Under the pieces are notes generated by a model. The model was not told where the DNA came from, did not search any database, and worked only from the letters and a program-made list of their open reading frames with translations. Below, piece by piece: positions 1-64,000 of a stretch of 64,000 bases of DNA; within the stretch, counting starts at the first letter, position 1, and the number at the start of each line of letters is the position of its first letter. Source of the DNA: Actinomycetospora chiangmaiensis DSM 45062 (lineage in GTDB: Bacteria > Actinomycetota > Actinomycetes > Mycobacteriales > Pseudonocardiaceae). The position numbers were made by a program, and so were the translations under genes. The stretch is taken from the NCBI RefSeq assembly GCF_000379625.1, contig NZ_KB903248.1:62001-126000 (forward strand), given 5' to 3'.

Positions 1-344
1 AAGCCCGCCTGGTTGACCGGCTTGTTCCCGTACACGACGTCGCCGTCGTGGTTCACGGCGATGAGGTCGGAGACCCGGATGTGCCGGAAGCTCATGCCGA
101 ACGGGTTGACCCAGAACATGTGCGGGTCCTCGGGGTCGCGCACCGTGATGTGTCCGGCGATCCCCTCCCCGAAGCCGAACCGCCCGAACACCCGGAACGC
201 GCCCGCGAGCTGCTGCTTGCGGTGCAGCCGCTCCTCCTCGACGGTCGCGAACGTCGGCGGCTGCGGCATCTGGATCCCCTCCTGCGAGGGGCGGAAGCCC
301 GACATCTCGTCGGAGCTGGGGCGGTCCTGCGTCGGTGCGGCCAT
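1..344 (-). CDS. Class II aldolase/adducin family protein (N-terminal part, runs off the window)
   Basis: Translating the minus strand from the ATG at 344 gives 114 codons that are still open at base 1, so only the N-terminal part is present. After about 25 variable residues the protein reads as a class II aldolase/adducin domain: a helix beginning RLHRKQQLAGAFRVFG, then GFGEGIAGHITVRDPE and WVNPFGMSFRHIRVSDL, which is the substrate-binding N-terminal region of this metal-dependent fold. Family members are sugar-phosphate aldolases or epimerases, or of unknown substrate; the substrate cannot be told here. It is divergent from the monooxygenase operon that starts at 402, and 57 bp separate the two starts, so they may share a control region. 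The metal-binding histidines lie outside the window. Confidence 0.75.
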   Translation of the reverse strand, partial: MAAPTQDRPSSDEMSGFRPSQEGIQMPQPPTFATVEEERLHRKQQLAGAFRVFGRFGFGEGIAGHITVRDPEDPHMFWVNPFGMSFRHIRVSDLIAVNHDGDVVYGNKPVNQAG

Positions 345-401
345 GCCTCGACGGTGCGCCGCCGCCCGCGCGCGGGTCAAGAGGGGGGCATGATCGGGGG
401 C

Positions 402-1457
402 ATGCCCGCACCCGGCACCCCGCTCGAGAAGCTCGGCTTCCTCACGATCGGCACCTTCTCCCCGGACGACCCGCGCCCCGGCCACGAGAGCCTGCTCCAG
501 GAGATCGTGCTGGCCGAGGAGCTCGGGTTCGACTCGGTGTGGCTGCGCCACCGCCACCTGCAGCACGGGGTCTCCTCCCCCGTGACGCTGCTCGCGGCGG
601 CCTCGCAGCGCACGTCGCGGATCGAGTTCGGCACCGCGGTGACCCCGCTCGGCTGGGAGAACCCGCTGCGCTACGCCGAGGACCTCGCGACTCTCGACGT
701 CCTCTCCGGCGGCCGCATGAACCCGGGCCTCTCGGTCGGCCCGCCCGGGCACTTCGACGACGTGAAGCACTCGCTCTACCCCGACACCGCCGACGCCGAG
801 GACTTCACCTACACCCGCGTGGAGCGCCTCCTGTCGCTGCTGCGCGGCGAGCCCGCGAGCACGTTCTCCGGCGTCCAGGGCATCGAGGTGTTCTCCGACC
901 ACGTCCAGCCGCACGCCGTCGGCCTCGCCGACCGCGTCTGGTACGGCGCGGGGAGCGACCGCTCCGCCGTCTGGGCCGGGGAACACGGACTCAACCTGCT
1001 GACCTCGTCGGTGGTCCGCGTGGGCGAGGACGAGGAGCCGGACTTCGAGGGCATCCAGTCCCGCACCATCCAGGCCTACCGCAAGGCCCTTCCCGACGGC
1101 AGGTCGGGCCGGGTCTCGCAGGGGCTCGTCGTCATCCCGACGGACTCCGCCACGTCCGAGCAGGTGGCGAAGTACTCCGAGTACGTCGAGGGCAGGACCC
1201 CGCGGACGTCGTCGCCGCAGGGCCCGGGGCGGCTGCTGTTCGCCCGCGACATCCTCGGCACCTCCGAGGAGATCGCGGCGGCGCTCTACGCGCACGCGGC
1301 GTTCCGGGAGGTCACCGAGGTGGTGTTCGCCCTGCCGTTCGGGTTCGCGCACGAGGACTACGTCCAGATCCTGACGGACATGGCCACGCATCTCGGTCCG
1401 GTGCTCGGGTGGCCGGGCGTGGCGAGCGGAGCGACGGGGGGTCGTGCCGGGGCATGA
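402..1457 (+). CDS. LLM-class (luciferase-like) flavin-dependent oxidoreductase, copy 1
   Basis: A 351-residue protein of the bacterial luciferase-like monooxygenase family (TIM barrel, FMN or F420 cofactor). The N-terminal strand GFLTIGTF, then EELGFDSVWLRHRH, TSRIEFGTAVTPLGWENPLRYAEDLATLDVLSGGRMNPGLSVG, are typical of the fold. The start is placed at ATG 402 because the next gene has the same start (MPAPGTPLEKLGFL here, MPEPGVPLERQGFL there); ATG 390 is an alternative but its purine-rich stretch is too close. The stop is 7 bp before the start of copy 2, so the two are one operon with the crotonase. The substrate is unknown; the crotonase suggests a small catabolic pathway, which is inference. 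Confidence 0.85.
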   Translation: MPAPGTPLEKLGFLTIGTFSPDDPRPGHESLLQEIVLAEELGFDSVWLRHRHLQHGVSSPVTLLAAASQRTSRIEFGTAVTPLGWENPLRYAEDLATLDVLSGGRMNPGLSVGPPGHFDDVKHSLYPDTADAEDFTYTRVERLLSLLRGEPASTFSGVQGIEVFSDHVQPHAVGLADRVWYGAGSDRSAVWAGEHGLNLLTSSVVRVGEDEEPDFEGIQSRTIQAYRKALPDGRSGRVSQGLVVIPTDSATSEQVAKYSEYVEGRTPRTSSPQGPGRLLFARDILGTSEEIAAALYAHAAFREVTEVVFALPFGFAHEDYVQILTDMATHLGPVLGWPGVASGATGGRAGA

Positions 1458-1464
1458 TCTGTCC

Positions 1465-2502
1465 ATGCCCGAACCCGGTGTGCCCCTGGAGCGGCAGGGC
1501 TTCCTGACCCTCGGCACGTACGACGGCGCCGATCCAGCCCCCGGCCACGAGTACCTGCTGCGCGAGATCGTCCTGGGCGAGGAGCTCGGCTTCGACTCGG
1601 TGTGGCTGCGGCACCGCCACTTCCAGTCCGGCATCTCCTCGCCGATCGCGATCCTCGCGGCGGCCTCGCAGCGGACGTCGCGGATCGAGTTCGGCACCGC
1701 GGTGACGCCGCTGGGCTGGGAGAACCCGCTGCGCTACGCCGAGGACCTCGGCACCGTCGACGTCCTCTCCGGCGGCCGCATGAACCCGGGCCTGTCCGTC
1801 GGCCCGCCCATCCACTGGGACGACGTCAAGGCCGGCCTCTACCCCGACACCGCCGACGTCGAGGACCTGACGTACCACCGCGTGGAGCGCCTCCTCGCGA
1901 TGTTGCGCGGCGAACCCGCGAGCACGTTCGCGGGGGTCGACGGCATCGAGTCCTTCTCCGACTACGTGCAGCCGCAGTCGCCGGGGCTCGCCGACCGCGT
2001 CTGGTACGGCGGCGGCAGCCGTCGCTCGGTGCGCTGGGCCGGCGAGCAGGGGCTCGCCATGCTCACCAGCAACGTCATCCAGTCCGAGGGGCACGACCTC
2101 GGCGACGACGCCGCCCGCGTCTTCCCTCTCATCCAGGCCGAGCAGATCGAGCTGTTCCGCTCCGTCCACCCGCTCGGCGCGGCGGCCCGCGTGTCCCAGG
2201 GCCTCGTCGTCATCCCGACCGACTCCGCGACCGCCGACCAGAAGGCCCGCTATGCCGCCTTCGTCGAGCACCGGACCCCGCGCACGGCGGTGGCCCACGG
2301 TCCCCGCCAGATGCTCTACGCCCGCGACCTCATGGGCCCCTCCGAGGAGATCGCGGAGGCGCTCTACGCGAACCCGGCGTTCCGCCAGGTCCGCGAGGTG
2401 GTGTGGGCCCTGCCCTTCACCTTCGAGCACGCCGATTACGTGCAGATCCTCACCGACGTGGCGACGAAGCTCGGCCCGGCCCTGGGCTGGAGCCCGCGGT
2501 GA
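1465..2502 (+). CDS. LLM-class flavin-dependent oxidoreductase, copy 2
   Basis: A 345-residue paralogue of the gene just upstream, alignable end to end: EELGFDSVWLRHRHFQSGISSPIAILAA, the EFGTAVTPLGWENPLRYAEDL block, the SQGLVVIPTDSAT strand and the C-terminal ADYVQILTDVATKLGPALGW are shared almost residue for residue. Copy 2 has a longer segment after about residue 200 (SNVIQSEGHDLGDDAARVF). A GTG at 1444 is in frame but would overlap copy 1; ATG 1465 matches the paralogue. The stop overlaps the GTG of the crotonase by 4 bp (GTGA), indicating translational coupling. The two may act on different substrates or as a heterodimer like LuxA/LuxB; neither can be decided here. Confidence 0.85.
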   Translation: MPEPGVPLERQGFLTLGTYDGADPAPGHEYLLREIVLGEELGFDSVWLRHRHFQSGISSPIAILAAASQRTSRIEFGTAVTPLGWENPLRYAEDLGTVDVLSGGRMNPGLSVGPPIHWDDVKAGLYPDTADVEDLTYHRVERLLAMLRGEPASTFAGVDGIESFSDYVQPQSPGLADRVWYGGGSRRSVRWAGEQGLAMLTSNVIQSEGHDLGDDAARVFPLIQAEQIELFRSVHPLGAAARVSQGLVVIPTDSATADQKARYAAFVEHRTPRTAVAHGPRQMLYARDLMGPSEEIAEALYANPAFRQVREVVWALPFTFEHADYVQILTDVATKLGPALGWSPR

Positions 2503-3290
2503 GCCTCGTTCCCGACGCCGGGTCGGTGCAGGTCTCGCACGACGGTCCCGTCACCACCGTGACCCTGCGCCGCCCCGAGCGGCGCAACGCCGTCGACGGC
2601 CCGACGGCGCTGGCCCTCGCCGAGGCCTTCCGGACGTTCGACGCCGACGAGTACGCCTCGGTGGCCGTGCTCCACGGGGCCGACGGCGTGTTCTGTGCGG
2701 GCGCCGACCTGACCGCGGTGGGGAGCGCGTCCGGCAACCGCACGGACCCCGACGGCGACGGCCCGATGGGCCCGACCCGGCTGCGGCTCTCGAAGCCGGT
2801 GATCGCCGCGGTGTCGGGTCACGCCGTGGCCGGCGGACTTGAGCTCGCCCTGTGGTGCGACCTGCGCGTGGCCGACGAGACCGCCGTGTTCGGCGTCTTC
2901 TGCCGCCGCTGGGGCGTGCCGTTGATCGACGGCGGGACCGTCCGCCTCCCCCGCCTCATCGGCGCGAGCCGGGCGATGGACCTGGTGCTGACCGGCCGGG
3001 CCGTCGACGCCGCGGAGGCGCTGGCGATCGGGCTCGCCAACCGCGTGGTCCCGGCGGGCGAGGCGCTGTCGTCCGCGCAGGCCCTGGCCCGGGACCTGGC
3101 CGCCTTCCCGCAGGTCTGTCTGCGCGCCGACCGGGCGTCGGTGCTCGGCCAGGAGGGGCTCGACGAGGAGTCCGCGCTCGCCGCCGAGTTCTCGGGCGGC
3201 ATGGCGGCGCTCCTCGCCGAGGGCGTGCCCGGCGCGGCGCGCTTCGCTGCCGGGGCGGGTCGGCACGGGAGCTTCGACACTCCGGGCTGA
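2499..3290 (+). CDS. Enoyl-CoA hydratase/isomerase (crotonase) family protein
   Basis: A 263-residue crotonase-fold protein. It has VTTVTLRRPERRNAVD near the N-terminus, the oxyanion-hole strand FCAGADLTAVG, and GHAVAGGLELALWCDLRVAD, followed by LTGRAVDAAEALAIGLANRVVP. The glutamate in GGLELAL matches the first catalytic Glu of enoyl-CoA hydratases, but the position of the second one (in the FGVFCRRWGVPLIDGG stretch) holds a Cys by my alignment. It may therefore be an isomerase, thioesterase or other crotonase rather than a true hydratase. The GTG start at 2499 overlaps the stop of the monooxygenase before it. It is the last gene of the three-gene operon, and a hairpin follows at 3314. Confidence 0.8.
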   Translation: MSLVPDAGSVQVSHDGPVTTVTLRRPERRNAVDGPTALALAEAFRTFDADEYASVAVLHGADGVFCAGADLTAVGSASGNRTDPDGDGPMGPTRLRLSKPVIAAVSGHAVAGGLELALWCDLRVADETAVFGVFCRRWGVPLIDGGTVRLPRLIGASRAMDLVLTGRAVDAAEALAIGLANRVVPAGEALSSAQALARDLAAFPQVCLRADRASVLGQEGLDEESALAAEFSGGMAALLAEGVPGAARFAAGAGRHGSFDTPG

Positions 3291-3313
3291 TCCCGGCGTG
3301 ACGTGCTCTCTGG

Positions 3314-3331
3314 GAGCGGGCCCACCCGCTC
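3314..3331. terminator. Hairpin between the convergent crotonase and dnaE genes
   Basis: A perfect 7-bp stem, GAGCGGG (3314-3320) and CCCGCTC (3325-3331), closes a CCCA loop 24 bp after the crotonase stop, between two convergent genes. There is no T-run, which is common for actinobacterial terminators. The rest of the 159-bp gap shows nothing else clear. It could serve both strands. Confidence 0.45.
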
Positions 3332-3449
3332 ACCCGTGGGCGAGACGCACACCAGACATGCCGTACGGCCCACGAAGTTGCCTCACGTCGCCCTCGCGCA
3401 CCTGCGCACCCGATCGTGGAGCCGGCCCGACAGACCGGCGCCCTCGACG

Positions 3450-6400
3450 TCAGCTCAGGCAGCGAGGGCCGAGCAGGGCCTTGAGGTCGCCCATGAGGGC
3501 GCCGGAGTTGGTGACCTTCAGCCCGTCGTCGAGCCGCAGCACGTGCGACGCGCCGTTGGCGGCGAGCAGTGTCAGGTGGACCTCGCTCGGACCGGGGTGG
3601 GCGACGAGGACCTCCTTGAACTTCCCGACCCGCTCCGGCGTGCAGCGCGCGCTCTCGATCGTCACCCGCACCGGCGGGGCGGCCTGCGCCCCGGTGGAGA
3701 GGTCGGGTACCGCGAGGTCCTCCACGAACAGGCTGACGCGGTCGTCCCGCTTGTTGACCTTCGCCTTCAGCAGCACGATCGCGTCCTCGGAGACGTCGAT
3801 CGACACGGCCGCGTAGGTCCGCGGGAAGAACAGCACCTCGATGCCGGCGGCGAGGTCCTCGATCTGGGCCGAGGCCCAGGGCTCGCCCTTCTTGTTCACC
3901 CGCCGGTTGACGTTCGCGAGGATGCCGCCGACCGTGATCGACGCGCCCTCGGGGACGTCGCCCTCCAGGATCTTCGTGATCGGGGTGTCGGCTCGGCTCG
4001 CCAGCACGTGCTCGATGCCGTTGAGCGGGTGCCCCGAGACGTAGAGCCCGAGCATCTCCCGCTCGAGGGCGAGCCGGTGCTTCGGCTCCCACTCCCCCTC
4101 CGGCACCTTGACGTCGAACATGCCGGTGGTGTCCGCCTCCTCGGCGGCCCCGTCGTCGTCGAAGCTGCCGAACAGGTCGAACTGGCCGTCGGCCTCGGCC
4201 CGCTTGGTGGTCATCACCGCGTCGATCGCCTCGGCGTGCACCAAGGCGAGGCCCTTGCGCGGGTGCCCGAGCGAGTCGAACGCGCCCGCCTTGATGAGCG
4301 ACTCGACCGTCTTCTTGTTGCAGACCTGCTGCTCGACCTTGCGCAGGAAGTCCGAGAAGTCGGTGAAGTTGCCCTTCTCGCGACGGCTGCCGACGATCGA
4401 CTCGACGACGTTCGCGCCGACGTTGCGGATGGCGCCGAGACCGAAGCGGATGTCGCTGCCGACCGGGGCGAAGTCGCGCACCGAGTCGTTCACGTCGGGC
4501 GGGAGCACCGTGATGCCCATGCGCCGGCACTCGGCGAGGTAGATCGCCGCCTTGTCCTTGTCGTCGCGGACGCTGGTGAGCACGGCGGCCATGTACTCGG
4601 CGGGATAGTTGGCCTTGAGGTAGGCGGTCCAGTAGGACACGACGCCGTACGCCGCGGAGTGCGCGCGGTTGAACGCGTAGTCGGAGAACGGCAGCAGGAT
4701 GTCCCACAGCGTCTTGATCGCCGCGGCCGAGTAGCCGTTGTCCTTCATGCCCTGGGCGAAACCCTCGTACTCCTTGTCGAGGATCTCCTTCTTCTTCTTG
4801 CCCATGGCGCGACGAAGCAGGTCGGCCTTGCCCAGCGAGTAGCCCGCGAGCTTCTGGGCGATCGCCATGACCTGTTCCTGGTAGACGATCAGGCCGTACG
4901 TCTCGCCCAGGACGTCCTTCAGAGGCTCCGCCAGCTCCGGGTGGATCGGCGTGACCTCTTGGCGCTTGTTCTTGCGGTCCGCGTAGTCGTTGTGGGCGTT
5001 CGCGCCCATGGGGCCGGGGCGGTAGAGCGCGCCGACGGCGGAGATGTCGTCGAACTCGGTGGGCGCCATGCGCCGCAGCAGGTCGCGCATCGGGCCGCCG
5101 TCGAGCTGGAAGACCCCGAGCGTGTCGCCGCGGGAGAGCAGCTCGTAGGTGGCCGGGTCGTCGAGCCCGAGGTTGTCGAGGTCGAGCGGCTCCTTGCCGT
5201 TCAGCGTGATGTTCTTGAGCGCGTCGTCGATGATCGTGAGGTTGCGCAGGCCCAGGAAGTCCATCTTCAGCAGCCCGAGGGTCTCGCAGACCCCCATGTC
5301 GAACTGCGTGATGATCGCGCCGTCGGCCTCACGCCGCTGGATCGGGATCACGTCGATGAGGTTCTCCCTCGACATGATCACGCCGGCGGCGTGCACGCCC
5401 CACTGGCGCTTCAGCCCCTCGAGGTCCCGCGCGGTGTCGACGATCTCCTTGACCTGCGGGTCCGACTCGTAGAGCGCCCGCATCTCGGCGGCCTCGGAGT
5501 AGCGCTTGTGGCTCGGGTCGAACACGCCCGACAGCGGGATGTCCTTGCCCATGACGGCGGGCGGCATCGACTTGGTGATCCGGTCGGCCACCGCGTAGCC
5601 GGGCTGGCCGTAGAGCACCCGCGCGGAGTCCTTGATCGCGGCCTTCGCCTTGATCGTGGAGTACGTGATGATCTGGGCGATCTTCTCCTCGCCGTACTTC
5701 TCGGTGACGTAGCGGATCATCTCGCCGCGCCGGCGCTCGTCGAAATCCATGTCGATGTCGGGCATGGAGACGCGCTCGGGGTTGAGGAACCGCTCGAAGA
5801 TCAGCTTGTGGTGGATCGGGTCGAGGTCGGTGATCCCCAGGACGTACGCGACGAGGCTGCCCGCCGCGCTGCCTCGACCGGGCCCGACGCGCAGGTTGAC
5901 CGAACGCGCGTAGTTCAGCAGGTCGGCCGTCACCAGGAAGTAGCCCGGGTAGCCCATCTGCATGATGACCGAGACCTCGTACTCGGCCTGCTTGCGGTAG
6001 GTGTCCGGGACGCCGTTCGGGAACCGCCAGTGCAGGCCCCGCTCGACCTCCTTCACCAGCCACGAGCCCTCGGTCTCGCCCTCGGGCACCGGGGCGACCG
6101 GCTGCAGGTCGCGGCCCTCGGTGAAGGTGATGTCGACCCGCTCGGCGATCGCCAGCGTGTTGTCGCAGGCCTCGGGGAAGACCGGGTCCCACTGCGCGCG
6201 CATCTCCGCGGCCGACTTCAGGTAGAAGTCCTGCGCGTCGAACCGGAAGCGGTTCGGGTCGTTCATCGTCTTGCCGGTCTGGACGCAGAGCAGCACCTCG
6301 TGGGGCTTCGCGTCCTTCGCGTAGGTGTAGTGCAGGTCGTTCGTCGCGAGGCCCGGCAGGTCGAGCTTCTTCTTCAGGTCGTAGAGGTCGTCGCGGACCC

Positions 6401-6992
6401 GGCGCTCGATCTCGATGCCGTGGTCCATCAGCTCGCAGAAGAAGTTGTCGCGGCCGAAGATGTCGCGGTAGTCGCTCGCGGCCTGCATCGCGCCGTCGCG
6501 GTCGCCGTACTGGAGCAGGCGCGCGACCTCGCCCGACGGGCACCCCGTCGTCGCGATGATCCCCTTGCCGTAGGTCTCCAGGAGCTCCCGGTCCATGCGG
6601 GGCTTGTAGTAGTACCCCTCGAGGCTCGCGAGGCTGGAGAGCCGGAAGAGGTTGTGCATCCCCTCCGTGTTCTCCGCCAGGAGCGTCATGTGGGTGTACA
6701 TCTCGCCCGGGTTGTCCTGGTCGGCCTTGACGCCGTTCAGGGTGGCCCGCTTGCGCTCGTGCCGGGAGCCCGGCGCGATGTACCCCTCCATGCCGATGAT
6801 CGGCTTGACCCCGTGCGCCTTCGACTTCTTCCAGAACTCGTAGGCGCCGTAGGTGTTGCCGTGGTCGGTCATCGCCAGGGCCGGCATGCCCATGCGGGCG
6901 GCCTCGGTGAACAGGTCGTCCAACCGCGCCGCGCCGTCGAGCATCGAGAACTCGGTGTGGGTGTGGAGGTGGACGAACGAGTCGTCGGACAC
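3450..6992 (-). CDS. dnaE: DNA polymerase III alpha subunit (replicative polymerase)
   Basis: An 1180-residue protein of normal length for actinobacterial DnaE1, the main replicative polymerase. The N-terminal PHP domain starts with [16 protein letters not shown] (His10 and His12) and continues with [12 protein letters not shown] and ATNDLHYTY; the metal ligands appear intact, as in DnaE1 enzymes whose PHP domain is the proofreading exonuclease. The polymerase active site [12 protein letters not shown] lies near residue 410, and [21 protein letters not shown] precedes it. Tandem helix-hairpin-helix and OB-fold regions follow ([23 protein letters not shown] at about 990). The start is GTG 6992 with GGAGG 9 nt upstream. 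It is transcribed away from dapA, from which 289 bp separate it. Confidence 0.97.
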
Positions 6993-7281
6993 GCCAGGAA
7001 CCTCCCCGCAGGCAGCCGGTCAGGACGCGGGCCACGCTACCCGTCGGGTCCGACAGTCTCGGCGCTCACTCGGGCGGCGGGACGTCGGCCCTGCTCACCG
7101 CACCCGGACGGCGTGTCGGCGCCCCGGCGGGCCGCCGGCGCGTCGCTCGGACCCGCACGGACAGCGCACCGAGCCGTCGCACGAACCGGGCCACGCCACG
7201 GCGGAGGGCACTCTCGGACGACGAGACCGACCGAAGGGGCCCCTCGCGCGGACCCGCACCACCCGCCGTCGGGAAGGAGGG
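6993..7281 (-). promoter_or_regulatory. dnaE upstream region with a -10 candidate
   Basis: No gene is apparent in this 289-bp stretch between the dapA stop and the dnaE start. On the minus strand a TAGCGT hexamer (7034-7039) fits the actinobacterial -10 consensus TANNNT and would give a leader of about 35 nt carrying the GGAGG of dnaE. No convincing -35 element was seen. Confidence 0.4.
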
Positions 7282-8163
7282 CTACAGCAGCCCCGCGCCC
7301 TCCAGGGCGGCCCGCACCACGGCGGCCTCGTCCTCGGACGCCTCCACCAGCGGGAGACGGAGCTTCGGCCCGCACAGGCCCAGCATCGCCAGGGCGGCCT
7401 TGACCGGGATCGGGTTCACCGTCACCGAGAGCGCGTCGAGGATCGGCTTGAACACCGTCTCGAGCTCGGCGCGGTGCTCCGGCTCGCGGGCCATGCGGGC
7501 CATGAGGTCGCCGCAGACGTGCGAGGCGACCGAGATGACCCCGCACTCCCCGAGGTCGAGCACCGGGGCGTACAGCTCGTCGTTGCCGGCGTAGATGCCG
7601 AGCCCGTCGACCTTGGCGAGGTTCGCGTTGGCGGCCTGCTTCACGTAGTCGACGTGCTCGATCTGGGCCAGCTCGGCCAGCTCGTCGTTCGGCACGTCCC
7701 GCGAGACCCGCGAGGGGATGTTGTAGAGCACGATCGGCTTGTCGGTCGCCTTCGAGACCTCGCGGTAGTGCGCGGCCAGGCCCCGCCGGTTCGGCCGGTT
7801 GTAGTACGGCGTCACCGACAGGATCGCGTCCACGCCCGCGGCGGTGGCCCGCTCGGTCATCTCGACGGCGTGGCGGGTGTCGTTCGACCCGGCGGACCCG
7901 ACGATCGTCACGCCGGCCGGGCGCTCGGTGCACGCGAGCTCCACGAGGCGCATGTGCTCCTCGATGGAGAGCGTGGGCGACTCACCGGTGGTCCCGCACA
8001 CGACGATCCCGTCGGAACCGTGCGCGGCGAGGTGGTGCATCAGGTCGACGAAGGTCTTCTCGTCGACGGCGCCCTGCTCGTCGAAGGGCGTGACGATGGC
8101 GGTGAGGACGGTTCCGAGCGACACCCCGACAGGTTGCCCTGTCGGGGTGCCGGCCGTCGACAC
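7282..8163 (-). CDS. dapA: 4-hydroxy-tetrahydrodipicolinate synthase
   Basis: A 293-residue class I aldolase-type enzyme that condenses pyruvate with aspartate semialdehyde, the first step specific to diaminopimelate and lysine synthesis. Visible motifs are GTTGES at 57-62, the tyrosines in SVTPYYNRP (120-121), YNIPSR at 147-152 and the Schiff-base lysine K175 in VDYVKQ. The start is GTG 8163, 13 bp after the mdh stop; an in-frame GTG at 8124 is an alternative start. A 12-bp perfect hairpin covers codons 5-14 of the longer version (see separate entry). Its product feeds MurE of the dcw cluster in this window, which carries the DAP-specific DNPR motif. Confidence 0.93.
   Translation of the reverse strand: MSTAGTPTGQPVGVSLGTVLTAIVTPFDEQGAVDEKTFVDLMHHLAAHGSDGIVVCGTTGESPTLSIEEHMRLVELACTERPAGVTIVGSAGSNDTRHAVEMTERATAAGVDAILSVTPYYNRPNRRGLAAHYREVSKATDKPIVLYNIPSRVSRDVPNDELAELAQIEHVDYVKQAANANLAKVDGLGIYAGNDELYAPVLDLGECGVISVASHVCGDLMARMAREPEHRAELETVFKPILDALSVTVNPIPVKAALAMLGLCGPKLRLPLVEASEDEAAVVRAALEGAGLL
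8122..8149 (-). promoter_or_regulatory. Strong GNRA-capped hairpin at the dapA start
   Basis: In the mRNA sense the arms CACCCCGACAGG and CCTGTCGGGGTG pair perfectly over 12 bp around a GCAA tetraloop, a GNRA loop of high stability. It lies 28 nt after the mdh stop and sits between the two possible dapA starts (GTG 8163 and GTG 8124, the second within its 3' arm). It could terminate mdh transcripts or control dapA translation. The structure is seen; the role is inferred. Confidence 0.55.
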
Positions 8164-8176
8164 CGGGTGGCCGGTC

Positions 8177-10535
<2,359 letters not shown>

Positions 10536-10704
10536 CAGCCCTGCGCTCCTCTCCCCTTCGCGCTGGCCGATTCGATTCAGAGCGGCCCAGCACGCGTGTT
10601 CTGACTACCCTCCATGCTCCCCCGTCACGCCACGCGGTGGGGCGTCGCCCCGTGAAGCGCACGTCACGTCGTGTCCCCGCTCACGCCCGGGACACCGGCG
10701 TGCG

Positions 10705-11508
10705 TCACCCGGTCGAGGGCACCGGTCCGTCGTCGGGAACGGGCCCGACGACGGGTCCGTCGGCCCGTCCGGCGCCCTGCTCGGGCAGCAGCGGCGACAC
10801 CGCGAGGCCCGACCGTGCCGTCCCCGGCGGCGCGACCTGCACCGCGCGCACCCCCGGTCGCGCCCGCAGCGCGGGGACGTCGGCCGGCGCGACCCGGACC
10901 ACCACGGCCACCAGGCAGGCGCAGTCCGGCCGACCCAGCGCCGCGGCCTCGGCGGCCGCCACCGCGGCCCGTCGCGTCCCGGCCGGTGCGACCATCGCGT
11001 CCTGCGCGGCCTGCCCGGCCGCCGTCGTCACCGCGGCACGCAGCGCCGCCTCGGGTGGGGCGGGTTGGAGGTCGACCTCCCGCAACGCCGTCTGCACCCG
11101 GGGGAACGGGACCCGCACCACTGCCTGCAGGGGGGTCACCGCCCCGCCGTTCCCGACCGCGGGTGCGGCGGCCGCCGGCGTCAGGCCCGTGTCGAACTCC
11201 ACGAGGGCGGGCCGGGCCGACGGGTCGGCCGGGTCGGGGACGACGGCGGCCCGCGCCAGGTAGGCGGTCACGTCCTCCCCCGGCTCCGGGCCCAGCCGCA
11301 CCGCGTCGGTCGACGTGGTACCTCCGTCCGGCCCGTCGCGCTGCGAGCCCGCCACCCACGCCGTCACCAGGAGGACGACCAGCAGCACCGCCGCCCCGAT
11401 CGCGTACCGCGGCCAGCGCGGCTGCTCCTCGTCGTCGGGACCGGCCTCGTCGTCGGGACCGGCCTCGTCGTGGGGACCGGCCTCGTCGTCGGGACGGCGC
11501 TCGCTCAG
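10705..11508 (-). CDS. Unrecognised single-span membrane protein with DDEAGP repeats (probable CTG start)
   Basis: A protein of about 267 residues that I do not recognise. The cytoplasmic N-terminus is a run of DDEAGP units, followed by one membrane span (about 35-55, [20 protein letters not shown]) and an outside Ala/Val/Pro-rich domain. That domain contains [18 protein letters not shown] and [24 protein letters not shown], which looks like a repeated alpha/beta unit. No ATG, GTG or TTG occurs in frame before the membrane span. The only candidate is CTG 11508, which overlaps the rluD stop as CTGA. Starting at the first GTG would cut into the span. It follows lspA and rluD in the same operon; a role in the envelope is only a guess. 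Confidence 0.65.
11428..11499 (-). repeat. 18-bp tandem repeat coding for DDEAGP
   Basis: Four consecutive 18-bp units (CTCGTCGTCGGGACCGGC on the plus strand, starting at 11428, 11446, 11464 and 11482) code for the acidic repeat at the N-terminus of the membrane protein. The first two units are identical, the third has one change, and the last is degenerate. Repeat-number variation between strains is likely. Confidence 0.85.
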
Positions 11509-12440
11509 TTCGAGGCCCGGAGCACGTCGAGGGCGTGGGCGAGATCGGCGGGTGGTTCGCTGACGAACTCGACCCACCGGCCGTCGGCGGGGTGGTGCAG
11601 GCCGAGGCGGTGCGCGTGCAGCCACTGGCGGGTGAGCCCGAGCCGCTTGGAGAGCGTCGGGTCGGCGCCGTACCCGGAGTCGCCCACGCAGGGGTGGCGC
11701 AGCGCGGAGAAGTGCACGCGGATCTGGTGGGTGCGCCCGGTCTCGAGCTCGACCTCGAGCAGCGAGGCCGCCGGGAACGCCTCGAGGGTCCGGTAGTGCG
11801 TGACCGACGGCTTGCCGTCGGTCATCACCGCGAACCGCCAGTCGTGCTTGGGGTGGCGGTCGATCGGGGCGTCGATCGTGCCGTCGCTGGGGTCGGGGTG
11901 GCCCTGGACGACGGCGAGGTAGGTCTTGGCGACGGTCCGCTCGCGGAAGGCGGTCTTGAGCACCGAGTAGGCACGCTCGGACTTCGCCACGACCATGACG
12001 CCGGTGGTCCCGGCGTCGAGCCGGTGGACGATGCCCTGCCGCTCGGCCGCGCCGGAGGTGGCGATCGAGACGCCGAGCGCCGCCAGCCCGGCGACGACCG
12101 TCGGCCCGGTCCAGCCCGGGCTCGGGTGCACCGCCACACCGACCGGCTTGTCCACCACCACGATCTCGTCGTCCTCGTGGAGCACGACGAGGCCCTCCAC
12201 GGCCCGCGCGGTGACGATCCGCTCGGCGGGCTCCCGCTCCGGGTCGGGCAGGTCGACCTCGAGCCAGCTGCCCGCCACGAGCCGGTCGGACTTCCCGGCC
12301 ACGGACCCGTCGAGGCGCACCGCGCCGTCCTCGGCGAGCGCGGCCACGACCGTCCGGGAGAGCCCGAGCATGCGGGAGAGCCCGGCGTCGAGCCGCAGCC
12401 CGTCGAGCCCGTCGGGCACCGGGAGCGTGCGCAGGGTCAT
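11505..12440 (-). CDS. rluD: 23S rRNA pseudouridine synthase, RluA/RluD family
   Basis: A 311-residue enzyme that isomerises uridines in 23S rRNA. An N-terminal S4 RNA-binding domain (about 15-65, [19 protein letters not shown] to GSWLEVDLP) is followed by the catalytic domain with [15 protein letters not shown] and the active-site motif HRLDAGTTG, where Asp142 is the nucleophile. [20 protein letters not shown] is the second conserved block. The ATG at 12440 shares one base with the lspA stop (TGATG), so it is coupled to lspA. The exact target uridines cannot be told from sequence. The lspA-rluD order is usual in actinobacteria. Confidence 0.93.
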
Positions 12441-13060
12441 CAGGTCTCCCCCGCGCCGACCGCCGCGCGGCCGGACCGGGACCCGTCGATCTCGATGCCC
12501 CACAGTGCGAGGCCGACGAGCAGCGCACCGCCGAGGCAGATCGCGGAGTCGGCGGCGTTGAACACCGGCCACCACCCCACGGAGACGAAGTCGACCACGT
12601 GGCCCTGCAGCGGACCGGGCCCGCGGAAGAACCGGTCGATGAGGTTGCCCAGGGCGCCGCCGAGCACGAGCCCCAGGGCGACGGCCCAGCCCCGGGAGCG
12701 CATGCGCCGGGCGTACCGCGCGATCCCGACGACGACGGCGACCGCCACCAGCGTCAGCAGCCACGTCATCCCCGTGGCGAAGGAGAAGGCCGCACCCGGG
12801 TTCCGGACGAGGACCAGGCTGATGGTGCCGTCGAGCAGCAGCGGGATGCGCTGCCCGTCGGCCAACGCGGCGACGATCGCGATCTTGGTGGCGAGGTCGA
12901 CGACGACGACCACCACCGCGACGGCGACCAGCAGCGGCAGCCGACGTCGGGCGGGTGCCGCGGGCGGTGCCGCGGGCGCGGTGTCGTCGGACCCGGGGGT
13001 GTCGGCCCCGACGGTGCCGGCCGCGTCGGTCGCGGCGGTGCCGTCGCTCGCGTCGGTCAT
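12440..13060 (-). CDS. lspA: Lipoprotein signal peptidase (signal peptidase II)
   Basis: A 206-residue integral membrane aspartic protease that cleaves the signal peptide of prolipoproteins after diacylglycerylation. Four membrane spans are visible after an extra, Ala/Asp-rich cytoplasmic N-terminus of about 40 residues. The family signatures are present: [25 protein letters not shown] with catalytic Asp142, HVVDFV, and FNAADSAI with catalytic Asp171. The start is ATG 13060 with a strong GGGGAGGATGGGG ribosome-binding site. Likely substrates in this window include the LppM-type protein at 46492. It heads a short operon with rluD. Confidence 0.95.
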
Positions 13061-13109
13061 GTCCCCATCCTCCCCCGCCGCGCGGCGAGCTCGCCGTGAG
13101 GCCCCTCGC

Positions 13110-14597
13110 TCACGGCGACGGCGACGTGCCGGAGTCGCCGCGCCAGCGCGCGAGGCGACCCGACCGGTCCACGGCCCGCAGCCGGTCCTCGGCGGCCTCG
13201 CGTGCCGTGGTAGTGGCGACGACGAGGAGCTGGTCGCCCTCCTGGATGCGGGTGTCGGCCTGCGGGGTGAAGCTCGCGCCCCGGCGCACCACCAGCGACA
13301 GCCCCGTGCCCTCCGGCAACCGCAGCTCCCGCACGTAGACGCCGTGCATCCGCGAGCCCTGCGGCACCGTCATCTGCAGCAGGTCCGCCCGCAGCGCCTC
13401 CAGCGGGGCGGCGTCGACCTCGATCTCCTGCACCGGCGGCTTGGCCAGGCCGAGGGCCTTCGCGACGGCGGGGAGGGTCGTCCCCTGCACGACGGTCAGC
13501 ACCACCACCAGCACGAACACGGCGTCGACGAGCTCACGGGCGCCTGGCAGGCCGCCGGTGAGCGGGACGAGCGCGAGCACGATGGGGACCGCTCCGCGCA
13601 GGCCCGCCCAGGACAGGAACGCCTGTTCCTGCCACGGCACCCGGAACCACACCGCGGCGGCCACCACCGAGAGCGGACGGGCGACGAGGAGCAGCACGGC
13701 CGCGGCGATGACGGCGGGCACGACGGCCCCGAGCAGCCGGTCCGGGGACACGTACAGGCCCAGCAGCACGAACAGCCCGATCTGGGCGAGCCAGCCGAGT
13801 CCCTCGGCGAAGGACCGGGTGCCCTCGCGGTGGGGCAGGGCGCCGTTGCCGAGCACGAGCGCCGCCACGTAGCAGGCGAGCAGCCCCGACGCGTGGAGGC
13901 TCTGCGTGAGGGCGTAGGCCCCGACGCAGACGGCGAGCGTCGCCAGCGGGTAGAGCCCGGTGGCGGGGAGCGCCGCGCGCCGGAGCCCCGCGGCGCCGAG
14001 CCGCCCGATGAGCAGGCCGAGGACCCCACCGAGCAGGAGCTCGTAGACCACGAGCAGGGGGTCGGTCCAGGAGATCGCGGTGCCGGCGGAGAGCAGCAGC
14101 ACGGCGATGAACGCCGGGGCGTCGTTGAGGCCCGACTCCAGTTCCAGCGCGCCCACCAGCCGCCCGCCGAGCCCGAGCCCGCGCAGCACGCTGAACACGG
14201 CCGCGGCGTCGGTGGAGGCCAGCACCGCGCCCCACAGGAACGCGACGCGCAGGTCGAGACCGAGCAGCCAGTGCAGCGCGTAGCCGGTCACGGTGATGCT
14301 CACGGCGACCGAGACCGTCGACAGCGCGACCCCGAGCCCGAGGGCGGGCCGGACCGTCGACCAGCGGGTGGAGAGCCCCCCGTCGGCCAGGATCAGGACG
14401 AGCGCGGCGACCCCGAGCGCCTGGGTGAGCACGGCGTCGTCGAAGCGGATGCCGAGGCCCGCCTCGCCGATGAGGACGCCAATGCCCAGGTAGAGCAGCA
14501 GCGAGGGCAGACCGAGCCGCGTCGAGAAGCGGACGGCGACGACTGCGAGCAGCACGACGGCCGAGCCGATCCCCAGCAGCAGCGGCAGCCGGTCCAC
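13110..14597 (-). CDS. Potassium/proton antiporter, CPA1 family with C-terminal TrkA_C domain
   Basis: A 495-residue transporter. About 12 membrane spans fill residues 1-390, beginning LLLGIGSAVVLLAVVAVRF and including LGLPSLLLYLGIGVLIG and LASTDAAAVFSVLRGLGL. STDAAAVFS corresponds to the ion-binding helix of NhaP-type exchangers. The last 100 residues form a soluble RCK_C/TrkA_C domain (RELRLPEGTGLSLVVRRG, then ADTRIQEGDQLLVVAT), which gates K+ antiporters of the NhaP2/CvrA type. The start is GTG 14597. Family knowledge suggests K+ efflux in exchange for H+, with roles in pH and turgor. It stands alone, 49 bp from lspA. Confidence 0.88.
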   Translation of the reverse strand: MDRLPLLLGIGSAVVLLAVVAVRFSTRLGLPSLLLYLGIGVLIGEAGLGIRFDDAVLTQALGVAALVLILADGGLSTRWSTVRPALGLGVALSTVSVAVSITVTGYALHWLLGLDLRVAFLWGAVLASTDAAAVFSVLRGLGLGGRLVGALELESGLNDAPAFIAVLLLSAGTAISWTDPLLVVYELLLGGVLGLLIGRLGAAGLRRAALPATGLYPLATLAVCVGAYALTQSLHASGLLACYVAALVLGNGALPHREGTRSFAEGLGWLAQIGLFVLLGLYVSPDRLLGAVVPAVIAAAVLLLVARPLSVVAAAVWFRVPWQEQAFLSWAGLRGAVPIVLALVPLTGGLPGARELVDAVFVLVVVLTVVQGTTLPAVAKALGLAKPPVQEIEVDAAPLEALRADLLQMTVPQGSRMHGVYVRELRLPEGTGLSLVVRRGASFTPQADTRIQEGDQLLVVATTTAREAAEDRLRAVDRSGRLARWRGDSGTSPSP

Positions 14598-14666
14598 GCG
14601 CCGCGATCACCCCTGTCGTCACCCGCCCCGACCCGAGAGGGGATCGTAGCGTCGGGCGGGTCGACC

Positions 14667-15485
14667 TCAGGGCCGCCAGCTGAACGTCACTCGCTCCGCG
14701 GGTGGTGCGGTGGGGCCGTCGTGCGCGGCGAGGGCGGCCGCCACCTCGCCCGCGCGCTCGGGCGGCAGGCACAGCCGGCGGGTGACCCGGACGACGCGGG
14801 CGTCGGGGTCCTCCGGCGGCCGCGGGTCCGCGGTCCAGCGCTGCACCTCCGGCTCGACGCCGAGCTCGGTCAGCACCGCGAGCGCGTCGTCGGCGGTCGG
14901 GGGCGCGGGGCGGCGGACCCCGTGGAACCGCTGCCAGAACGGGTCGAGCCAGGCCTGCGGGTGCGTCGCGTGGAGCTCCATGACGACGCCGCGGCGGGCG
15001 GCGGCCCCCAGCCCCGCCGCGAAGGCGGCGAGGTCGGCGGTGTCGTAGCCGACGTGGTGGCACAGGACGAGGTCGGCGGTGCCGGTGTCGGGCAGCGCCT
15101 CGGGCCACGAGCCGAGGACCGCCTGGTAGGGCATCCCCCACTCCAGGCACGCCCCCACGAAGGCGGCGAGCATGTCCGACGCCGGGTCCACCCCGACCAC
15201 GTGGCGCGCCTCCCCGACCAGGGCGAGCGACGCCGCCCCGGCCCCGCACCCGACGTCGAGCACGGTCCGCTCGGCCGACTCCGCCAGCACCGCGACCCCG
15301 ACCCGGCGCGACGGCGTGTCCGGCGGGTCGGCCACCGGCCGGAACCGCTCCGGGTCCTGTCGGTAGGGACTGGCCGGGGCGTGGGCGAGGATCTCGTCCG
15401 GGACCGCGCGCGCCGCCATCAGGGCGGACCAACGAGCGGCGGCGGTGCCGGGCTGCGTGCCGGTCGGGGTCTCCACGACGACCAT
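14667..15485 (-). CDS. Class I SAM-dependent methyltransferase
   Basis: A 272-residue protein with a standard SAM-binding Rossmann fold. ERTVLDVGCGAGAASLALVGEARHVVGVDPASDML holds motif I (DVGCGAG) and the acidic end of strand 2 (GVDPAS). TADLVLCHHVGYDTADL is motif IV. FWQRFHGVRRPAPPTADDAL is in the variable C-terminal part. The start is set at ATG 15485 (MVVVETPTG); the upstream in-frame extension is Arg-rich and looks non-coding. The substrate is unknown. It lies between the antiporter and the large P/Q-rich membrane protein, with gaps of 69 and 35 bp, and the neighbours give no clue to its target. Confidence 0.85.
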   Translation of the reverse strand: MVVVETPTGTQPGTAAARWSALMAARAVPDEILAHAPASPYRQDPERFRPVADPPDTPSRRVGVAVLAESAERTVLDVGCGAGAASLALVGEARHVVGVDPASDMLAAFVGACLEWGMPYQAVLGSWPEALPDTGTADLVLCHHVGYDTADLAAFAAGLGAAARRGVVMELHATHPQAWLDPFWQRFHGVRRPAPPTADDALAVLTELGVEPEVQRWTADPRPPEDPDARVVRVTRRLCLPPERAGEVAAALAAHDGPTAPPAERVTFSWRP

Positions 15486-15520
15486 CTGATCACGCGGGGC
15501 CCGCCGCCCGCTCCACCCCG

Positions 15521-17500
15521 TCAGCGGCGGCTGTCCGCCCCGTGCTGCTCGGCGAGCGACCGGACCGGGGTGCACCACGAGCAGCCGGTGAACCCGAGCT
15601 CGATCGCCTCCGACACGGGCAACGGGATCACCTCGCGACCGAACAGGTAGCCGCAGCGCCCGAGGTGGAAGCGCGGCTCCTCGTCGATCACCAGCACCTC
15701 GTCCACCCGGGCGGCGACGACGTCGAGGCTGGCCCGGTCGGGCTGCTCGTCGTCGGGCTCGGGGGCGCGGGCCGGCGGCGGGGTCATCGGCGGCGGCGTC
15801 ATCGGCGGCGGCGTCATGGCCGGCGGTGCCTGCCGGTCGTGGCCGTTGGTCCCCGTGCGCCCCGCGTCCGCCCCGTGAGCCGTCCGCTCGGTGGAGTCCG
15901 CCTGGTCGCGGCCCTGCGCGGGCAGGGTCTGGGACGGCGGGGTCTGGCTCGGCGGGGTCTGGGCCTGCGTCGCCGTGGCGTCCGCGTCGCCGTCGGCGGC
16001 CGGCACGCGCGGCGGCGGGCCGTCACCGAGGCGGGTCTGCGCCGGCTGACCGAGCCCCTGCTGCGGCTGGCCCTGCGGCGGCTGGCCCTGGGGCGCGTAC
16101 CCCTGGGACGCCTGGCCCTGGGGCGCGTACCCCTGGGACGCCTGGCCCTGCGGCGTCTGGCCCTGCAGCGGCTGCGATGCCGGGGCCTGGCCCTGCAGTC
16201 CGTGCCCCTGTCCCTGGAGGGGCTGGGACGGCGGGGCCTGCACACCTCGGTCCTGGACCGGCTGGGACGGCGGTCCCTGGCGCGGCACCTGGCCCTCCTG
16301 GGGCACCTGGTCCTGCTGGGCGGGTCGGCCGGGGAACTCCTGCGGCGGTCGCCCCGGTTGCTGTCCGGACGGACCGGCGGCGTCCCGCTCCGGCGAGCCG
16401 GGCGTCTGACCTGCAGCGTCGTCCGCGGCACGGCGCCCGTCCTGGACGGCACCGGCACCGGCACCGAAGGCACCCGGGGCGCCCGTGCTGTTGCCCGGCC
16501 GGTCCTGGCCCTCCGGGCGCCGGACGGCGTCGGAGTCGGAGTCGGACGGCGCGTCCGCGGACTCGTCACGGTCGTCCGGGCGACCCGAGGGAGCGTCCCG
16601 CCGCATGCGCTCGAGGGCGTCCGCGGAGATCCGGTTGGTCGCGTCCTGCTCGTCCTCGCGGTCGTGGCCGGCGGCAGCAGCGGCCACACCCACGGCACCG
16701 GCCGTCCCGGCCGCGACGGTGGCCGCGGTCAGTCCCTGCCCGTCGACGCGGGTCGCGTCGGCATCGGCGCCGTGGACCGTCGCCGTCTCCCCGCCGGTCG
16801 TCTCCGGGGCGGACGCGGCGGCGTCGCGCGGCGGCTGGCCGGGCTGCTGCGGTCCTCCGGGGCGACCGGGACCCTGGGGGCCATTAGGACCCTGCGGCGC
16901 ACCGAGACCCTGCGGCCCGCGCGGGCCCTGCGGCGGCATCCCGCCGGGACGGCCACCGGGACCGGCGGCCGGGGTGCCCGGGAGGGGCACCAGACCGAGG
17001 AACCGGGAGCCCTCGGGAGCGTTCGGCACCCGCGACGGGTCGTGCCCGAGACGACCCGACGCCGAGGCACGCAGACCCCGCGGGATTCCGCGGGGTCGGG
17101 CGGGCGGCGGGGGCATCGGTGCCCGGCCGTGCTGGCCGGGGCCGCCCTGCGGCGGCGCGCCCTGCGGCGGGCCGGCGAACGGACGTCCACCGGGACCGTT
17201 CTGCGGCACGGGCCCCGACGCCGGAGCTGCGGTACCGGGGGCCGACGGCGGCCCGGGCTGCTGGGCCCACGGTTCCTGGCCCGGGGCACCGGTTCCACCG
17301 AGAGCGCCGACCGCGGCCGGCGCGGCCGCCGGCTCGGCCGCCCGCGCCCTGCGACGCCGCATGACGTCGGCGATCAGCAGGGCCGCGGCCACGGCGCTCG
17401 CCGCGACCGAACCCCACGCCCAGGCTGCCGTGGCGGTGACCACGGCGACCACGAGCAGCGCGAACGCCACGACGACGCAGAGCAGCACGAGCAGTAGCAC
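15521..17500 (-). CDS. Large P/Q/G-rich membrane protein with a C-terminal Cys/His module, next to divIVA
   Basis: A 659-residue protein that I cannot assign to a named family. Two membrane spans fill residues 1-45 (LLLVLLCVVVAFALLVVAVV, then SVAASAVAAALLIADV) and are followed by an RRRRAR stop-transfer. About 550 residues of Pro/Gln/Gly/Asp-rich low complexity follow, with many PQG and QGQ units and three TPPPM repeats near 570. The last 50 residues are well ordered: FHLGRCGYL, IPLPVSEAIELGF and GCSWC. The spacing of His612, Cys616, Cys640 and Cys643 resembles the small Ada-like zinc knuckle found at the end of some nuclease and competence proteins (inference). The start is GTG 17500 with GAGGGG upstream. 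The position just after divIVA suggests a polar or septal membrane protein. Confidence 0.75.
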   Translation of the reverse strand: MLLLVLLCVVVAFALLVVAVVTATAAWAWGSVAASAVAAALLIADVMRRRRARAAEPAAAPAAVGALGGTGAPGQEPWAQQPGPPSAPGTAAPASGPVPQNGPGGRPFAGPPQGAPPQGGPGQHGRAPMPPPPARPRGIPRGLRASASGRLGHDPSRVPNAPEGSRFLGLVPLPGTPAAGPGGRPGGMPPQGPRGPQGLGAPQGPNGPQGPGRPGGPQQPGQPPRDAAASAPETTGGETATVHGADADATRVDGQGLTAATVAAGTAGAVGVAAAAAGHDREDEQDATNRISADALERMRRDAPSGRPDDRDESADAPSDSDSDAVRRPEGQDRPGNSTGAPGAFGAGAGAVQDGRRAADDAAGQTPGSPERDAAGPSGQQPGRPPQEFPGRPAQQDQVPQEGQVPRQGPPSQPVQDRGVQAPPSQPLQGQGHGLQGQAPASQPLQGQTPQGQASQGYAPQGQASQGYAPQGQPPQGQPQQGLGQPAQTRLGDGPPPRVPAADGDADATATQAQTPPSQTPPSQTLPAQGRDQADSTERTAHGADAGRTGTNGHDRQAPPAMTPPPMTPPPMTPPPARAPEPDDEQPDRASLDVVAARVDEVLVIDEEPRFHLGRCGYLFGREVIPLPVSEAIELGFTGCSWCTPVRSLAEQHGADSRR

Positions 17501-17571
17501 GTTCGACCCCTCACCTGGCGGGTCGGGTCACCGATCGGAAGCCTTCCCCTGCCCCGACCGGATCGCCCGAC

Positions 17572-18510
17572 TCAGCTGCCGGCTTCGGCCCGGGAGCCGT
17601 ATCCGCTGGTCGCGTACCCACCCGAACCGTTGCGGCTCGCACCGTCGGCCGGCGCCGCCGACCCACGACCCTCGAGGTCGCGCAGCTGGGACTCCAGGTA
17701 CGTCTTGAGCCGGGTCCGGTACTCCCGCTCGAAGGTGCGCAGCTCGTCGATCTTCTTCTCGAGCCCGCTCTTCTGCTGCTCGATCAGGGTGATCGTCTCG
17801 TTGTGCTTTCGCTGCGCGTCCCGCTCGAGGGTCGAGGCCTTGTCGCGGGCCTGCCGCTCCAGGGTCTCCGCCCGGGTCCGGGCGTCGTTGAGCATCGTCT
17901 CGGCGCGGCTGCGGGCCTCGTTGACCATGCTGTCGGACTTGGTGCGCGCCTCGGAGAGCAGCTGCTCGGACTTGGTCCGGGCGTCGGACAGCATGCCGTC
18001 CGCCTCGGACTTCGCCTCGGCGGTCAGCCGGTCGGCCATCTCCTGGGCGAGCCCGAGGACCTTCGCGGCCTGGACGTGGTGGTCACCCCCGGCCATCGGC
18101 GAGGGATCGGCGCCGTAGGGCGGCGGCACGATCGACTGCTGCGGCTGCGGCACGGGCTGCTGGGCCACCGGCATCGGCTGCTGGACCGTGCGCGGCGCGT
18201 CCTCGACGGGACGCTGCTGCGGCGGCTGCACCATCGTGGTGGCCGGCGCGGGCGGCTGCGACTGGCTCGGCTGCGACGGGGCCTGGGCGGCCTTGCTACG
18301 GGCATCGTCCAGGTCGGCGTGGGCGCTCGAGAGCTGCTGCTCGAGCTGCTCGACCTGCTCGCGGAGATCGTTGTTCTCCTCGAGCAGTCGCCCGAGCTCG
18401 GCCTCGACGAGGTCGAGGAACGCATCGACCTCGTCCTCGTTGTAGCCCCGTTTGCCGATGGGCGGCTTGCTGAACGCGACGTTGTGGACGTCGGCGGGGG
18501 TCAGCGGCAT
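17572..18510 (-). CDS. divIVA: DivIVA/Wag31 polar growth and septum-placement protein
   Basis: A 312-residue coiled-coil protein that senses curved membrane at poles and septa and organises apical wall growth in actinobacteria. The N-terminal lipid-binding domain reads [36 protein letters not shown], followed by a coiled coil (about 38-70). A Pro/Gln-rich linker covers about 75-135. A long second coiled coil (about 145-280) contains heptad-like repeats such as [20 protein letters not shown]. The tail ([14 protein letters not shown]) is Gly/Ser-rich. The start ATG 18510 has GAGGAG 5 nt upstream. In mycobacteria the homologue is phosphorylated by Ser/Thr kinases. It is transcribed after sepF, but from its own upstream region. 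Confidence 0.96.
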
Positions 18511-18895
18511 CGGATCTCCTCAAGCACTCCTCGGCTGCGGAACCCCAGGTACCTCGGGCTCTTCGAGCTCCGCGACACGCAGAGTATGACCTCTGCGAGC
18601 AGGTGAACCATAGTGGACGGGTCCAGGGCTGCGCTGCGAACGACGCCCGATCGGTGACACAGCGCCACGGATCAAGGCCATGCCACTCACACGCGTACCT
18701 CGCGACACGCCAGAGAGCGATCGGCCGGACGGTGCGGGACCGCTCACCGAAGTCGACCGGCCGTAGCGGTCCGACTTCCCCTGCTCCACGCGGCACCCCT
18801 GGGCCGGACGGACGCTCAGCGCCCCCGTCCGACCACCCACCGCAATCGCCCGGGGAGGTCTTGCCCGCTCTCAGCTTCGGCTCAGGAAGAGCGGG
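18511..18895 (-). promoter_or_regulatory. divIVA upstream region; no yggT gene present
   Basis: This 385-bp gap between sepF and divIVA has lower GC than its neighbours. On the minus strand TACTCT (18581-18586) fits a -10 element and would give a leader of about 64 nt ending in the divIVA ribosome-binding site. The yggT-type membrane gene usually found here in actinobacteria is missing: none of the frames gives a hydrophobic 90-100 residue protein. The terminator-like hairpin of sepF occupies 18864-18895. Confidence 0.5.
18864..18895 (-). terminator. Terminator-like hairpin directly after sepF
   Basis: Perfect 8-bp arms CCCGCTCT (18864-18871) and AGAGCGGG (18888-18895) begin at the base next to the sepF stop codon. 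Inside the loop a small AGC/GCT stem can also form. There is no T-run. It would separate the ftsZ-sepF transcript from divIVA. Confidence 0.5.
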
Positions 18896-19870
18896 TCAGG
18901 ACGTCTCCGCGAACTTGCGCCGCTCGGTCGCGGAGACCTCGACGTTGGGCGGTGAGAGAAGGAACACGCGGTTGGTGACCTTCTCGATCGAGCCGCGCAG
19001 GGCGAAGGCCAGACCCGCCGCGAAGTCGACGAGCCGCTTGGCCGCGGCGTCGTCCATCTCGGTGAGGTTCATGATCACCGGAATGCCGTCCCGGTAGCGC
19101 TCACCGATGACCCGGGCCTCGTTGTAGCTGGTGGGCCGCAGCGTGGTGATCTCGGGGACCGCCGGGGTGTCGGTGGCCTTCGCCGGGGCGGCCTCGACGG
19201 CCCGCACCGGGCGCACCGGCTCCTCGGACAGCGCCAGGGCCGCCGCGCCGGACGCGCGCAGCGCCTCGGAGCCCGACCCGCCGGCGGCGAGCGACCCCGA
19301 GAGCGACCCCGAGGACCCCGACGACGAGCTGCCGACGGCGGCGAGGGCGCCGGAGCGCGACCGCGACGTGTGGTTCGGGCCGGTGTTCTGCTCCCAGCTA
19401 CGACCCCGGGTGCTCGAGCGGACGGACACGTCGGCCTCCTCGTCACGGTCACCGGACGTCGTCCGGTCGTCGGCGGCGAGCCGCGGGAGGTCGCGCTCGG
19501 TGCGCCCCTCGGACTCGGGGTCCCGGGGCCGCGGCGTGCGGACCCGGTCGTCGGACAGCGCCCGCTCGCGCTCCGGGGTCCCCCGGCGCTCGTAGCGGTC
19601 GGCACGCTCGGTGCGGTCGGCACGCTCCGACCGGTCGGACTCGTACCGGTCGTCGTACGAGTCGTAGCGCTCCTCGAAGCGGTCGGACTCGTACCGGTCG
19701 GCCTCGTGGCGCCGGCGGCCGTAGCGGTCGCCCGCGTAGGCGTCGTAGCGGTCCCCGGCACGGGAGGGGCGGTCGCCGTACGGGTCGTGGTCGCCGTACC
19801 CGTCGTAGGCGTCCAACTCGTCCGCGGGCACCATGCCGAAGTACGCCTTCACCCGGTGCAGAGCGGTCAT
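18896..19870 (-). CDS. sepF: SepF, FtsZ membrane anchor, with a long charged linker
   Basis: A 324-residue SepF. The N-terminal amphipathic membrane helix is [15 protein letters not shown], matching the mycobacterial start, which fixes ATG 19870 (GGGGAGAGGG upstream) against the in-frame GTG 19936. The C-terminal SepF domain (about 240-324) contains [44 protein letters not shown] and [11 protein letters not shown]. Between them lies an unusually long linker: about 60 residues rich in Asp, Arg, Tyr and Glu (DRYESDR-like units), then a Ser/Gly-rich stretch near 190-225. Most SepF proteins are much shorter. SepF tethers FtsZ through its C-terminal peptide, and ftsZ lies three genes upstream in the same direction. 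Confidence 0.95.
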
Positions 19871-19945
19871 GGCAGCCCTCTCCCCTTCACCGCCGACCGA
19901 CCCGCGAGACAGCCGACTTACATCCGTGTCATTCACTCACACGGA

Positions 19946-19951
19946 ACGCTA
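19946..19951 (-). promoter_or_regulatory. -10 element of a sepF promoter
   Basis: TAGCGT on the minus strand lies just past the yggS stop codon and 75 bp before the sepF start. It fits the TANNNT -10 consensus and would give a leader of about 69 nt. It suggests sepF can be expressed apart from ftsZ-yggS. No clear -35 element. Confidence 0.4.
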
Positions 19952-19952
19952 G

Positions 19953-20702
19953 CTACCGGGCGCCGAGGAGAGCCGTTCCGACACGCACACACGTCGATCC
20001 GTGCTCGATCGCGGCCTCGAGATCGCCCGACATGCCCGCGGAGAGTGTCGTCGCCTGCGGAAACGACCGCCGCACCCGATCGGCGACGACGGCAAACGTG
20101 CCGAAGGCCTCGGCCGGGTCCGCGTCGCGCGGGGCCACCGTCATCACGCCGTCGAGGGACAGGTGGGCGCAGCGCTCGACACGCTCGGCCAACCCCTCCA
20201 CGTCGTCGACCCCCACCCCGCCGCGGCCCTCGGCGCCGTCGAGGCTCACCTGGACCAGCACGTGCAGCGGCCCGGACCGCTCCCCCGCCTCCCGGGCCGA
20301 ACCGGCCGCGCGGTCCAGCGCGTCGACGAGGCGCGGCGAGTCCACCGAGTCGACCGCGTGCGCCCAGCGGGCGAGCGAGCGCGCCTTGTTCCGCTGCAGC
20401 CGCCCCACGATCCGCCAACGCGCGGCGGCGTCGGGCCGCAGCGTCGTGAGCTCGGCGGCCTTCGCCGCGCCCTCCTGCTCCTTGTTCTCCCCGAACTCCG
20501 CGAGCCCGAGGTCGACCAGGAGGGCGACGTCCGACGCCGGCCAGGTCTTCGTGACGGCGAGCAGGCCCACCTCGGCGGGGTCCCGCCCGGCCGCGCGGGC
20601 GGCCGCGTCGATCCGGGCCCGCACGTCCTCCAGGGCACGGCGCAGGACCTCCCGCCGGGCGGTGTCCCCCGTCGCCGGCTCCGCTGCCTCTCGTGCGGTC
20701 AC
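19953..20702 (-). CDS. yggS: YggS/PROSC-type pyridoxal phosphate homeostasis protein
   Basis: A 249-residue alanine-racemase-fold protein that binds PLP and balances B6 vitamers; it has no known enzymatic activity. The PLP lysine is K52 in LLAVTKTWP. Conserved blocks follow: LGLAEFGENKEQEGAAKA, WRIVGRLQRNKAR, VDSVDS, and LSAGMSGDLEAAIEHGSTCVRVGTALLG, the phosphate-binding end. The GTG at 20702 overlaps the pgeF stop by 4 bp (GTGA). It sits between pgeF and sepF, as in most actinobacteria, and a link with cell division is only by position. Confidence 0.94.
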   Translation of the reverse strand: MTAREAAEPATGDTARREVLRRALEDVRARIDAAARAAGRDPAEVGLLAVTKTWPASDVALLVDLGLAEFGENKEQEGAAKAAELTTLRPDAAARWRIVGRLQRNKARSLARWAHAVDSVDSPRLVDALDRAAGSAREAGERSGPLHVLVQVSLDGAEGRGGVGVDDVEGLAERVERCAHLSLDGVMTVAPRDADPAEAFGTFAVVADRVRRSFPQATTLSAGMSGDLEAAIEHGSTCVRVGTALLGAR

Positions 20703-21418
20703 CGGCGGTCGTACTCCCACCAGACGACGCCCGCGAGCCGCCCGGTGGGCCGGGTCCGGCGGTGACTGAAGAGCTGGTCGTCCTCGAGGGTGCAGCGCCC
20801 GTCCGCGTCGACCGCGGTCACGCCCTCGCCGCGCAGCTGGCGCACCAGTCCGGCGCGCAGGTCCAGCGAGGGGGTCCCGATCCGGGTGGTGGCGGCGCTG
20901 CCGGGCAGGGCGGCGTCGACCTCGTCGCGCATCTCCTCGGGCACCTCGTAGCAGCGCCCGCAGACGCTCGGGCCCAGCAGGGCGTCGATGCGGCCACGCT
21001 CGGCGCCGAGCTTCTCCATGGTCGCCAGGGTGGTGGGCAGCACGCCCGCCGCGGCGCCGGTGCGGCCCGCGTGCGCCGCCGCGACCACGCCCGCCTCGGC
21101 GTCGGCCAGCAGGACCGGCACGCAGTCGGCCACGACGACGGCGAGCGCGAGGCGCGGCTGCTCGGTCGCCAGTGCGTCGGCCGTGGGGATCCCGTCCTGC
21201 GGGCCCTCCACGACCGTCACGTCGGTGCCGTGGACCTGGTTCATCCACGCGACCCGGGTCGGGTCCAGCCCGATCCCCCGGGCCAGACGTTCCCGGTTCG
21301 CGGCGACCGCCGCCGGATCGTCCCCGACGTGGTCGCCCAGGTTGAAGGAGTCGTACGGGGGCCTCGACCGGCCGCCCGCACGCGTGGTCAGGACACGACG
21401 TACCCGCACGCCACCCAT
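20699..21418 (-). CDS. pgeF: PgeF/YfiH-type peptidoglycan editing factor (multicopper polyphenol oxidase fold)
   Basis: A 239-residue protein of the YfiH/DUF152 family. In other bacteria these act as purine nucleoside phosphorylases or keep L-Ser out of peptidoglycan stems. Family signatures are FNLGDHVGDDPAAVAANRERLA, WMNQVHGTDV, VVADCVPVLLAD, AAAHAGRTG and GPSVCGRCYEV, which hold the metal ligands (His, Cys, His). The start is ATG 21418 (MGGVRVRRVLTTRAGG). It starts 31 bp after ftsZ and overlaps yggS. Position and the E. coli precedent suggest a role in keeping precursors correct during division. Confidence 0.92.
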   Translation of the reverse strand: MGGVRVRRVLTTRAGGRSRPPYDSFNLGDHVGDDPAAVAANRERLARGIGLDPTRVAWMNQVHGTDVTVVEGPQDGIPTADALATEQPRLALAVVVADCVPVLLADAEAGVVAAAHAGRTGAAAGVLPTTLATMEKLGAERGRIDALLGPSVCGRCYEVPEEMRDEVDAALPGSAATTRIGTPSLDLRAGLVRQLRGEGVTAVDADGRCTLEDDQLFSHRRTRPTGRLAGVVWWEYDRR

Positions 21419-21448
21419 CGTCCCAGGTCCCGCGAACCCGCCGAGGGC

Positions 21449-22699
21449 TCAGCGCATGAACGAGGGGACGTCCACGTCGTCGTCCTCGGCCTTCTTCGCC
21501 GGCTTCTCCGGGGCCGGCTCCGGCTCCTTCGTCGCGGCGTCCTGCCGGGCCGCCTCGAGCTCCTCCGGCTTCGGCACCGGCGTGGCCGGCGTCGTCGGGG
21601 CCTGCGCGACGGCGGGCGGGATCACCGGCTGCGGCTGGCTCGGCGGCTGCTGGTGCCGCGCGCCGGAGTCCCCGGAGGCGATGGGACCGCGGCCCGGGGC
21701 CTGCCCGCGCGGCTGACTGATGGCGCTCGGCACCGCCTTGGCGTGGGGCACGGTCCCGGAGTCGAAGCCCGCGGCGATGACGGTCACGCGGACCTCGTCG
21801 CCCAGGGAGTCGTCGATGACCGTCCCGAAGATGATGTTGGCGTCGGGGTGCGCCGCCTCCTGCACCAGCGAGGCGGCCTCGTTGATCTCGAACAGGCCGA
21901 GGTCCGAGCCGCCCGCGATGGAGAGCAGCACGCCGTAGGCCCCGTCCATCGACGCCTCGAGCAGCGGCGAGTTGATCGCCTTGCCCGCCGCCTCGACGCT
22001 GCGGCCGTCGCCGCGCGCGGACCCGATGCCCATGAGGGCACTGCCCGCGCCGGACATGACGCTCTTGACGTCGGCGAAGTCGAGGTTGATCAGACCCGGC
22101 GTCGTGATGAGGTCGGTGATGCCCTGGACACCGGAGAGGAGCACCTCGTCGGCGGACCGGAACGCGTCCATCAGCGAGAGCGACACGTCGCCGAGCTGCA
22201 GGAGACGGTCGTTCGGGATCACGATGAGCGTGTCGCACTCGTTCCGCAGCTCCTGGATGCCGTTCTCGGCCTGGGTGGCCCGGCGCTTGCCCTCGAAGGA
22301 GAACGGGCGGGTCACGACGCCGATGGTCAGCGCGCCGAGCTTGCGGGCGATGCCGGCGACCACGGGCGCGCCGCCGGTACCGGTCCCGCCGCCCTCACCC
22401 GCCGTCACGAAGACCATGTCGGCCCCCTTGAGGACCTCCTCGATCTCCTCGGCGTGGTCCTCGGCCGCACGGCGCCCCACGTCGGGGGCCGCGCCGGCGC
22501 CGAGACCACGGGTGAGTTCGCGGCCGACGTCGAGCTTGACGTCCGCGTCGGACATCAGGAGGGCCTGGGCGTCGGTGTTCACCGCGATGAACTCGACCCC
22601 CTTGAGGCCGACCTCGATCATGCGGTTGACGGCGTTGACGCCGCCGCCACCGATGCCGACGACCTTGATCACGGCCAGGTAGTTGTGCGGGGGCGTCAT
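21449..22699 (-). CDS. ftsZ: Cell division protein FtsZ
   Basis: A 416-residue tubulin homologue that forms the cytokinetic ring. [16 protein letters not shown] begins the GTP-binding domain, the tubulin signature GGGTGTG is at 103-109, and the T7 loop [11 protein letters not shown] supplies the catalytic aspartate. After about residue 315 a 90-residue Pro/Gln/Ala-rich linker leads to the C-terminal peptide [11 protein letters not shown], the binding site for SepF and other partners. The start is ATG 22699 ([15 protein letters not shown]), preceded by AAAGGCGGT; the longer in-frame extension has no ribosome-binding site. In this genome ftsZ is separated from ftsQ by two secreted-protein genes. 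Confidence 0.98.
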
Positions 22700-22943
22700 G
22701 GGACCGCCTTTCACTGCGGAGTTCGGCGACACCGGCCGACACGCGGGGCCGACCCTCACCCTCGACCTCGAGTGGAGGTCTATGGTCGAGGGCTCCCCGT
22801 TCCGGTGTCCGCGTGACCGTAGGCAGCCGACGCCGCGTGATGCACGCAGGCGCGCCGGGCGTGTCCCGCGTCGATGTCACCCGTCTGCCCCAACCGGTGC
22901 GAACCCTGGATGACGGGTCGAGAGTTCCCGCCGCCCACCGCCG
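22700..22943 (-). promoter_or_regulatory. ftsZ upstream region with an inverted repeat
   Basis: A 244-bp gene-free stretch between the heparin-lyase-like gene and ftsZ. A 9-bp perfect inverted repeat, CCCTCGACC (22759-22767) and GGTCGAGGG (22784-22792), encloses 16 bp. A TACGGT hexamer (22816-22821, minus strand) is a possible -10. The inverted repeat would lie in the leader and could be an operator or a stem-loop. Confidence 0.4.
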
Positions 22944-24425
22944 TCAGCCGGCGACCGAGGCGTACGACGTGCCGAGCCTCGCGTCGGACAGCTCGTAGGT
23001 CGCGGGCTGGCCGATGGCCGTGTCGCGGTAGAGACCCAGCTTCCAGTAGCTGTAGTTGCCGGGGTAGAGCGTGCCGCCCGGGGGCCGGAAGCCCGCGACC
23101 TTCTGCTGCCCGTCGACCCAGGCGTCGACGACGCTCTTCGCGCTCGTGCTCGAGAACGTCACGTGCAGGACCAGCGTGGTGACCTTGCCGGTGACGGCCG
23201 GGGCGATGACCTTGTCGAAGTTCTTCGACCCGCCGGGGCGGTCGAAGCCGCCGGAGAGGATGAAGTTGCCGTTGCCGATCCGTAGCTCCAGGGGCGGGCT
23301 GCCGGTGCCCTCGTTCTTGAACTGCGTGATCAGCTGCCAGGTGTTCGTGTCCACCGGGAAGCCGTCCGCGAGGCGCACCGAGAGCCGGATGTAGCGGTCC
23401 TGCCCCTCGGTGAAGTTGTCGACGTTCGGCTCGATCTCCGAACGCTTGCCGCCGCCCGGCATCGTGAAGCGCAGCGCCTTGCGCCCGGCCAGGTCGGTCG
23501 CCGGGACCACGGTCGGCGTCTTCGCCCCGACCATGTTCCAGGGCGTGTCCTTGAACATGCCCAGGCCCTGCGCGGTGATGTTGGCGTCCCAGAGGGCCTT
23601 CGGGGCGGGCGCCGGGGCCGGGGTGGTCCCGGACGCGGGGGTGGGACGGATCGGGATGGTGGTGGTCGACGACGGGGCCGGGGTCGTCGTCGAGGGGCGG
23701 ACCGTGGTCGTCGGGGGCACCGTCGTCGCCGGCGGTGCCGTGGTCGTCGTCGGAGCGGCGGCGGTCGTCGCCGCGGGGGCCGCCGTGGTGCTCGGCACGG
23801 GTGGCGCGGTGGCCGAGGCGGGCGCCGCGGACGTGGTCGACGTGGTGAGCCAGAGCCGCTGCACGGCCGGGCTGACCGCGTCGGTGCCGCCGAGCAGGAC
23901 GATCCGCGCCTGGACCTGGGTGGTGAGCGCGGGCAGGACGGTGCGGACGTCGTCCTTCGTCGGCAGCCAGCGGCTCCACGAGCCGTCGGGGAGCACCCCG
24001 CGGACGTCGACGCGGGCGGCCGTGCCCGGCGGGAGGTCGGCGGTGAGCTCGGTGGTGATCGCGTTGGTGGCCGCGGCCGGCCGGCGCGGGGCCAGGACCA
24101 TGACGCCCTCCGACCGGGTCTTGGCCGTCGAGGGCACCGCGAGCCGCAGGGCCCCGTCGACGAGCCGCACGTTCAGGTCGTCGCCGCCGGACACGGCGAG
24201 CTCGGCGCCCCAGCTCTCCCCGGTCGGGACCGCCGCGGCGGAGGCCGCGAGGCCGATGACGGCGGCGAGCAGCGCGCCCACCCCCGCCGTCAGGACCCCG
24301 CGACGACGACGGCGGGTGCGGCGCTCGCGGTCGGCGGCGGCCGTCGGGGGCAGCGCCCCGGCCCCGGCGTGCGGGGAGAGGGGGCGGTCGGGCAGGGGTT
24401 CGAGGAGATCAGCAGGGCGCGACAC
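22944..24425 (-). CDS. Secreted heparin-lyase-like (PL20-type) polysaccharide lyase with N-terminal accessory module
   Basis: A 493-residue exported protein. A basic cytoplasmic N-terminus (RRTRRRRRG) precedes one hydrophobic segment (about 43-66), a signal or anchor. Residues about 70-200 form a beta-rich module (GESWGAELAVSGGDDLNVRL, then RVDVRGVLPDGSWSRW) shared with the next protein. A Thr/Pro/Ala linker of about 80 residues follows. The C-terminal 225 residues (LRFTMPGGGKRSEIEPN, TNTWQLITQFKNEGTGSPPLELRIG, ATYELSDARLGTSYASV) match heparin lyase I-like concanavalin-fold domains, which cut acidic polysaccharides. The substrate is unknown. The GTG start overlaps the upstream gene by 17 bp. 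Its place between ftsQ and ftsZ is unusual. Confidence 0.8.
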   Translation of the reverse strand: MSRPADLLEPLPDRPLSPHAGAGALPPTAAADRERRTRRRRRGVLTAGVGALLAAVIGLAASAAAVPTGESWGAELAVSGGDDLNVRLVDGALRLAVPSTAKTRSEGVMVLAPRRPAAATNAITTELTADLPPGTAARVDVRGVLPDGSWSRWLPTKDDVRTVLPALTTQVQARIVLLGGTDAVSPAVQRLWLTTSTTSAAPASATAPPVPSTTAAPAATTAAAPTTTTAPPATTVPPTTTVRPSTTTPAPSSTTTIPIRPTPASGTTPAPAPAPKALWDANITAQGLGMFKDTPWNMVGAKTPTVVPATDLAGRKALRFTMPGGGKRSEIEPNVDNFTEGQDRYIRLSVRLADGFPVDTNTWQLITQFKNEGTGSPPLELRIGNGNFILSGGFDRPGGSKNFDKVIAPAVTGKVTTLVLHVTFSSTSAKSVVDAWVDGQQKVAGFRPPGGTLYPGNYSYWKLGLYRDTAIGQPATYELSDARLGTSYASVAG

Positions 24426-25770
24426 GGGGGGCCTCCACGGCGGCGGCGGGGACGTACTGCTGGGGACCGATCTGCAGCCACTGGCTGCTCGTGCCCTGCG
24501 AGCCGGAGCGCGACTGTCCGGCGGCGGTGCAGGTGACGGCCATCCGCGCGCCCCCGGCCACGGCGCCGACCGACGACGACGCGTCGGTGGGCGCGGAGCG
24601 GACGACGAGGGTGGCGGCCCCGGTGGGACGGGCGAGGGCGGAGGGCCCGGTGCCGGTCCACTGGTAGGTGACGGTCACCCAGCTGTTGTCGGCCAGCTGC
24701 AGGTCGTCGTAGTAGGTGCCGTCGGCGAGGTCGATGCCGGCGGGGTTGGCGACGCGGCGGCCGAAGCCGTCCTTGCCGCCGTTGTAGCCCTGCTGGAAGG
24801 CGGCCTGGGACTCGGGGAAGCCGCGGGCGAGGTCGCCCCACTGCTGCCGGGTGCCGGGCGCGCTCCAGTAGTCGTCCTGGATGTTCCAGGGGCCGACGTC
24901 CCACACCGGCGACCACGCGCAGCGGCCGTTCGGGGCGCAGATCTTGACCGTGTAGTCGCCCGTGTCCCGCGGCGCGAGACCGCGCCGGGAGGGCAGCGCC
25001 ACGAAGTGGTCGCGCGGGACGATCACGTGGCCGTTGGCCGTGGTGTTGCCGACCAGACCGATGCGGGTGGCGAACACCCGGCTCGTGAGCGGCGCGACCT
25101 TCGCGGGCGACGGCGGCACCGTGGGGACGGTGGTGGGGGCCGGCGTGGTGGTCGGGGCGGTCGTGGCGGGGACCGGCGTCGTCGTGGGCGCCACCGGGGT
25201 GGTGGGCGTCCCCGCGAGCGGCTTGCTGAGCTCGGTGGTGAACCACAGGCGCTGCAGCGCCGGGCTCGCTCCGAAGTCGCCCGCCACGAGCGTCACGCGC
25301 ACCTGCAGGTCGATGGTGGGCGCAGCCAGGACGGCCGGGGCGGCCCCGCTCGCCGTGCTCCACTCGCTCCAGGTGCCGTCGGACTTCACGCCACGGACGT
25401 CGACGACGACCTGGCCGCCGGGCGGCACGTCGGCGGTCACCTTCGCCGTGATCCGGTCGACGGGGGTCGCGACGCGGTAGGGGGCGAGGTAGAGCTCGCC
25501 CTCCGTCCGCGGCGAGCGCGCGCTCTGGGCGCGGACGACACCGTCGGCGAGCCGGATCGCGCCGGCGACCGCGACGACGTTCGTGTCGTCGCCGCCCTGC
25601 ACCGAGAGCTCGGGCACCCACGTCTCCCCCGGCGAGGTCGCCGAGGCCGCGTGGCCCAGGGACAGCGCCAGGACACCCGCCATCGCGGCGGCGGCGAGGG
25701 CCGTCGCCACCGTCCGCCGCCTCCGCGGTGGTGCCGCACCCCTGGGGTCGCGGCCCGTCCTCTTGGTCAT
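24409..25770 (-). CDS. Secreted protein with paralogous N-terminal module and C-terminal SH3b domain
   Basis: A 453-residue exported protein with a signal or anchor segment at about 20-45. The module at about 47-175 (GETWVPELSVQGGDDTNVVAV, VVVDVRGVKSDGTWSEW, SPALQRLWFTTE) aligns with that of the following gene. A Thr/Pro linker comes next. The middle domain contains RVFATRIGLVGN, YTVKICAPNGRCAWSPVWDVGPWN, FQQGYNGGKDGFGRR and NPAGIDLADGTYYDDL; I recognise the pattern from actinobacterial secreted proteins but cannot name its function. The last 65 residues are SH3b-like (LVVRSAPTDASSSVG, SQWLQIGPQQYVPAAAV), a cell-wall-binding fold. The ATG 25770 has GGAGAG upstream. A wall-associated role is inferred. 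Confidence 0.75.
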   Translation of the reverse strand: MTKRTGRDPRGAAPPRRRRTVATALAAAAMAGVLALSLGHAASATSPGETWVPELSVQGGDDTNVVAVAGAIRLADGVVRAQSARSPRTEGELYLAPYRVATPVDRITAKVTADVPPGGQVVVDVRGVKSDGTWSEWSTASGAAPAVLAAPTIDLQVRVTLVAGDFGASPALQRLWFTTELSKPLAGTPTTPVAPTTTPVPATTAPTTTPAPTTVPTVPPSPAKVAPLTSRVFATRIGLVGNTTANGHVIVPRDHFVALPSRRGLAPRDTGDYTVKICAPNGRCAWSPVWDVGPWNIQDDYWSAPGTRQQWGDLARGFPESQAAFQQGYNGGKDGFGRRVANPAGIDLADGTYYDDLQLADNSWVTVTYQWTGTGPSALARPTGAATLVVRSAPTDASSSVGAVAGGARMAVTCTAAGQSRSGSQGTSSQWLQIGPQQYVPAAAVEAPRVAPC

Positions 25771-26061
25771 CGCGCTGCACCTCTCCCACCGTCGTGACGA
25801 CGCGAGGGAGTTGACGCTGCGTGACACATCTGGGTCAAGCGAAACGCGTGGTGTGCACGTGAGTGATAACCGGAGTGGTGAAACCCGTCGGCGCAGGTCA
25901 CACGCTTTTCACCAGTCCCCCGACGGGGTGGTCCTCACCTCGGACGGGGGACGGTGGGGCCCGGTTCGCCACCGTCGGTGCCCCCGACGACCGGGGACAC
26001 GGTGACGGGCCGTGACACTTCCAGTGGTGATCGAGGGTTCGGCGGTCGCGGTGCGGGACCG
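25771..26061 (-). promoter_or_regulatory. Promoter region of the secreted pair with an inverted repeat
   Basis: This 291-bp gap after ftsQ has lower GC at its centre. An 8-bp perfect inverted repeat, TGGTGAAA (25876-25883) and TTTCACCA (25907-25914), with a 23-nt spacer lies about 105 bp before the secreted-protein start and could be an operator. Between it and the gene the minus strand has TTGACC as a -35 candidate, but its -10 partner is poor. The two genes are thus probably not simply read through from ftsQ. Confidence 0.4.
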
Positions 26062-26943
26062 TCAGCCGACGACCGGCAGGTCCGGCGAGGAGACGTCGTA
26101 CACCGAGCCCGGCCGCGTCAGGAGCGGGCCCAGGACGGCGGCCTTGCGCTCGTCGTCGGTGTCCGCGCCCCAGCGCACGGTCCGGCCGTCGAGGACGAAC
26201 GACACGTCGAAGGCGCCGGTCGCCCGCAGCTCGGAGACCTGCCCGCGCAGTGCGGGCGGGAGGGCCTGCAGCACGCGCACGGCCGCCACCGTGGACGGGT
26301 CCGTCGGCGACGCCGCCACCCCGGGCGGCAGCACCAGCCGGGGCACACCGGCGGGCGCGGCGGGCATCGCGCGGTAGACGAACCCGGTGCCGTCGAGCAG
26401 CCCGACCCCGCCCGGGGCGGGCACCGCGGCGACCGGTTCCCGCTCGGTCACCGTCACCGTCACCGTGCCCGGCAACGAGCGCCGCACGTCGACCGACGCG
26501 ACCCGCGGGATGGCCGTGACGCGGGCGTCCAGGTCGGCGGTGGAGAGCCACAGCAGCGAGGTGTCGGGCGGGACGGCCGCGGCCTGCTGCACCGCCGGGA
26601 GCGTCTCCGGGGAGGCGCCCGTGACCTCCACGCCGCGGACGTCGAAGGCGGGCGAGAAGCCGAGGAGGTAGATCAGCCCGCCGAGGACCAGGACGGTCAG
26701 CGCGCCGACCGTCCAGCGCCGCCGCAGCATGCGCCGGCGCGCCGCCCGGGCCTCCAGCGCGGCGTGGTCGCGGGGACCACGGTCGCGCGGGGGCCGTGAC
26801 GACGGGCGGCGGGCCCGGCCGTCCCGGCCACCCTCCCCGCGCGGGCGGCCGCCCTCGCCGCGGGCGCGCCCGCCCGCGCGACCCGACCTGCCGTCGGGAA
26901 CGCCGGACCGGGAGCGACGCGTCGAGGGCGGCAGCGGACTCAG
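26062..26943 (-). CDS. ftsQ: Cell division protein FtsQ (probable CTG start)
   Basis: A bitopic divisome protein. The span [19 protein letters not shown] is followed by the POTRA domain ([23 protein letters not shown], then [48 protein letters not shown]) and the beta domain. The first ATG in frame is 26730, giving 222 residues and almost no cytoplasmic tail. The stretch 26943-26731 is open in the same frame, has about 90% G or C at third codon positions and codes for an Arg/Gly-rich basic tail typical of actinobacterial FtsQ. Its only start is CTG 26943, overlapping the murC stop as CTGA, giving 293 residues. I prefer the long form but the start is uncertain. Confidence 0.9.
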
Positions 26944-28421
26944 CCCCCGACGGGCGCGGGCGACTCGCGCCCCTCGATCTCGGTGAGCACCTCGGGACCG
27001 AGGACGGTGACGTCGCCGGCGCCCATCGTGATCACGAGGTCGCCGGGCCGGGCGAGGTCGGCCAGCAGGCTCGGGACGGCCGCCCAGGACGGCTCGTAGT
27101 GCACGTGCTCGGCGGGCAGCGCGACCTGACGGGCGATGAGGGCGCCGTTCACCCCGGGCTCCGGCTGCTCGCGCGCCCCGTAGACGTCGAGCAGCACCAC
27201 CTCGTCGGCCAGCGAGAGCGCCTCGCCGAACTGCTCGGCGAAGTCCCGGGTCCGCGAGTAGAGGTGGGGCTGGAACGCGACGATCAGCCGGCCCCGCTCC
27301 CCCAGCACCGGGCGCGCCGCGCGCAGCTGGGCGGCGACCTTCGTGGGCGCGTGGGCGTAGTCGTCGTAGACGCGCACGCCGCGGGCCTCGCCGCGCAGCT
27401 CGAAGCGTCGACGCACCCCGGTGAAGGAGGCGAGCCCGCGCAGGAGCGTCCCCAGCGGCGCGCCGAGGTCCAGCCCGGCCAGCAGGGCGGCGCAGGCGTT
27501 GAGCGCCTGGTGCTCCCCCGCGACGCCCAGCCGCAGGGTGTGCTCGGCACCGTCCACCCGGATCCGCAGGACGCCGGTGGAGGCCTCGGCGCGGTAGTCC
27601 AGCACCGTGACGTCCTCGGGGGCCGTGGCGGCGCGGCCGTAGCGGCGCACCCGCACGCCGGCGGCGGCCGCCCGGTCGCCGAGCGCCGCGGCGCCGGGGT
27701 CGTCGGCGCAGACCACGAGGGCACCGCCGGGCTCGATGCGAGCGGCGAACGCGTCGAAGACCGCGACGTAGGCCTCGACGGTGCCGTGGTGGTCGAGGTG
27801 GTCGGGCTCGACGTTGGTGACGATCGCGACGGCCGGCGAGTAGGCCAGGAACGAGCCGTCGGACTCGTCGGCCTCGGCCACGAACACGTCGCCGTGCCCG
27901 TGGTGGGCGCTCGAGCCCGAGGCGAGCAGGTCGCCGCCGATCATGAACGACGGGTCGGTGCCGCAGGCCTGCAGCGCGACGACCAGCATCGAGGTGGTCG
28001 AGGTCTTGCCGGCACTGCCCGAGACGCAGGCGGCACGGTGGTCGGCCATCAGCTCGGCGAGCACGGCGGAGCGGTGCAGCACCGGGATGCCGCGGGCGGC
28101 GGCCTCGAGCAGCTCCGGGTTGTCCGGGTTGGCCTGGTGGACGGCCTTCGTGGTGACGAGCGCGGTGGGGCCGCCGGGCAGCAGGTCGAGGTTCGCGGCG
28201 TCGTGGCCGACCGAGACCTCGGCGCCGAGGGTCCGCAGCGCGAGGACCGCCCGCGAGTCCTTCGCGTCCGAACCCGACACCATGGCGCCGCGGGCGACCA
28301 GGATCCGGGCGATCCCGCTCATCGCGGCGCCCCCCGCGCCGATGAAGTGCACGCGTGAGAGCAGCCGCGGCAGTTCCGGGACGACCGCCTGCTCGCCCGG
28401 CTGCATGATCTCCTCGCTCAC
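26940..28421 (-). CDS. murC: UDP-N-acetylmuramate--L-alanine ligase
   Basis: A 493-residue Mur ligase that adds the first amino acid, L-Ala, to UDP-MurNAc with ATP. The N-terminal Rossmann domain shows [18 protein letters not shown]. The ATP loop GSAGKTST is at 135-142. [12 protein letters not shown] and [12 protein letters not shown] are in the central domain, and [16 protein letters not shown] and [11 protein letters not shown] are in the C-terminal domain. The start is GTG 28421, which overlaps the murG stop (GTGA); an in-frame ATG lies at 28406. It is coupled to murG upstream and ftsQ downstream. The product goes to MurD. Confidence 0.97.
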
Positions 28422-29581
28422 CGCTGCGTCCCCCCTGCTCCCTCGGCCGCCTCCAGCACCATGCGCGCCAGTGTCTCGTCCGCGTCCGCATGGCCGGTAC
28501 GGCGGGCTCCCGCGCTCATCGCCGACAGCCGTTCCCCGCTGGTCAGCAGGGGGACGACGAGCTCGACGACCTTCTCGGGCGTCAGCTCCTCGTCCGCCAC
28601 GAGCACGCCCCCGCCGTGCTCCACCACGGGCAGCGCGTTGAGGCGCTGTTCCCCGTTGCCGTGCGGCAGCGGGACGTAGATCGCGGGCAGGCCGACCGCC
28701 GACACCTCGGCCACCGTCATCGCCCCCGACCGGCAGATCGCGAGGTCCGCGGCGGCGTAGGCGAGGTCCATCCGCTCCAGGTAGGGCACCGCCACGTACG
28801 GCGGGGTGCTCGCCCGCGCGGTCGAGCTCCGCTCCGCTGCGTCTCCGCCCGGGACGTCCACGGTGTTCTTCGGCCCGTGCGCGTGCAGCACACCGATCCC
28901 GGCGCGGGCGAGCTCGGGGGCCGCCCCGGCGACGGCCGCGTTGAGCGAGCGCGCCCCCTGCGACCCACCGAAGACGAGCAGGGTGGGCGCGTCGGGGTCC
29001 AGCCCGAAGTGGGCCCGCGCCTTCGCCCGCAGCGCCTCGCGGTCGAGCGTGGTGATGGCGCGGCGCAACGGCATCCCGATCACGGGGCCGTCGAGCCCGC
29101 TGCCCGGCACCGCCGCCGCGACCGCCGCGGCGTGCCGGGCGCCGACCTTGTTCGCGATCCCCGCGCTCGCGTTGGCCTCGTGCACGACGACCGGCACCCG
29201 CGTGCCGGGCAGCCGGGAGGCCAGGTAGGCGGGCAGCGCCACGTAGCCGCCGAACCCGACGACGACATCGGCGTCCACGGCCTTGAGCACCTGCCGGGTG
29301 CGCCGCACGGACTTCACCACCCGCCACGGCAGCGCCGCGAGATCCCTGGACGGCTTGCGCGGCAGCGGGACCGGCGGCACCAGCTCCAGCGGGTAGCCGC
29401 GCTTCGGGACGAGGGTCGTCTCCAGCCCCCGGGCCGTCCCCAGGGCCGTCACGCGGGCGTCCGGGCGCAGCCGCCGCACCGCGTCGGCCAGGGCGAGCGC
29501 GGGCTCGATGTGACCGGCGGTCCCGCCGCCGGCGACGACGACGGACAGCGGACGGCGGGGACTGCGGGGACTGTCGGACAC
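28418..29581 (-). CDS. murG: UDP-GlcNAc:lipid I N-acetylglucosaminyltransferase
   Basis: A 387-residue GT-B glycosyltransferase that converts lipid I to lipid II on the inner face of the membrane. The first G-loop [18 protein letters not shown] is near 14-31 and the second [13 protein letters not shown] near 110. [37 protein letters not shown] and the donor-binding [13 protein letters not shown] complete the signature. GTG 29581 lies 7 bp after the ftsW stop. Residues about 255-272 ([17 protein letters not shown]) form a small Ser/Ala insertion. It is co-transcribed with ftsW and murC, which supply the steps after and before it. Confidence 0.97.
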
Positions 29582-29588
29582 ACGACTC

Positions 29589-30926
29589 CTACGTGGTGCG
29601 GGCGCGCCCCGGCTCGGGCGGCGGCAGGCCGAGGGCCCGCGCGAGGCGGCCCTGGCCGTGCGCGCGCAGCGCGGCGGCGGCGTCGGTCTCGTGGCGGGCG
29701 AAGTTCGCGAGCAGGCCGCCCGCGAACAGGGCGAGGGCGAGCGACGTGCCGCCGGAGGACACCAGCGGCAGCGGGATGCCCGTGACCGGGAGCAGGCCCA
29801 CGACGTAGCCGATGTTGATGGCCGCCTGGACCACCAGCCACACCGTCAGCGTCGCGGCCACCACCCGGATCCACGGGTCCACCGAGCGCGCGGCGATGCG
29901 CAGCCCGGTGTAGGCCAGGGTGACGAACAGGGAGATCACGGCGGACGCCCCGAGGAACCCGAGCTCCTCGCCGATGATCGCGAAGATGAAGTCGTTGTCG
30001 GCGTTGGGCAGGTAGCTCCACTTCGCGCGGCCCTGCCCGAGGCCCTGCCCGAACACACCGCCGTCGGCGAGCGAGTACAGCGCCTGCCGGGCCTGGTAGG
30101 CCGGGCCGAGCGGGTCGGCGTTCAGGGGGTCGAGGAACGCGGTGAGCCGGCTCTGCCGATAGCTCGCGGCCACCCCGAGGACGACGACCCCGACGACGCC
30201 CAGCGTGCCGAACAGCGCCAGCAGGCCGAGCGGGGCGCCCGCGAACCACAGCAGGCCGACGACGATCACGCCGAGCGAGATCGTGGTGCCGAGGTCGGGC
30301 TGCAGCATCACGAGCACGAAGATCAGGACGGCCACGGGGACCATCGGCAGCAGCGCCTGCCGCCACCGGCGCGGGGCCGGGCGGTGCCGGACGAGGACGT
30401 GCGCGCCCCACAGCGCCAGCGCGATCTTGGTGATCTCACTGGGCTGCAGGGACAGGCCCGCCACCCGGAACCACGACCGCGACCCGTTGACCTGCGCCCC
30501 GAGCCCCGGCACGAGGACCAGCGCGAGCAGTACCAGGCAGCCGGCGAGCAGCCAGGGGCTCGCGGCCCGCCAGCGCCGCGGCGGGACGCGCAGGCCGACC
30601 CAGAACAGGCCCGCACCGAGCACGGCGAACGCGAGCTGGCGGAAGAACACGCCGTAGGACGACCCGCCCGCGGCGTACGCGTTGACCGAGGACGCGGACA
30701 GCACCATCACGAGGCCGAGCGCGGTCAGCAGCCCGAAGACCGCCAGCACGAGGTGCAGCGAGGTCAGCGGGCGCCCCAGCCACGCCGACAGCGCGCCACC
30801 GAGGGCCCGCACGTCCGGCGGGGCCTGCCTCGGGCGGCGCCCGCCCGTCAGCCGTGGCCCACCGCTGACGTCGGCCGTCAGGGGCGCGCCACGCTCACGG
30901 GTGGACGGGGACCGCCGCCCGGTCAC
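29589..30926 (-). CDS. ftsW: Septal peptidoglycan glycosyltransferase FtsW (SEDS family)
   Basis: A 445-residue SEDS protein that polymerises lipid II at the septum together with its class B PBP (FtsI in this cluster). A cytoplasmic N-terminus of about 60 residues precedes about 10 membrane spans. Family signatures include [97 protein letters not shown] and [20 protein letters not shown]. The GTG 30926 overlaps the murD stop (GTGA). The cytoplasmic tail ends [12 protein letters not shown]. An FtsW rather than RodA identity follows from the dcw position and these motifs. Confidence 0.96.
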
Positions 30927-32497
30927 GACGACGGGTCCGCGGCCGGCTCGACGAGGTCGTCCCCCGTCACTCCGCTCGCCCCGTCGGCGCCCGGCTCGGG
31001 CGCGGTGTCGGGGTCCAGCCCCGGCTCCGCGGCCGGGCCGTCCGCACCGGCGACCCGCTGGGCGGCCGCGGCGAACGCGTCGCCGCGTGCCGCGTAGTCG
31101 CGGAACATGTCCATCGAGGCGGCCGCGGGGGCGAGCAGCACGACGTCGCCGGGCCGGGCCATCGTCGCGGCCGACCGGGCCGCCGCCAGCATCGGGTCCC
31201 CTGGGGTCATCGCCCCATCGTCGCCCCCGCCGACGTCGTCGACGGGCACCTCGGGGGCGTGTCGGGCCAGCGCCTCCAGGAAGCGGGCCCGGTCGGCGCC
31301 CAGCAGCACCGCGCCGGCGAGGCGCCCGGCGTTGGCGAGGACCAGGTCGTCCACCGACGCGCCCTTGAGCAGCCCGCCCGCCACCCACACCACGCGGGCG
31401 TGCGCGGCGAGCGACGCGGCGGCCGCGTGCGGGTTGGTGGCCTTCGAGTCGTCGACCCAGCGAATCCCGCCGGACTCGGCGACCACGGCGCCGCGGTGGG
31501 CGCCCGGGGCGTAGGCGCGCAGCCCGGCGGCGACCGCGTCCGCGGGGACGCCGTACGCGCGGGCGAGGGCGGCCGCGGCGAGCGCGTTGGCCTCCCCGGG
31601 CGGGCCGGCCGGCACGATGTCGGCCACCTCGGCCAGCACCACCCCGCGGCGGTCCTCACCTCCGGCGTCGTCGAAGGCGCGGTCGAGGAGCCGCCGCACG
31701 CCGCGCGTGGTCTCGACGCCCAGCTCCCCCGGCCGCGGCTCGCCGCGGGTGAACCCGACCCGGCGTCCGGGCGCCGAGCGCAGCAGGCCCGCCGCCCGCT
31801 CGTCGTCGAGCCCGCCGATCGCGATCCGGCCCCGGAGCACCCGCGCCTTGGCCGCGGCGTAGGCCGCCATCGAGCCGTGCCAGTCGAGGTGGTCGTCGGC
31901 GACGTTGAGCACGGCCCCCGCGAACGGCGCGACCGTGGGCGACCACTCCAGCTGGAAGCTCGACAGCTCCACCGCGAGCACCCGGTGCCCGGCACGCAGC
32001 GCGTCGACGACCGGCAGCCCGATGTTGCCGCACGCCACGGCGTCGAGACCGGCCGCCAGCAGGATCGCCTCGAGCATGCCGGTCGTCGTCGTCTTGCCGT
32101 TCGTGCCGGTGACCGCGAGCCACACCGGCGGCCCCTCCGGGCACACCGCGGGGTCCTGCCCGAGCCGCCACGCGAGCTCCGGCTCGCCGATCATCTCGAC
32201 GCCCGCGTCCCGGGCGGCGAGGGCGAGCGGCGAGTCGGGGCGGAACCCGGGGCTCGTGACGACGAGGTCGCAGCCCGCGGGCACCGTCGCGAGGTCGGTG
32301 GTGGAGGCGACCGCGCGGTCGGCCAGCGTCGCGAGCTGCGCCGGGTCGGCGTCCGCCACCGTCACCCGCGCCCCGAGCTCCAGCAGCACGTCGACCACGG
32401 ACGCCCCGGTGCGCCGGGCCCCGGCGACCAGGACGTGGTGGCCGGTCCACGCCGCACCCACCCCGCCGCTCCGCTCGCCCCGGCCGGACTCAGCCAC
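30923..32497 (-). CDS. murD: UDP-N-acetylmuramoyl-L-alanine--D-glutamate ligase
   Basis: A 524-residue Mur ligase that adds D-Glu to UDP-MurNAc-L-Ala. The ATP loop GTNGKTTTT is at 131-139. Other conserved blocks are [35 protein letters not shown], and [20 protein letters not shown] in the C-terminal domain. The start is GTG 32497, which overlaps the mraY stop by 8 bp. The protein ends in an extra Asp/Pro/Ala-rich acidic tail of about 45 residues, not needed for the fold and absent from shorter homologues. It lies between mraY and ftsW, the usual order. Confidence 0.97.
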
Positions 32498-33557
32498 CGG
32501 AGGCAGCCAGCCACTCGCTGTAGAACAGCCCGAGGCCCAGCGCACAGCAGATGGCGGCGAGCAGCCAGAACCGGATGATCACCGTGGTCTCGGCCCAGCC
32601 CGCGAGTTCGAAGTGGTGGTGGAAGGGCGCCATGCGGAACAGGCGCCGTCGCGTCGTCCGGAAGACCGCCACCTGCAGCACCACGGAGAGCGCCTCGACG
32701 ACGAACACGCCGCCGAGCACCACGAGGAGCAGTTCGGTCCGGGTGACCATCGCCAGCCCGGCGAACAGGCCGCCCAGGGCGAGCGACCCGGTGTCGCCCA
32801 TGAAGATGCGGGCGGGGGCCGCGTTCCACCACAGGAACCCGATGCAGGCGCCCATGCCCGCGGCCGCCACGAGCGTGATGTCGAGCGGGTCGCGCACCTG
32901 GTAGCAGCCTGCCTCGATCGCGGTCCCGCAGTCGTTGCGGAACTGCCAGAACGAGACGATGAGGTACGTCGCGAACACCATGGCCGAGATGCCCGCCGCC
33001 AGCCCGTCGAGGCCGTCGGTCAGGTTCACGGCGTTCGAGGCGGCCGTGACGATGAGGTAGCAGAACAGGACGAACCCGACGCTGCCGAAGCCGACCACCG
33101 CGATGTCCCGGACGAACGACAGGTTCGTCGAGGCCGGGGTGAGCCCCTGCTCGTCGACGAACTGCAGCGCGAGCACGGCGAAGATCACCGCGGTGACGAA
33201 CTGGCCGACGAGCTTCGCGGTCTTGTTCAGGCCCAGGTTGCGCTGGCGCCGGATCTTGATGAAGTCGTCGAGGAAGCCGACCACCCCGAGCGAGGTCATC
33301 AGCAGCAGCACGAGCAGGCCGGACGCCGAGATCGACACGTCCGCGGCGAGGTGGGACGCGAGGTAGCCGACCCAGATCGCGATGAGGATCGCGACCCCGC
33401 CCATCGTCGGGGTGCCGCGCTTGCCCTGGTGGCTCTGCGGGCCCTCCTCGCGGATCTCCTGGCCGAACCCCTGCCGGATGAACAACCGGATCACGTACGG
33501 CGTCAGCAGGATCGACACCGCCAGGGCGAGCCCGGCGGCCACCAGCACGCCCTTCAT
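32490..33557 (-). CDS. mraY: Phospho-N-acetylmuramoyl-pentapeptide transferase
   Basis: A 355-residue membrane enzyme that transfers phospho-MurNAc-pentapeptide from UDP to the polyprenyl phosphate carrier, giving lipid I. Ten membrane spans are expected. The catalytic and Mg-binding motifs are present: [42 protein letters not shown] and the HHHFEL of the cytoplasmic loop. [10 protein letters not shown] is the early conserved loop. ATG 33557 overlaps the murF stop (ATGA). It is the membrane step linking MurF and MurG in this operon. Confidence 0.97.
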
Positions 33558-35008
33558 CGCTGCGCCACCGCCTCGAGCAGCGCGCTCGCGACCGTCTCCA
33601 GCCCGGCCGACCGGCTCGCCTTCACGAGCACGACGTCGCCGGGCTCGGCGTGCACGGCCTCGACCGCACTCGCGGCGTCCGGCACCAGGTCGGAGTCCAG
33701 GCCGGCCGCACGGGCCGCCTCGTGGACCCCGCGCGCGGCCTCCCCGACGACGACGAGGCGGTGCAGGCCGGTGCTCGCCGCGAGGCGACCCAGCTCGGCG
33801 TGCGCGGCGTCCGTGTCGTCGCCGAGCTCGGCCATCGCGCCCAGCACGGCGGTGTGGCGGCCGCCCATGGCCGCCAGGGTGGCCAGCGCGGCGCGCATCG
33901 ACTCGGGGTTCGCGTTGTAGGCGTCGTTGAGCACCCGGACCCCGTCCGCGCGCTCCCCCACCTCCATGCGCCAGCGGCTGCGCGGCACGGCCTCGCCCAG
34001 CGCGGCGGCCACCGTCCCGACGTCGAGGCCCCTCCCCGTCGCTCCGCTCGCCCCGCCCGTGGTCGCCTCGAGGGCGATCGCCGCGGCGACGAGCGCGTTG
34101 TCGACCTGGTGCGCCCCGCGCAGCCCGAGGGCGACGTCGGCCTCACCGACCGGCGTGACCAGGCGGAACCGGGGACGCCCCTCGTCGTCGATCGTCTCGT
34201 CGACGGCCCGGACGTCCGCGCCGGCGGCGCGCCCGGCGTGCACCACCCGCGCGGCGGTGCGCGCCCGCATCGCGTCGACCACCGGGTCGTCGGCACCGAG
34301 CACGGCGACCCCGTCGGCCGGCAGGGCCTCGACCAGCTCGCCCTTGGCCTGCGCGATCGCCTCGCGGGAGCCGAACTCGCCGAGGTGCGCCGACCCGACG
34401 TTGAGCACGGCGCCGATCCGCGGCGGCGCGACCCGGCACAGGGCCGCGATGTGGCCGCGGCCGCGCGCGGAGAGCTCGAGGACGAGGTGCTTCGTCGTCG
34501 CGTCGGCCCGCAGCACCGTCCAGGGGTGCCCGAGCTCGTTGTTGAAGCTGCCCGGGGGCGCGACGGTGGTCCCGTCGCGCTCCAGCAGCGTCGCGACCAG
34601 GTCCTTCGTGGAGGTCTTGCCCGACGAGCCGGTGAGGCCGACGACGTCGAGCTGTGGGAGGGCGTCCACCGTGTGGCGGGCGAGGGTCTGCAGGGCCACC
34701 AGCACCGCGGCGCCGGCCGCGTCGTGGGCGGCGTCGGGGACGTGCGCGTCGGCGGGCAGCGGCTCGACGAGCACGGCCGGCGCGTAGACCTCCCGCGCGG
34801 CCAGCACCCCGGCCGCCCCGGCGGCCACGGCCGTCGTCGCGAACGCGTGCCCGTCGACCCGCTCGCCCGGCAGCGCCACGAACAGTCCGCCGGGGGTGAC
34901 CGCGCGGCTGTCGAACTCGACCGTGCCCGTGACGCGCTCGTCCCCGGTCGCGCGGTGCAGTCGCCCGTCGACGAGGCGGGCGAGCTCCGCGAGGGTCAGC
35001 TCGATCAC
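33554..35008 (-). CDS. murF: UDP-N-acetylmuramoyl-tripeptide--D-alanyl-D-alanine ligase
   Basis: A 484-residue Mur ligase that adds D-Ala-D-Ala to the DAP tripeptide, finishing the pentapeptide. The N-terminal domain shows [30 protein letters not shown]. The ATP loop [10 protein letters not shown] is at 127-136. [54 protein letters not shown] and [15 protein letters not shown] are all typical of MurF. The GTG 35008 overlaps the murE stop (GTGA), and the stop overlaps mraY. A Gly/Ala insert ([12 protein letters not shown]) lies near 320. Confidence 0.97.
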
Positions 35009-36672
35009 GCAGGGTCCTCCTGGATGGCGGTCGTGAGTTCGTCCACGTCGGAGAAGGGCAACGTCTCCGCCCCGACCTTCTGGCCGGGCTCGTGGCCCTT
35101 GCCGGCGACCACGACGACGTCGCCCGGTCGCGCGGCGGCCACGGCCGCCCGGATCGCGGCGCGTCGGTCGCCCTCCTCGGCCACGATCGCACGGGCGTCG
35201 GGCGCCGTCCGCGCCCCGTCCAGCATCGCGGCCCGGATCGCGGCCGGGTCCTCGGTGCGCGGGTTGTCGTCGGTGATCCAGACCAGGTCGGAGAGCTGTG
35301 CGGCGAGCGCGCCCATCACGGGCCGCTTCTCGCGGTCGCGGTCGCCGCCGCACCCGAGCACCGTCAGGACCCGGCCGCGGTCTCCCGCGTCGCCGCGCTC
35401 GCCGGGGCCGACCTGCGTCCGCAGCGTGCGCAGCAACGCCTCGACCGCGGCGGGCTTGTGGGCGTAGTCGACGACGGCGAGGAACGGCTGCCCGGCCTCG
35501 ACGCGCTGCATCCGCCCGGGGACGGTCACCGCCGCGAGCCCCGTGGCCAGCCGCTCCGGGTCGAGCCCGACCGCGTGGCCACACGCCAGCGCGACGAGGG
35601 CGTTCGCGACGTTGAAGCCGCCGGGCAGGCGCAGCGACACCGGCAGGGCGAGCCCCTCCGGGCCGAGCGCACGGAACGTCTGCGAGCCGTCGGGGTGGGC
35701 GACGACGTCGGCGGCGGTCCAGTCGGCCGGGCCGGTGGTGCTCACCGTGGTCGCCGCGACGGAGTCGGCGAGCCGCTTCCCCCACGCGTCGTCGACGCAG
35801 ACGACGTGCCGGTCGGCCCGCCCGTCGAACAGGCGCGCCTTCGCGGCGAAGTAGTCCTCCATCGTCGGGTGGAAGTCGAGGTGCTCGGCCGAGAGGTTGG
35901 TGAACGCGCCGACCGCGTACCGCGTCCCCCCGACCCGGCCCTGCGCGAGCGCGTGGCTCGAGACCTCCATCGCCGCGTGGCTCACGCCCTGCTCGACCAT
36001 CGCGGCGAGCAGCGCCTGCAGGTCGGGCGCCTCGGGGGTGGTGAAGGCACTGGGGACGCGGCGGCCGTGCATCCGCGTCTCCACGGTGCCGATCAGCCCG
36101 GTGGTGCCGCCGGCCGCGGCGAGGGCGGCCTCGAGCAGGTAGACCGTGGTCGTCTTGCCGCTCGTCCCGGTCACCCCGAGCAGGGCCAGGTGCGACGACG
36201 GGTCGCCGTAGAGCCGCGAGCACGCGGGGCCGAGCGCCTCGCGGGGCTGCGGGTGCACCAGCGTCGGCAGGGTCCCGACGCCGGGTCGGGTCGCCCCGGC
36301 GGGGTCGGTGAGCACGGCGACGGCGCCCCGGGCGAGCGCCTGGTCGGCGAAGTCGGCGCCGTGGGCGCGCGCCCCGGGGAGCGCGGCGAACAGGTCCCCG
36401 GGCCGCGCCTCGTGGGCCCGCAGCGTGGCACCCGTCGTCGTGACGTCGCCGGCGGCGCCGCGCATCTCCGGCGCCGTCCCGGTGGCCTCGGCGATGCGCG
36501 CGGCGAGGGCCTCGAGGGCCGTGGGGACCACGGTGCGGGGCCGGATCACGCCCTCCTCGCCGGTCGGGCCGGTGTCGCCGGGGGACGCGCTCGGCGAGGT
36601 CTCCGTCGGCCCCGGGAGGGGCCCCACGGCGGTCCGGCTCGGAGCGGGCGGCACGGGCGGAAGGCTACTCAC
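35005..36672 (-). CDS. murE: UDP-N-acetylmuramoyl-L-alanyl-D-glutamate--2,6-diaminopimelate ligase
   Basis: A 555-residue Mur ligase. The ATP loop GTSGKTTT is at 169-176. TPEAPDLQALL, AAMEVSSHALAQGRV and NLSAEHLDFHPTMEDYFAAKARLF follow. DDNPRTEDP carries the DNPR signature of enzymes that add meso-diaminopimelate rather than lysine, which agrees with dapA in this window. The first 45 residues are a Pro/Ser/Thr-rich extension. The start is uncertain: GTG 36672 is used, but GTG 36726, just after the TetR gene's stop, is in frame as well. Unlike its neighbours it does not overlap the gene before it: a tetR-type gene lies between it and ftsI. Confidence 0.95.
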   Translation of the reverse strand: MSSLPPVPPAPSRTAVGPLPGPTETSPSASPGDTGPTGEEGVIRPRTVVPTALEALAARIAEATGTAPEMRGAAGDVTTTGATLRAHEARPGDLFAALPGARAHGADFADQALARGAVAVLTDPAGATRPGVGTLPTLVHPQPREALGPACSRLYGDPSSHLALLGVTGTSGKTTTVYLLEAALAAAGGTTGLIGTVETRMHGRRVPSAFTTPEAPDLQALLAAMVEQGVSHAAMEVSSHALAQGRVGGTRYAVGAFTNLSAEHLDFHPTMEDYFAAKARLFDGRADRHVVCVDDAWGKRLADSVAATTVSTTGPADWTAADVVAHPDGSQTFRALGPEGLALPVSLRLPGGFNVANALVALACGHAVGLDPERLATGLAAVTVPGRMQRVEAGQPFLAVVDYAHKPAAVEALLRTLRTQVGPGERGDAGDRGRVLTVLGCGGDRDREKRPVMGALAAQLSDLVWITDDNPRTEDPAAIRAAMLDGARTAPDARAIVAEEGDRRAAIRAAVAAARPGDVVVVAGKGHEPGQKVGAETLPFSDVDELTTAIQEDPA

Positions 36673-36727
36673 CGTCCCGATCGGTCCCGCCCGCGCCCTC
36701 CCGCCGGCGACACGACCGCGGGCCACC

Positions 36728-37300
36728 TCACCGCCCGTCGTCGAACCCGTGCAGGTGGGCCGTCACGGCCGCCGTGGCCCGGTGGGCGTCGCCGGTGGCG
36801 AGCAGGTCGAGCAGGGCGCCGCGCAGCACGGCGAGGAGCAGGGCGCGCTCGGCGACCCCGGCCGGGGTCGACACGCGGTCGGTCGGCTGGTGGGCGGCGA
36901 GCAGGAGGTCCCAGTCACGGACGGTGTCGCGGGCGAACCCGGCCCACGGGCCCGCCCCGTCCCCCAGCGACCGGCTGTAGGACCCGAGCCACAGCCGCAG
37001 CACCGGGCGGTGCGCCGGGGCCGCGAGCCACTCCCACAGCACCCGCCCGACCGTGGCGAGCCCGGCGTCGTCGGGGAGCGCGTCGAGGGCCCGCAGCTGT
37101 TCGGTGCGGGCCCGCGCGAGCAGCGCGCGGACCAGGCCGTCCTCGGTGCCGAACCGGTCGAGCAGGGCCCGCGGCTCGGCCCCCACCATCGCGGCGAGGG
37201 CCGGGAGCGACGGCTCCGCCCCGTCCGCGCCCAGGAGGCGGCCGTAGGTCGCGTCGAGCAGCTCCGCCCGCCGGCGGGAATCCTCGTCGGTCACCGTCAC
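36728..37300 (-). CDS. TetR/AcrR-family transcriptional regulator inside the dcw cluster
   Basis: A 190-residue all-helical protein. The N-terminal 50 residues fit a TetR DNA-binding domain: RRRAELLDATYGRLLG, then PSLPALAAMVGAEPRALLDRFGTEDGLVRALLARA, where the recognition helix and the F(G/Y)xxxLV linker are visible. The remainder (WEWLAAPAHRPVLRLWLGSYSR, AVLRGALLDLLATG) is a TetR ligand-binding core. Either of two adjacent GTG codons (37300 or 37294) may be the start; no strong ribosome-binding site is seen. It lies 50 bp after ftsI and about 55 bp before murE, same strand, so it is probably read from the dcw promoter. Its target is unknown. Confidence 0.78.
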   Translation of the reverse strand: MTVTDEDSRRRAELLDATYGRLLGADGAEPSLPALAAMVGAEPRALLDRFGTEDGLVRALLARARTEQLRALDALPDDAGLATVGRVLWEWLAAPAHRPVLRLWLGSYSRSLGDGAGPWAGFARDTVRDWDLLLAAHQPTDRVSTPAGVAERALLLAVLRGALLDLLATGDAHRATAAVTAHLHGFDDGR

Positions 37301-37350
37301 GGCGGTCAGTGTGCGCGAGCCGGTCGGCGGCGCCGTCGCCGCCCGCCCGT

Positions 37351-39261
37351 CTACGGGCTGAGCTGCAGCGGCACCTGACGCGGGGGCGCGGTCGACACCG
37401 GCACGTTGCCGTGCGCGGCGAGGTAGGAGCCGATGTCGTGGAACAGCGGCGCCGCCGAGTCGCCGCCGGGCGGGGCGTCCAGCATGAGCGCCACGACGTA
37501 GCGCGGGTGCTCCGCGGGGAACATGCCGGCGAAGGTGATCCAGTAGATCGACTTCGCGTAGCAGCCGCAGCCCGGGTCGACCTGCTGCGCGGTGCCGGTC
37601 TTGCCCGCCACCGGGTAGCCGTCCATCGCCGCCTTCGCCCCGGTGCCCTCGTTGGGGCTCTTCCCGGACTGGGTCACCGACTGCAGCATCTGGCGCATCG
37701 TCTCGGCGGTCTGCGGCGACATCGCGCGGACCGGCTCGGGGGCCGGCGCCGGGGTCCGCACGCCGTCGGGGGCGACCGTCGCGGAGATGACCCGCGGCGG
37801 CACGCGCACCCCGTCGTTGGCGATGGCCTGGTACATGCTGGCCATCTGCAGCGTCGTCATCGACAGCCCCTGGCCGATCGGCAGGTTGCCGAACGTGGAG
37901 CCCGACCACTGGTCCCGGGCCGGCACCGAGCCACCGCTCTCGCCCGGCAGCTCGACGCCGGTCTTCGACCCGATGCCGAGCTTGCCGAGCATGTCGGCGA
38001 ACCGGTCGGGCCCGACCTGCTGGGCGGTCATCAGCGTCCCGACGTTCGAGGACTTGCCGAGGATGCCGTTCATCGTCATCGGCACCGGGCCGTGGACCCA
38101 GGCGTCGTTGATCGTGCGGTCGGCGACCTTGATGCTGCCGGGCACCGTGAGGACGTCCTCGGGCTTGATGAGCCCGGCCTCGAGCGCCGCCGAGAACGTC
38201 ACCGCCTTGTTCACCGAGCCCGGCTCGAACGGCGTGGTCACGGCGGGGTCGCCGGACACCGGTGCGCCGCCCGCGCCGGCGTTGGCCAGCGAGAGGATCT
38301 GCCCGGTCTGCGAGTCCAGCACCACCGCGCTGCCGTCCTTCGCCCCGGTGCGCGCGACGTAGGCGGACAGCTTCTGCTGGACCGTGTACTGCAGGTCGGC
38401 GTCGAGGGTGAGGACGATGTCGGTCCCGGCCTGGGCGGGCTGCTCGGCCCGGGTGGAGCCCGGGATCACGGCGTCGCTGCCCTCGGCGGTGTCGACGATG
38501 CGGAAGCCGTCCTGGCCGGCCAGCACCTTGTCCTCGGCGCTCTCCAGCCCGACGTTGCCGTTGATGCGGCTCTTGTCCATCGACCAGGACGCGCTGCCGA
38601 CGACCGACCCGCCGACGTCCCCGGCCGGGTACTGCCGCGACTCGCGGTCCTCCTGGGCGATCTCGGGGAACTGCGCGCGGATCGTGCGGGCGGCCGTGGG
38701 GTCCACGAGCGGCGCGAGCACGACGTAGCTGCGGTCGCTCATCAGCGCGGCGTAGAACGGCGCGGGGTCGGTGCGCAGGATCGCGCCCATGCCCTGCGCG
38801 ATCGCGGCCTTGCGCTGCTCCGGGGTCGGGGCGCCCGGGGTGTTGCGGATCTCCGGGCTCGACCAGTCGGCCGTGATCCGGCGCGGGTTCGCGACGAGTG
38901 CCTTCGCCTCGACGGAGAACGCCAGCGGGGTGCCGTCGCGGTCGAGGATGGCGCCGCGCTCGGCCGGCACGACCAGCCGCGTCATGCGCTGCTTCGCGGC
39001 GTCCGCGGCCAGGTCGCCGGCGCTGATGGCCTGGACCTGGACGAGCTTGCCCGCGGCGATCACGAGCAGCACGACGAGCAGCAGGCGCCCGACCCGCAGG
39101 CGGCGGCGCGGGTCCGGCGGCCGCGGCGCCCGGGGGCGGCGGGGCGGACCGCTGCGGGGCGGCGGCGCCGGTCGACGGGGCGGGAGCGGACGGTCGTCGC
39201 GGGGGCGCGCGCTGGGTACGCGGGACGGGGGCCGCGTCAGGGTCGCGGGCGGGCGGGCCAT
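37351..39261 (-). CDS. ftsI: Septal class B penicillin-binding protein (FtsI/PbpB)
   Basis: A 636-residue transpeptidase that cross-links septal peptidoglycan. A Pro/Arg-rich cytoplasmic tail of about 60 residues precedes one span (VGRLLLVVLLVIAAGKLVQV). The PBP dimerisation domain follows (ERGAILDRDGTPLAFSV). In the transpeptidase domain the active serine is Ser349 in EPGSVNKAV (SxxK), the second motif is SSN in GKSSNVGTL, and the third is KTG in VAGKTGTAQQ. The ATG 39261 shares a base with the stop of the FtsL-like gene (TGATG). It works with FtsW of this cluster. No PASTA domain is visible. Confidence 0.96.
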   Translation of the reverse strand: MARPPATLTRPPSRVPSARPRDDRPLPPRRPAPPPRSGPPRRPRAPRPPDPRRRLRVGRLLLVVLLVIAAGKLVQVQAISAGDLAADAAKQRMTRLVVPAERGAILDRDGTPLAFSVEAKALVANPRRITADWSSPEIRNTPGAPTPEQRKAAIAQGMGAILRTDPAPFYAALMSDRSYVVLAPLVDPTAARTIRAQFPEIAQEDRESRQYPAGDVGGSVVGSASWSMDKSRINGNVGLESAEDKVLAGQDGFRIVDTAEGSDAVIPGSTRAEQPAQAGTDIVLTLDADLQYTVQQKLSAYVARTGAKDGSAVVLDSQTGQILSLANAGAGGAPVSGDPAVTTPFEPGSVNKAVTFSAALEAGLIKPEDVLTVPGSIKVADRTINDAWVHGPVPMTMNGILGKSSNVGTLMTAQQVGPDRFADMLGKLGIGSKTGVELPGESGGSVPARDQWSGSTFGNLPIGQGLSMTTLQMASMYQAIANDGVRVPPRVISATVAPDGVRTPAPAPEPVRAMSPQTAETMRQMLQSVTQSGKSPNEGTGAKAAMDGYPVAGKTGTAQQVDPGCGCYAKSIYWITFAGMFPAEHPRYVVALMLDAPPGGDSAAPLFHDIGSYLAAHGNVPVSTAPPRQVPLQLSP

Positions 39262-40028
39262 CAGCGGCCGCCCGTGGCGCCGGCGCCGGCCGGGGCGGGC
39301 GCCGGGGCGCCGCCGGCGGAGGACTGCACCCCGGTGGTGGGGTCGGACGCGAGGGCCTCGGGGTCGGGAGCACCCTGGGACCGGGCGTCCTGCGGGGTGG
39401 CCGCGGCGGGGACCGGGCTCGCGGGGTTGGCCGGGGTCGCGGGGTTGGCCGGGTTCGCGGGCACGGCCGGGTTCGCCGGGGCTCCCGGCGCGGCGGCGGG
39501 TGGGGGCGGCGGCGGGGCCGCGGCGCGGGCCTTCTGCGGGTTGCCGACGACCTGACTGCTGCCGTCGGGGTGCACGAGGATGACGGCGGGCGTGCCCGCG
39601 GGGACCATGCCGATGCGCTCGGCGGACGCCGCGAGGGCCGGGGCGGCCTGCATCGCCGCGACGTCGCGGTGGAGCCGCTCGACCTCCTCGGAGCGGTCCC
39701 GGGTGGCCTGGCGGGCGTCGTCGAGCCGGTAGGAGTCGGCCGCGGCGGCGGTGGAGAGCCACAGCGTCGCCACGAGCCCCGACGTCAGCAGCACCATGAT
39801 GAGCAGGACGAACGGCGCCGTGCCACCCGCGGCCTCGGCCGTGGCGGCGGTGCTCGTCGCGCGGGGGCGCCGCGTCCCGGGGGCCGGGGCCCGCCGTGAG
39901 GTGGCACGGGCCCGGGCGCCGGCCTTCGTGGTGCCCGTCGACGGACCCTCGGTGGTCGTCGCGGTCCTCGTCGCCGTGGTGGTGCCGTGACCCGCCGTCG
40001 TGCGCTGGGTCAGGGTTGCCGAGCTCAT
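39261..40028 (-). CDS. ftsL: FtsL-like bitopic divisome protein with Pro/Ala/Asn-rich tail
   Basis: A 255-residue protein between rsmH and ftsI, the place of ftsL. A Thr/Arg-rich cytoplasmic segment of about 70 residues is followed by one membrane span (72-92, [20 protein letters not shown]) and a short coiled coil (about 97-125, [29 protein letters not shown]). A conserved extracytoplasmic strand ([18 protein letters not shown]) comes next. The last 85 residues are Pro/Ala/Asn low complexity ([13 protein letters not shown]). Sequence similarity to E. coli FtsL is weak as usual, so the name rests on position and topology. ATG 40028 overlaps the rsmH stop (ATGA). Confidence 0.82.
39413..39484 (-). 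repeat. Imperfect repeat coding for PANPA units
   Basis: Imperfect repeats of the GGGTTCGCGGG and GGGTTGGCCGG type code for the [19 protein letters not shown] stretch near the C-terminus of the FtsL-like protein. Units are 9-15 bp and not perfectly in register. Length variation between strains is likely. Confidence 0.6.
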
Positions 40029-41032
40029 GCCGCCTCCCGGACGCGTTCCGCCGCTCGCAGCCGCACCGAGGCCGCCCGCGGATTGGCGGCGATCTCGGCC
40101 TCGTCGGCCTTCTCCGCGCCGCGGGTGAGCAGCGCGAGTTCGGGTTGGTCCTCCTCGCGCAGCACCGGCATGTCCGGCGGCGCGGTGACCTGGGACCGCT
40201 GGGTGAGGACCCGCTTGACGATGCGGTCCTCCAGCGACTGGTAGCTCATGACGACGAGCCGCCCGTGCAGGGCGAGCGCGTCCACGGCGGCCGGGACGGC
40301 GTTCGCGATCGCGTCGAGCTCGCCGTTGACCTCGATGCGCAGCGCCTGGAAGGTGCGCTTGGCCGGGTGGCCGCCGGTGCGGCGGCTCGCGGCCGGGATC
40401 GCCTGCTCGAGGAGGGCGACGAGCTCCGCGCTGGTCCGCAGCGGAGCTCGTCGCCGGGCACGGACGACGGCCTCGACGATGCGTCGGGCCGCACGTTCCT
40501 CCCCGTAGTCGCGGAGCACCCGGACGAGGTCGCCGGGTGCGTAGGTGTTGAGGACGTCCGCGGCGCTCGGACCCGTGGTGGGGTCCATGCGCATGTCGAG
40601 CGGTGCCTCGCGGGAGTAGGAGAAGCCGCGCTGGTCCTCGTCGAGCTGCAGCGACGAGACGCCGAGGTCGAACAGGACCCCGTGCACCCGGGCGAGATCG
40701 AGCCGGTCGAGGACGTCGGCGATCTCGTCGAACACGGCGTGCACGAGGTGGGTGCGTCCGGCGTAGGGGGCCAGCCGCTCGCCGGCCAGCCGCAGGGCCT
40801 CGGGGTCGCGGTCGAGCCCGACGAGGGTCAGGTCGGGGTGGCGGGCGAGCAGCGCCTCGGCGTGACCGCCGAGCCCGAGGGTGCCGTCGACCACCACCGC
40901 GTCGGACCGGTCGAGCGCCGGGGTGAGGAGTTCCAGGCAGCGTTCGAGCAGCACCGGGACGTGGCGCTCACCCGTGGGGCGCATGTGGGTGAACGGCGGG
41001 GCGTCGTCGCCCGAGGGCCCGGTCGGGTCCAT
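40025..41032 (-). CDS. rsmH: 16S rRNA (cytosine-1402-N4)-methyltransferase
   Basis: A 335-residue SAM-dependent methyltransferase (MraW) that modifies C1402 in the decoding centre of 16S r[19 protein letters not shown], then [22 protein letters not shown] (SAM motif), [34 protein letters not shown], and [21 protein letters not shown] are diagnostic. The start is ATG 41032, preceded by GTGGAGGCGGAGG; upstream in-frame codons look non-coding. ATG 40984 (MRPTGERH) is a possible shorter start. It is the second gene of the dcw cluster, 253 bp after mraZ, and the gap holds two hairpins. Confidence 0.96.
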
Positions 41033-41039
41033 CCTCCGC

Positions 41040-41055
41040 CTCCACCGTGTTCCAC
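41040..41055 (-). promoter_or_regulatory. Pair of MraZ-box-like repeats at the rsmH ribosome-binding site
   Basis: On the minus strand GTGGAA and GTGGAG lie exactly 10 bp apart (41050-41055 and 41040-41045), the period of the MraZ operator upstream of mraZ. The second overlaps the rsmH ribosome-binding region. Only two repeats are present, so chance is possible. Confidence 0.3.
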
Positions 41056-41104
41056 TCGGGCGCTCGTCTGCTGCGTGCGGGCCGGCATGTCGGTCCGCCT
41101 GCGT

Positions 41105-41130
41105 GCAGGCCGGCGGGGACGCCGGCCTGC
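41105..41130 (-). terminator. Perfect 10-bp hairpin in the mraZ-rsmH gap (possible attenuator)
   Basis: Arms GCAGGCCGGC (41105-41114) and GCCGGCCTGC (41121-41130) pair perfectly around a 6-nt loop, 73 bp before rsmH. There is no T-run. It can slow or stop transcription entering the dcw operon; the role is inferred. Confidence 0.5.
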
Positions 41131-41248
41131 GCCCGGTGGGGCGGGGCGATGCCGTCACGTCCCGGCCCGCAGGGCGGGCGGACCTGGCACCGGGGAAGGT
41201 GCGCCAGGGCCGTCACCCTGCGGGTCGGGGCCTCACGGCACCGACGCC

Positions 41249-41266
41249 CCCACGCCTGGGCGTGGG
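41249..41266 (-). terminator. Hairpin directly downstream of mraZ
   Basis: Arms CCCACGC (41249-41255) and GCGTGGG (41260-41266) pair perfectly over 7 bp with a 4-nt loop, 19 bp after the mraZ stop. Together with the larger hairpin at 41105 it makes this gap a likely attenuation region. Confidence 0.45.
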
Positions 41267-41285
41267 TCGTACACGGTGGTCCTCG

Positions 41286-41717
41286 TCAGAAGACCCCGGG
41301 GAGAACCTCCTGCTGGGCCTGCGCGTAGCTGTCCTCGTGGGCGTCCTGGTAGGCCTGCCACCTCGCCGAGTCCCAGATCTCGAGACGGCTGACCGCCCCG
41401 ATGACGGTGCACTCCCGGTCGAGCCCGGCGAACCGCCGCAGCTCGGCGTTGATGGGGATGCGCCCCTGGGAATCGGGCCGCTGCTCGTCGGTGCCGGCGA
41501 ACAGGTAGCGCTGGTAGGCGCGCACCCGCTCGTCGGTGAACGGAGCCTCGGCGACCTTCCGGGCCATCTGCTCGAACTCGTCACGGGGGAACACGTACAG
41601 GCAGTGGTCCTGCCCCTTCGTGATCATCAGCCCCCCTGCGAGCTCGTCCCGGAACTTGGCGGGCAGGGTCAACCTGCCCTTGTCGTCCAATCGCGGGGTG
41701 TGGGTGCCGAGGAACAC
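41286..41717 (-). CDS. mraZ: Transcriptional regulator MraZ
   Basis: A 143-residue protein made of two SpoVT/AbrB-like halves, each with the DxxGR DNA-contact motif: [13 protein letters not shown] (residues 11-23) and [13 protein letters not shown] (82-94). MraZ forms ring-shaped oligomers that bind direct repeats ahead of its own gene and repress the dcw operon. The start is GTG 41717 with a GGAGGTGGGG ribosome-binding site. A matching operator of four GTGG repeats lies 30-65 bp upstream. It is the first gene of the dcw cluster here, as usual. Confidence 0.97.
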
Positions 41718-41746
41718 GGCCCCACCTCCCCGATGGGCCCCTATCG

Positions 41747-41788
41747 CCCCACTGCGCACCACAATACCCCACAGCGCTCCACCTTCAA
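41747..41788 (-). promoter_or_regulatory. mraZ promoter overlaid by a four-repeat MraZ operator
   Basis: Reading the minus strand, TTGAAG (41783-41788) and TATTGT (41761-41766) are separated by 16 bp and form a standard -35/-10 promoter. Across it run four hexamers at an exact 10-bp period: GTGGAG (41777-41782), GTGGGG (41767-41772), GTGGTG (41757-41762) and GTGGGG (41747-41752). This is the known kind of MraZ box, placed to block RNA polymerase. The predicted start site is near 41754. Confidence 0.85.
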
Positions 41789-41843
41789 CCTCGCCGGGGC
41801 CGCGTGTACGCCCCGATCGGTGGAGTTCGCCCAGGTCAGTGCC

Positions 41844-41869
41844 GGTGGGGAGAGGTGGGGGACGTGGGG
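41844..41869 (+). repeat. Three GTGGGG direct repeats, plus strand
   Basis: GTGGGG occurs at 41845, 41855 and 41864, with spacings of 10 and 9 bp. The first 20 bp (41844-41863) recur exactly at 42001-42020, so the two clusters come from a duplication. The units resemble MraZ boxes but are on the strand opposite to mraZ transcription. Confidence 0.7.
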
Positions 41870-41950
41870 GAACCGCCCGTCGACCATCCCTGATCCACCT
41901 GGTCGGAGCAGGCAGTGACACGCCGTCCGGGCTGCTCCGGGGCAGTCCGG

Positions 41951-41994
41951 GGCCTGCTCGGGGCCTGCTCGGGGCCTGCTCGGGGGCTGTTCGG
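41951..41994 (+). repeat. 11-bp tandem repeat GGCCTGCTCGG
   Basis: Three perfect 11-bp units (41951, 41962, 41973) and a fourth with changes (41984-41994) lie between the two GTGGGG clusters. The 11-bp period is close to one DNA helical turn. No function is known. Confidence 0.85.
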
Positions 41995-42001
41995 GTGCCT
42001 G

Positions 42002-42061
42002 GTGGGGAGAGGTGGGGGACCTGGTGGGGCCCGGTGGGGAGTCGGGTGGGGCCCGGTGGGG
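42002..42061 (+). repeat. Six-copy GTGGGG array with alternating 10/12-bp spacing
   Basis: GTGGGG occurs at 42002, 42012, 42024, 42034, 42046 and 42056, so the spacing alternates 10, 12, 10, 12, 10 bp. This makes three pairs of MraZ-box-like sites on the plus strand, about 250 bp from the mraZ promoter. MraZ binding is inferred from the similarity only. Confidence 0.75.
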
Positions 42062-42166
42062 AATCGAAGTCGGCGAGAGTGACATCAGGCAGGCCCACGG
42101 CCCGCGGGACCTGCCTCATGTCGCCCCCGCGACGGCACGGACCGAGAGCGGAGCCCGGACACGCGA

Positions 42167-42201
42167 ACGCGCCGCCGACCCTGAGCGGGTCGACGGCGCG
42201 T
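42167..42201 (-). terminator. Terminator hairpin after the DUF3040 gene
   Basis: Arms of 14 bp (42167-42180 and 42188-42201) pair with a single mismatch around a 7-nt loop, 18 bp after the DUF3040 stop. It lacks a T-run but is very stable. It would isolate the mraZ promoter from upstream transcription. Confidence 0.65.
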
Positions 42202-42219
42202 CGGAATGTCGGGGTGGAG

Positions 42220-42624
42220 CTACTCCTGCTCGAAGCGCTTGCGGAAGCGCTCCTCCATCTTCGTGGTGAAGCGACTCTTGTCCTTGTCGCCCGCCGCAGC
42301 ACCCTTGCCGTCGCCCTCACCGGCGGCGGCCTCGCCCTTCTTCCCGGTCGCGGTGATCGCGAGGACCGCGCCGGCGAACATCATGAGGAAGCCGATCACG
42401 CTCACGACCGGGAATCCACCCGGGGAGAGCGCCTGGATGAACACGAGGCCCATCACGAGCGCGACGACCCCGACGAAGAAGAGCACCACACCCTGGATGC
42501 GGCGGCGGCGGGACGGTCGGCGCAGTCGGCCACCGCGGACGGTCGACGCGAACTTGGGGTCCTCGGCATAGAGCGCGCGCTCGATCTGGTCGAGCAAGCG
42601 CTGCTCGTGCTCGGAGAGCGGCAT
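42220..42624 (-). CDS. DUF3040 membrane protein
   Basis: A 134-residue protein of the actinobacterial DUF3040 family. The N-terminal motif [30 protein letters not shown] is diagnostic. Two membrane spans follow (about 43-62, [20 protein letters not shown], and 69-90, [20 protein letters not shown]), then a charged cytoplasmic tail ending in [13 protein letters not shown]. Its biochemical role is unknown. The ATG 42624 has AGGAG 6 nt upstream. The gene lies next to mraZ in many actinobacteria, including M. tuberculosis (Rv2169c, from memory). A -10-like TACGAT is at 42708-42713. Confidence 0.92.
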
Positions 42625-42707
42625 GGTTCTCCTCCGGCACCGGAACGAGAGCGAGGATCGATCCCTGGGGAAGGGACGATCGGCACATCGACGTGATGGC
42701 TGTCCTC

Positions 42708-42713
42708 ATCGTA
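42708..42713 (-). promoter_or_regulatory. -10 candidate of the DUF3040 gene
   Basis: TACGAT on the minus strand fits the TANNNT consensus and would give a leader of about 77 nt. No clear -35 element. The remaining 258 bp between DUF3040 and the methyltransferase gene show nothing else definite. Confidence 0.35.
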
Positions 42714-42882
42714 CGAGCCGTCCGGCAGTCCGACTACCCGGACCGGTGTTCTGCGCCGACGATCATTCTTTCGGCCGGTGAGACGCCTGCCGCAAGGCAC
42801 GCCGCGCGATCATCCGACCTCGCGCGGTGATCACGGGGCGGATCCACGGGCACGCCGCTCACACCGACCTCACGGCGCGGGG

Positions 42883-43671
42883 TCAGGCGACCCCACGGCG
42901 GGCGAGGACGTGGATCCGGGAGGCGAGGTCGCGCAGCGGCGGCGTGGTGGCCGCGAGCTCCTCGAGGGCGGCGAGGTCGGCCGGGGACCCGGCGTCCGGT
43001 GCGTGCTCGGGCACGAGATCGGCGAGGACCCGGTGCCCCTGGACGCGTTCCAGGGAGAGCGACCCCTCCTGCTCGACGAGGGCGGTGATCTCCGTGGTGT
43101 CCATCCGCCGCAGGAGCTGGTCCGCCGCACCCCAGCGCCCGGCCGGGTCGGCGAGCATGCGGTGGGCCTCCCCCACCCGTCCGCTCACCACGCGCGCGAG
43201 GACGGCGGCGTAGCGGTTGGCCACGAGGAGCGAGATGAGCCCGCCCGGTGCGGTGGCGGTCGCGAGCGAGTGCAGCGCGGCGGCCGGGTCGTCCACGTAC
43301 TCGAGCAGGCCGTGCCCGAGGACCAGGTCGGCGCGGACCCCGTCGGTGACGTCGGCGAGCGCGTCGACGTCGGCCTGCAGGGCGCGGACGCGATCGGCGA
43401 CCCCGGCGTCCCGGGCGCGGCTGCGCAGCACCGCCAGCGCGTTCGCGCTCGAGTCGACGACCGTCACCTCGCAGCCCTCGACGGCGAGCGGCACGGCCCA
43501 CGCGCCGCTGCCCCCGCCCACGTCGAGCACGTGCACCGCGGCGTCGTCGGCGGACCGACGGGAGCGGACGGCGTCGAGCTCGTCGCGCAGGCTCGTCGCC
43601 ACGACGTCGACGGCCGAGGGGACGGGCGCGCGGGCCGGGCGGGCGGTCACGGCCACACCGTAGTGCTTCAC
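42883..43671 (-). CDS. Class I SAM-dependent methyltransferase (SmtA/CmoM-like)
   Basis: A protein of about 262 residues with a SAM-binding fold. VHVLDVGGGSGAWAVPLAVEGCEVTVVDSSANAL holds motif I and strand 2, followed by VRALQADVDALAD, and RADLVLGHGLLEYVDDPAAALHSLATATAPGGLISLLVANRYAAVLARV. The last block, with NRYA and the later HRVLADLVPE, recalls CmoM/SmtA-type enzymes that act on tRNA wobble uridine (weak inference). The start GTG 43671 has no good ribosome-binding site; GTG 43656 is also possible. It diverges from the ParA-like gene, with 38 bp between the starts. Confidence 0.82.
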   Translation of the reverse strand: MKHYGVAVTARPARAPVPSAVDVVATSLRDELDAVRSRRSADDAAVHVLDVGGGSGAWAVPLAVEGCEVTVVDSSANALAVLRSRARDAGVADRVRALQADVDALADVTDGVRADLVLGHGLLEYVDDPAAALHSLATATAPGGLISLLVANRYAAVLARVVSGRVGEAHRMLADPAGRWGAADQLLRRMDTTEITALVEQEGSLSLERVQGHRVLADLVPEHAPDAGSPADLAALEELAATTPPLRDLASRIHVLARRGVA

Positions 43672-43697
43672 CCATCGGGTATCCGCGCGCGAGCCGG

Positions 43698-43703
43698 TAC
43701 GTT
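43698..43703 (+). promoter_or_regulatory. -10 element of the parA-like gene (leaderless)
   Basis: TACGTT ends exactly 6 nt before the GTG at 43710, so transcription should begin at or next to the start codon. There is no ribosome-binding site, consistent with a leaderless mRNA. Confidence 0.5.
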
Positions 43704-43709
43704 GCCCCC

Positions 43710-44576
43710 GTGCATGTGACGGGTGTGCTCAGCCTCAAGGGCGGGGTCGGCAAGACCACCGTCACCCTCGGGCTGGCGGGGGCCGCCGCCAAGCAGGGAC
43801 TGCGCACGCTCGTGGTCGACCTGGATCCCCAGGGCAACGCGACCACCGCGTTGGAGCCGGGCGAGAGCGAGACCACCGTCGCCGACGCCCTGGAGCACCC
43901 CTCCCCCGCCGTGCTCGCCAGTTCGATCGCCCCGAGCGCGTGGGACGACGCCATCGACGTCCTCGTCGGCTCGGAGGACATCGAGCGCCACAACCACCCC
44001 GACCCGGGCTCGCAGCGCCTCGGCCGGCTGTCCCGCCTGCTGGCCGCCCTGCCGCGCAGCACGGTGGCCGACCTCGACGAGACGGCGCCGCCGCGACGCG
44101 GCGCCACCGCGGGGGCGTCCCTGCCGCACTACGAGCTCGTGCTGATCGACTGCCCGCCCTCGCTCGGCCAGCTCACGCGGTCCGCCCTCGTCGCGGTCGA
44201 CCGGGCGGTCCTCGTCACCGAGCCGACCATCTTCGCGGTGTCCGGCGTGCAGCGCGCCTTCGAGGCCGTCCAGGCCGAACGGGCCCACAACCCCCGGCTG
44301 CAGCCGCTCGGCGTCCTGATCAACAAGTACCGCGCCCGGTCGGCCGAGCACGAGTTCCGCGTGAACGAGCTCCGCGAGCTGTTCGGTCCGCTCGTGCTCT
44401 CCGGCGTGCTGCCCGACCGCACGGCCGTGCAGCAGGCGCAGGGCGCGGGCGTCCCGATCCAGCGGTGGGACACCCCCGGCGCCCGGGAGATCGCCCAGCA
44501 GTTCGACGTGCTGCTCGGCCGGATCGTGCGGGCGGGCCACAGCGCCCGCGAGCGACGCGGCCGCCGGACCGGCTGA
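43710..44576 (+). CDS. Orphan ParA/Soj-family ATPase
   Basis: A 288-residue P-loop ATPase. The deviant Walker A motif SLKGGVGKTTVTL is at residues 8-20, VVDLDPQGNATTAL is switch I, and LVLIDCPPSLGQLT is switch II. GVLINKYRARSAEHE and LSGVLPDRTAVQQAQGAGVPI are typical of chromosomal ParA proteins. A less common Asp/Pro/Arg-rich insert lies near 110-140. No parB gene or obvious parS sites are next to it, so it is not a normal chromosome segregation pair. It may position another cargo. It converges on the HEPN gene, with stops 2 bp apart. Confidence 0.88.
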   Translation: MHVTGVLSLKGGVGKTTVTLGLAGAAAKQGLRTLVVDLDPQGNATTALEPGESETTVADALEHPSPAVLASSIAPSAWDDAIDVLVGSEDIERHNHPDPGSQRLGRLSRLLAALPRSTVADLDETAPPRRGATAGASLPHYELVLIDCPPSLGQLTRSALVAVDRAVLVTEPTIFAVSGVQRAFEAVQAERAHNPRLQPLGVLINKYRARSAEHEFRVNELRELFGPLVLSGVLPDRTAVQQAQGAGVPIQRWDTPGAREIAQQFDVLLGRIVRAGHSARERRGRRTG

Positions 44577-44578
44577 CC

Positions 44579-45127
44579 TCAGGACGGGCGCAGGCCCGCC
44601 ACCGTCCGCGTCACGAGGGCGAGGAACAGGTCGGCCTGGCGCACCATGTCGTCCGCGTCGCGCTGCCCGACCAGCCGCGTCGCGCCGGCCTCGACCGCCG
44701 ACCGCGTCGAGGAGTGCGCCGCGAAGAACGCCGCCCACTCGCCGTACTCCGGGGCGACCGAGCTGAGCAGCGTCCACGCGTCGGTGGGCCGGGAGGAACG
44801 TCGCGCCGTCGCCCGCACCGCCAGCACGGCGGCGGCCGAGCGGAGCGCCGACAGGTGGGCCAGGCGGAAACGCTCGGCCGGCGTGGACGCGCCCTGCGCC
44901 TCGCGCAGCCCCTCCCGGGCGGAACCCAGCAGCGTCACCACCGAGCGCGAGGGCGGCGGGGCGGGCGGCCGCGGTGTGGCGGCCGCACGCCGGCGGCCCT
45001 CGCCCCGGTGACCGGCGACCGGGGCCCGACCGGAGGCCGGGCCGCGACGCGGGCTGCGCGGGACGGGCGCGGAGGCCGCGCCGGTGTCGAACAGGTCGCC
45101 CGTGGTGGCGGTGGTCGTGGTGCTCAC
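44579..45127 (-). CDS. SAV_6107-type HEPN domain protein
   Basis: A 182-residue protein. The first 75 residues are Arg/Pro/Ala-rich and disordered. The helical part (about 78-180: SVVTLLGSAREGLREAQGASTPAERFRLAHLSALRSAAAVLAVRATA, then DAWTLLSSVAPEYGEWAAFFAAHSSTRSAVEAG) fits the SAV_6107-like HEPN family that I know from actinobacterial genomes. Many HEPN proteins are RNases or substrate-binding partners, but the RxxxxH active-site motif is not evident. The GTG 45127 has GAGGAG upstream. It follows the DUF6504 gene by 26 bp and is probably in the same SOS-controlled transcript. Confidence 0.78.
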   Translation of the reverse strand: MSTTTTATTGDLFDTGAASAPVPRSPRRGPASGRAPVAGHRGEGRRRAAATPRPPAPPPSRSVVTLLGSAREGLREAQGASTPAERFRLAHLSALRSAAAVLAVRATARRSSRPTDAWTLLSSVAPEYGEWAAFFAAHSSTRSAVEAGATRLVGQRDADDMVRQADLFLALVTRTVAGLRPS

Positions 45128-45153
45128 GGAGGTCTCCTCGGGGAGTGGGGTGG

Positions 45154-45444
45154 TCAGGTCAGCCAGCGGAGGTCCCAGACCCCCGGGCCGGAGCGCATGC
45201 GCAGGACGAATTCGCTGGCCGGCAGATGCGGCTCGTCGGAGCGCCGGGCGAGGACCCGCCAGCACCGGCACCGGTCGCCCCCGATCGGCATCGCGGACCG
45301 GAACGGCCATCGCGACTCCTCGATCCAGCGCTCCTGGACCTCGGTGACCAGGTAGTGGCTGTCCCGTCGGTTGGGTCGGCGCTGGAACTCGACGGGGTCC
45401 CCGTCGACGCACCGGACCTGCACCGGCGACGGGCTGCGAACCAT
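45154..45444 (-). CDS. DUF6504-like small protein, predicted to be in the SOS regulon
   Basis: A 96-residue basic protein. Its core, VEFQRRPNRRDSHYLVTEVQERW, then RCRCWRVLARR and EFVLRMRSGPGVWDLRWL, resembles DUF6504 proteins, which in many actinobacteria are encoded beside translesion polymerase genes (dinB or imuB). The function is unknown; a small SH3- or OB-like fold is conceivable. ATG 45444 has GGAGG upstream. An in-frame ATG at 45594 would add 50 residues of low complexity and lies 5 nt after the predicted -10, so a longer form from a leaderless mRNA cannot be excluded. A perfect LexA box lies upstream. No polymerase gene is adjacent here. Confidence 0.75.
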   Translation of the reverse strand: MVRSPSPVQVRCVDGDPVEFQRRPNRRDSHYLVTEVQERWIEESRWPFRSAMPIGGDRCRCWRVLARRSDEPHLPASEFVLRMRSGPGVWDLRWLT

Positions 45445-45510
45445 GCGTCCTCCACGGGCGGCGCGCTCCTCCCCGCCCCGCCTCGTGCGGGAGCGGGCTG
45501 TGCCTGCCAC

Positions 45511-45557
45511 CGTGGGGAAGCCGGCGGCCGGCGCGGCCGACGGGACGCTTCCCCACG
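45511..45557 (-). promoter_or_regulatory. 11-bp perfect inverted repeat in the DUF6504 leader
   Basis: CGTGGGGAAGC (45511-45521) and GCTTCCCCACG (45547-45557) pair perfectly, with a GC-rich 25-nt loop that can fold further. It lies between the LexA box and the DUF6504 start and should form in the mRNA. An attenuator or translation control element is possible. Confidence 0.5.
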
Positions 45558-45573
45558 CCCCGCCGACCGGCCC

Positions 45574-45593
45574 TGTCGAACACGTGTTCGACA
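45574..45593 (-). promoter_or_regulatory. LexA (SOS) box
   Basis: TGTCGAACACGTGTTCGACA is a perfect 20-bp palindrome containing the actinobacterial LexA consensus TCGAAC-N4-GTTCGA at 45576-45591. It covers the predicted transcription start (about 45593) of the promoter TTGACG-N17-TTCACT (45600-45628, minus strand), an ideal place for repression of the DUF6504-HEPN transcript. Confidence 0.88.
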
Positions 45594-45599
45594 TCCACG

Positions 45600-45628
45600 A
45601 GTGAACCCTGCACCGGTGCGATCGTCAA
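45600..45628 (-). promoter_or_regulatory. SOS-controlled promoter of DUF6504-HEPN
   Basis: On the minus strand TTGACG (45623-45628) and TTCACT (45600-45605) are 17 bp apart. The LexA palindrome begins 7 bp after the -10 element. Confidence 0.6.
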
Positions 45629-45680
45629 GTCGTCCGGGAGTGGGCGTGATCCGCGACGCCCGGCGTGATGAGATGGGGCG

Positions 45681-45749
45681 ATGGACCGGGAGGCAGTGGC
45701 GTCGGTGACACCCGCCCACGGGCTCCGACCGGCGCGGGCCGACCGGTGA
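45681..45749 (+). CDS. Possible 22-residue leader peptide upstream of the GNAT gene
   Basis: An open frame of 22 codons from ATG 45681 (MDREAVASVTPAHGLRPARADR) ends in a TGA that overlaps the GNAT start as GTGA. A TGAGAT hexamer ends 6 nt before the ATG, the spacing seen at several leaderless starts nearby, though its second base does not fit TANNNT. It may be a translated leader that couples GNAT expression. Evidence is limited to this geometry. Confidence 0.35.
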   Translation: MDREAVASVTPAHGLRPARADR

Positions 45750-46444
45750 CGGCCGCACCGGAGGACCCGCACCTGGTCGACCTGGACCCCGCGGAGCTGG
45801 GCCGCCGTCTCGACGAGGCGCTGGACCTCTACGTCCGGGCCATGGGCTACCCGCCGGGCACCGCCCGCCAGCGGGCGCCGATGTGGCTCGAGCACGCCCG
45901 GCGGGTCGGCTGGCGCGCGGTCGGCGCGGTCGACGCCGACGACACCCTGCGCGGGATCGCGTACGGCTACCCCGGCGCCCCTGGTCAGTGGTGGTACGAG
46001 GAGGTGCGCCGCGGCCTGCGGCGCGCCCACCGGCCGTCCCGGGGATCCGGCGGCGGGCTGTTCGGCAACGGGCTCGGGCGCCTGCTCGGCGACCCCGGCG
46101 GGTCCGGTGGGTCGTCCGAGGCCCCCGACCTCGACCCGTGGCCCCTCGACGACGACCCGGACCGCTACCTCGGCGACTACTTCGAGCTGACCGAGCTCCA
46201 CGTGCGTACCGACGCCCAGGGCCACGGCCTCGGGGAGGCGCTGCTGCGCCGCCTGCTGGACCGGGCGGACGCCGGGCACGTGCTGCTCTCCACCCCCGAG
46301 GCGCCGGCACCCACCCGCGCCTGGCTCCTCTACCGCCGCTGCGGTTTCCGCGACGTGCTGCGCCACCACCGGTTCTCGAGCGACCCGCGCCCGTTCGCGG
46401 TCCTCGGCCGCACGCTCCCGCTCGAGCCCGCCGACCGGCCCTGA
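45746..46444 (+). CDS. GNAT-family N-acetyltransferase
   Basis: A 232-residue acetyltransferase. The N-terminal part (DEALDLYVRAMGYPPGTARQRAPMWLEHARRVGWRAVGAVDADDTLRGIAYGYPG) is followed by a Gly/Ser-rich insert (about 95-125). The acetyl-CoA-binding core is FELTELHVRTDAQGHGLGEALLRRLLDRAD, with the pyrophosphate loop QGHGLG, and the C-terminal RAWLLYRRCGFRDVLRHHRF is typical of the fold. It corresponds by position to Rv2170 of M. tuberculosis (from memory), next to lppM. The start GTG 45746 is taken because it overlaps an upstream frame; longer starts from 45665 are possible. The substrate is unknown here. Confidence 0.82.
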   Translation: MTAAPEDPHLVDLDPAELGRRLDEALDLYVRAMGYPPGTARQRAPMWLEHARRVGWRAVGAVDADDTLRGIAYGYPGAPGQWWYEEVRRGLRRAHRPSRGSGGGLFGNGLGRLLGDPGGSGGSSEAPDLDPWPLDDDPDRYLGDYFELTELHVRTDAQGHGLGEALLRRLLDRADAGHVLLSTPEAPAPTRAWLLYRRCGFRDVLRHHRFSSDPRPFAVLGRTLPLEPADRP

Positions 46445-46479
46445 GCGCGCGTCCGCCGGAGGGTGTCGGACCCGCCTGG

Positions 46480-46485
46480 CACGAT
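46480..46485 (+). promoter_or_regulatory. -10-like element of the lppM-type gene
   Basis: CACGAT ends 6 nt before the GTG at 46492. The CANNNT form is weaker than TANNNT, but the spacing equals that of the other leaderless candidates in the region. No ribosome-binding site is present. Confidence 0.35.
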
Positions 46486-46491
46486 GTCGGC

Positions 46492-47163
46492 GTGCCCACC
46501 CGCCGTCGCAGCTCCCTGGTCCTGTTCGCCCTCGTCCTGGCGCTGGTGGGCCTGCTGGGCACCGGGTGCGTCCGGGTGCGCGCCGGGCTCGCGGTGTCGC
46601 CGCAGGACAGGGTCTCGGGGACGATCGACGTCGGCACGCCCGACGGCACGCCCGCGGGGAACGGTCCGCCGTTGCAGGTGCCGTCCGACCTCTCGGGCGA
46701 CGTCACGGTCACCCGCTACGAGCAGGACGGCTACGTCGGGTCGCACGTCGTGTTCCAGGACCTGTCGTTCGACGACGTGTCCCGGCTGCTCCCCCAGCTC
46801 AGCCCCAGTACGTCGTCGGCGATCCGGCTCCAGCTGCGCCGGGCCGGTGACCGGGTGGTGCTCTCGGGCCAGGTCGACCTGACGCGCGTGTCGCCGGAGA
46901 GCGCGGACGTCCAGCTCAAGATCGCGTTCCCGGGCACGGTGCGCCAGACCGACGGCACCCAGACGCAGGGCGTCGTGACCTGGACCTTCACGCCGGGCGC
47001 GGTGGGCGAGGTCAACGCGGTCGCCGAGTACCCCGACCCGAACGCCCCGTCGTGGGTGAGCTGGGCCCTGCTGCTCACCGCGGTGGTGCTGGTGGCGGCG
47101 GGCATCGTGTTCGCGCTCGCCGCCGCGACGCGCCCCCGGGTGGACCGGCGGGCGCGCCGCTGA
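46492..47163 (+). CDS. LppM-family (lipo)protein
   Basis: A 223-residue envelope protein. The signal segment LVLFALVLALVGLLGTGC ends in a lipobox-like LGTGC with Cys26, a possible site for lipidation by Lgt and cleavage by LspA. The outer domain (VRAGLAVSPQDRVSGTIDVGTP, SHVVFQDLSFDDVSRLLPQLS, VQLKIAFPGTV) matches the LppM domain known from mycobacteria, where the protein affects phagosome traffic and envelope lipids. A C-terminal span (about 190-214, WALLLTAVVLVAAGIVFALAAAT) and a short basic tail (RPRVDRRARR) complete it. By position it equals Rv2171. It converges on the MTHFR gene, stops 6 bp apart. Confidence 0.85.
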   Translation: MPTRRRSSLVLFALVLALVGLLGTGCVRVRAGLAVSPQDRVSGTIDVGTPDGTPAGNGPPLQVPSDLSGDVTVTRYEQDGYVGSHVVFQDLSFDDVSRLLPQLSPSTSSAIRLQLRRAGDRVVLSGQVDLTRVSPESADVQLKIAFPGTVRQTDGTQTQGVVTWTFTPGAVGEVNAVAEYPDPNAPSWVSWALLLTAVVLVAAGIVFALAAATRPRVDRRARR

Positions 47164-47169
47164 GGCGGG

Positions 47170-48057
47170 TCAGGCGCCCGGGGTGGCCGCGACGCCGAGG
47201 CGCTGCACCACGTCCACCACGGCGGGGTGCCGGTTCATGCTGATGTAGTGGATGTTGCGGACGCCCTCGTCGTACATCCGCTGCGAGAGCTCGACGCACA
47301 GGTCGATGCCCGCGTCCCGGAACGCGGCGGCGTCGTCGACGAGCGGCTCGAGCCGCTCGGTCATGGCGGCGGGCAGTGCGGCCCCGGAGAAGTCCGCGCC
47401 CCGTTCCATGGCCTTGGGCGTGGTGATCGGCATGAGCCCGGGCATGATCGGGATCTCGCAGCCCGCGGCCGCGATGCGGTCACGCATCCGCAGGAACTGC
47501 TCGGCGTCGTAGAACATCTGGGTGATCGCGAACTCCGCGCCCGCCTTCACCTTCTGCACGAAGAAGCGCGTGTCGGCGTCCTCGTCCGCCGACCGCGGGT
47601 GCAGGTACGGGAAGGCCGCCACGCCCACGCAGAACGTGCCGAGGCGCCGGACCATGTGGACCAGCTCCTCGGTGTAGGAGAAGCCGGCGGGGTGCGGCAC
47701 CCACTCGGCGTCCTTGTCGTTCGGGGGGTCACCCCGGATCGCGAGGACGTTGGAGATGCCCGCCTCGGCGTACGAGCCGATGACGTGGCGCAGGTCGTCC
47801 ATCGAGGCGTCCACCGCGGTGAGGTGGGCCATCGCGGTGAGGGTCGTGTCGGTCGCGATGCGTCCGGTGGTGCGGACGGTGCGGTCCCGGCTCGACCCCC
47901 CGGCACCGTAGGTCACCGAGACGAACGCCGGGTCCAGCGGCTCGATCGAGCGCACGGTGTTCCAGAGCGTGCGCTCCGCCTCGTCGGTCTTCGGGGGGAA
48001 GAACTCCACCGAGAAGGTCGGCGTCCCACGCTGGATCCGCTCCATGACAGTGGCCAT
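47170..48057 (-). CDS. metF: Methylenetetrahydrofolate reductase
   Basis: A 295-residue TIM-barrel enzyme that reduces 5,10-methylene-THF to 5-methyl-THF for methionine synthesis. FSVEFFPPKTDEAERTLW holds the catalytic Glu. FVSVTYGAGGSSRDRT, AHLTAVDASMDDLRHVIGSYAEAGISNVLAIRGDPP, GAEFAITQMFYDAEQFLRMRDRI and IPIMPGLMPITTPKAMER are characteristic. The homologue at the same place in M. tuberculosis is Rv2172c. The ATG 48057 is preceded at 6 nt by TATGGT and has no ribosome-binding site, so the mRNA is probably leaderless. It diverges from the polyprenyl synthase gene. Confidence 0.94.
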   Translation of the reverse strand: MATVMERIQRGTPTFSVEFFPPKTDEAERTLWNTVRSIEPLDPAFVSVTYGAGGSSRDRTVRTTGRIATDTTLTAMAHLTAVDASMDDLRHVIGSYAEAGISNVLAIRGDPPNDKDAEWVPHPAGFSYTEELVHMVRRLGTFCVGVAAFPYLHPRSADEDADTRFFVQKVKAGAEFAITQMFYDAEQFLRMRDRIAAAGCEIPIMPGLMPITTPKAMERGADFSGAALPAAMTERLEPLVDDAAAFRDAGIDLCVELSQRMYDEGVRNIHYISMNRHPAVVDVVQRLGVAATPGA

Positions 48058-48063
48058 CCGGTG

Positions 48064-48069
48064 ACCATA
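48064..48069 (-). promoter_or_regulatory. -10 element of metF (leaderless)
   Basis: TATGGT on the minus strand ends exactly 6 nt before the metF ATG. With the usual distance from -10 to +1 the transcript begins at the start codon. Confidence 0.55.
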
Positions 48070-48154
48070 CGTGGCCGAGCGGCGCGTGTGGGGCTTTCGT
48101 GTGACGGTCGACGCGAGGGGTTGCGCCCGCCCAGCCGGTCCGGCGCGGGTTCCC

Positions 48155-48160
48155 TACGCT
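48155..48160 (+). promoter_or_regulatory. -10 element of the idsA-crtI-crtB operon
   Basis: TACGCT fits TANNNT. The predicted start site is near 48167, giving a leader of about 22 nt that contains GGAGGAGA for ATG 48190. An in-frame GTG at 48169 is 8 nt after the -10 and might also be used. Confidence 0.5.
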
Positions 48161-48189
48161 GGCGATCGGTGACGGCGGGAGGAGATCGG

Positions 48190-49317
48190 ATGACCGTGGG
48201 CCGGACGCTGTCCGCGCAGGACACGGGGCACATCGGGCAGATCGACGGGATCGAGGCCGACCTGCCGGCCGCGGTCACTGCGGAGCTCGGCCACTACCTC
48301 GAGGGACGTCGCGAGACGTGTGCGGACCTCGCGCCGGAGTTCGTCGACGCGGTCGACGACCTCGCGACGATGGCGCTCGGTGGCGGCAAGCGCCTGCGTC
48401 CCACCTTCGCCTGGTGGGGCTGGCGCGGCGCCGGCGGGGCGACCCGCCCCTCCCCCACCCCCGACGTCGTGCTGCGCGCCGTGGCCGCGCTCGAGCTCGT
48501 CCAGGTCTGCGCTCTGGTGCACGACGACCTGATCGACGACTCCGACCTGCGCCGCGGGATCCCGACGGTGCACGCGCGCTGGACGGCCCGGCACGCGGAG
48601 CGTGACTGGATCGGTTCCTCCGAGCGGCTCGGCGCCGCCGTCGCCATCCTCGTCGGGGACCTCGCGCTGGCCTGGTCCGACGACATGCTCCGGTCCGCCG
48701 GACTCACGGGCCCGGAGCTCACGCGCGCGGCCGCGGTGTGGGACGCCATGCGCACGGAGATGCTGACCGGCCAGTTCCTCGACGTCGTCGGGCACGCCAC
48801 CGATCTGGCCACCCCCGAGGGCGTGCTGCGGATCAGCCGGTACAAGACGGCGGCCTACACCATCGAACGGCCGCTGCACCTCGGCGCCGCGCTCGCGGGT
48901 GCGGACGACGACATCGTCACGGCCTACCGCCGGTTCGGCACCGACCTCGGGATCGCCTTCCAGCTGCGCGACGACCTGCTCGGCGTCTTCGGCGACCCGG
49001 CCGTCACCGGCAAGCCCGCGGGCGACGACCTGCGCGAGGGCAAGCGCACGCTGCTCGTCGCCCTCGCCCGCCGCCACCCCGACCAGGACGCCGCCGCGCC
49101 CGTCGAGCACGCCCTCGGCCGCGAGGACCTGACCCCGACCGACGTCGACGCCGCGCGGCACGCTCTGGTGGAGCTCGGCGTCGTCGACGAGGTGGAGGAA
49201 CGCATCACCACGCTCACCGCGTCCGCGCTCGACGCCCTGGCCGCCGCCCCGCTCGACCCCGAGGCCCACGAGCGGCTCAGCGGGCTCGCGGTCAAGGCCA
49301 CGCGGCGGACGTTCTGA
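48190..49317 (+). CDS. idsA: Polyprenyl (geranylgeranyl-type) diphosphate synthase
   Basis: A 375-residue trans-prenyltransferase that condenses IPP with allylic diphosphates. LGGGKRLRPTFAWWGW is the first conserved block. The first aspartate-rich motif is HDDLIDDSDLRRG (Asp112 onward) and the second is FQLRDDLLGVFGDP (Asp261). KTAAYTIERPLHLGAALAG is typical of the actinobacterial IdsA group. The product length (C15, C20 or longer) is not certain, but crtB and crtI just downstream argue for geranylgeranyl diphosphate. ATG 48190 has GGAGGAGA upstream; GTG 48169 is an alternative. The stop shares a base with the crtI start (TGATG). Confidence 0.93.
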   Translation: MTVGRTLSAQDTGHIGQIDGIEADLPAAVTAELGHYLEGRRETCADLAPEFVDAVDDLATMALGGGKRLRPTFAWWGWRGAGGATRPSPTPDVVLRAVAALELVQVCALVHDDLIDDSDLRRGIPTVHARWTARHAERDWIGSSERLGAAVAILVGDLALAWSDDMLRSAGLTGPELTRAAAVWDAMRTEMLTGQFLDVVGHATDLATPEGVLRISRYKTAAYTIERPLHLGAALAGADDDIVTAYRRFGTDLGIAFQLRDDLLGVFGDPAVTGKPAGDDLREGKRTLLVALARRHPDQDAAAPVEHALGREDLTPTDVDAARHALVELGVVDEVEERITTLTASALDALAAAPLDPEAHERLSGLAVKATRRTF

Positions 49318-50795
49318 TGGCCGGCGACCACGTCGTCGTCGTCGGTGCGGGCCTCGGTGGGCTCACCGCGGCCCTGCACCTGCGGGGCGCGGGACGCGAG
49401 GTCACCGTCGTCGAGCGGGAACCGTTCGCCGGCGGCCGCGCCGGGCGCATCGACCTCCCCGACGGCCGGGGAGGCGCCTTCCGGCTCGACACCGGCCCGT
49501 CGGTCATCACGATGCCCGACCTGCTCGAGGAGCCGCTGACCGCGGTCGGCGAGAAGCTGGGCGACCGCCTGGACCTGGTGCGCCTCGACCCCGCCTACCA
49601 CGCGCGGTTCGCCGACGGCTCCGAACTCCGGGTCCACACCGACGGCGACGCCATGGAGCAGGAGATCCGGGAGAAGGTCTCGGCGCGCGACGCCGAGGGC
49701 TACCGCCGGCTGCGGACGTGGCTGACCGAGCTCTACGGCGTGCAGATGGCGACGTTCATCGACGCGAACTTCGACTCGCCGCTCGACGTCCTGTCCCCCG
49801 ATCTCGTCCGGCTCGGGCTGCTCGGCGGCTTCGGCCGGCTCGGCCCGCGCATCAGCCGGTTCATCGACGACGAGCGCCTGCGCCGCATCTTCTCCTTCCA
49901 GGCGCTCTACGCCGGGGTGCCGCCGGCGAAAGCGCTGGCCGCCTACGCCGTCATCGCCTACATGGACACGATCGCCGGGGTGTACTTCCCGAAGGGGGGC
50001 GTGCGGGCCCTCCCCCAGGCGTACGCCGACGCCGCGACCGCGGCCGGGGTCACCTTCCGCTACGGCACCACCGTCACCGGGCTGACCCGGAGCGGGTCGC
50101 GGGTGACCACCGTCGAGACCGACGACGGCTCCATCCCGGCCGACGCGGTGGTGCTCACGCCGGACCTCCCCGTCGTCCACCGGATGCTGGGCCGGACCCC
50201 GCGCCGGGCCGTGCCGCTGCGCTGGTCGCCGTCCGCGTACGTGGTCCACCTGGGCCTCGACCGACCGGTGCCCGACCTCGGCCACCACACGATCTCCTTC
50301 GGCGACGCCTGGGCGTCGACGTTCGACGAGATCATCACCGACGGCCGGCTGATGTCCGACCCGTCGCTGCTGGTCACCCGCCCGACCGCGACCGACCCGA
50401 CGCTCGCGCCCGCGGGCGGCGACTATGTCTCGGTGCTGGCGCCGTGCCCCAACCAGGCCACGGCGCCCGACCTCGACTGGGACCGGGTGGGACCGCGCTA
50501 CCGCGACGAGCTGCTCGACGTCCTCGCCGGGCGCGGGATCGACCTCGGCGACCACGTCGTCGCCGAGCACCGCATCTCCCCCGCCGACTGGGCCGCGATG
50601 GGCATGGCCGCCGGGACACCGTTCTCGGCGGCGCACACCTTCGCGCAGACCGGACCCTTCCGGTCGAGCAACCGGATCCGCGGCGTGGACAACGCCTTCC
50701 TCGCCGGGTGCGGCACCACGCCCGGCGTCGGCGTCCCCACGGTGGTCGTCTCCGGCAAGCTGGCGGCAGCGAGGATCGTCGGGAAGCGTTCATGA
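49317..50795 (+). CDS. crtI: Phytoene desaturase
   Basis: A 492-residue FAD-dependent carotenoid desaturase. The N-terminal dinucleotide motif [20 protein letters not shown] is followed by [13 protein letters not shown] and [62 protein letters not shown] and the C-terminal [27 protein letters not shown] are the bacterial CrtI signature. It converts phytoene, made by the next gene, probably to lycopene or a related polyene. It is translationally coupled to idsA by one shared base. No cyclase, ketolase or hydroxylase gene is present in the window, so the final pigment cannot be predicted. Confidence 0.94.
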
Positions 50796-50826
50796 CGGGG
50801 CGGACGCAGCGCAGCGGAGCTCGACC

Positions 50827-51846
50827 ATGACGACGGGCGTGGCCCTGCCGGCGCGCGGGGCGGCGGCCGAGCTGGACGCCGCCGGGATCACGACGCCGGC
50901 CCTGCGCGGCGCCTACGCCCGGTGCCGCGCGCTGAACGCCGAGCACGGCCGCACCTACTTCCTGGCGACCCGGCTGCTGACGCCCGCCCAGCGCCCGGCG
51001 ATCCACGCGCTGTACGGGTTCGCGCGGATGGCCGACGACGTGGTCGACGCCCCGGGCGCCGCCACCGTGGCCGAGGTCGTGGCGCGCATCGAGGAGATCC
51101 GCGCGCGGATGCGGGTGGCACTGTCCGGGGACGCGGGCGAGCACGGCGACGGGGGGTGGACGGGCGACGTGCTGGCCGACGAGCCGGTCGTCGCCGCCCT
51201 CGCCCACACGGTGGAGCGCTACGCCATCGACCACCGGTACTTCGAGGACTTCATGGACTCGATGGCCATGGACCTCACCGTCACCGACTACCCGACGTTC
51301 GACGACCTCGCGGTCTACGTGCACGGGTCGGCCGCCGTGATCGGGCTGCAGGTCCTGCCGGTGCTGGGCACGGTCGTGCCCCGCGAGGAGGCCGAACCGT
51401 CGGCGGCCGCGCTCGGCGTCGCGTTCCAGATCACGAACTTCCTGCGCGACGTCGGGGAGGACCTCGACCGCGGCCGCGTCTACCTGCCGGCCGACGAACT
51501 GGCCGCCTTCGGCGTCGACCGCGAGCTGCTCGGCTGGTGCCGGGAGCGGGAGTACACCGACCCCCGCGTCCGGCGGGCGATCGCGCACCTCGTCGCCCGC
51601 ACCCGGGCGATCTACCGGCGGGCCGACGCGGGGATCGCCCTGCTCGACCCGGTCTCCCGGCCCTGCGTGCGGACCGCGTCGGTGCTCTACGGCGGCATCC
51701 TCGACGAGATCGTCGCCGCGGACTACGACGTGCTCGCCCGCCGCGTGGTCGTGAGCAACGCCCGCCGTGCCGCCGTCGCCGGTCCGGGCCTGCTCCGCGC
51801 CGTCGCGGCCCGCCACCGACCCGGGGCCCGCCGCCGGACCCGGTGA
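50827..51846 (+). CDS. crtB: Phytoene synthase
   Basis: A 339-residue squalene/phytoene synthase that joins two geranylgeranyl diphosphates head to head. Both aspartate-rich regions are intact: [15 protein letters not shown] (about 61-75) and [20 protein letters not shown] (about 203-222). [50 protein letters not shown] and [14 protein letters not shown] complete the family pattern. The start ATG 50827 lies 31 bp after crtI; the GGAG at 50816-50819 may act as its ribosome-binding site. The stop overlaps the DCC-family gene by 4 bp (GTGA). It is the committed step of the carotenoid operon. Confidence 0.95.
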
Positions 51847-52202
51847 CCGGGATGCCCGACGAGCTCGTCCTCGCCTTCGACGGGGACTGCCACCGCTGCC
51901 GGGCCGTCGCCGCCGAGGTACGACGACGGGTCGCGGGACTCGACGTGCTGCCGCTCCGCGACTACCGCGTGCTCCAGTGGCGGGCCGAGGCCTACGGCGC
52001 GGACCCGCCGCACGCGCCGACGCTCCTCGCGGTGGACGTCGTGGACGGCGTGGACCGCGTCCGGGCCTGGCACGGGCCCGCCGTCGTGACCGGACTGCTG
52101 CGCACCCTCGGACCGCGACGCACCGCGGCCCTCGCCCCCGTCGTCGCGACCCTGCTCCGCCGGACCGGACCTAGAACGCCATCGCCTGGGCGCGGCGCTT
52201 GA
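51843..52202 (+). CDS. DCC-family thiol-disulfide oxidoreductase-like protein
   Basis: A 119-residue thioredoxin-fold protein of the DUF393/DCC family. The N-terminal strand [22 protein letters not shown] carries a CxxC pair (Cys at about 17 and 20), and [27 protein letters not shown] and [18 protein letters not shown] follow, as in that family. GTG 51843 overlaps crtB; ATG 51852 is an alternative. Its role is not known; coupling to crtB suggests a link to carotenoid synthesis or membrane redox state (inference). Its last 32 bp overlap the end of the convergent Rv2175c-type gene. Confidence 0.78.
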
Positions 52203-52530
52203 CCTCCCCGCCGCGGTCCGAGCGCAGCGCCTCGACGGGCGCCCCGGGCAGCGTGGGGTCCTCCTGGAAGAGCCAGCGGAGGATCTCGGCGTCGGTGTAG
52301 CCGCCGTCGCGCAGCAGCGTGATGAGGCCAGGCAGGCCCTTGACGACGCCGGTGTCGACGAGGAAGGCGGCCGGGACCACCCACTTGTCGCCCTCGCGGA
52401 CGCCGAGGAGCTGGCCCTGCTTGATCATCTGGCTGACACGGGTGCGGGGCACGCCGAGTCGCTCGCCGGCCTCGGCGAGGGTGAGGGCGTCGATCTCGCG
52501 ACCCACGAGAGCGGTCAGTGCGGCGGTCAT
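52171..52530 (-). CDS. Rv2175c-type winged-helix DNA-binding protein
   Basis: A 119-residue protein with an excisionase-like winged helix (LTLAEAGERLGVPRTRVSQMIKQGQLLGVREGDKWVVPAAFL, about 16-58) and a helical C-terminal part (GLPGLITLLRDGGYTDAEILRWLFQEDPTLPGAPVEALR). It matches Rv2175c of M. tuberculosis, a DNA-binding substrate of the kinase PknL, which is encoded divergently just as here. The mycobacterial protein is phosphorylated near its N-terminus; Thr residues at 2, 6 and 17 could serve here. The ATG 52530 is 6 nt after a CAGTGT hexamer and lacks a ribosome-binding site, so it is probably leaderless. Confidence 0.9.
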   Translation of the reverse strand: MTAALTALVGREIDALTLAEAGERLGVPRTRVSQMIKQGQLLGVREGDKWVVPAAFLVDTGVVKGLPGLITLLRDGGYTDAEILRWLFQEDPTLPGAPVEALRSDRGGEVKRRAQAMAF

Positions 52531-52638
52531 CGGAGCACACTGTGCCAGAGCGCACGCGCCGCGACATCAGTCTCTCGGGAAACCGGGCTCCGCGCGTCGT
52601 CACCGACGCGCCGCCGTCCGCGCGCCTAGCATCCGACC
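52531..52638. promoter_or_regulatory. Divergent promoter pair Rv2175c-type / pknL
   Basis: Within 108 bp there are two -10 elements, each ending 6 nt before a start codon: CAGTGT (52537-52542) for the leftward gene and TAGCAT (52627-52632) for pknL at 52639. Neither gene has a ribosome-binding site. Both transcripts are therefore probably leaderless. Confidence 0.6.
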
Positions 52639-53850
52639 ATGCCGCGCGACACCGCCCCGGGGACCGCCCGCACGGTGCTCGACGGCCGCTACCGCGTCGG
52701 CGAGGTGATCGCCCGCGGCGGGATGTCCACCGTCCACCGCGGCACCGACCTGCGCCTCGACCGTCCGGTGGCGGTCAAGATCATGGACCCGTCGCTCGCG
52801 CAGGACCCGGTGTTCGTCCGCCGCTTCGAGCGGGAGGCCCGCGCCGCGGCCCGCCTCTCCCACCCCGGGATCGTCGCGGTGCACGACCAGGGCCGTCACG
52901 CCGACGGCACGATCTTCCTGGTCCTCGAGCTGGTCGAGGGCGGCACGCTGCGCGACGTCATCCGGGAGCAGGTCCGCCTCGCGCCCGCGACCGCCCTGAC
53001 CGTGGTGGAGCAGGTGCTCGCGGCGCTGTCGGTGGCGCACCGGATGGGCATGGTGCACCGGGACGTCAAGCCGGAGAACGTGCTCGTGTCGAGCACCGGG
53101 GCGCTCAAGGTCGCCGACTTCGGGCTGGTGGCGGCCGCCTGGGACGGCGCCGCCGACGGCTCGCTCGACACCGGCGGCTCCACCTCCGACGACCTCATCC
53201 TCGGCACCGCCGCCTACCTCGCGCCCGAACAGGTCCAGCACGGCCGCACCGACGAGCGCAGCGACGTCTACGCAGCCGGGGTCGTGCTGTTCGAACTGCT
53301 CACGGGCGTCCCGCCGCACGGCGGGGACACCGCCCTGGCCGTCGCGTACCGCCACGTGAACGTCGACGTCCCCGCGCCGTCCACCCGCGCCCCGGGCATA
53401 CCCCGGGCGCTCGACCGGCTCGTCGTCGCGGCCACCCGGCGCGACCCCGACGACCGGCTCGACAGTGCGGCGGCGTTCCTGGAGCAGGCCCGCCGGGTGC
53501 GGCAGGAGGAGTCGCTGCCCTTCGCTCCGGTGGGCGCGCCGCGCAGACGCCGGACCGCGGCCGCGCCGCCCCCGCACACCGGGACCCGCGTGTTCACCGG
53601 ACCCACGCCGCGGGCCCCGGTCGACGACCCGCCGCCCCCGGCCCGGGAGCCGGAGCCCGACCCGGACGACGAGCCGGACCCGCCGTCGCGAACGGAGACC
53701 CGCAACGCGGACGTCGTCGACCGCGTGGAGCGGCACGCCCGCCGCCGGGACCGCATCCGGTCCCGACGCATCTTCGTCGCGTGGGTGTTCGCCGTGACCG
53801 CCGTCAGCGTCGCGTCGGGCATCGTCGGCTGGGGGCTCGGCACCCCCTGA
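52639..53850 (+). CDS. pknL: Serine/threonine protein kinase PknL
   Basis: A 403-residue eukaryotic-type kinase. The glycine loop VIARGGMSTVHRG is at 24-36, the ATP lysine K47 in PVAVKIM, the catalytic loop HRDVKPEN at 140-147 and DFG at 160-162. GTAAYLAPE at 189-197 closes the activation loop. After about 280 comes a juxtamembrane region rich in Pro, Asp and Glu, then one span at the extreme C-terminus (about 378-398, FVAWVFAVTAVSVASGIVGWGL). As with mycobacterial PknL there is essentially no outer sensor domain and no PASTA repeats. The divergent neighbour is its likely substrate. Start ATG 52639, leaderless. Confidence 0.94.
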   Translation: MPRDTAPGTARTVLDGRYRVGEVIARGGMSTVHRGTDLRLDRPVAVKIMDPSLAQDPVFVRRFEREARAAARLSHPGIVAVHDQGRHADGTIFLVLELVEGGTLRDVIREQVRLAPATALTVVEQVLAALSVAHRMGMVHRDVKPENVLVSSTGALKVADFGLVAAAWDGAADGSLDTGGSTSDDLILGTAAYLAPEQVQHGRTDERSDVYAAGVVLFELLTGVPPHGGDTALAVAYRHVNVDVPAPSTRAPGIPRALDRLVVAATRRDPDDRLDSAAAFLEQARRVRQEESLPFAPVGAPRRRRTAAAPPPHTGTRVFTGPTPRAPVDDPPPPAREPEPDPDDEPDPPSRTETRNADVVDRVERHARRRDRIRSRRIFVAWVFAVTAVSVASGIVGWGLGTP

Positions 53851-53863
53851 CCGCCGGCACGCC

Positions 53864-55258
<1,395 letters not shown>

Positions 55259-55260
55259 TC

Positions 55261-55266
55261 ACCCTA
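55261..55266 (-). promoter_or_regulatory. -10 element of aroG
   Basis: TAGGGT on the minus strand ends 8 nt before the GTG of aroG and lies just past the stop of the upstream gene. It predicts a transcript with a 1-2 nt leader. AGGGTGA could also act as a weak ribosome-binding site if the gene is read from further upstream. Confidence 0.4.
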
Positions 55267-55269
55267 CTG

Positions 55270-56223
55270 TCACGCGACGCGGTGCCGGATCGGTTCCCCT
55301 CGGACGAAGCGGCCGACGTTCGTCACGAACTCCCGGGCCATGCCGGCGTAGGACTGCTCGGTGATGCCCCCGACGTGCGGGGTGACCAGCACGTTGTGGT
55401 CGAGCAGCTCGTCGTGCGGGTCGATCGGCTCGACCCACGTCACGTCCAGGCCCGCGCCGGCGAGGCGTCCTCCGGCCAGGGCGGCCAGCAGCGCCTCGCG
55501 GTCGACGACGGGGCCACGGGCCACGTTGACCAGGTGGCCACCCGGATTGAGGGCGGCGAGTGCGGCGTCGGACACGACGCCGCGGGTCTCCTCGGTGAGC
55601 GGGCACGCCACGACGAGGTCGTCGCAGCCCGCGAGCGCCGCCGCGAGGTCGCCGCGGCGGTACTCGTCGATCACGGCGGCGGCCGCCGGGTAGTCCGCCG
55701 CCTCCCGGCGCCCGATGCCGACGACGTGCACCCCGAAGGCCCGCAGCCGGACGGCCACCTCGACGCCGATGTCGCCGGTGCCCAGCACGGCCACCGTGCG
55801 GCCGCGGAGCATGACGCCCATCGGCGAGCCGACCGCCTTCTCGGCGACCCCGGCCCGCGCCTCCTCGTAGCGGCGCAGCAGGGCCAGCAGCAGGAGCAGG
55901 GCGATCTCGGCGACGGCCGTGGCGTTGCCCGAGCCGCCGCCGGGCACGTTGGCCACCGGGACGCCCCGCTCCCGGGCCGCGGCCAGGTCGACCCCGGACA
56001 CGCCGACGCCGAACTGCTGGACCAGCCGTGCCCCGCACGCGTCGATCAGCGGGCCGTCGACGGTGCTGCCCAGCGGGGCGAGCACGTCGGCCGGGGCGGG
56101 CGCGGCGTGCGGCACGTCGACGAGTTCCGCCCCGTCCAGCTCGGGGATCGCGAGCTCGGCCAGGGCCGCGGTGAGGCACCGCCGGACCTCCGGGAAGCCG
56201 CCGCCGACCAGTCCGATGCGCAA
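55270..56223 (-). CDS. D-2-hydroxyacid dehydrogenase family protein (TTG start)
   Basis: A 317-residue NAD(P)-dependent dehydrogenase. The NAD motif VAVLGTGDIGVEVAVRL is near 146-162. LVQQFGVGVSGVDLAAARERGVPVANVPGGGSGNATAVAEIALLLLLALLR, LVVACPLTEETRGVVSDAALAALNPGGHLVNVARGPVVDREALLAAL and NVLVTPHVGGITEQSY hold the catalytic Arg, Glu and His of the formate/glycerate dehydrogenase family. The start is TTG 56223, supported by GGAGG 5 nt upstream. It may act on glyoxylate, hydroxypyruvate or another 2-ketoacid; the substrate is not predictable. Same strand as aroG, with 17 bp between. Confidence 0.85.
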   Translation of the reverse strand: MRIGLVGGGFPEVRRCLTAALAELAIPELDGAELVDVPHAAPAPADVLAPLGSTVDGPLIDACGARLVQQFGVGVSGVDLAAARERGVPVANVPGGGSGNATAVAEIALLLLLALLRRYEEARAGVAEKAVGSPMGVMLRGRTVAVLGTGDIGVEVAVRLRAFGVHVVGIGRREAADYPAAAAVIDEYRRGDLAAALAGCDDLVVACPLTEETRGVVSDAALAALNPGGHLVNVARGPVVDREALLAALAGGRLAGAGLDVTWVEPIDPHDELLDHNVLVTPHVGGITEQSYAGMAREFVTNVGRFVRGEPIRHRVA

Positions 56224-56286
56224 GGTGCCTCCGGCCCGTGAGTGCGGCGGTGATCGCCACCCAACGTACTCACGGGCCGCGGCGAC

Positions 56287-56715
56287 CTACACGGGCTCGG
56301 CCACGAACACCGGGATCTCGCGGTCGGTGGCCTTCTGGTAGTCGGCGTAGGGCGGGTACGCGGCGACCGACCGCTCCCACCACGTGGCGCGCTCCTCGCC
56401 CTCGACGATGCGGGCGCGGTAGGTCTTCGTCTCGCGTCCGTCCTGGATGGGGAACTCCGGGTTCGCGACGATGTTGTGGTACCAGGTCGGGTGCTCGTCC
56501 GCCCCGCCCTTGGACGCGACGATGGCGTAGTCGCCGTCGTGCTCGACGCGCATCACCGGGGTGTGGCGCAGCTTCCCGGTCTTCGCGCCGCGCAGCGTCA
56601 TGAGGACGATCGGCGACCCCTTGACAGTGATGCCCTCCGTGGTGCCGGTGCGCTCGATCTGCTCGATCTGCTCGCGCACCCAGTCGGTCGGGTTGGTCTC
56701 CACCTGCTCGCTCAT
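56287..56715 (-). CDS. Deazaflavin (F420)-dependent nitroreductase-family protein (Ddn-like)
   Basis: A 142-residue split-barrel protein of the Ddn/DUF385 family, which in actinobacteria use reduced cofactor F420. The diagnostic stretch is GSPIVLMTLRGAKTGKLRHTPVMRVEHDGDYAIVASKGGADEHPTWYHNIVANPEFPIQDG, followed by RARIVEGEERATWWERSVAAYPPYADYQKATDREIPVFVAEPV. The KTGKLR loop binds the F420 phosphate in relatives. Physiological substrates (quinones, other reducible small molecules) are unclear. ATG 56715 has only a weak ribosome-binding site. It lies between the dehydrogenase and the exoribonuclease on the same strand. Confidence 0.88.
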   Translation of the reverse strand: MSEQVETNPTDWVREQIEQIERTGTTEGITVKGSPIVLMTLRGAKTGKLRHTPVMRVEHDGDYAIVASKGGADEHPTWYHNIVANPEFPIQDGRETKTYRARIVEGEERATWWERSVAAYPPYADYQKATDREIPVFVAEPV

Positions 56716-56744
56716 ACCGCGAGGGAACCCGCCCCCGCGGGCGA

Positions 56745-57251
56745 TCATTCCGGCGCGCCCATCCGTGCGCGCCAGATCTCGTCGATGACCTTCCACTTGA
56801 CGAGGTTGTGTCGGGCGTCGGCGAGCGCGTCGTGGGCGTCCGGCGGCGCCGGCGGGAGCTCGGGGCGCCCGACGTCGTCCCACCGCTGGCGCAGGTCCCG
56901 GGTGAAGCGCGGGAGGTTCCGCGGCAGGTCGGGCATGGCGCCCCACAGCTGCGCGACGACCACGTGGTCGTACGGCGCGTTCCACGCCCAGAGCTCCACC
57001 GGACCCGGACCCGCCGTCACGAAGGCGTGGAAGTCCTCCCGCAGCTGCAGGCGGCTGCGCCAGGCCGGGTCCGACGACGGCGGGAGCTTGTCCAGCACGT
57101 GCTTGCGGACCCAGGGGCCCGCCTTCATGGGGTCGAACGCCCGCGAGATCGCGTAGAACTCGCGGCCGTCCTCGTCGACCGCCCCGAGGGAGACGAGGTC
57201 GATCGTCGTCCCGTCCTCGATGAACTCGCAGTCGTAGAAGATCCGGGCCAC
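56745..57251 (-). CDS. Rv2179c-type 3'-5' exoribonuclease (DEDD family)
   Basis: A 168-residue protein, the same length as Rv2179c of M. tuberculosis, a founding member of a small 3'-5' exoribonuclease family of RNase T-like fold (from memory). The first acidic pair is in IFYDCEFIEDGTTIDLVSLGAVDEDGREFYAISRAF (DxE), the middle block is ELWAWNAPYDHVVVAQLWG, and the last is DAHDALADARHNLVKW, giving the DEDD(h) set. GTG 57251 lacks a clear ribosome-binding site; a CAGAAT hexamer ends 8 nt before it. It lies 14 bp after the acyltransferase gene and 29 bp before the Ddn-like gene. Confidence 0.9.
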   Translation of the reverse strand: MARIFYDCEFIEDGTTIDLVSLGAVDEDGREFYAISRAFDPMKAGPWVRKHVLDKLPPSSDPAWRSRLQLREDFHAFVTAGPGPVELWAWNAPYDHVVVAQLWGAMPDLPRNLPRFTRDLRQRWDDVGRPELPPAPPDAHDALADARHNLVKWKVIDEIWRARMGAPE

Positions 57252-57265
57252 GACGCCCGATTCTG

Positions 57266-57958
57266 TCAGGCCGCGGTGGCGTCGCCCGCGCTCTCCTTCG
57301 CCTTCGACGCGTAGACGTCCACGTACTCCTGGCCCGAGAGCTCCAGGATGGCGTCCATCACCTCGTCGGTGATGGCGCGCTCGACCTGGCGGTCGTCGGG
57401 GATCCCGGCGTAGCGCGAGAAGTCCAGGGGCCGGCCGATGACGATCGTGATCTTCACCGGACGCCACAGCCGGGAGCCGACCGGGTTGGCGCGGTCGGTC
57501 CCGATCATCGCCACCGGGACGACGGGCACCCCGGCCTCGAGCGCCATGCGGGCCACGCCGGTGCGCCCCTTGTAGAGCCGGCCGTCGGGCGAGCGGGTGC
57601 CCTCGGGGTAGATGCCGAACAGCCGTCCCTCGCGCAGCACGCCGATGCCGGTGTCGAGGGCGGCGCGGGCGGCGCGGCCGTTGCCGCGCTCGATCGGGAC
57701 CTGGCCCATCCCGGTGAAGAACCAGCGCTGCAGGGTCCCGACCGGACCCGGCGTCGTGAAGTACTCCGCCTTGGCCGGGAACGCCATCCGCCGGGGCACC
57801 ATCAACGGCAGCACGAAGGAGTCCAGCACCGCGAGGTGGTTCGACGCGACGAGCGCACCCCCGGTGCGGGGCAGGTTGTCCGCGCCCCGCACCTCCGGCC
57901 GGAACGCCATGCGCATGAGCGGGCCCATGAAGACCCACTTCATCAACCAGTAGAGCAC
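57266..57958 (-). CDS. 1-acylglycerol-3-phosphate (PlsC-type) acyltransferase
   Basis: A 230-residue membrane-associated acyltransferase of phospholipid synthesis. ASNHLAVLDSFVLP holds the catalytic HxxxxD (His41, Asp46), GMGQVPIERGNG is the second block, and GIYPEGTRSPDGRLYKGRTGVARMALEAGVPVVPVAMIGTD contains the EGTR acceptor motif (119-122) and the last block. The hydrophobic N-terminus (LYWLMKWVFMGPLMRM) probably sits in the membrane. It matches Rv2182c by position. GTG 57958 has GGAAGGGG upstream. A -10 element TAGGCT is at 57992-57997. Confidence 0.93.
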   Translation of the reverse strand: MLYWLMKWVFMGPLMRMAFRPEVRGADNLPRTGGALVASNHLAVLDSFVLPLMVPRRMAFPAKAEYFTTPGPVGTLQRWFFTGMGQVPIERGNGRAARAALDTGIGVLREGRLFGIYPEGTRSPDGRLYKGRTGVARMALEAGVPVVPVAMIGTDRANPVGSRLWRPVKITIVIGRPLDFSRYAGIPDDRQVERAITDEVMDAILELSGQEYVDVYASKAKESAGDATAA

Positions 57959-57991
57959 CGCTCCCCTTCCGGAGGACCCCTCGGATGTCGC

Positions 57992-57997
57992 AGCCTA
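57992..57997 (-). promoter_or_regulatory. -10 element of the acyltransferase gene
   Basis: TAGGCT on the minus strand would start a transcript near 57985 with a 27-nt leader that carries the ribosome-binding site. The region also separates it from the divergent esterase gene, about 200 bp away. Confidence 0.45.
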
Positions 57998-58162
57998 GGC
58001 AGCGGCGTGTCGGGCGACAACGACAGCGCGTCAGGACCGTCCACCGACCGGCCACCGACGACACCACCGGATCGGGCACCTGCACGTACCGCCGAGGTGT
58101 GGGACGTGCCACGATGGGAGCCGGGCGTCGCCGCGCCCGAGATCCCCGTCGTGGAGGCACGT

Positions 58163-58951
58163 GTGCCGGTGATGCCCGGGGCGGAGCCCTTCTCCGCCGA
58201 CCCCGAGGGTGCCGAGATCGGCGTCGTGCTCTCGCACGGTTTCACGGGCAGCCCGCAGAGCATGCGGCCCTGGGGCGAGTACCTCGCCGCCGAGGGGATC
58301 GCGGTGCGCGGCCCGCGCCTGCCCGGGCACGGCACCCGGTGGCGCGACATGCAGGCCACCCGCTGGCCGGACTGGTACGGCGAGATCTCACGCGCGGTCG
58401 ACGACCTGCTCGGCCGGTACCGCTCCGTGTTCGTCTTCGGGCTCTCGATGGGTGGCACGCTCACGCTGCGCGTCGCGGAGGAGTACGGCGACCGGATCGC
58501 CGGCATCTGCCTGGTCAACCCCTCGGTCACCACGCTGCGCCGCGACGCGGCCTTCGCCCGCTACCTCGCCCGGCTCTGGCCGTGGGCGCCCGGCGTGGCC
58601 AACGACGTCGCCAAGCCCGGCGTCACCGAGCTCGGCTACGACCGGGTGCCGCTCAAGGCGTTCGTCTCCCTCACCGAGCTCTGGGCCGTCGTCCGCGAGG
58701 ACCTCCCGCGCGTGACGAGCCCGGTGCTGCTCTACCGCTCGACCTCGGACCACGTGGTGGAACCGGTGAACGCCCGCCTCGTCCTCGACGGGGTCTCGGC
58801 CACCGACGTCTCCGAGGTCGTGCTCCACGACAGCTTCCACGTGGCGACGCTCGACCACGACGCCCCCACGATCTTCGCCGGCAGCACCGAGTTCACCCGC
58901 CGGCTCGATGCCGCCAGAGCCGCCCGCGCCGAAGCAGGGAACCCCGCATGA
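58163..58951 (+). CDS. Alpha/beta hydrolase (carboxylesterase/monoacylglycerol lipase type)
   Basis: A 262-residue serine hydrolase. VVLSHGFTGSPQSMRPWGEYLA is the oxyanion-hole strand, VFGLSMGGTLTLRVAEEYGD holds the nucleophile Ser95 in GLSMG, YRSTSDHVVEP supplies the aspartate and HDSFHVATLDHD the histidine. LPGHGTRWRDMQATRWPDWYGEISRAVDDLL and the lack of a long cap are typical of Est30-like carboxylesterases and bacterial monoacylglycerol lipases. GTG 58163 is supported by GGAGG 5 nt upstream. It is coupled to the next gene (ATGA). A lipid substrate fits the neighbouring acyltransferase but is not proven. Confidence 0.87.
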   Translation: MPVMPGAEPFSADPEGAEIGVVLSHGFTGSPQSMRPWGEYLAAEGIAVRGPRLPGHGTRWRDMQATRWPDWYGEISRAVDDLLGRYRSVFVFGLSMGGTLTLRVAEEYGDRIAGICLVNPSVTTLRRDAAFARYLARLWPWAPGVANDVAKPGVTELGYDRVPLKAFVSLTELWAVVREDLPRVTSPVLLYRSTSDHVVEPVNARLVLDGVSATDVSEVVLHDSFHVATLDHDAPTIFAGSTEFTRRLDAARAARAEAGNPA

Positions 58952-59511
58952 GCACTCCCGACCCCGAGGACGCCGCCCGCCGGGACGAGACCGCCTCCGG
59001 CCGACCGGCGGACGCCCGACAGTTCTCCGAGCCGGCCGACGTCGACGCCGCCTTCGCCGCCATCGTCGCGGACTGGGCCGCCTCCGACGCGCCCCGCTGG
59101 CCCGTCGTGCCCGACGACGGGCCCTCGTCCGGGATCGGGCTCGCCACGCCCCCGCAGGGTCAGCCCTCCGCTCACCCCGAGCGGCCCGCCGACGAGCTCT
59201 TCACGCCCGCCGCCGAGCCGGAGCCGGTGCGCCCGACGCCGCCGGCCGCGCACCGTCCGCACCCGACGCCCGCCGAGGACGACCACTTCGTCCCGCCGGA
59301 ACCGCCGCCGCTCCCCCGGATCGGCCTCTCCAGCCTGTTCGGGCTGCTGCTCCTCGTCGCGGGTGTCGTGCTGCTCGCCCTGCCGGCGCTCGTCGGCGGA
59401 ATCGCCGGCCTGGGCATCGTGCCGGGCCTGCTCGCGATGGCCGCCGGACTGGGCTGGCTCGTCGTCGGGATGCGGCGGCCCTCGGAGCGCGACGACGACG
59501 GAATGCTCTGA
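58948..59511 (+). CDS. Unrecognised two-span membrane protein with long acidic/proline-rich N-terminus
   Basis: A 187-residue protein of no recognised family. The first 120 residues are soluble and rich in Asp, Ala and Pro (DVDAAFAAIVADWAASDAPRWPVVPDDG is the most ordered part, close to the motif DVDAxFAxIVAxW seen in actinobacterial hypothetical proteins). Two spans follow (about 127-146, LSSLFGLLLLVAGVVLLALP, and 150-172, GIAGLGIVPGLLAMAAGLGWLVV), and the tail is short and charged (RRPSERDDDGML). ATG 58948 overlaps the esterase stop (ATGA), so the two are translated together. Its role may be linked to the esterase. Confidence 0.75.
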   Translation: MSTPDPEDAARRDETASGRPADARQFSEPADVDAAFAAIVADWAASDAPRWPVVPDDGPSSGIGLATPPQGQPSAHPERPADELFTPAAEPEPVRPTPPAAHRPHPTPAEDDHFVPPEPPPLPRIGLSSLFGLLLLVAGVVLLALPALVGGIAGLGIVPGLLAMAAGLGWLVVGMRRPSERDDDGML

Positions 59512-59563
59512 CCCCGGTCGTCGCGCCCGACCGGTGCCGCTGCCGGCGCGGCCGCTACCGACC

Positions 59564-59593
59564 GGTGGCCGTCCGAGCGGTGGCAGTCCGAGC
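59564..59593. repeat. Two 15-bp direct repeats in a convergent gap
   Basis: GGTGGCCGTCCGAGC (59564-59578) is followed directly by GGTGGCAGTCCGAGC (59579-59593), one base different, with a degenerate third copy after it. They fill the 90-bp gap between the convergent membrane-protein and ROK-kinase genes. No terminator hairpin is obvious. Confidence 0.6.
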
Positions 59594-59601
59594 GGTGGTC
59601 G

Positions 59602-60555
59602 TCAGAGTGCCCGCTCCCCCGCGTCCAGCGCGGCGCCGATCATGCCGGCGTCCCCGCCCAGGACCGCGGCGCGCAGGTCGGCCAACCGGCGGTGGCCACG
59701 ACCCGTGACCTCCTCGGCGTAGACCCGGCGCGCGTCGTCGAGGTACAGCGCGGACGACGCCGAGACCTCGCCGCCGATGACCACGACGTCGGGGTCGAAC
59801 GTGTCCGCCACGAGCGCGAGCCCCCGGCCCAGCCATGCCGCGAAGCCGGCGACGACCCGCCGGGCGAGGGCGTCCCCGCCCTCGGCGGCGTGCGCGACGT
59901 CGCGGCCGGAGAGCGGCAACCCCCGCTCCCACGTCGCGCGCAGGATCGAGAAGTCCTCGCTCGCCGCGACCAGCTCGTCGGCGCTCGCCCCGAGCGCGGT
60001 GCCGCTGCAGTAGCGCTCCAGGCACCCGCGCTTGCCGCACGGGCACGGCCGGCCGTCGGGCACGACGATGACGTGCCCGAGCTCCGGAGCGACACCGAAG
60101 GCCCCGCGGAACACGTGGCCGTCGATCACCAGCGCGGCGCCGATGCCGGTCCCCAACGCCACCAGGACCGCGACCCGCGCATCCCGGGCCGCCCCCACCC
60201 GGTGCTCGGCGAGGCCCGCGGCGTTGGCGTCGTGCTCCAGGGTCACCGGCAGCCCGAGCCGCTCGGTCATCCGGTCGACGACGGGCTCGTCCCGCCACGG
60301 CAGGTGGGCGCCGAAGGACACCGCACGGCGGTCCGGGTCGACGAACCCGGCGACCGCGAGTCCCACCGCGGCCACCTCGCGGCCGGTGGCGCGGGCCTCG
60401 TCGGACAGGTGGCCGACGAGCTTCGCCACGGTCTCGTCCAGCTCCGCGGACTGCCGCGGTGTCGCGGCGACCCGGCTCGCGAGCAGCGTCCCGTCGCCGT
60501 CGACGAGGCCCGCCTTGACCGTCGTGCCGCCGATGTCGACCCCGACCGTCAGCAC
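59602..60555 (-). CDS. ROK-family sugar kinase (glucokinase type)
   Basis: A 317-residue kinase. The ATP phosphate loop VDIGGTTVKAGLVDG is at 6-20, the catalytic aspartate is Asp109 in EHDANAAGLAE, and VALGTGIGAALVIDG is the second phosphate motif. The zinc site is complete: His161 in PELGH, and Cys171, Cys173 and Cys178 in CPCGKRGCLE. VVVIGGEVSAS is the C-terminal block. Actinobacterial members are mostly glucokinases, but N-acetylmannosamine or other sugar specificity is possible. No helix-turn-helix is present, so it is not a ROK repressor. GTG 60555 overlaps the preceding stop by 7 bp. Confidence 0.9.
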   Translation of the reverse strand: MLTVGVDIGGTTVKAGLVDGDGTLLASRVAATPRQSAELDETVAKLVGHLSDEARATGREVAAVGLAVAGFVDPDRRAVSFGAHLPWRDEPVVDRMTERLGLPVTLEHDANAAGLAEHRVGAARDARVAVLVALGTGIGAALVIDGHVFRGAFGVAPELGHVIVVPDGRPCPCGKRGCLERYCSGTALGASADELVAASEDFSILRATWERGLPLSGRDVAHAAEGGDALARRVVAGFAAWLGRGLALVADTFDPDVVVIGGEVSASSALYLDDARRVYAEEVTGRGHRRLADLRAAVLGGDAGMIGAALDAGERAL

Positions 60556-61397
60556 GGGCGCGGCCGGCGGCGGACGGTGATGCGCTGCACGCCGCGGCGG
60601 GTACCGCTGCGGGTCGCGTTCCCGTTCCCGACGACGGGTGCGGTCGCCGCGGCCGGGACCGGGGGCTCGGGGGCGACGTCGTCGGCCGCGGCACTCGGGG
60701 CAGCGGCGGTCGAGCCAGCGGCGGTCGAGCCAGCGGCGGTCGAGCCAGCGGCGGTCGAGGCAGCGGCGGTCGAGGCAGCGGCGGGAGCGGCCGCCGGGGC
60801 GACGTTGTGGCGGGGGCTGGGGCGCGGGCCCCGGCGACCGGTGGGCCGCTCGGCGGGCCGGGGGTCGGCGTCCGGGACGGGTTCGGGGGACGGACCGGCA
60901 GGGACATCCGGGGCCGGCCCGGCGACGGTCGTGGTCGGGCTCATGGACCGACCCGTGGTCCGGCTCGCGGGGGCCGGGTCGAACGTCGCGTGGGGCGCGA
61001 CGTCCCAGGGGACGTCGGCCGGCCAGGTCGGCGCACCCCACTCGGCCGGCCAGGCCGGCGCGGCCGACGAGCTGGTCGGTGCGGGTTCCGGGGCCGGCGC
61101 ATGGTGGTCGTGACTGCCGGACGCGTGTGCCTGAACGAGCATGCGCAGCAGCACCAGCAGGCCGGAAGCCTGCTCGGCGAGCGTGGCCGTCAGCTCGGGC
61201 TGCTCGCCGCGCAACGCGGCGACCAGCGCGCACACCGGGCACCAGGAGCAGGGACCGGCGCTCTGCCGGGGCCGCCCGGCGCCGTCGGCCCGGGTGCCCT
61301 CGACACGCGTGCCGACCCAGTCGAGCAGCGTGGTCGCGGTCTCGCGGGCCTCGCGGGCGAGGCGCTCGCGAGCCGCCCGGTCGGCGTCCGTCGTCAT
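60549..61397 (-). CDS. Unrecognised protein with CxxCxxC motif and Ala/Ser/Thr repeats, upstream of the ROK kinase
   Basis: A 282-residue protein of unknown function. The N-terminal 100 residues look ordered: an alpha-helical start (RAARERLAREARETATTLLDWVGTRVEG), a cysteine cluster CSWCPVCALVAALRG (Cys50, 53, 56) that could bind a metal, and [23 protein letters not shown]. The rest is Pro/Ala-rich and includes a repeat of STAAG units (15-bp DNA repeat at 60706-60780), ending in a basic tail (RITVRRRPRPC). A short homologue probably lies at the same place next to the ArsA-like gene in mycobacteria (Rv2183c, unverified). It is read between the ArsA-like and ROK genes. Confidence 0.65.
   Translation of the reverse strand: MTTDADRAARERLAREARETATTLLDWVGTRVEGTRADGAGRPRQSAGPCSWCPVCALVAALRGEQPELTATLAEQASGLLVLLRMLVQAHASGSHDHHAPAPEPAPTSSSAAPAWPAEWGAPTWPADVPWDVAPHATFDPAPASRTTGRSMSPTTTVAGPAPDVPAGPSPEPVPDADPRPAERPTGRRGPRPSPRHNVAPAAAPAAASTAAASTAAGSTAAGSTAAGSTAAAPSAAADDVAPEPPVPAAATAPVVGNGNATRSGTRRGVQRITVRRRPRPC
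60706..60780 (-). repeat. Five 15-bp tandem repeats coding for Ala/Ser/Thr units
   Basis: GCGGTCGAGCCAGCG is repeated at 60706, 60721 and 60736, with the variant GCGGTCGAGGCAGCG at 60751 and 60766. The period is a multiple of three, so copy changes keep the frame. It codes for the STAAG-type stretch of the unknown protein. Confidence 0.88.
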
Positions 61398-61425
61398 CGT
61401 GGCGTGCCCCCGATCCCCCGCGCCG

Positions 61426-62664
61426 TCATCGCATCCAGACCGCGGGGTCCGGGCGGAAGGCGACCGAGAGGACGTCGTCGTCGAGCTCGGCCCCGATGAC
61501 CTCGCACCGGCGCAGCACCGGCGGCAGGGCCACCGTGCGCCGACGGCCCCCGACGGTCACCGCGAGCTCGTCCCCGATCCGCGCGAGGTCGACCTCGCCG
61601 TCGCCGATGCCGGGGACCTGCAGGTCCAGGGCGTACTCGCTGTCGACCGAGGTGCCCTCCCCCGCGGTCCGGCGCAGCTCCATCAACGGGCGGGCGCAGA
61701 CGCCCTCGAGCGGGTCGTCGTCGCCGTAGAGGTCGTCGGCGAGCTCGCCGAGCTCCGCGACGCCGACCGGTTCCCCGGCCCGGTGACCGACCGTCCGCAC
61801 GCCGACGCCGGTACCCGCGGTGAGCTCCGCGAGCTCGGCGAGCACCTCGTCCTGCTCCTGCCGGCGGACCCGCAGCCACTGCACGGCCGCGCTGCGCCCG
61901 GCGCCGGGGTCGGGCACCAGCCGGTTGGCGATGAGGCCGTCGACGTGGAGCTCGTGCAGCGCCAGGGCCGTCACCGTGCGGCGGGTCTCCGCCGCGACGA
62001 CCCGCTCCGGGGTGAGGACGAGCCGGATCGTGGTGGTGCGCCGGTCGGCGAGCATCGCGCGTAGCCCGGAGAGCTGCTCGGCCAGGCGGGACAGCGACGC
62101 CGCGGCGGCGTCCCACTTCGCCACCGTCGCCCCGCTGCCCGCGAGACCCGCGAGGACACCGCGGACCGCGCGGCGGTGGGCCGGGAACAGCCGCTCGAGA
62201 TAGCCGCCCAGGGCCTCGGGCAGGCTCAGCAGCCGCAGCGTCTCCGCCGTGGGGCCGCAGTCGACGACGACGACCTCCCACGGCCCGTCCTCGGTCGCGC
62301 GGCGGACCTGCTCGAGGGCCAGCAGGTCCTCGACCCCGGGCAGCACGGTCAGTTCGTCGGCGACGATGTCGTCGACGCCCGCGCCGGACAGGAGCGTGCG
62401 CAGCTGGGCCCGCAGCGGCTCCCAGGCCTCGTCGACCAGGGCGCGGGTGTCGACGTGCGCCGCGAACAGGCCGGGCAGGGCCACGCCGTCGATCTCGGTG
62501 GGCTCACCGCCCAGCGGGACGTCGAACGCGTCGCCGAGCGAGTGCGCCGGGTCGGTCGAGAGCACCAGGACCTTGCGACCCGAGCGTGCGAGCGCGACCG
62601 CCGTGGCCGCCGCGGTCGTCGTCTTGCCGACCCCGCCCTTGCCGGTGAAGAGCAGGACCCGCAC
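61426..62664 (-). CDS. ArsA/Get3-like ATPase (Rv2184c type)
   Basis: A 412-residue P-loop ATPase of the ArsA/GET3 family. The N-terminal VRVLLFTGKGGVGKTTTAAATAVALA holds the deviant Walker A, VLVLSTDPAHSLGDAFDVPLG is switch I, and WEVVVVDCGPTAETLRLLSLPEALGGYLERLFP is switch II. TALALHELHVDGLIANRLVPD lies in the second half. The C-terminal 80 residues (YALDLQVPGIGDGEVDLARIGDELAVTVGGRRRTVALPPVLRRCEV) form an alpha-crystallin-like beta domain known in this family. No arsenic genes are near, so metal transport is unlikely; membrane-protein or cofactor delivery is possible. GTG 62664 shares a base with the upstream stop (TAGTG). Confidence 0.9.
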   Translation of the reverse strand: MRVLLFTGKGGVGKTTTAAATAVALARSGRKVLVLSTDPAHSLGDAFDVPLGGEPTEIDGVALPGLFAAHVDTRALVDEAWEPLRAQLRTLLSGAGVDDIVADELTVLPGVEDLLALEQVRRATEDGPWEVVVVDCGPTAETLRLLSLPEALGGYLERLFPAHRRAVRGVLAGLAGSGATVAKWDAAAASLSRLAEQLSGLRAMLADRRTTTIRLVLTPERVVAAETRRTVTALALHELHVDGLIANRLVPDPGAGRSAAVQWLRVRRQEQDEVLAELAELTAGTGVGVRTVGHRAGEPVGVAELGELADDLYGDDDPLEGVCARPLMELRRTAGEGTSVDSEYALDLQVPGIGDGEVDLARIGDELAVTVGGRRRTVALPPVLRRCEVIGAELDDDVLSVAFRPDPAVWMR

Positions 62665-63092
62665 TAGCCCTCCACGCGCCGCTTGAGGCCGGACAGCGCG
62701 GTGTCCATGATCCTCTTCTCGGCGCGGCGCTTGATGAGGCCGGGCATGGGGACCGCCAGGTCCACCGACAGCGTGTAGGTCACGGTCGTCTCCCTCTCGG
62801 AGCCCTCGAGCCGGTAGCGCCCGCGCTGGCCGCGTTGCATCTGCCCGGACACGAGGTCCCAGGTGACGCCGTCGTCGACCCAGTCGTACGCGAGCACGTA
62901 GGTGTCCTTGAGCGGACCGGCGTCCAGGGTGAACCGGACCTGTTCGGGGCGGCCCTCGTCGTCGTGCGTGAGGACTTTCGCGGAGGTGATCGAGTCCGCC
63001 CACTCAGGGTAGGCGGGGAAGTCGGAGATCACGTCGAGCACGGCCGTCGGAGCGGCCGCGATGATGATGGACTGCGTGGACTCGTCCGCCAT
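62664..63092 (-). CDS. SRPBCC/START-like (polyketide cyclase superfamily) protein, Rv2185c type
   Basis: A 142-residue helix-grip protein. STQSIIIAAAPTAVLDVISDFPAYPEWADSITSAKVLTHDDEGRPEQVRFTLDAGPLKDTYVLAYDW is the typical N-terminal half with the P/W motif, and RYRLEGSERETTVTYTLSVDLAVPMPGLIKRRAEKRIMDTALSGLKRRVEG the second half and long C-terminal helix. Such proteins bind hydrophobic ligands. It equals Rv2185c by position and size. It overlaps the ArsA-like ATPase gene, which suggests they work together. ATG 63092 lies 8 nt after a TAACCT hexamer and has no ribosome-binding site. Confidence 0.9.
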   Translation of the reverse strand: MADESTQSIIIAAAPTAVLDVISDFPAYPEWADSITSAKVLTHDDEGRPEQVRFTLDAGPLKDTYVLAYDWVDDGVTWDLVSGQMQRGQRGRYRLEGSERETTVTYTLSVDLAVPMPGLIKRRAEKRIMDTALSGLKRRVEG

Positions 63093-63100
63093 GGCGCCGA

Positions 63101-63106
63101 AGGTTA
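63101..63106 (-). promoter_or_regulatory. -10 element of the SRPBCC-ArsA operon
   Basis: TAACCT on the minus strand fits TANNNT and ends 8 nt before the ATG, so the leader would be at most 1-2 nt. The rest of the 97-bp gap to the metallophosphoesterase gene shows nothing clear. Confidence 0.45.
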
Positions 63107-63189
63107 CCGTCGTCCCCCCGCCGGGCTCGCCCCGCCGTCATCCTCGCCACGCCCGGGGTACCCGTGAGGCGCGCGTGATGTCGTGTGGG

Positions 63190-63990
63190 TCACCATCGGG
63201 CCACCGCCGGGGTGCCCCGGCGCCGGAAGTGGCCGACGTTGAGGCACTCGGTCGGACCGATCCGCGTGCGCGCCGTGAGCGGGGCGTGCACGTGCCCGTA
63301 GAGGGCGAGCCGGGGGCGGGTGGCCCGGATCTGCTCGAGGAGGGCGGGCGAGGTCAGCTCGTGCGTCCGCGCCACCACGTCGTAGGCCAGCTCGGCGACC
63401 GCGGGCGGGGCGTGGCTGCACAGTACGTCGACCGGGCCGAGCGCCTCGACCGCCGCGGTGAACTCGGCCGCCCCGCGCATGTAGGAACGGAACGCGCCCG
63501 CCCGGGGCTCCACCCCCGCGGGCAGCGGCACCCCGCCGACGAACCCGACGCGGGTGTCGCCGATCTCGACCACCTCGCCGTCGACGGCCCGCACGTTGGG
63601 GTGGGCGGCGAGGAACTCCGGCCACATCGCGGGCACGTCGACGTTCCCGGGCATCAGCCACACCGGGACCCCGACGGCGCCGAGCGCGGCGAACATGCGC
63701 CCGTACTGCCGGTGCACGGCCTCGTCGACCCGGGCGCGCGGGTCCGCCACGTCGGCCCACAGCCGCTTCGTGAACTCCCGCAGCGCCCCCGGCCCGCCCT
63801 GCGAGCGCAGGCGGGCGAACTCGACGGTGGCCGCCGGGCCCAGGATGTCGGCGAGGATGCCGTTGGTGGGCTCGTCGTAGTCGACGAAGTCGATGAGGTC
63901 TCCCAGCACGACGAGGACCTCGGCCCCCTCGGCCGCCCGGGCCAGGTCCTCGCTGTTGCCGTGGACGTCCGAGACGACGTGCACCCTCAT
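63190..63990 (-). CDS. Calcineurin-like metallophosphoesterase
   Basis: A 266-residue two-metal phosphoesterase. MRVHVVSDVHGN supplies the first Asp and His (Asp8, His10), VVLGDLIDF the second Asp, WLMPGNVDVPAMW the GNxD/GNHE-type block, VLCSHAPP the next His and LALYGHVHAPL the final GHxH. The segment between about 50 and 100 (VEFARLRSQGGPGALREFTKRLWADVADPRARVDEAVHRQYGRMFAAL) is a helical insert. Substrate (nucleotide, phosphodiester or protein phosphate) is not predictable. ATG 63990 is ten bases from the window edge, so the upstream region cannot be judged. Confidence 0.9.
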   Translation of the reverse strand: MRVHVVSDVHGNSEDLARAAEGAEVLVVLGDLIDFVDYDEPTNGILADILGPAATVEFARLRSQGGPGALREFTKRLWADVADPRARVDEAVHRQYGRMFAALGAVGVPVWLMPGNVDVPAMWPEFLAAHPNVRAVDGEVVEIGDTRVGFVGGVPLPAGVEPRAGAFRSYMRGAAEFTAAVEALGPVDVLCSHAPPAVAELAYDVVARTHELTSPALLEQIRATRPRLALYGHVHAPLTARTRIGPTECLNVGHFRRRGTPAVARW

Positions 63991-64000
63991 GCGCGGGCCG

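Follow-up and report, generated by a model that had tools for sequence, protein, structure and literature searches.

A conserved LexA box and a structured leader upstream of a DUF6504-like/HEPN gene pair in Actinomycetospora suggest an SOS operon accessory to translesion synthesis

Introduction

Damage-induced mutagenesis by DnaE2 matters for the evolution of actinobacteria, and the list of its parts is still under revision (text of PMC12926913). Among the closest described systems is the LexA-regulated ImuA'-ImuB-DnaE2 cassette of actinobacteria; the LexA consensus of Streptomyces venezuelae is given as tCGAAC-N4-GNNCGa in the text of PMC9380542. The ImuB C-terminal domain (ImuB-C) is also described as a stand-alone protein whose operons encode DinB, DnaE2 and further repair proteins (text of PMC3765255), and actinobacterial DnaE2B systems are described as linked to a stand-alone ImuB-C protein and as devoid of ImuB (passages of PMC12926913 and PMC6511836). 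Two such arrangements, DnaE2B-[ImuB-C] and DnaE2B-[ImuB-C]-PolY-RecA (PMC12926913), combine a small stand-alone protein with DnaE2, ImuB being absent; the DUF6504-HEPN-dnaE2 loci of the order reported below fit this description, and we infer the DnaE2B label for them. Unlike these loci, the section of PMC12926913 on DnaE2B-[ImuB-C] names neither HEPN nor a LexA box, and the word HEPN does not occur in the main texts of PMC6511836, PMC3765255 and PMC12926913.

The HEPN-M (SAV_6107) family, PF18726, is listed in the table of PMC3710099 with neither an architecture nor an operon; putative LexA control and linkage to dnaE2 and imuB are added to this entry by the present analysis. In the open-access literature searched, DnaE2 and HEPN were never found together and DUF6504 was not named; older LexA-regulon work outside that literature may name these genes.

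In this study, a gene pair encoding a HEPN_SAV_6107 protein and a small DUF6504-like protein was analysed in a window of Actinomycetospora DNA (the whole 64-kb stretch), in the genome of the window and in relatives. To judge from its neighbourhoods, the pair appears to belong to damage-induced mutagenic repair, as a part that has been overlooked. A HEPN gene that carries a LexA box across much of the order, and lies repeatedly beside dnaE2, imuB or dinB, offers a direct lead to a missing component, and with the leader RNA an SOS operon would have an unusual second layer of control.

Materials and methods

The 115 HEPN loci compared consisted of 15 Actinomycetospora loci and 100 loci fetched around HEPN_SAV_6107 genes, mostly one per genus, and since they were chosen as HEPN-positive, the fractions given below refer to HEPN loci and not to genomes. 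The stretches extended about 6 kb to each side in the genus loci and 8 kb in most others, some being ended by contig ends. A Saccharothrix locus with a weak match (L031) was left out. HEPN was found in 84 of the 101 genomes of the order sample and in 137 of the 150 genomes of the family sample, the family being, as we take it, Pseudonocardiaceae; among its 42 genera with HEPN, g276 alone is unrepresented in the 115 loci. Genus g78 is presumably Streptomyces.

Neighbourhoods were searched on the HEPN strand with six queries, namely ImuA', ImuB, DnaE2 and two DinB proteins of the window genome and the DnaE2 of locus L182, and the counts of polymerase neighbours refer to genes on that strand only. 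The repair queries were confined to dnaE2, imuA'/imuB and dinB. ImuA', which gave no match in Pfam, was named by its position and its co-occurrence with imuB and dnaE2 in five loci. The looser promoter pattern consisted of a TTGA -35 element and a T(A/T)NNNT -10 element with a spacer of 16-19 nt, lying against the box. The leader alignment (A4, 21 sequences) comprised 18 references minus L149, in which hairpin 2 is unformed, plus L142, L154, L194 and L021; these additions were chosen after inspection, and the alignment is biased towards loci with both hairpins. Start codons for the comparison of ribosome-binding sites were picked by a script, and a few may be wrong.

Results

LexA box and promoter

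The perfect 20-bp palindrome TGTCGAACACGTGTTCGACA of the original prediction is present at 45574-45593 (no strand assigned), with the core TCGAACACGTGTTCGA at 45576-45591, and is the sole exact match to TCGAAC-N4-GTTCGA in the window. When up to two mismatches were allowed, four window matches were obtained against 2.57 expected, so that only the exact box is informative. Genome-wide, the consensus occurs exactly in 13 places and with at most one mismatch in 72 places, compared with 8 for the reversed control. There is a single genome match to PF01726 (lexA, E 9.9e-25), and the roughly 350 bp that precede its DNA-binding domain hold three boxes with one mismatch each. Exact boxes precede imuA'-imuB and dnaE2 elsewhere in the genome, the genes starting 15-20 bp after the boxes, and the Pfam domains in the dnaE2 product are those of a polymerase III alpha subunit. 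Given these counts, the lexA gene and the boxes of imuA'-imuB and dnaE2, the motif behaves as the LexA box of this genome, as far as can be read from sequence.

The box closely follows a promoter, TTGACG-N17-TTCACT, that is directed towards the pair (45600..45628, minus strand; -35 TTGACG at 45623-45628, 17-nt spacer, -10 TTCACT at 45600-45605), with eight bases from the promoter to the box core. A generic sigma-70 scan of 45000-46000 called no promoter; the claimed arrangement was found with identical layout in all 14 Actinomycetospora loci that have the box. Both half-sites are exact in 14 of the 15 loci of the genus, and the flanks and the centre vary, for example TATCGAACACGTGTTCGATC and CATCGAACACATGTTCGATC. 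The one exception (L022, a metagenome-assembled contig) has kept both genes, as have the other genus loci, and the leader hairpin, and is devoid of the promoter block and the box, which may be due to a deletion or an assembly error. A consensus box next to a promoter, its retention in relatives with the same genes and a LexA encoded in the genome, as expected of a member of the LexA regulon, were all found here.

A box with at most one mismatch was detected within 1.2 kb upstream of HEPN in 94 of the 115 loci: 14/15 in the genus, 46/46 in the rest of the family, 31/34 in the order outside the family and 3/3 in the class outside the order. The count was 0/8 for genus g78 and 0/9 for remote loci. 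Neither the 1.2 kb downstream of HEPN nor the reversed motif upstream gave any match (0/115 each). The box accompanies HEPN in 40 of 40 family loci that lack DUF6504 and in 11 of 11 loci that have both DUF6504 and dnaE2. The HEPN gene is the constant putative LexA target across loci. Retention of the palindrome in relatives with the same gene pair, on which the original prediction was staked, was seen in the genus and in all six g11 loci that have both genes. The looser promoter pattern faces HEPN in 54 of the 94 box loci (14/14 in the genus, 35/46 in the rest of the family, 5/34 in others) and the divergent GNAT gene in none of them. The few promoter patterns outside the family (just 5 of 34 loci) and the eight HEPN loci of g78, none of which has a box, count against the explanation preferred below. 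Predicted control by LexA is strongly supported by conservation of the box in genus, family and order, and LexA regulation of the HEPN side, the best-supported part of the reading, is close to certain as a prediction.

The HEPN protein

The HEPN_SAV_6107 gene (44579..45127, minus strand) encodes a protein of 182 aa that belongs to PF18726 (E 6.3e-33; 113.7 bits against a curated cut-off of 27.2). In its structure model the helices begin at residue 61, and the N-terminus is of low confidence. The best matches of the model among solved structures were the archaeal HEPN proteins 2hsb and 1wol (E 0.1), with none at E <= 0.001, and a weak sequence match to pre-phenomycin (E 0.0036, profile positions 21-97) was treated as chance.

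The possibility of an RNA-acting HEPN response, raised originally, is supported neither by the alignment of 106 sequences, in which no histidine is conserved at 60% or more, nor by the table of PMC3710099, where the SAV_6107 family is entered as 'No' for Rx4-6H conservation. HEPN_SAV_6107 is, on this alignment, a family without the catalytic RNase motif. No nucleotidyltransferase, as would mark a HEPN-MNT system, occurs among the window genes scanned (eight with Pfam, six with NCBIfam), and neither the HEPN nor the small protein has a match in PADLOC or PHROGs. As a separate observation, the poorly conserved N-terminus of the HEPN protein holds an LFDT motif that is invariant in all 16 sequences of the genus and could perhaps be a short, clamp-like interaction motif.

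The small protein

The small gene (45154..45444, minus strand, 96 aa) has its start codon about 130 bp downstream of the box, with the leader in between, and a probable ribosome-binding site GGAGG at 45449..45453 (minus strand) that was read from the sequence and is seen in relatives. A start inside the palindrome was rejected because L016 and other relatives do not keep the longer frame intact; the likely start is 45444. The gene shows 87-99% identity to its counterparts in the 15 Actinomycetospora contigs, and the protein has a mean column identity of 94% over 16 genus sequences.

The small protein matches nothing in Pfam even at E <= 10, and PF20114 (DUF6504) has no match in the window genome, let alone one above the cut-off. 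At the same time, an iterative profile seeded with two syntenic DUF6504 genes from another family of the order recruits proteins from 37 of the 115 loci at E <= 1e-3 (15/15 in the genus, 6/6 in g11 and 16 others), relatives being missing from the remaining 78. All five syntenic genuine-type proteins scanned match PF20114, and the g11 protein of L157 does not. In hhalign, the orphan set and the genuine DUF6504 set were matched with a probability of 96.5% (E 1e-9 for one comparison), which establishes homology to genuine members at the profile level. Since the syntenic position and the profile similarity are shared with DUF6504 but the Pfam model is missed, the protein is a divergent DUF6504 relative and not a member by the Pfam threshold; the label 'DUF6504-like' proposed earlier thus holds for the profile and fails for Pfam.

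DUF6504 and ImuB-C have a similar order of motifs, by eye only. Profile comparison of DUF6504 with the ImuB C-terminus, first as a single sequence (probability 1.4%) and then as 30 C-termini (at most 4.1%), gave nothing significant, and the ImuB of the window genome does not match PF20114. The small protein is possibly a stand-alone ImuB-C-like protein. Its AlphaFold model is poor (pLDDT 48), too poor for a structure search, and the hits obtained among sequences of solved structures were treated as chance; they comprise beta chains of RNA polymerase, the best at E 0.0044, and a single receptor at E 0.76.

A structured 5' leader

The stretch between the box and the first gene carries a structured 5' leader (45502..45575, minus strand; 48.2 bits against the leader model, with covariation). 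The loop GGGGAAG of hairpin 1 (45548-45554, minus strand) is invariant, and the loop CTTCCCC of hairpin 2 (45514-45520, minus strand) is complementary to it; uninterrupted stems reach at most 19 pairs in the family loci. Over 36 genera, 504 of 576 stem cells pair, whereas shuffling of the arms left 410 on average and never more than 440. In the 21-sequence alignment, pairing in helix 1 amounts to 98.7%, both sides having changed in 8 of its 15 pairs, and the covariation score of the whole leader structure is 0.270, against 0.134 for shuffled and at most 0.068 for slid alignments; one control was weaker, as many further pair types being attained in 19 of 500 shuffles. The pairs between the two loops do not covary, and 5 of the 21 sequences break one of them, so that the proposed contact rests on complementarity. 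GGGGAAG is missing from the scanned stretch in five family loci, in one of which (L137) the hairpin lies outside that stretch.

The second loop, which is absent in 16 of the 36 genera, has a further possible pairing partner in the ribosome-binding site: GGAGGCC is found in 14 of the 20 genera with the loop versus 1 of the 16 without it (p 1.3e-4, relatedness not corrected for). The ribosome-binding site of the window is GUGGAGGAC, not GGAGGCC, and the duplex predicted for loop 2 and the site of the window type (-8.4 kcal/mol, L016 representing the genus) is among the weakest of the 20. The whole window leader is predicted to fold with the loop-2 segment paired to the region of the ribosome-binding site.

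Among the 150 candidates scored in each genome out of thousands, the leader model matched once in each of 12 genus genomes out of 13, and the eight other genomes searched yielded no match; the matches given as loci were beside the small gene in 10 of 10. The leader resembles Rfam families in being a structured 5' leader before a stress operon, and no family of Rfam 15 was matched, either by window positions 44400-46000 at E <= 10 or by seven loci at the gathering cut-off. Its candidacy as a target of 6C RNA was dropped, there being no RF01066 match among the 150 of 6038 candidates scored in the genome.

Polymerase neighbourhoods

Like the actinobacterial ImuA'-ImuB-DnaE2 cassette, the pair has a LexA box; in contrast to it, there is no polymerase gene among the window genes scanned with Pfam, and the cassette of this genome lies elsewhere with its own exact boxes. 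In relatives, the layout box-DUF6504-HEPN-dnaE2 occurs in 11 loci, of which 8 belong to the order and 3 to the class, and imuA'-imuB-dnaE2 lies downstream of HEPN in five (three with DUF6504 and the box, one with the box only, one with neither). A dinB gene was found within 2.2 kb of HEPN in 21 loci, 13 in other families of the order and 8 of the 15 in Actinomycetospora. None of the queried polymerases was found on the HEPN strand of the stretch covered in 7/15 loci of the genus (the type of the window), 6/6 of g11, 40/40 other family loci, 8 more loci of the order, 8/8 of g78 and 9/9 remote loci; 61 of the 98 genus, family, order and class loci thus have none downstream on the same strand, including the 40 family loci without DUF6504.

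In the order sample, a strong ImuB match (E below 1e-40) was obtained for 67 of the 84 genomes with HEPN and for 8 of the 17 without it (Fisher p 0.012, relatedness not corrected for); given these 8 genomes, HEPN is not needed for a mutasome. Among the 17 HEPN-positive order genomes without strong ImuB, a same-strand dnaE2 adjoins HEPN in all 16 that were examined, G013 being left out of this count.

The suggestion that the pair is an accessory to translesion synthesis gains from this linkage to dnaE2, imuA'-imuB and dinB. The accompanying claim, that it is a module in its own right with no polymerase adjacent, is true of the window as regards the polymerase; given relatives with dnaE2, imuA'-imuB or dinB beside HEPN, however, the polymerase-free pair looks like a reduced SOS translesion-synthesis neighbourhood. 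Most simply, the window pair would be a reduced state of a wider, putatively ancestral neighbourhood.

Two details of these neighbourhoods may be added. In L021-L024 and L027-L030 the distance from HEPN to the downstream dinB gene is about 1.7-1.8 kb, and no dinB was found there in the remaining seven genus loci or in the window; L164 has a dnaE2-like gene convergent to HEPN.

Flanking genes

The pair is flanked by a convergent ParA-like ATPase gene outside the unit (43710..44576, plus strand, Pfam) and a divergent GNAT acetyltransferase gene (45746..46444, plus strand; start inferred, Pfam match on a longer frame from 45665), which shares the intergenic region with the box. ParA was rejected as a partner as it is convergent and patchy, being found among the 100 other HEPN loci solely in the six g11 loci and L162. 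In the genus, g11 and L162 this gene lies convergently between HEPN and a methyltransferase gene, and its product has weak PADLOC matches to PDC-M28B (best E 2.5e-6). GNAT was likewise discarded as a LexA target, the promoter pattern beside the box facing it in 0/94 loci, and is probably not one.

Discussion

Taken as a whole, the locus is probably an SOS operon in which the pair provides non-catalytic accessories of translesion synthesis, preceded by a hairpin-pair leader and placed in a reduced neighbourhood. LexA bound to the box next to the promoter would keep both the DUF6504-like and the HEPN gene from being transcribed, and DNA damage, through RecA-stimulated cleavage of LexA, would release this repression. 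The conserved hairpin pair at the start of the transcript probably adds a post-transcriptional step, and we hypothesize that this step could consist in loop-loop pairing and masking of the ribosome-binding site. The HEPN and the small protein would most likely act as non-catalytic adaptors or assembly factors of translesion polymerases, chiefly of the DnaE2 mutasome, which in the window genome would be formed from imuA'-imuB and dnaE2 encoded elsewhere under their own LexA boxes. This accessory role is proposed by guilt by association. A more specific version is put forward tentatively, with rather less than an even chance in our estimate: HEPN_SAV_6107 may be an unrecognised non-catalytic subunit or assembly factor of both kinds of DnaE2 mutasome, those with ImuB and those with a stand-alone DUF6504/ImuB-C protein, gated by LexA and by a new kissing-hairpin leader whose loop 2 could pair either with loop 1 or with the ribosome-binding site.

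Several other explanations were weighed. The pair might instead be an SOS-induced damage-checkpoint or growth-arrest module, independent of translesion synthesis, with a toxin-like HEPN modulated by the small protein. Such a role would suit the 40 family loci in which a HEPN gene with a LexA box has no polymerase downstream, and in HEPN-MNT systems it is the HEPN domain that acts as the toxin (text of PMC3710099); against it stand the non-conserved Rx4-6H motif, the lack of a nucleotidyltransferase among the window neighbours scanned, the absence of PADLOC matches for both proteins and the recurrent linkage to dnaE2, imuB and dinB, so we regard it as unlikely. The idea that the partners of the pair are not polymerases but end-joining, photolyase or other repair machinery would draw on the stand-alone ImuB-C genes reported beside Ku/ligase or photolyase genes (text of PMC3765255). 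The repair neighbours found were dnaE2, imuA'/imuB and dinB, the only repair genes queried, and this alternative is rated as improbable.

Least probable of all, with only a slight chance, is the view that the box mainly controls the divergent GNAT gene and that the pair is a bystander. The box does lie between the two divergent genes, and GNAT is frequent beside HEPN, but the promoter pattern lying against the box, where it is found, is directed at HEPN alone, and the box stays with HEPN where GNAT is undetected, for example in L182 and L203. Control of the pair itself by LexA, in the service of translesion synthesis, is the reading retained here.

Apart from the pair, two features of the box set of the same genome may be recorded. 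Identical one-mismatch sites, TCGAACACTAGTACGA, are present at C13:240517, C16:20369 and C24:120204; the three TCGAACACTAGTACGA sites resemble copies of a single repeated element or, alternatively, an operator held in common. At C24:255417-255449, two boxes, one exact and one with a single mismatch, are 1 bp apart.
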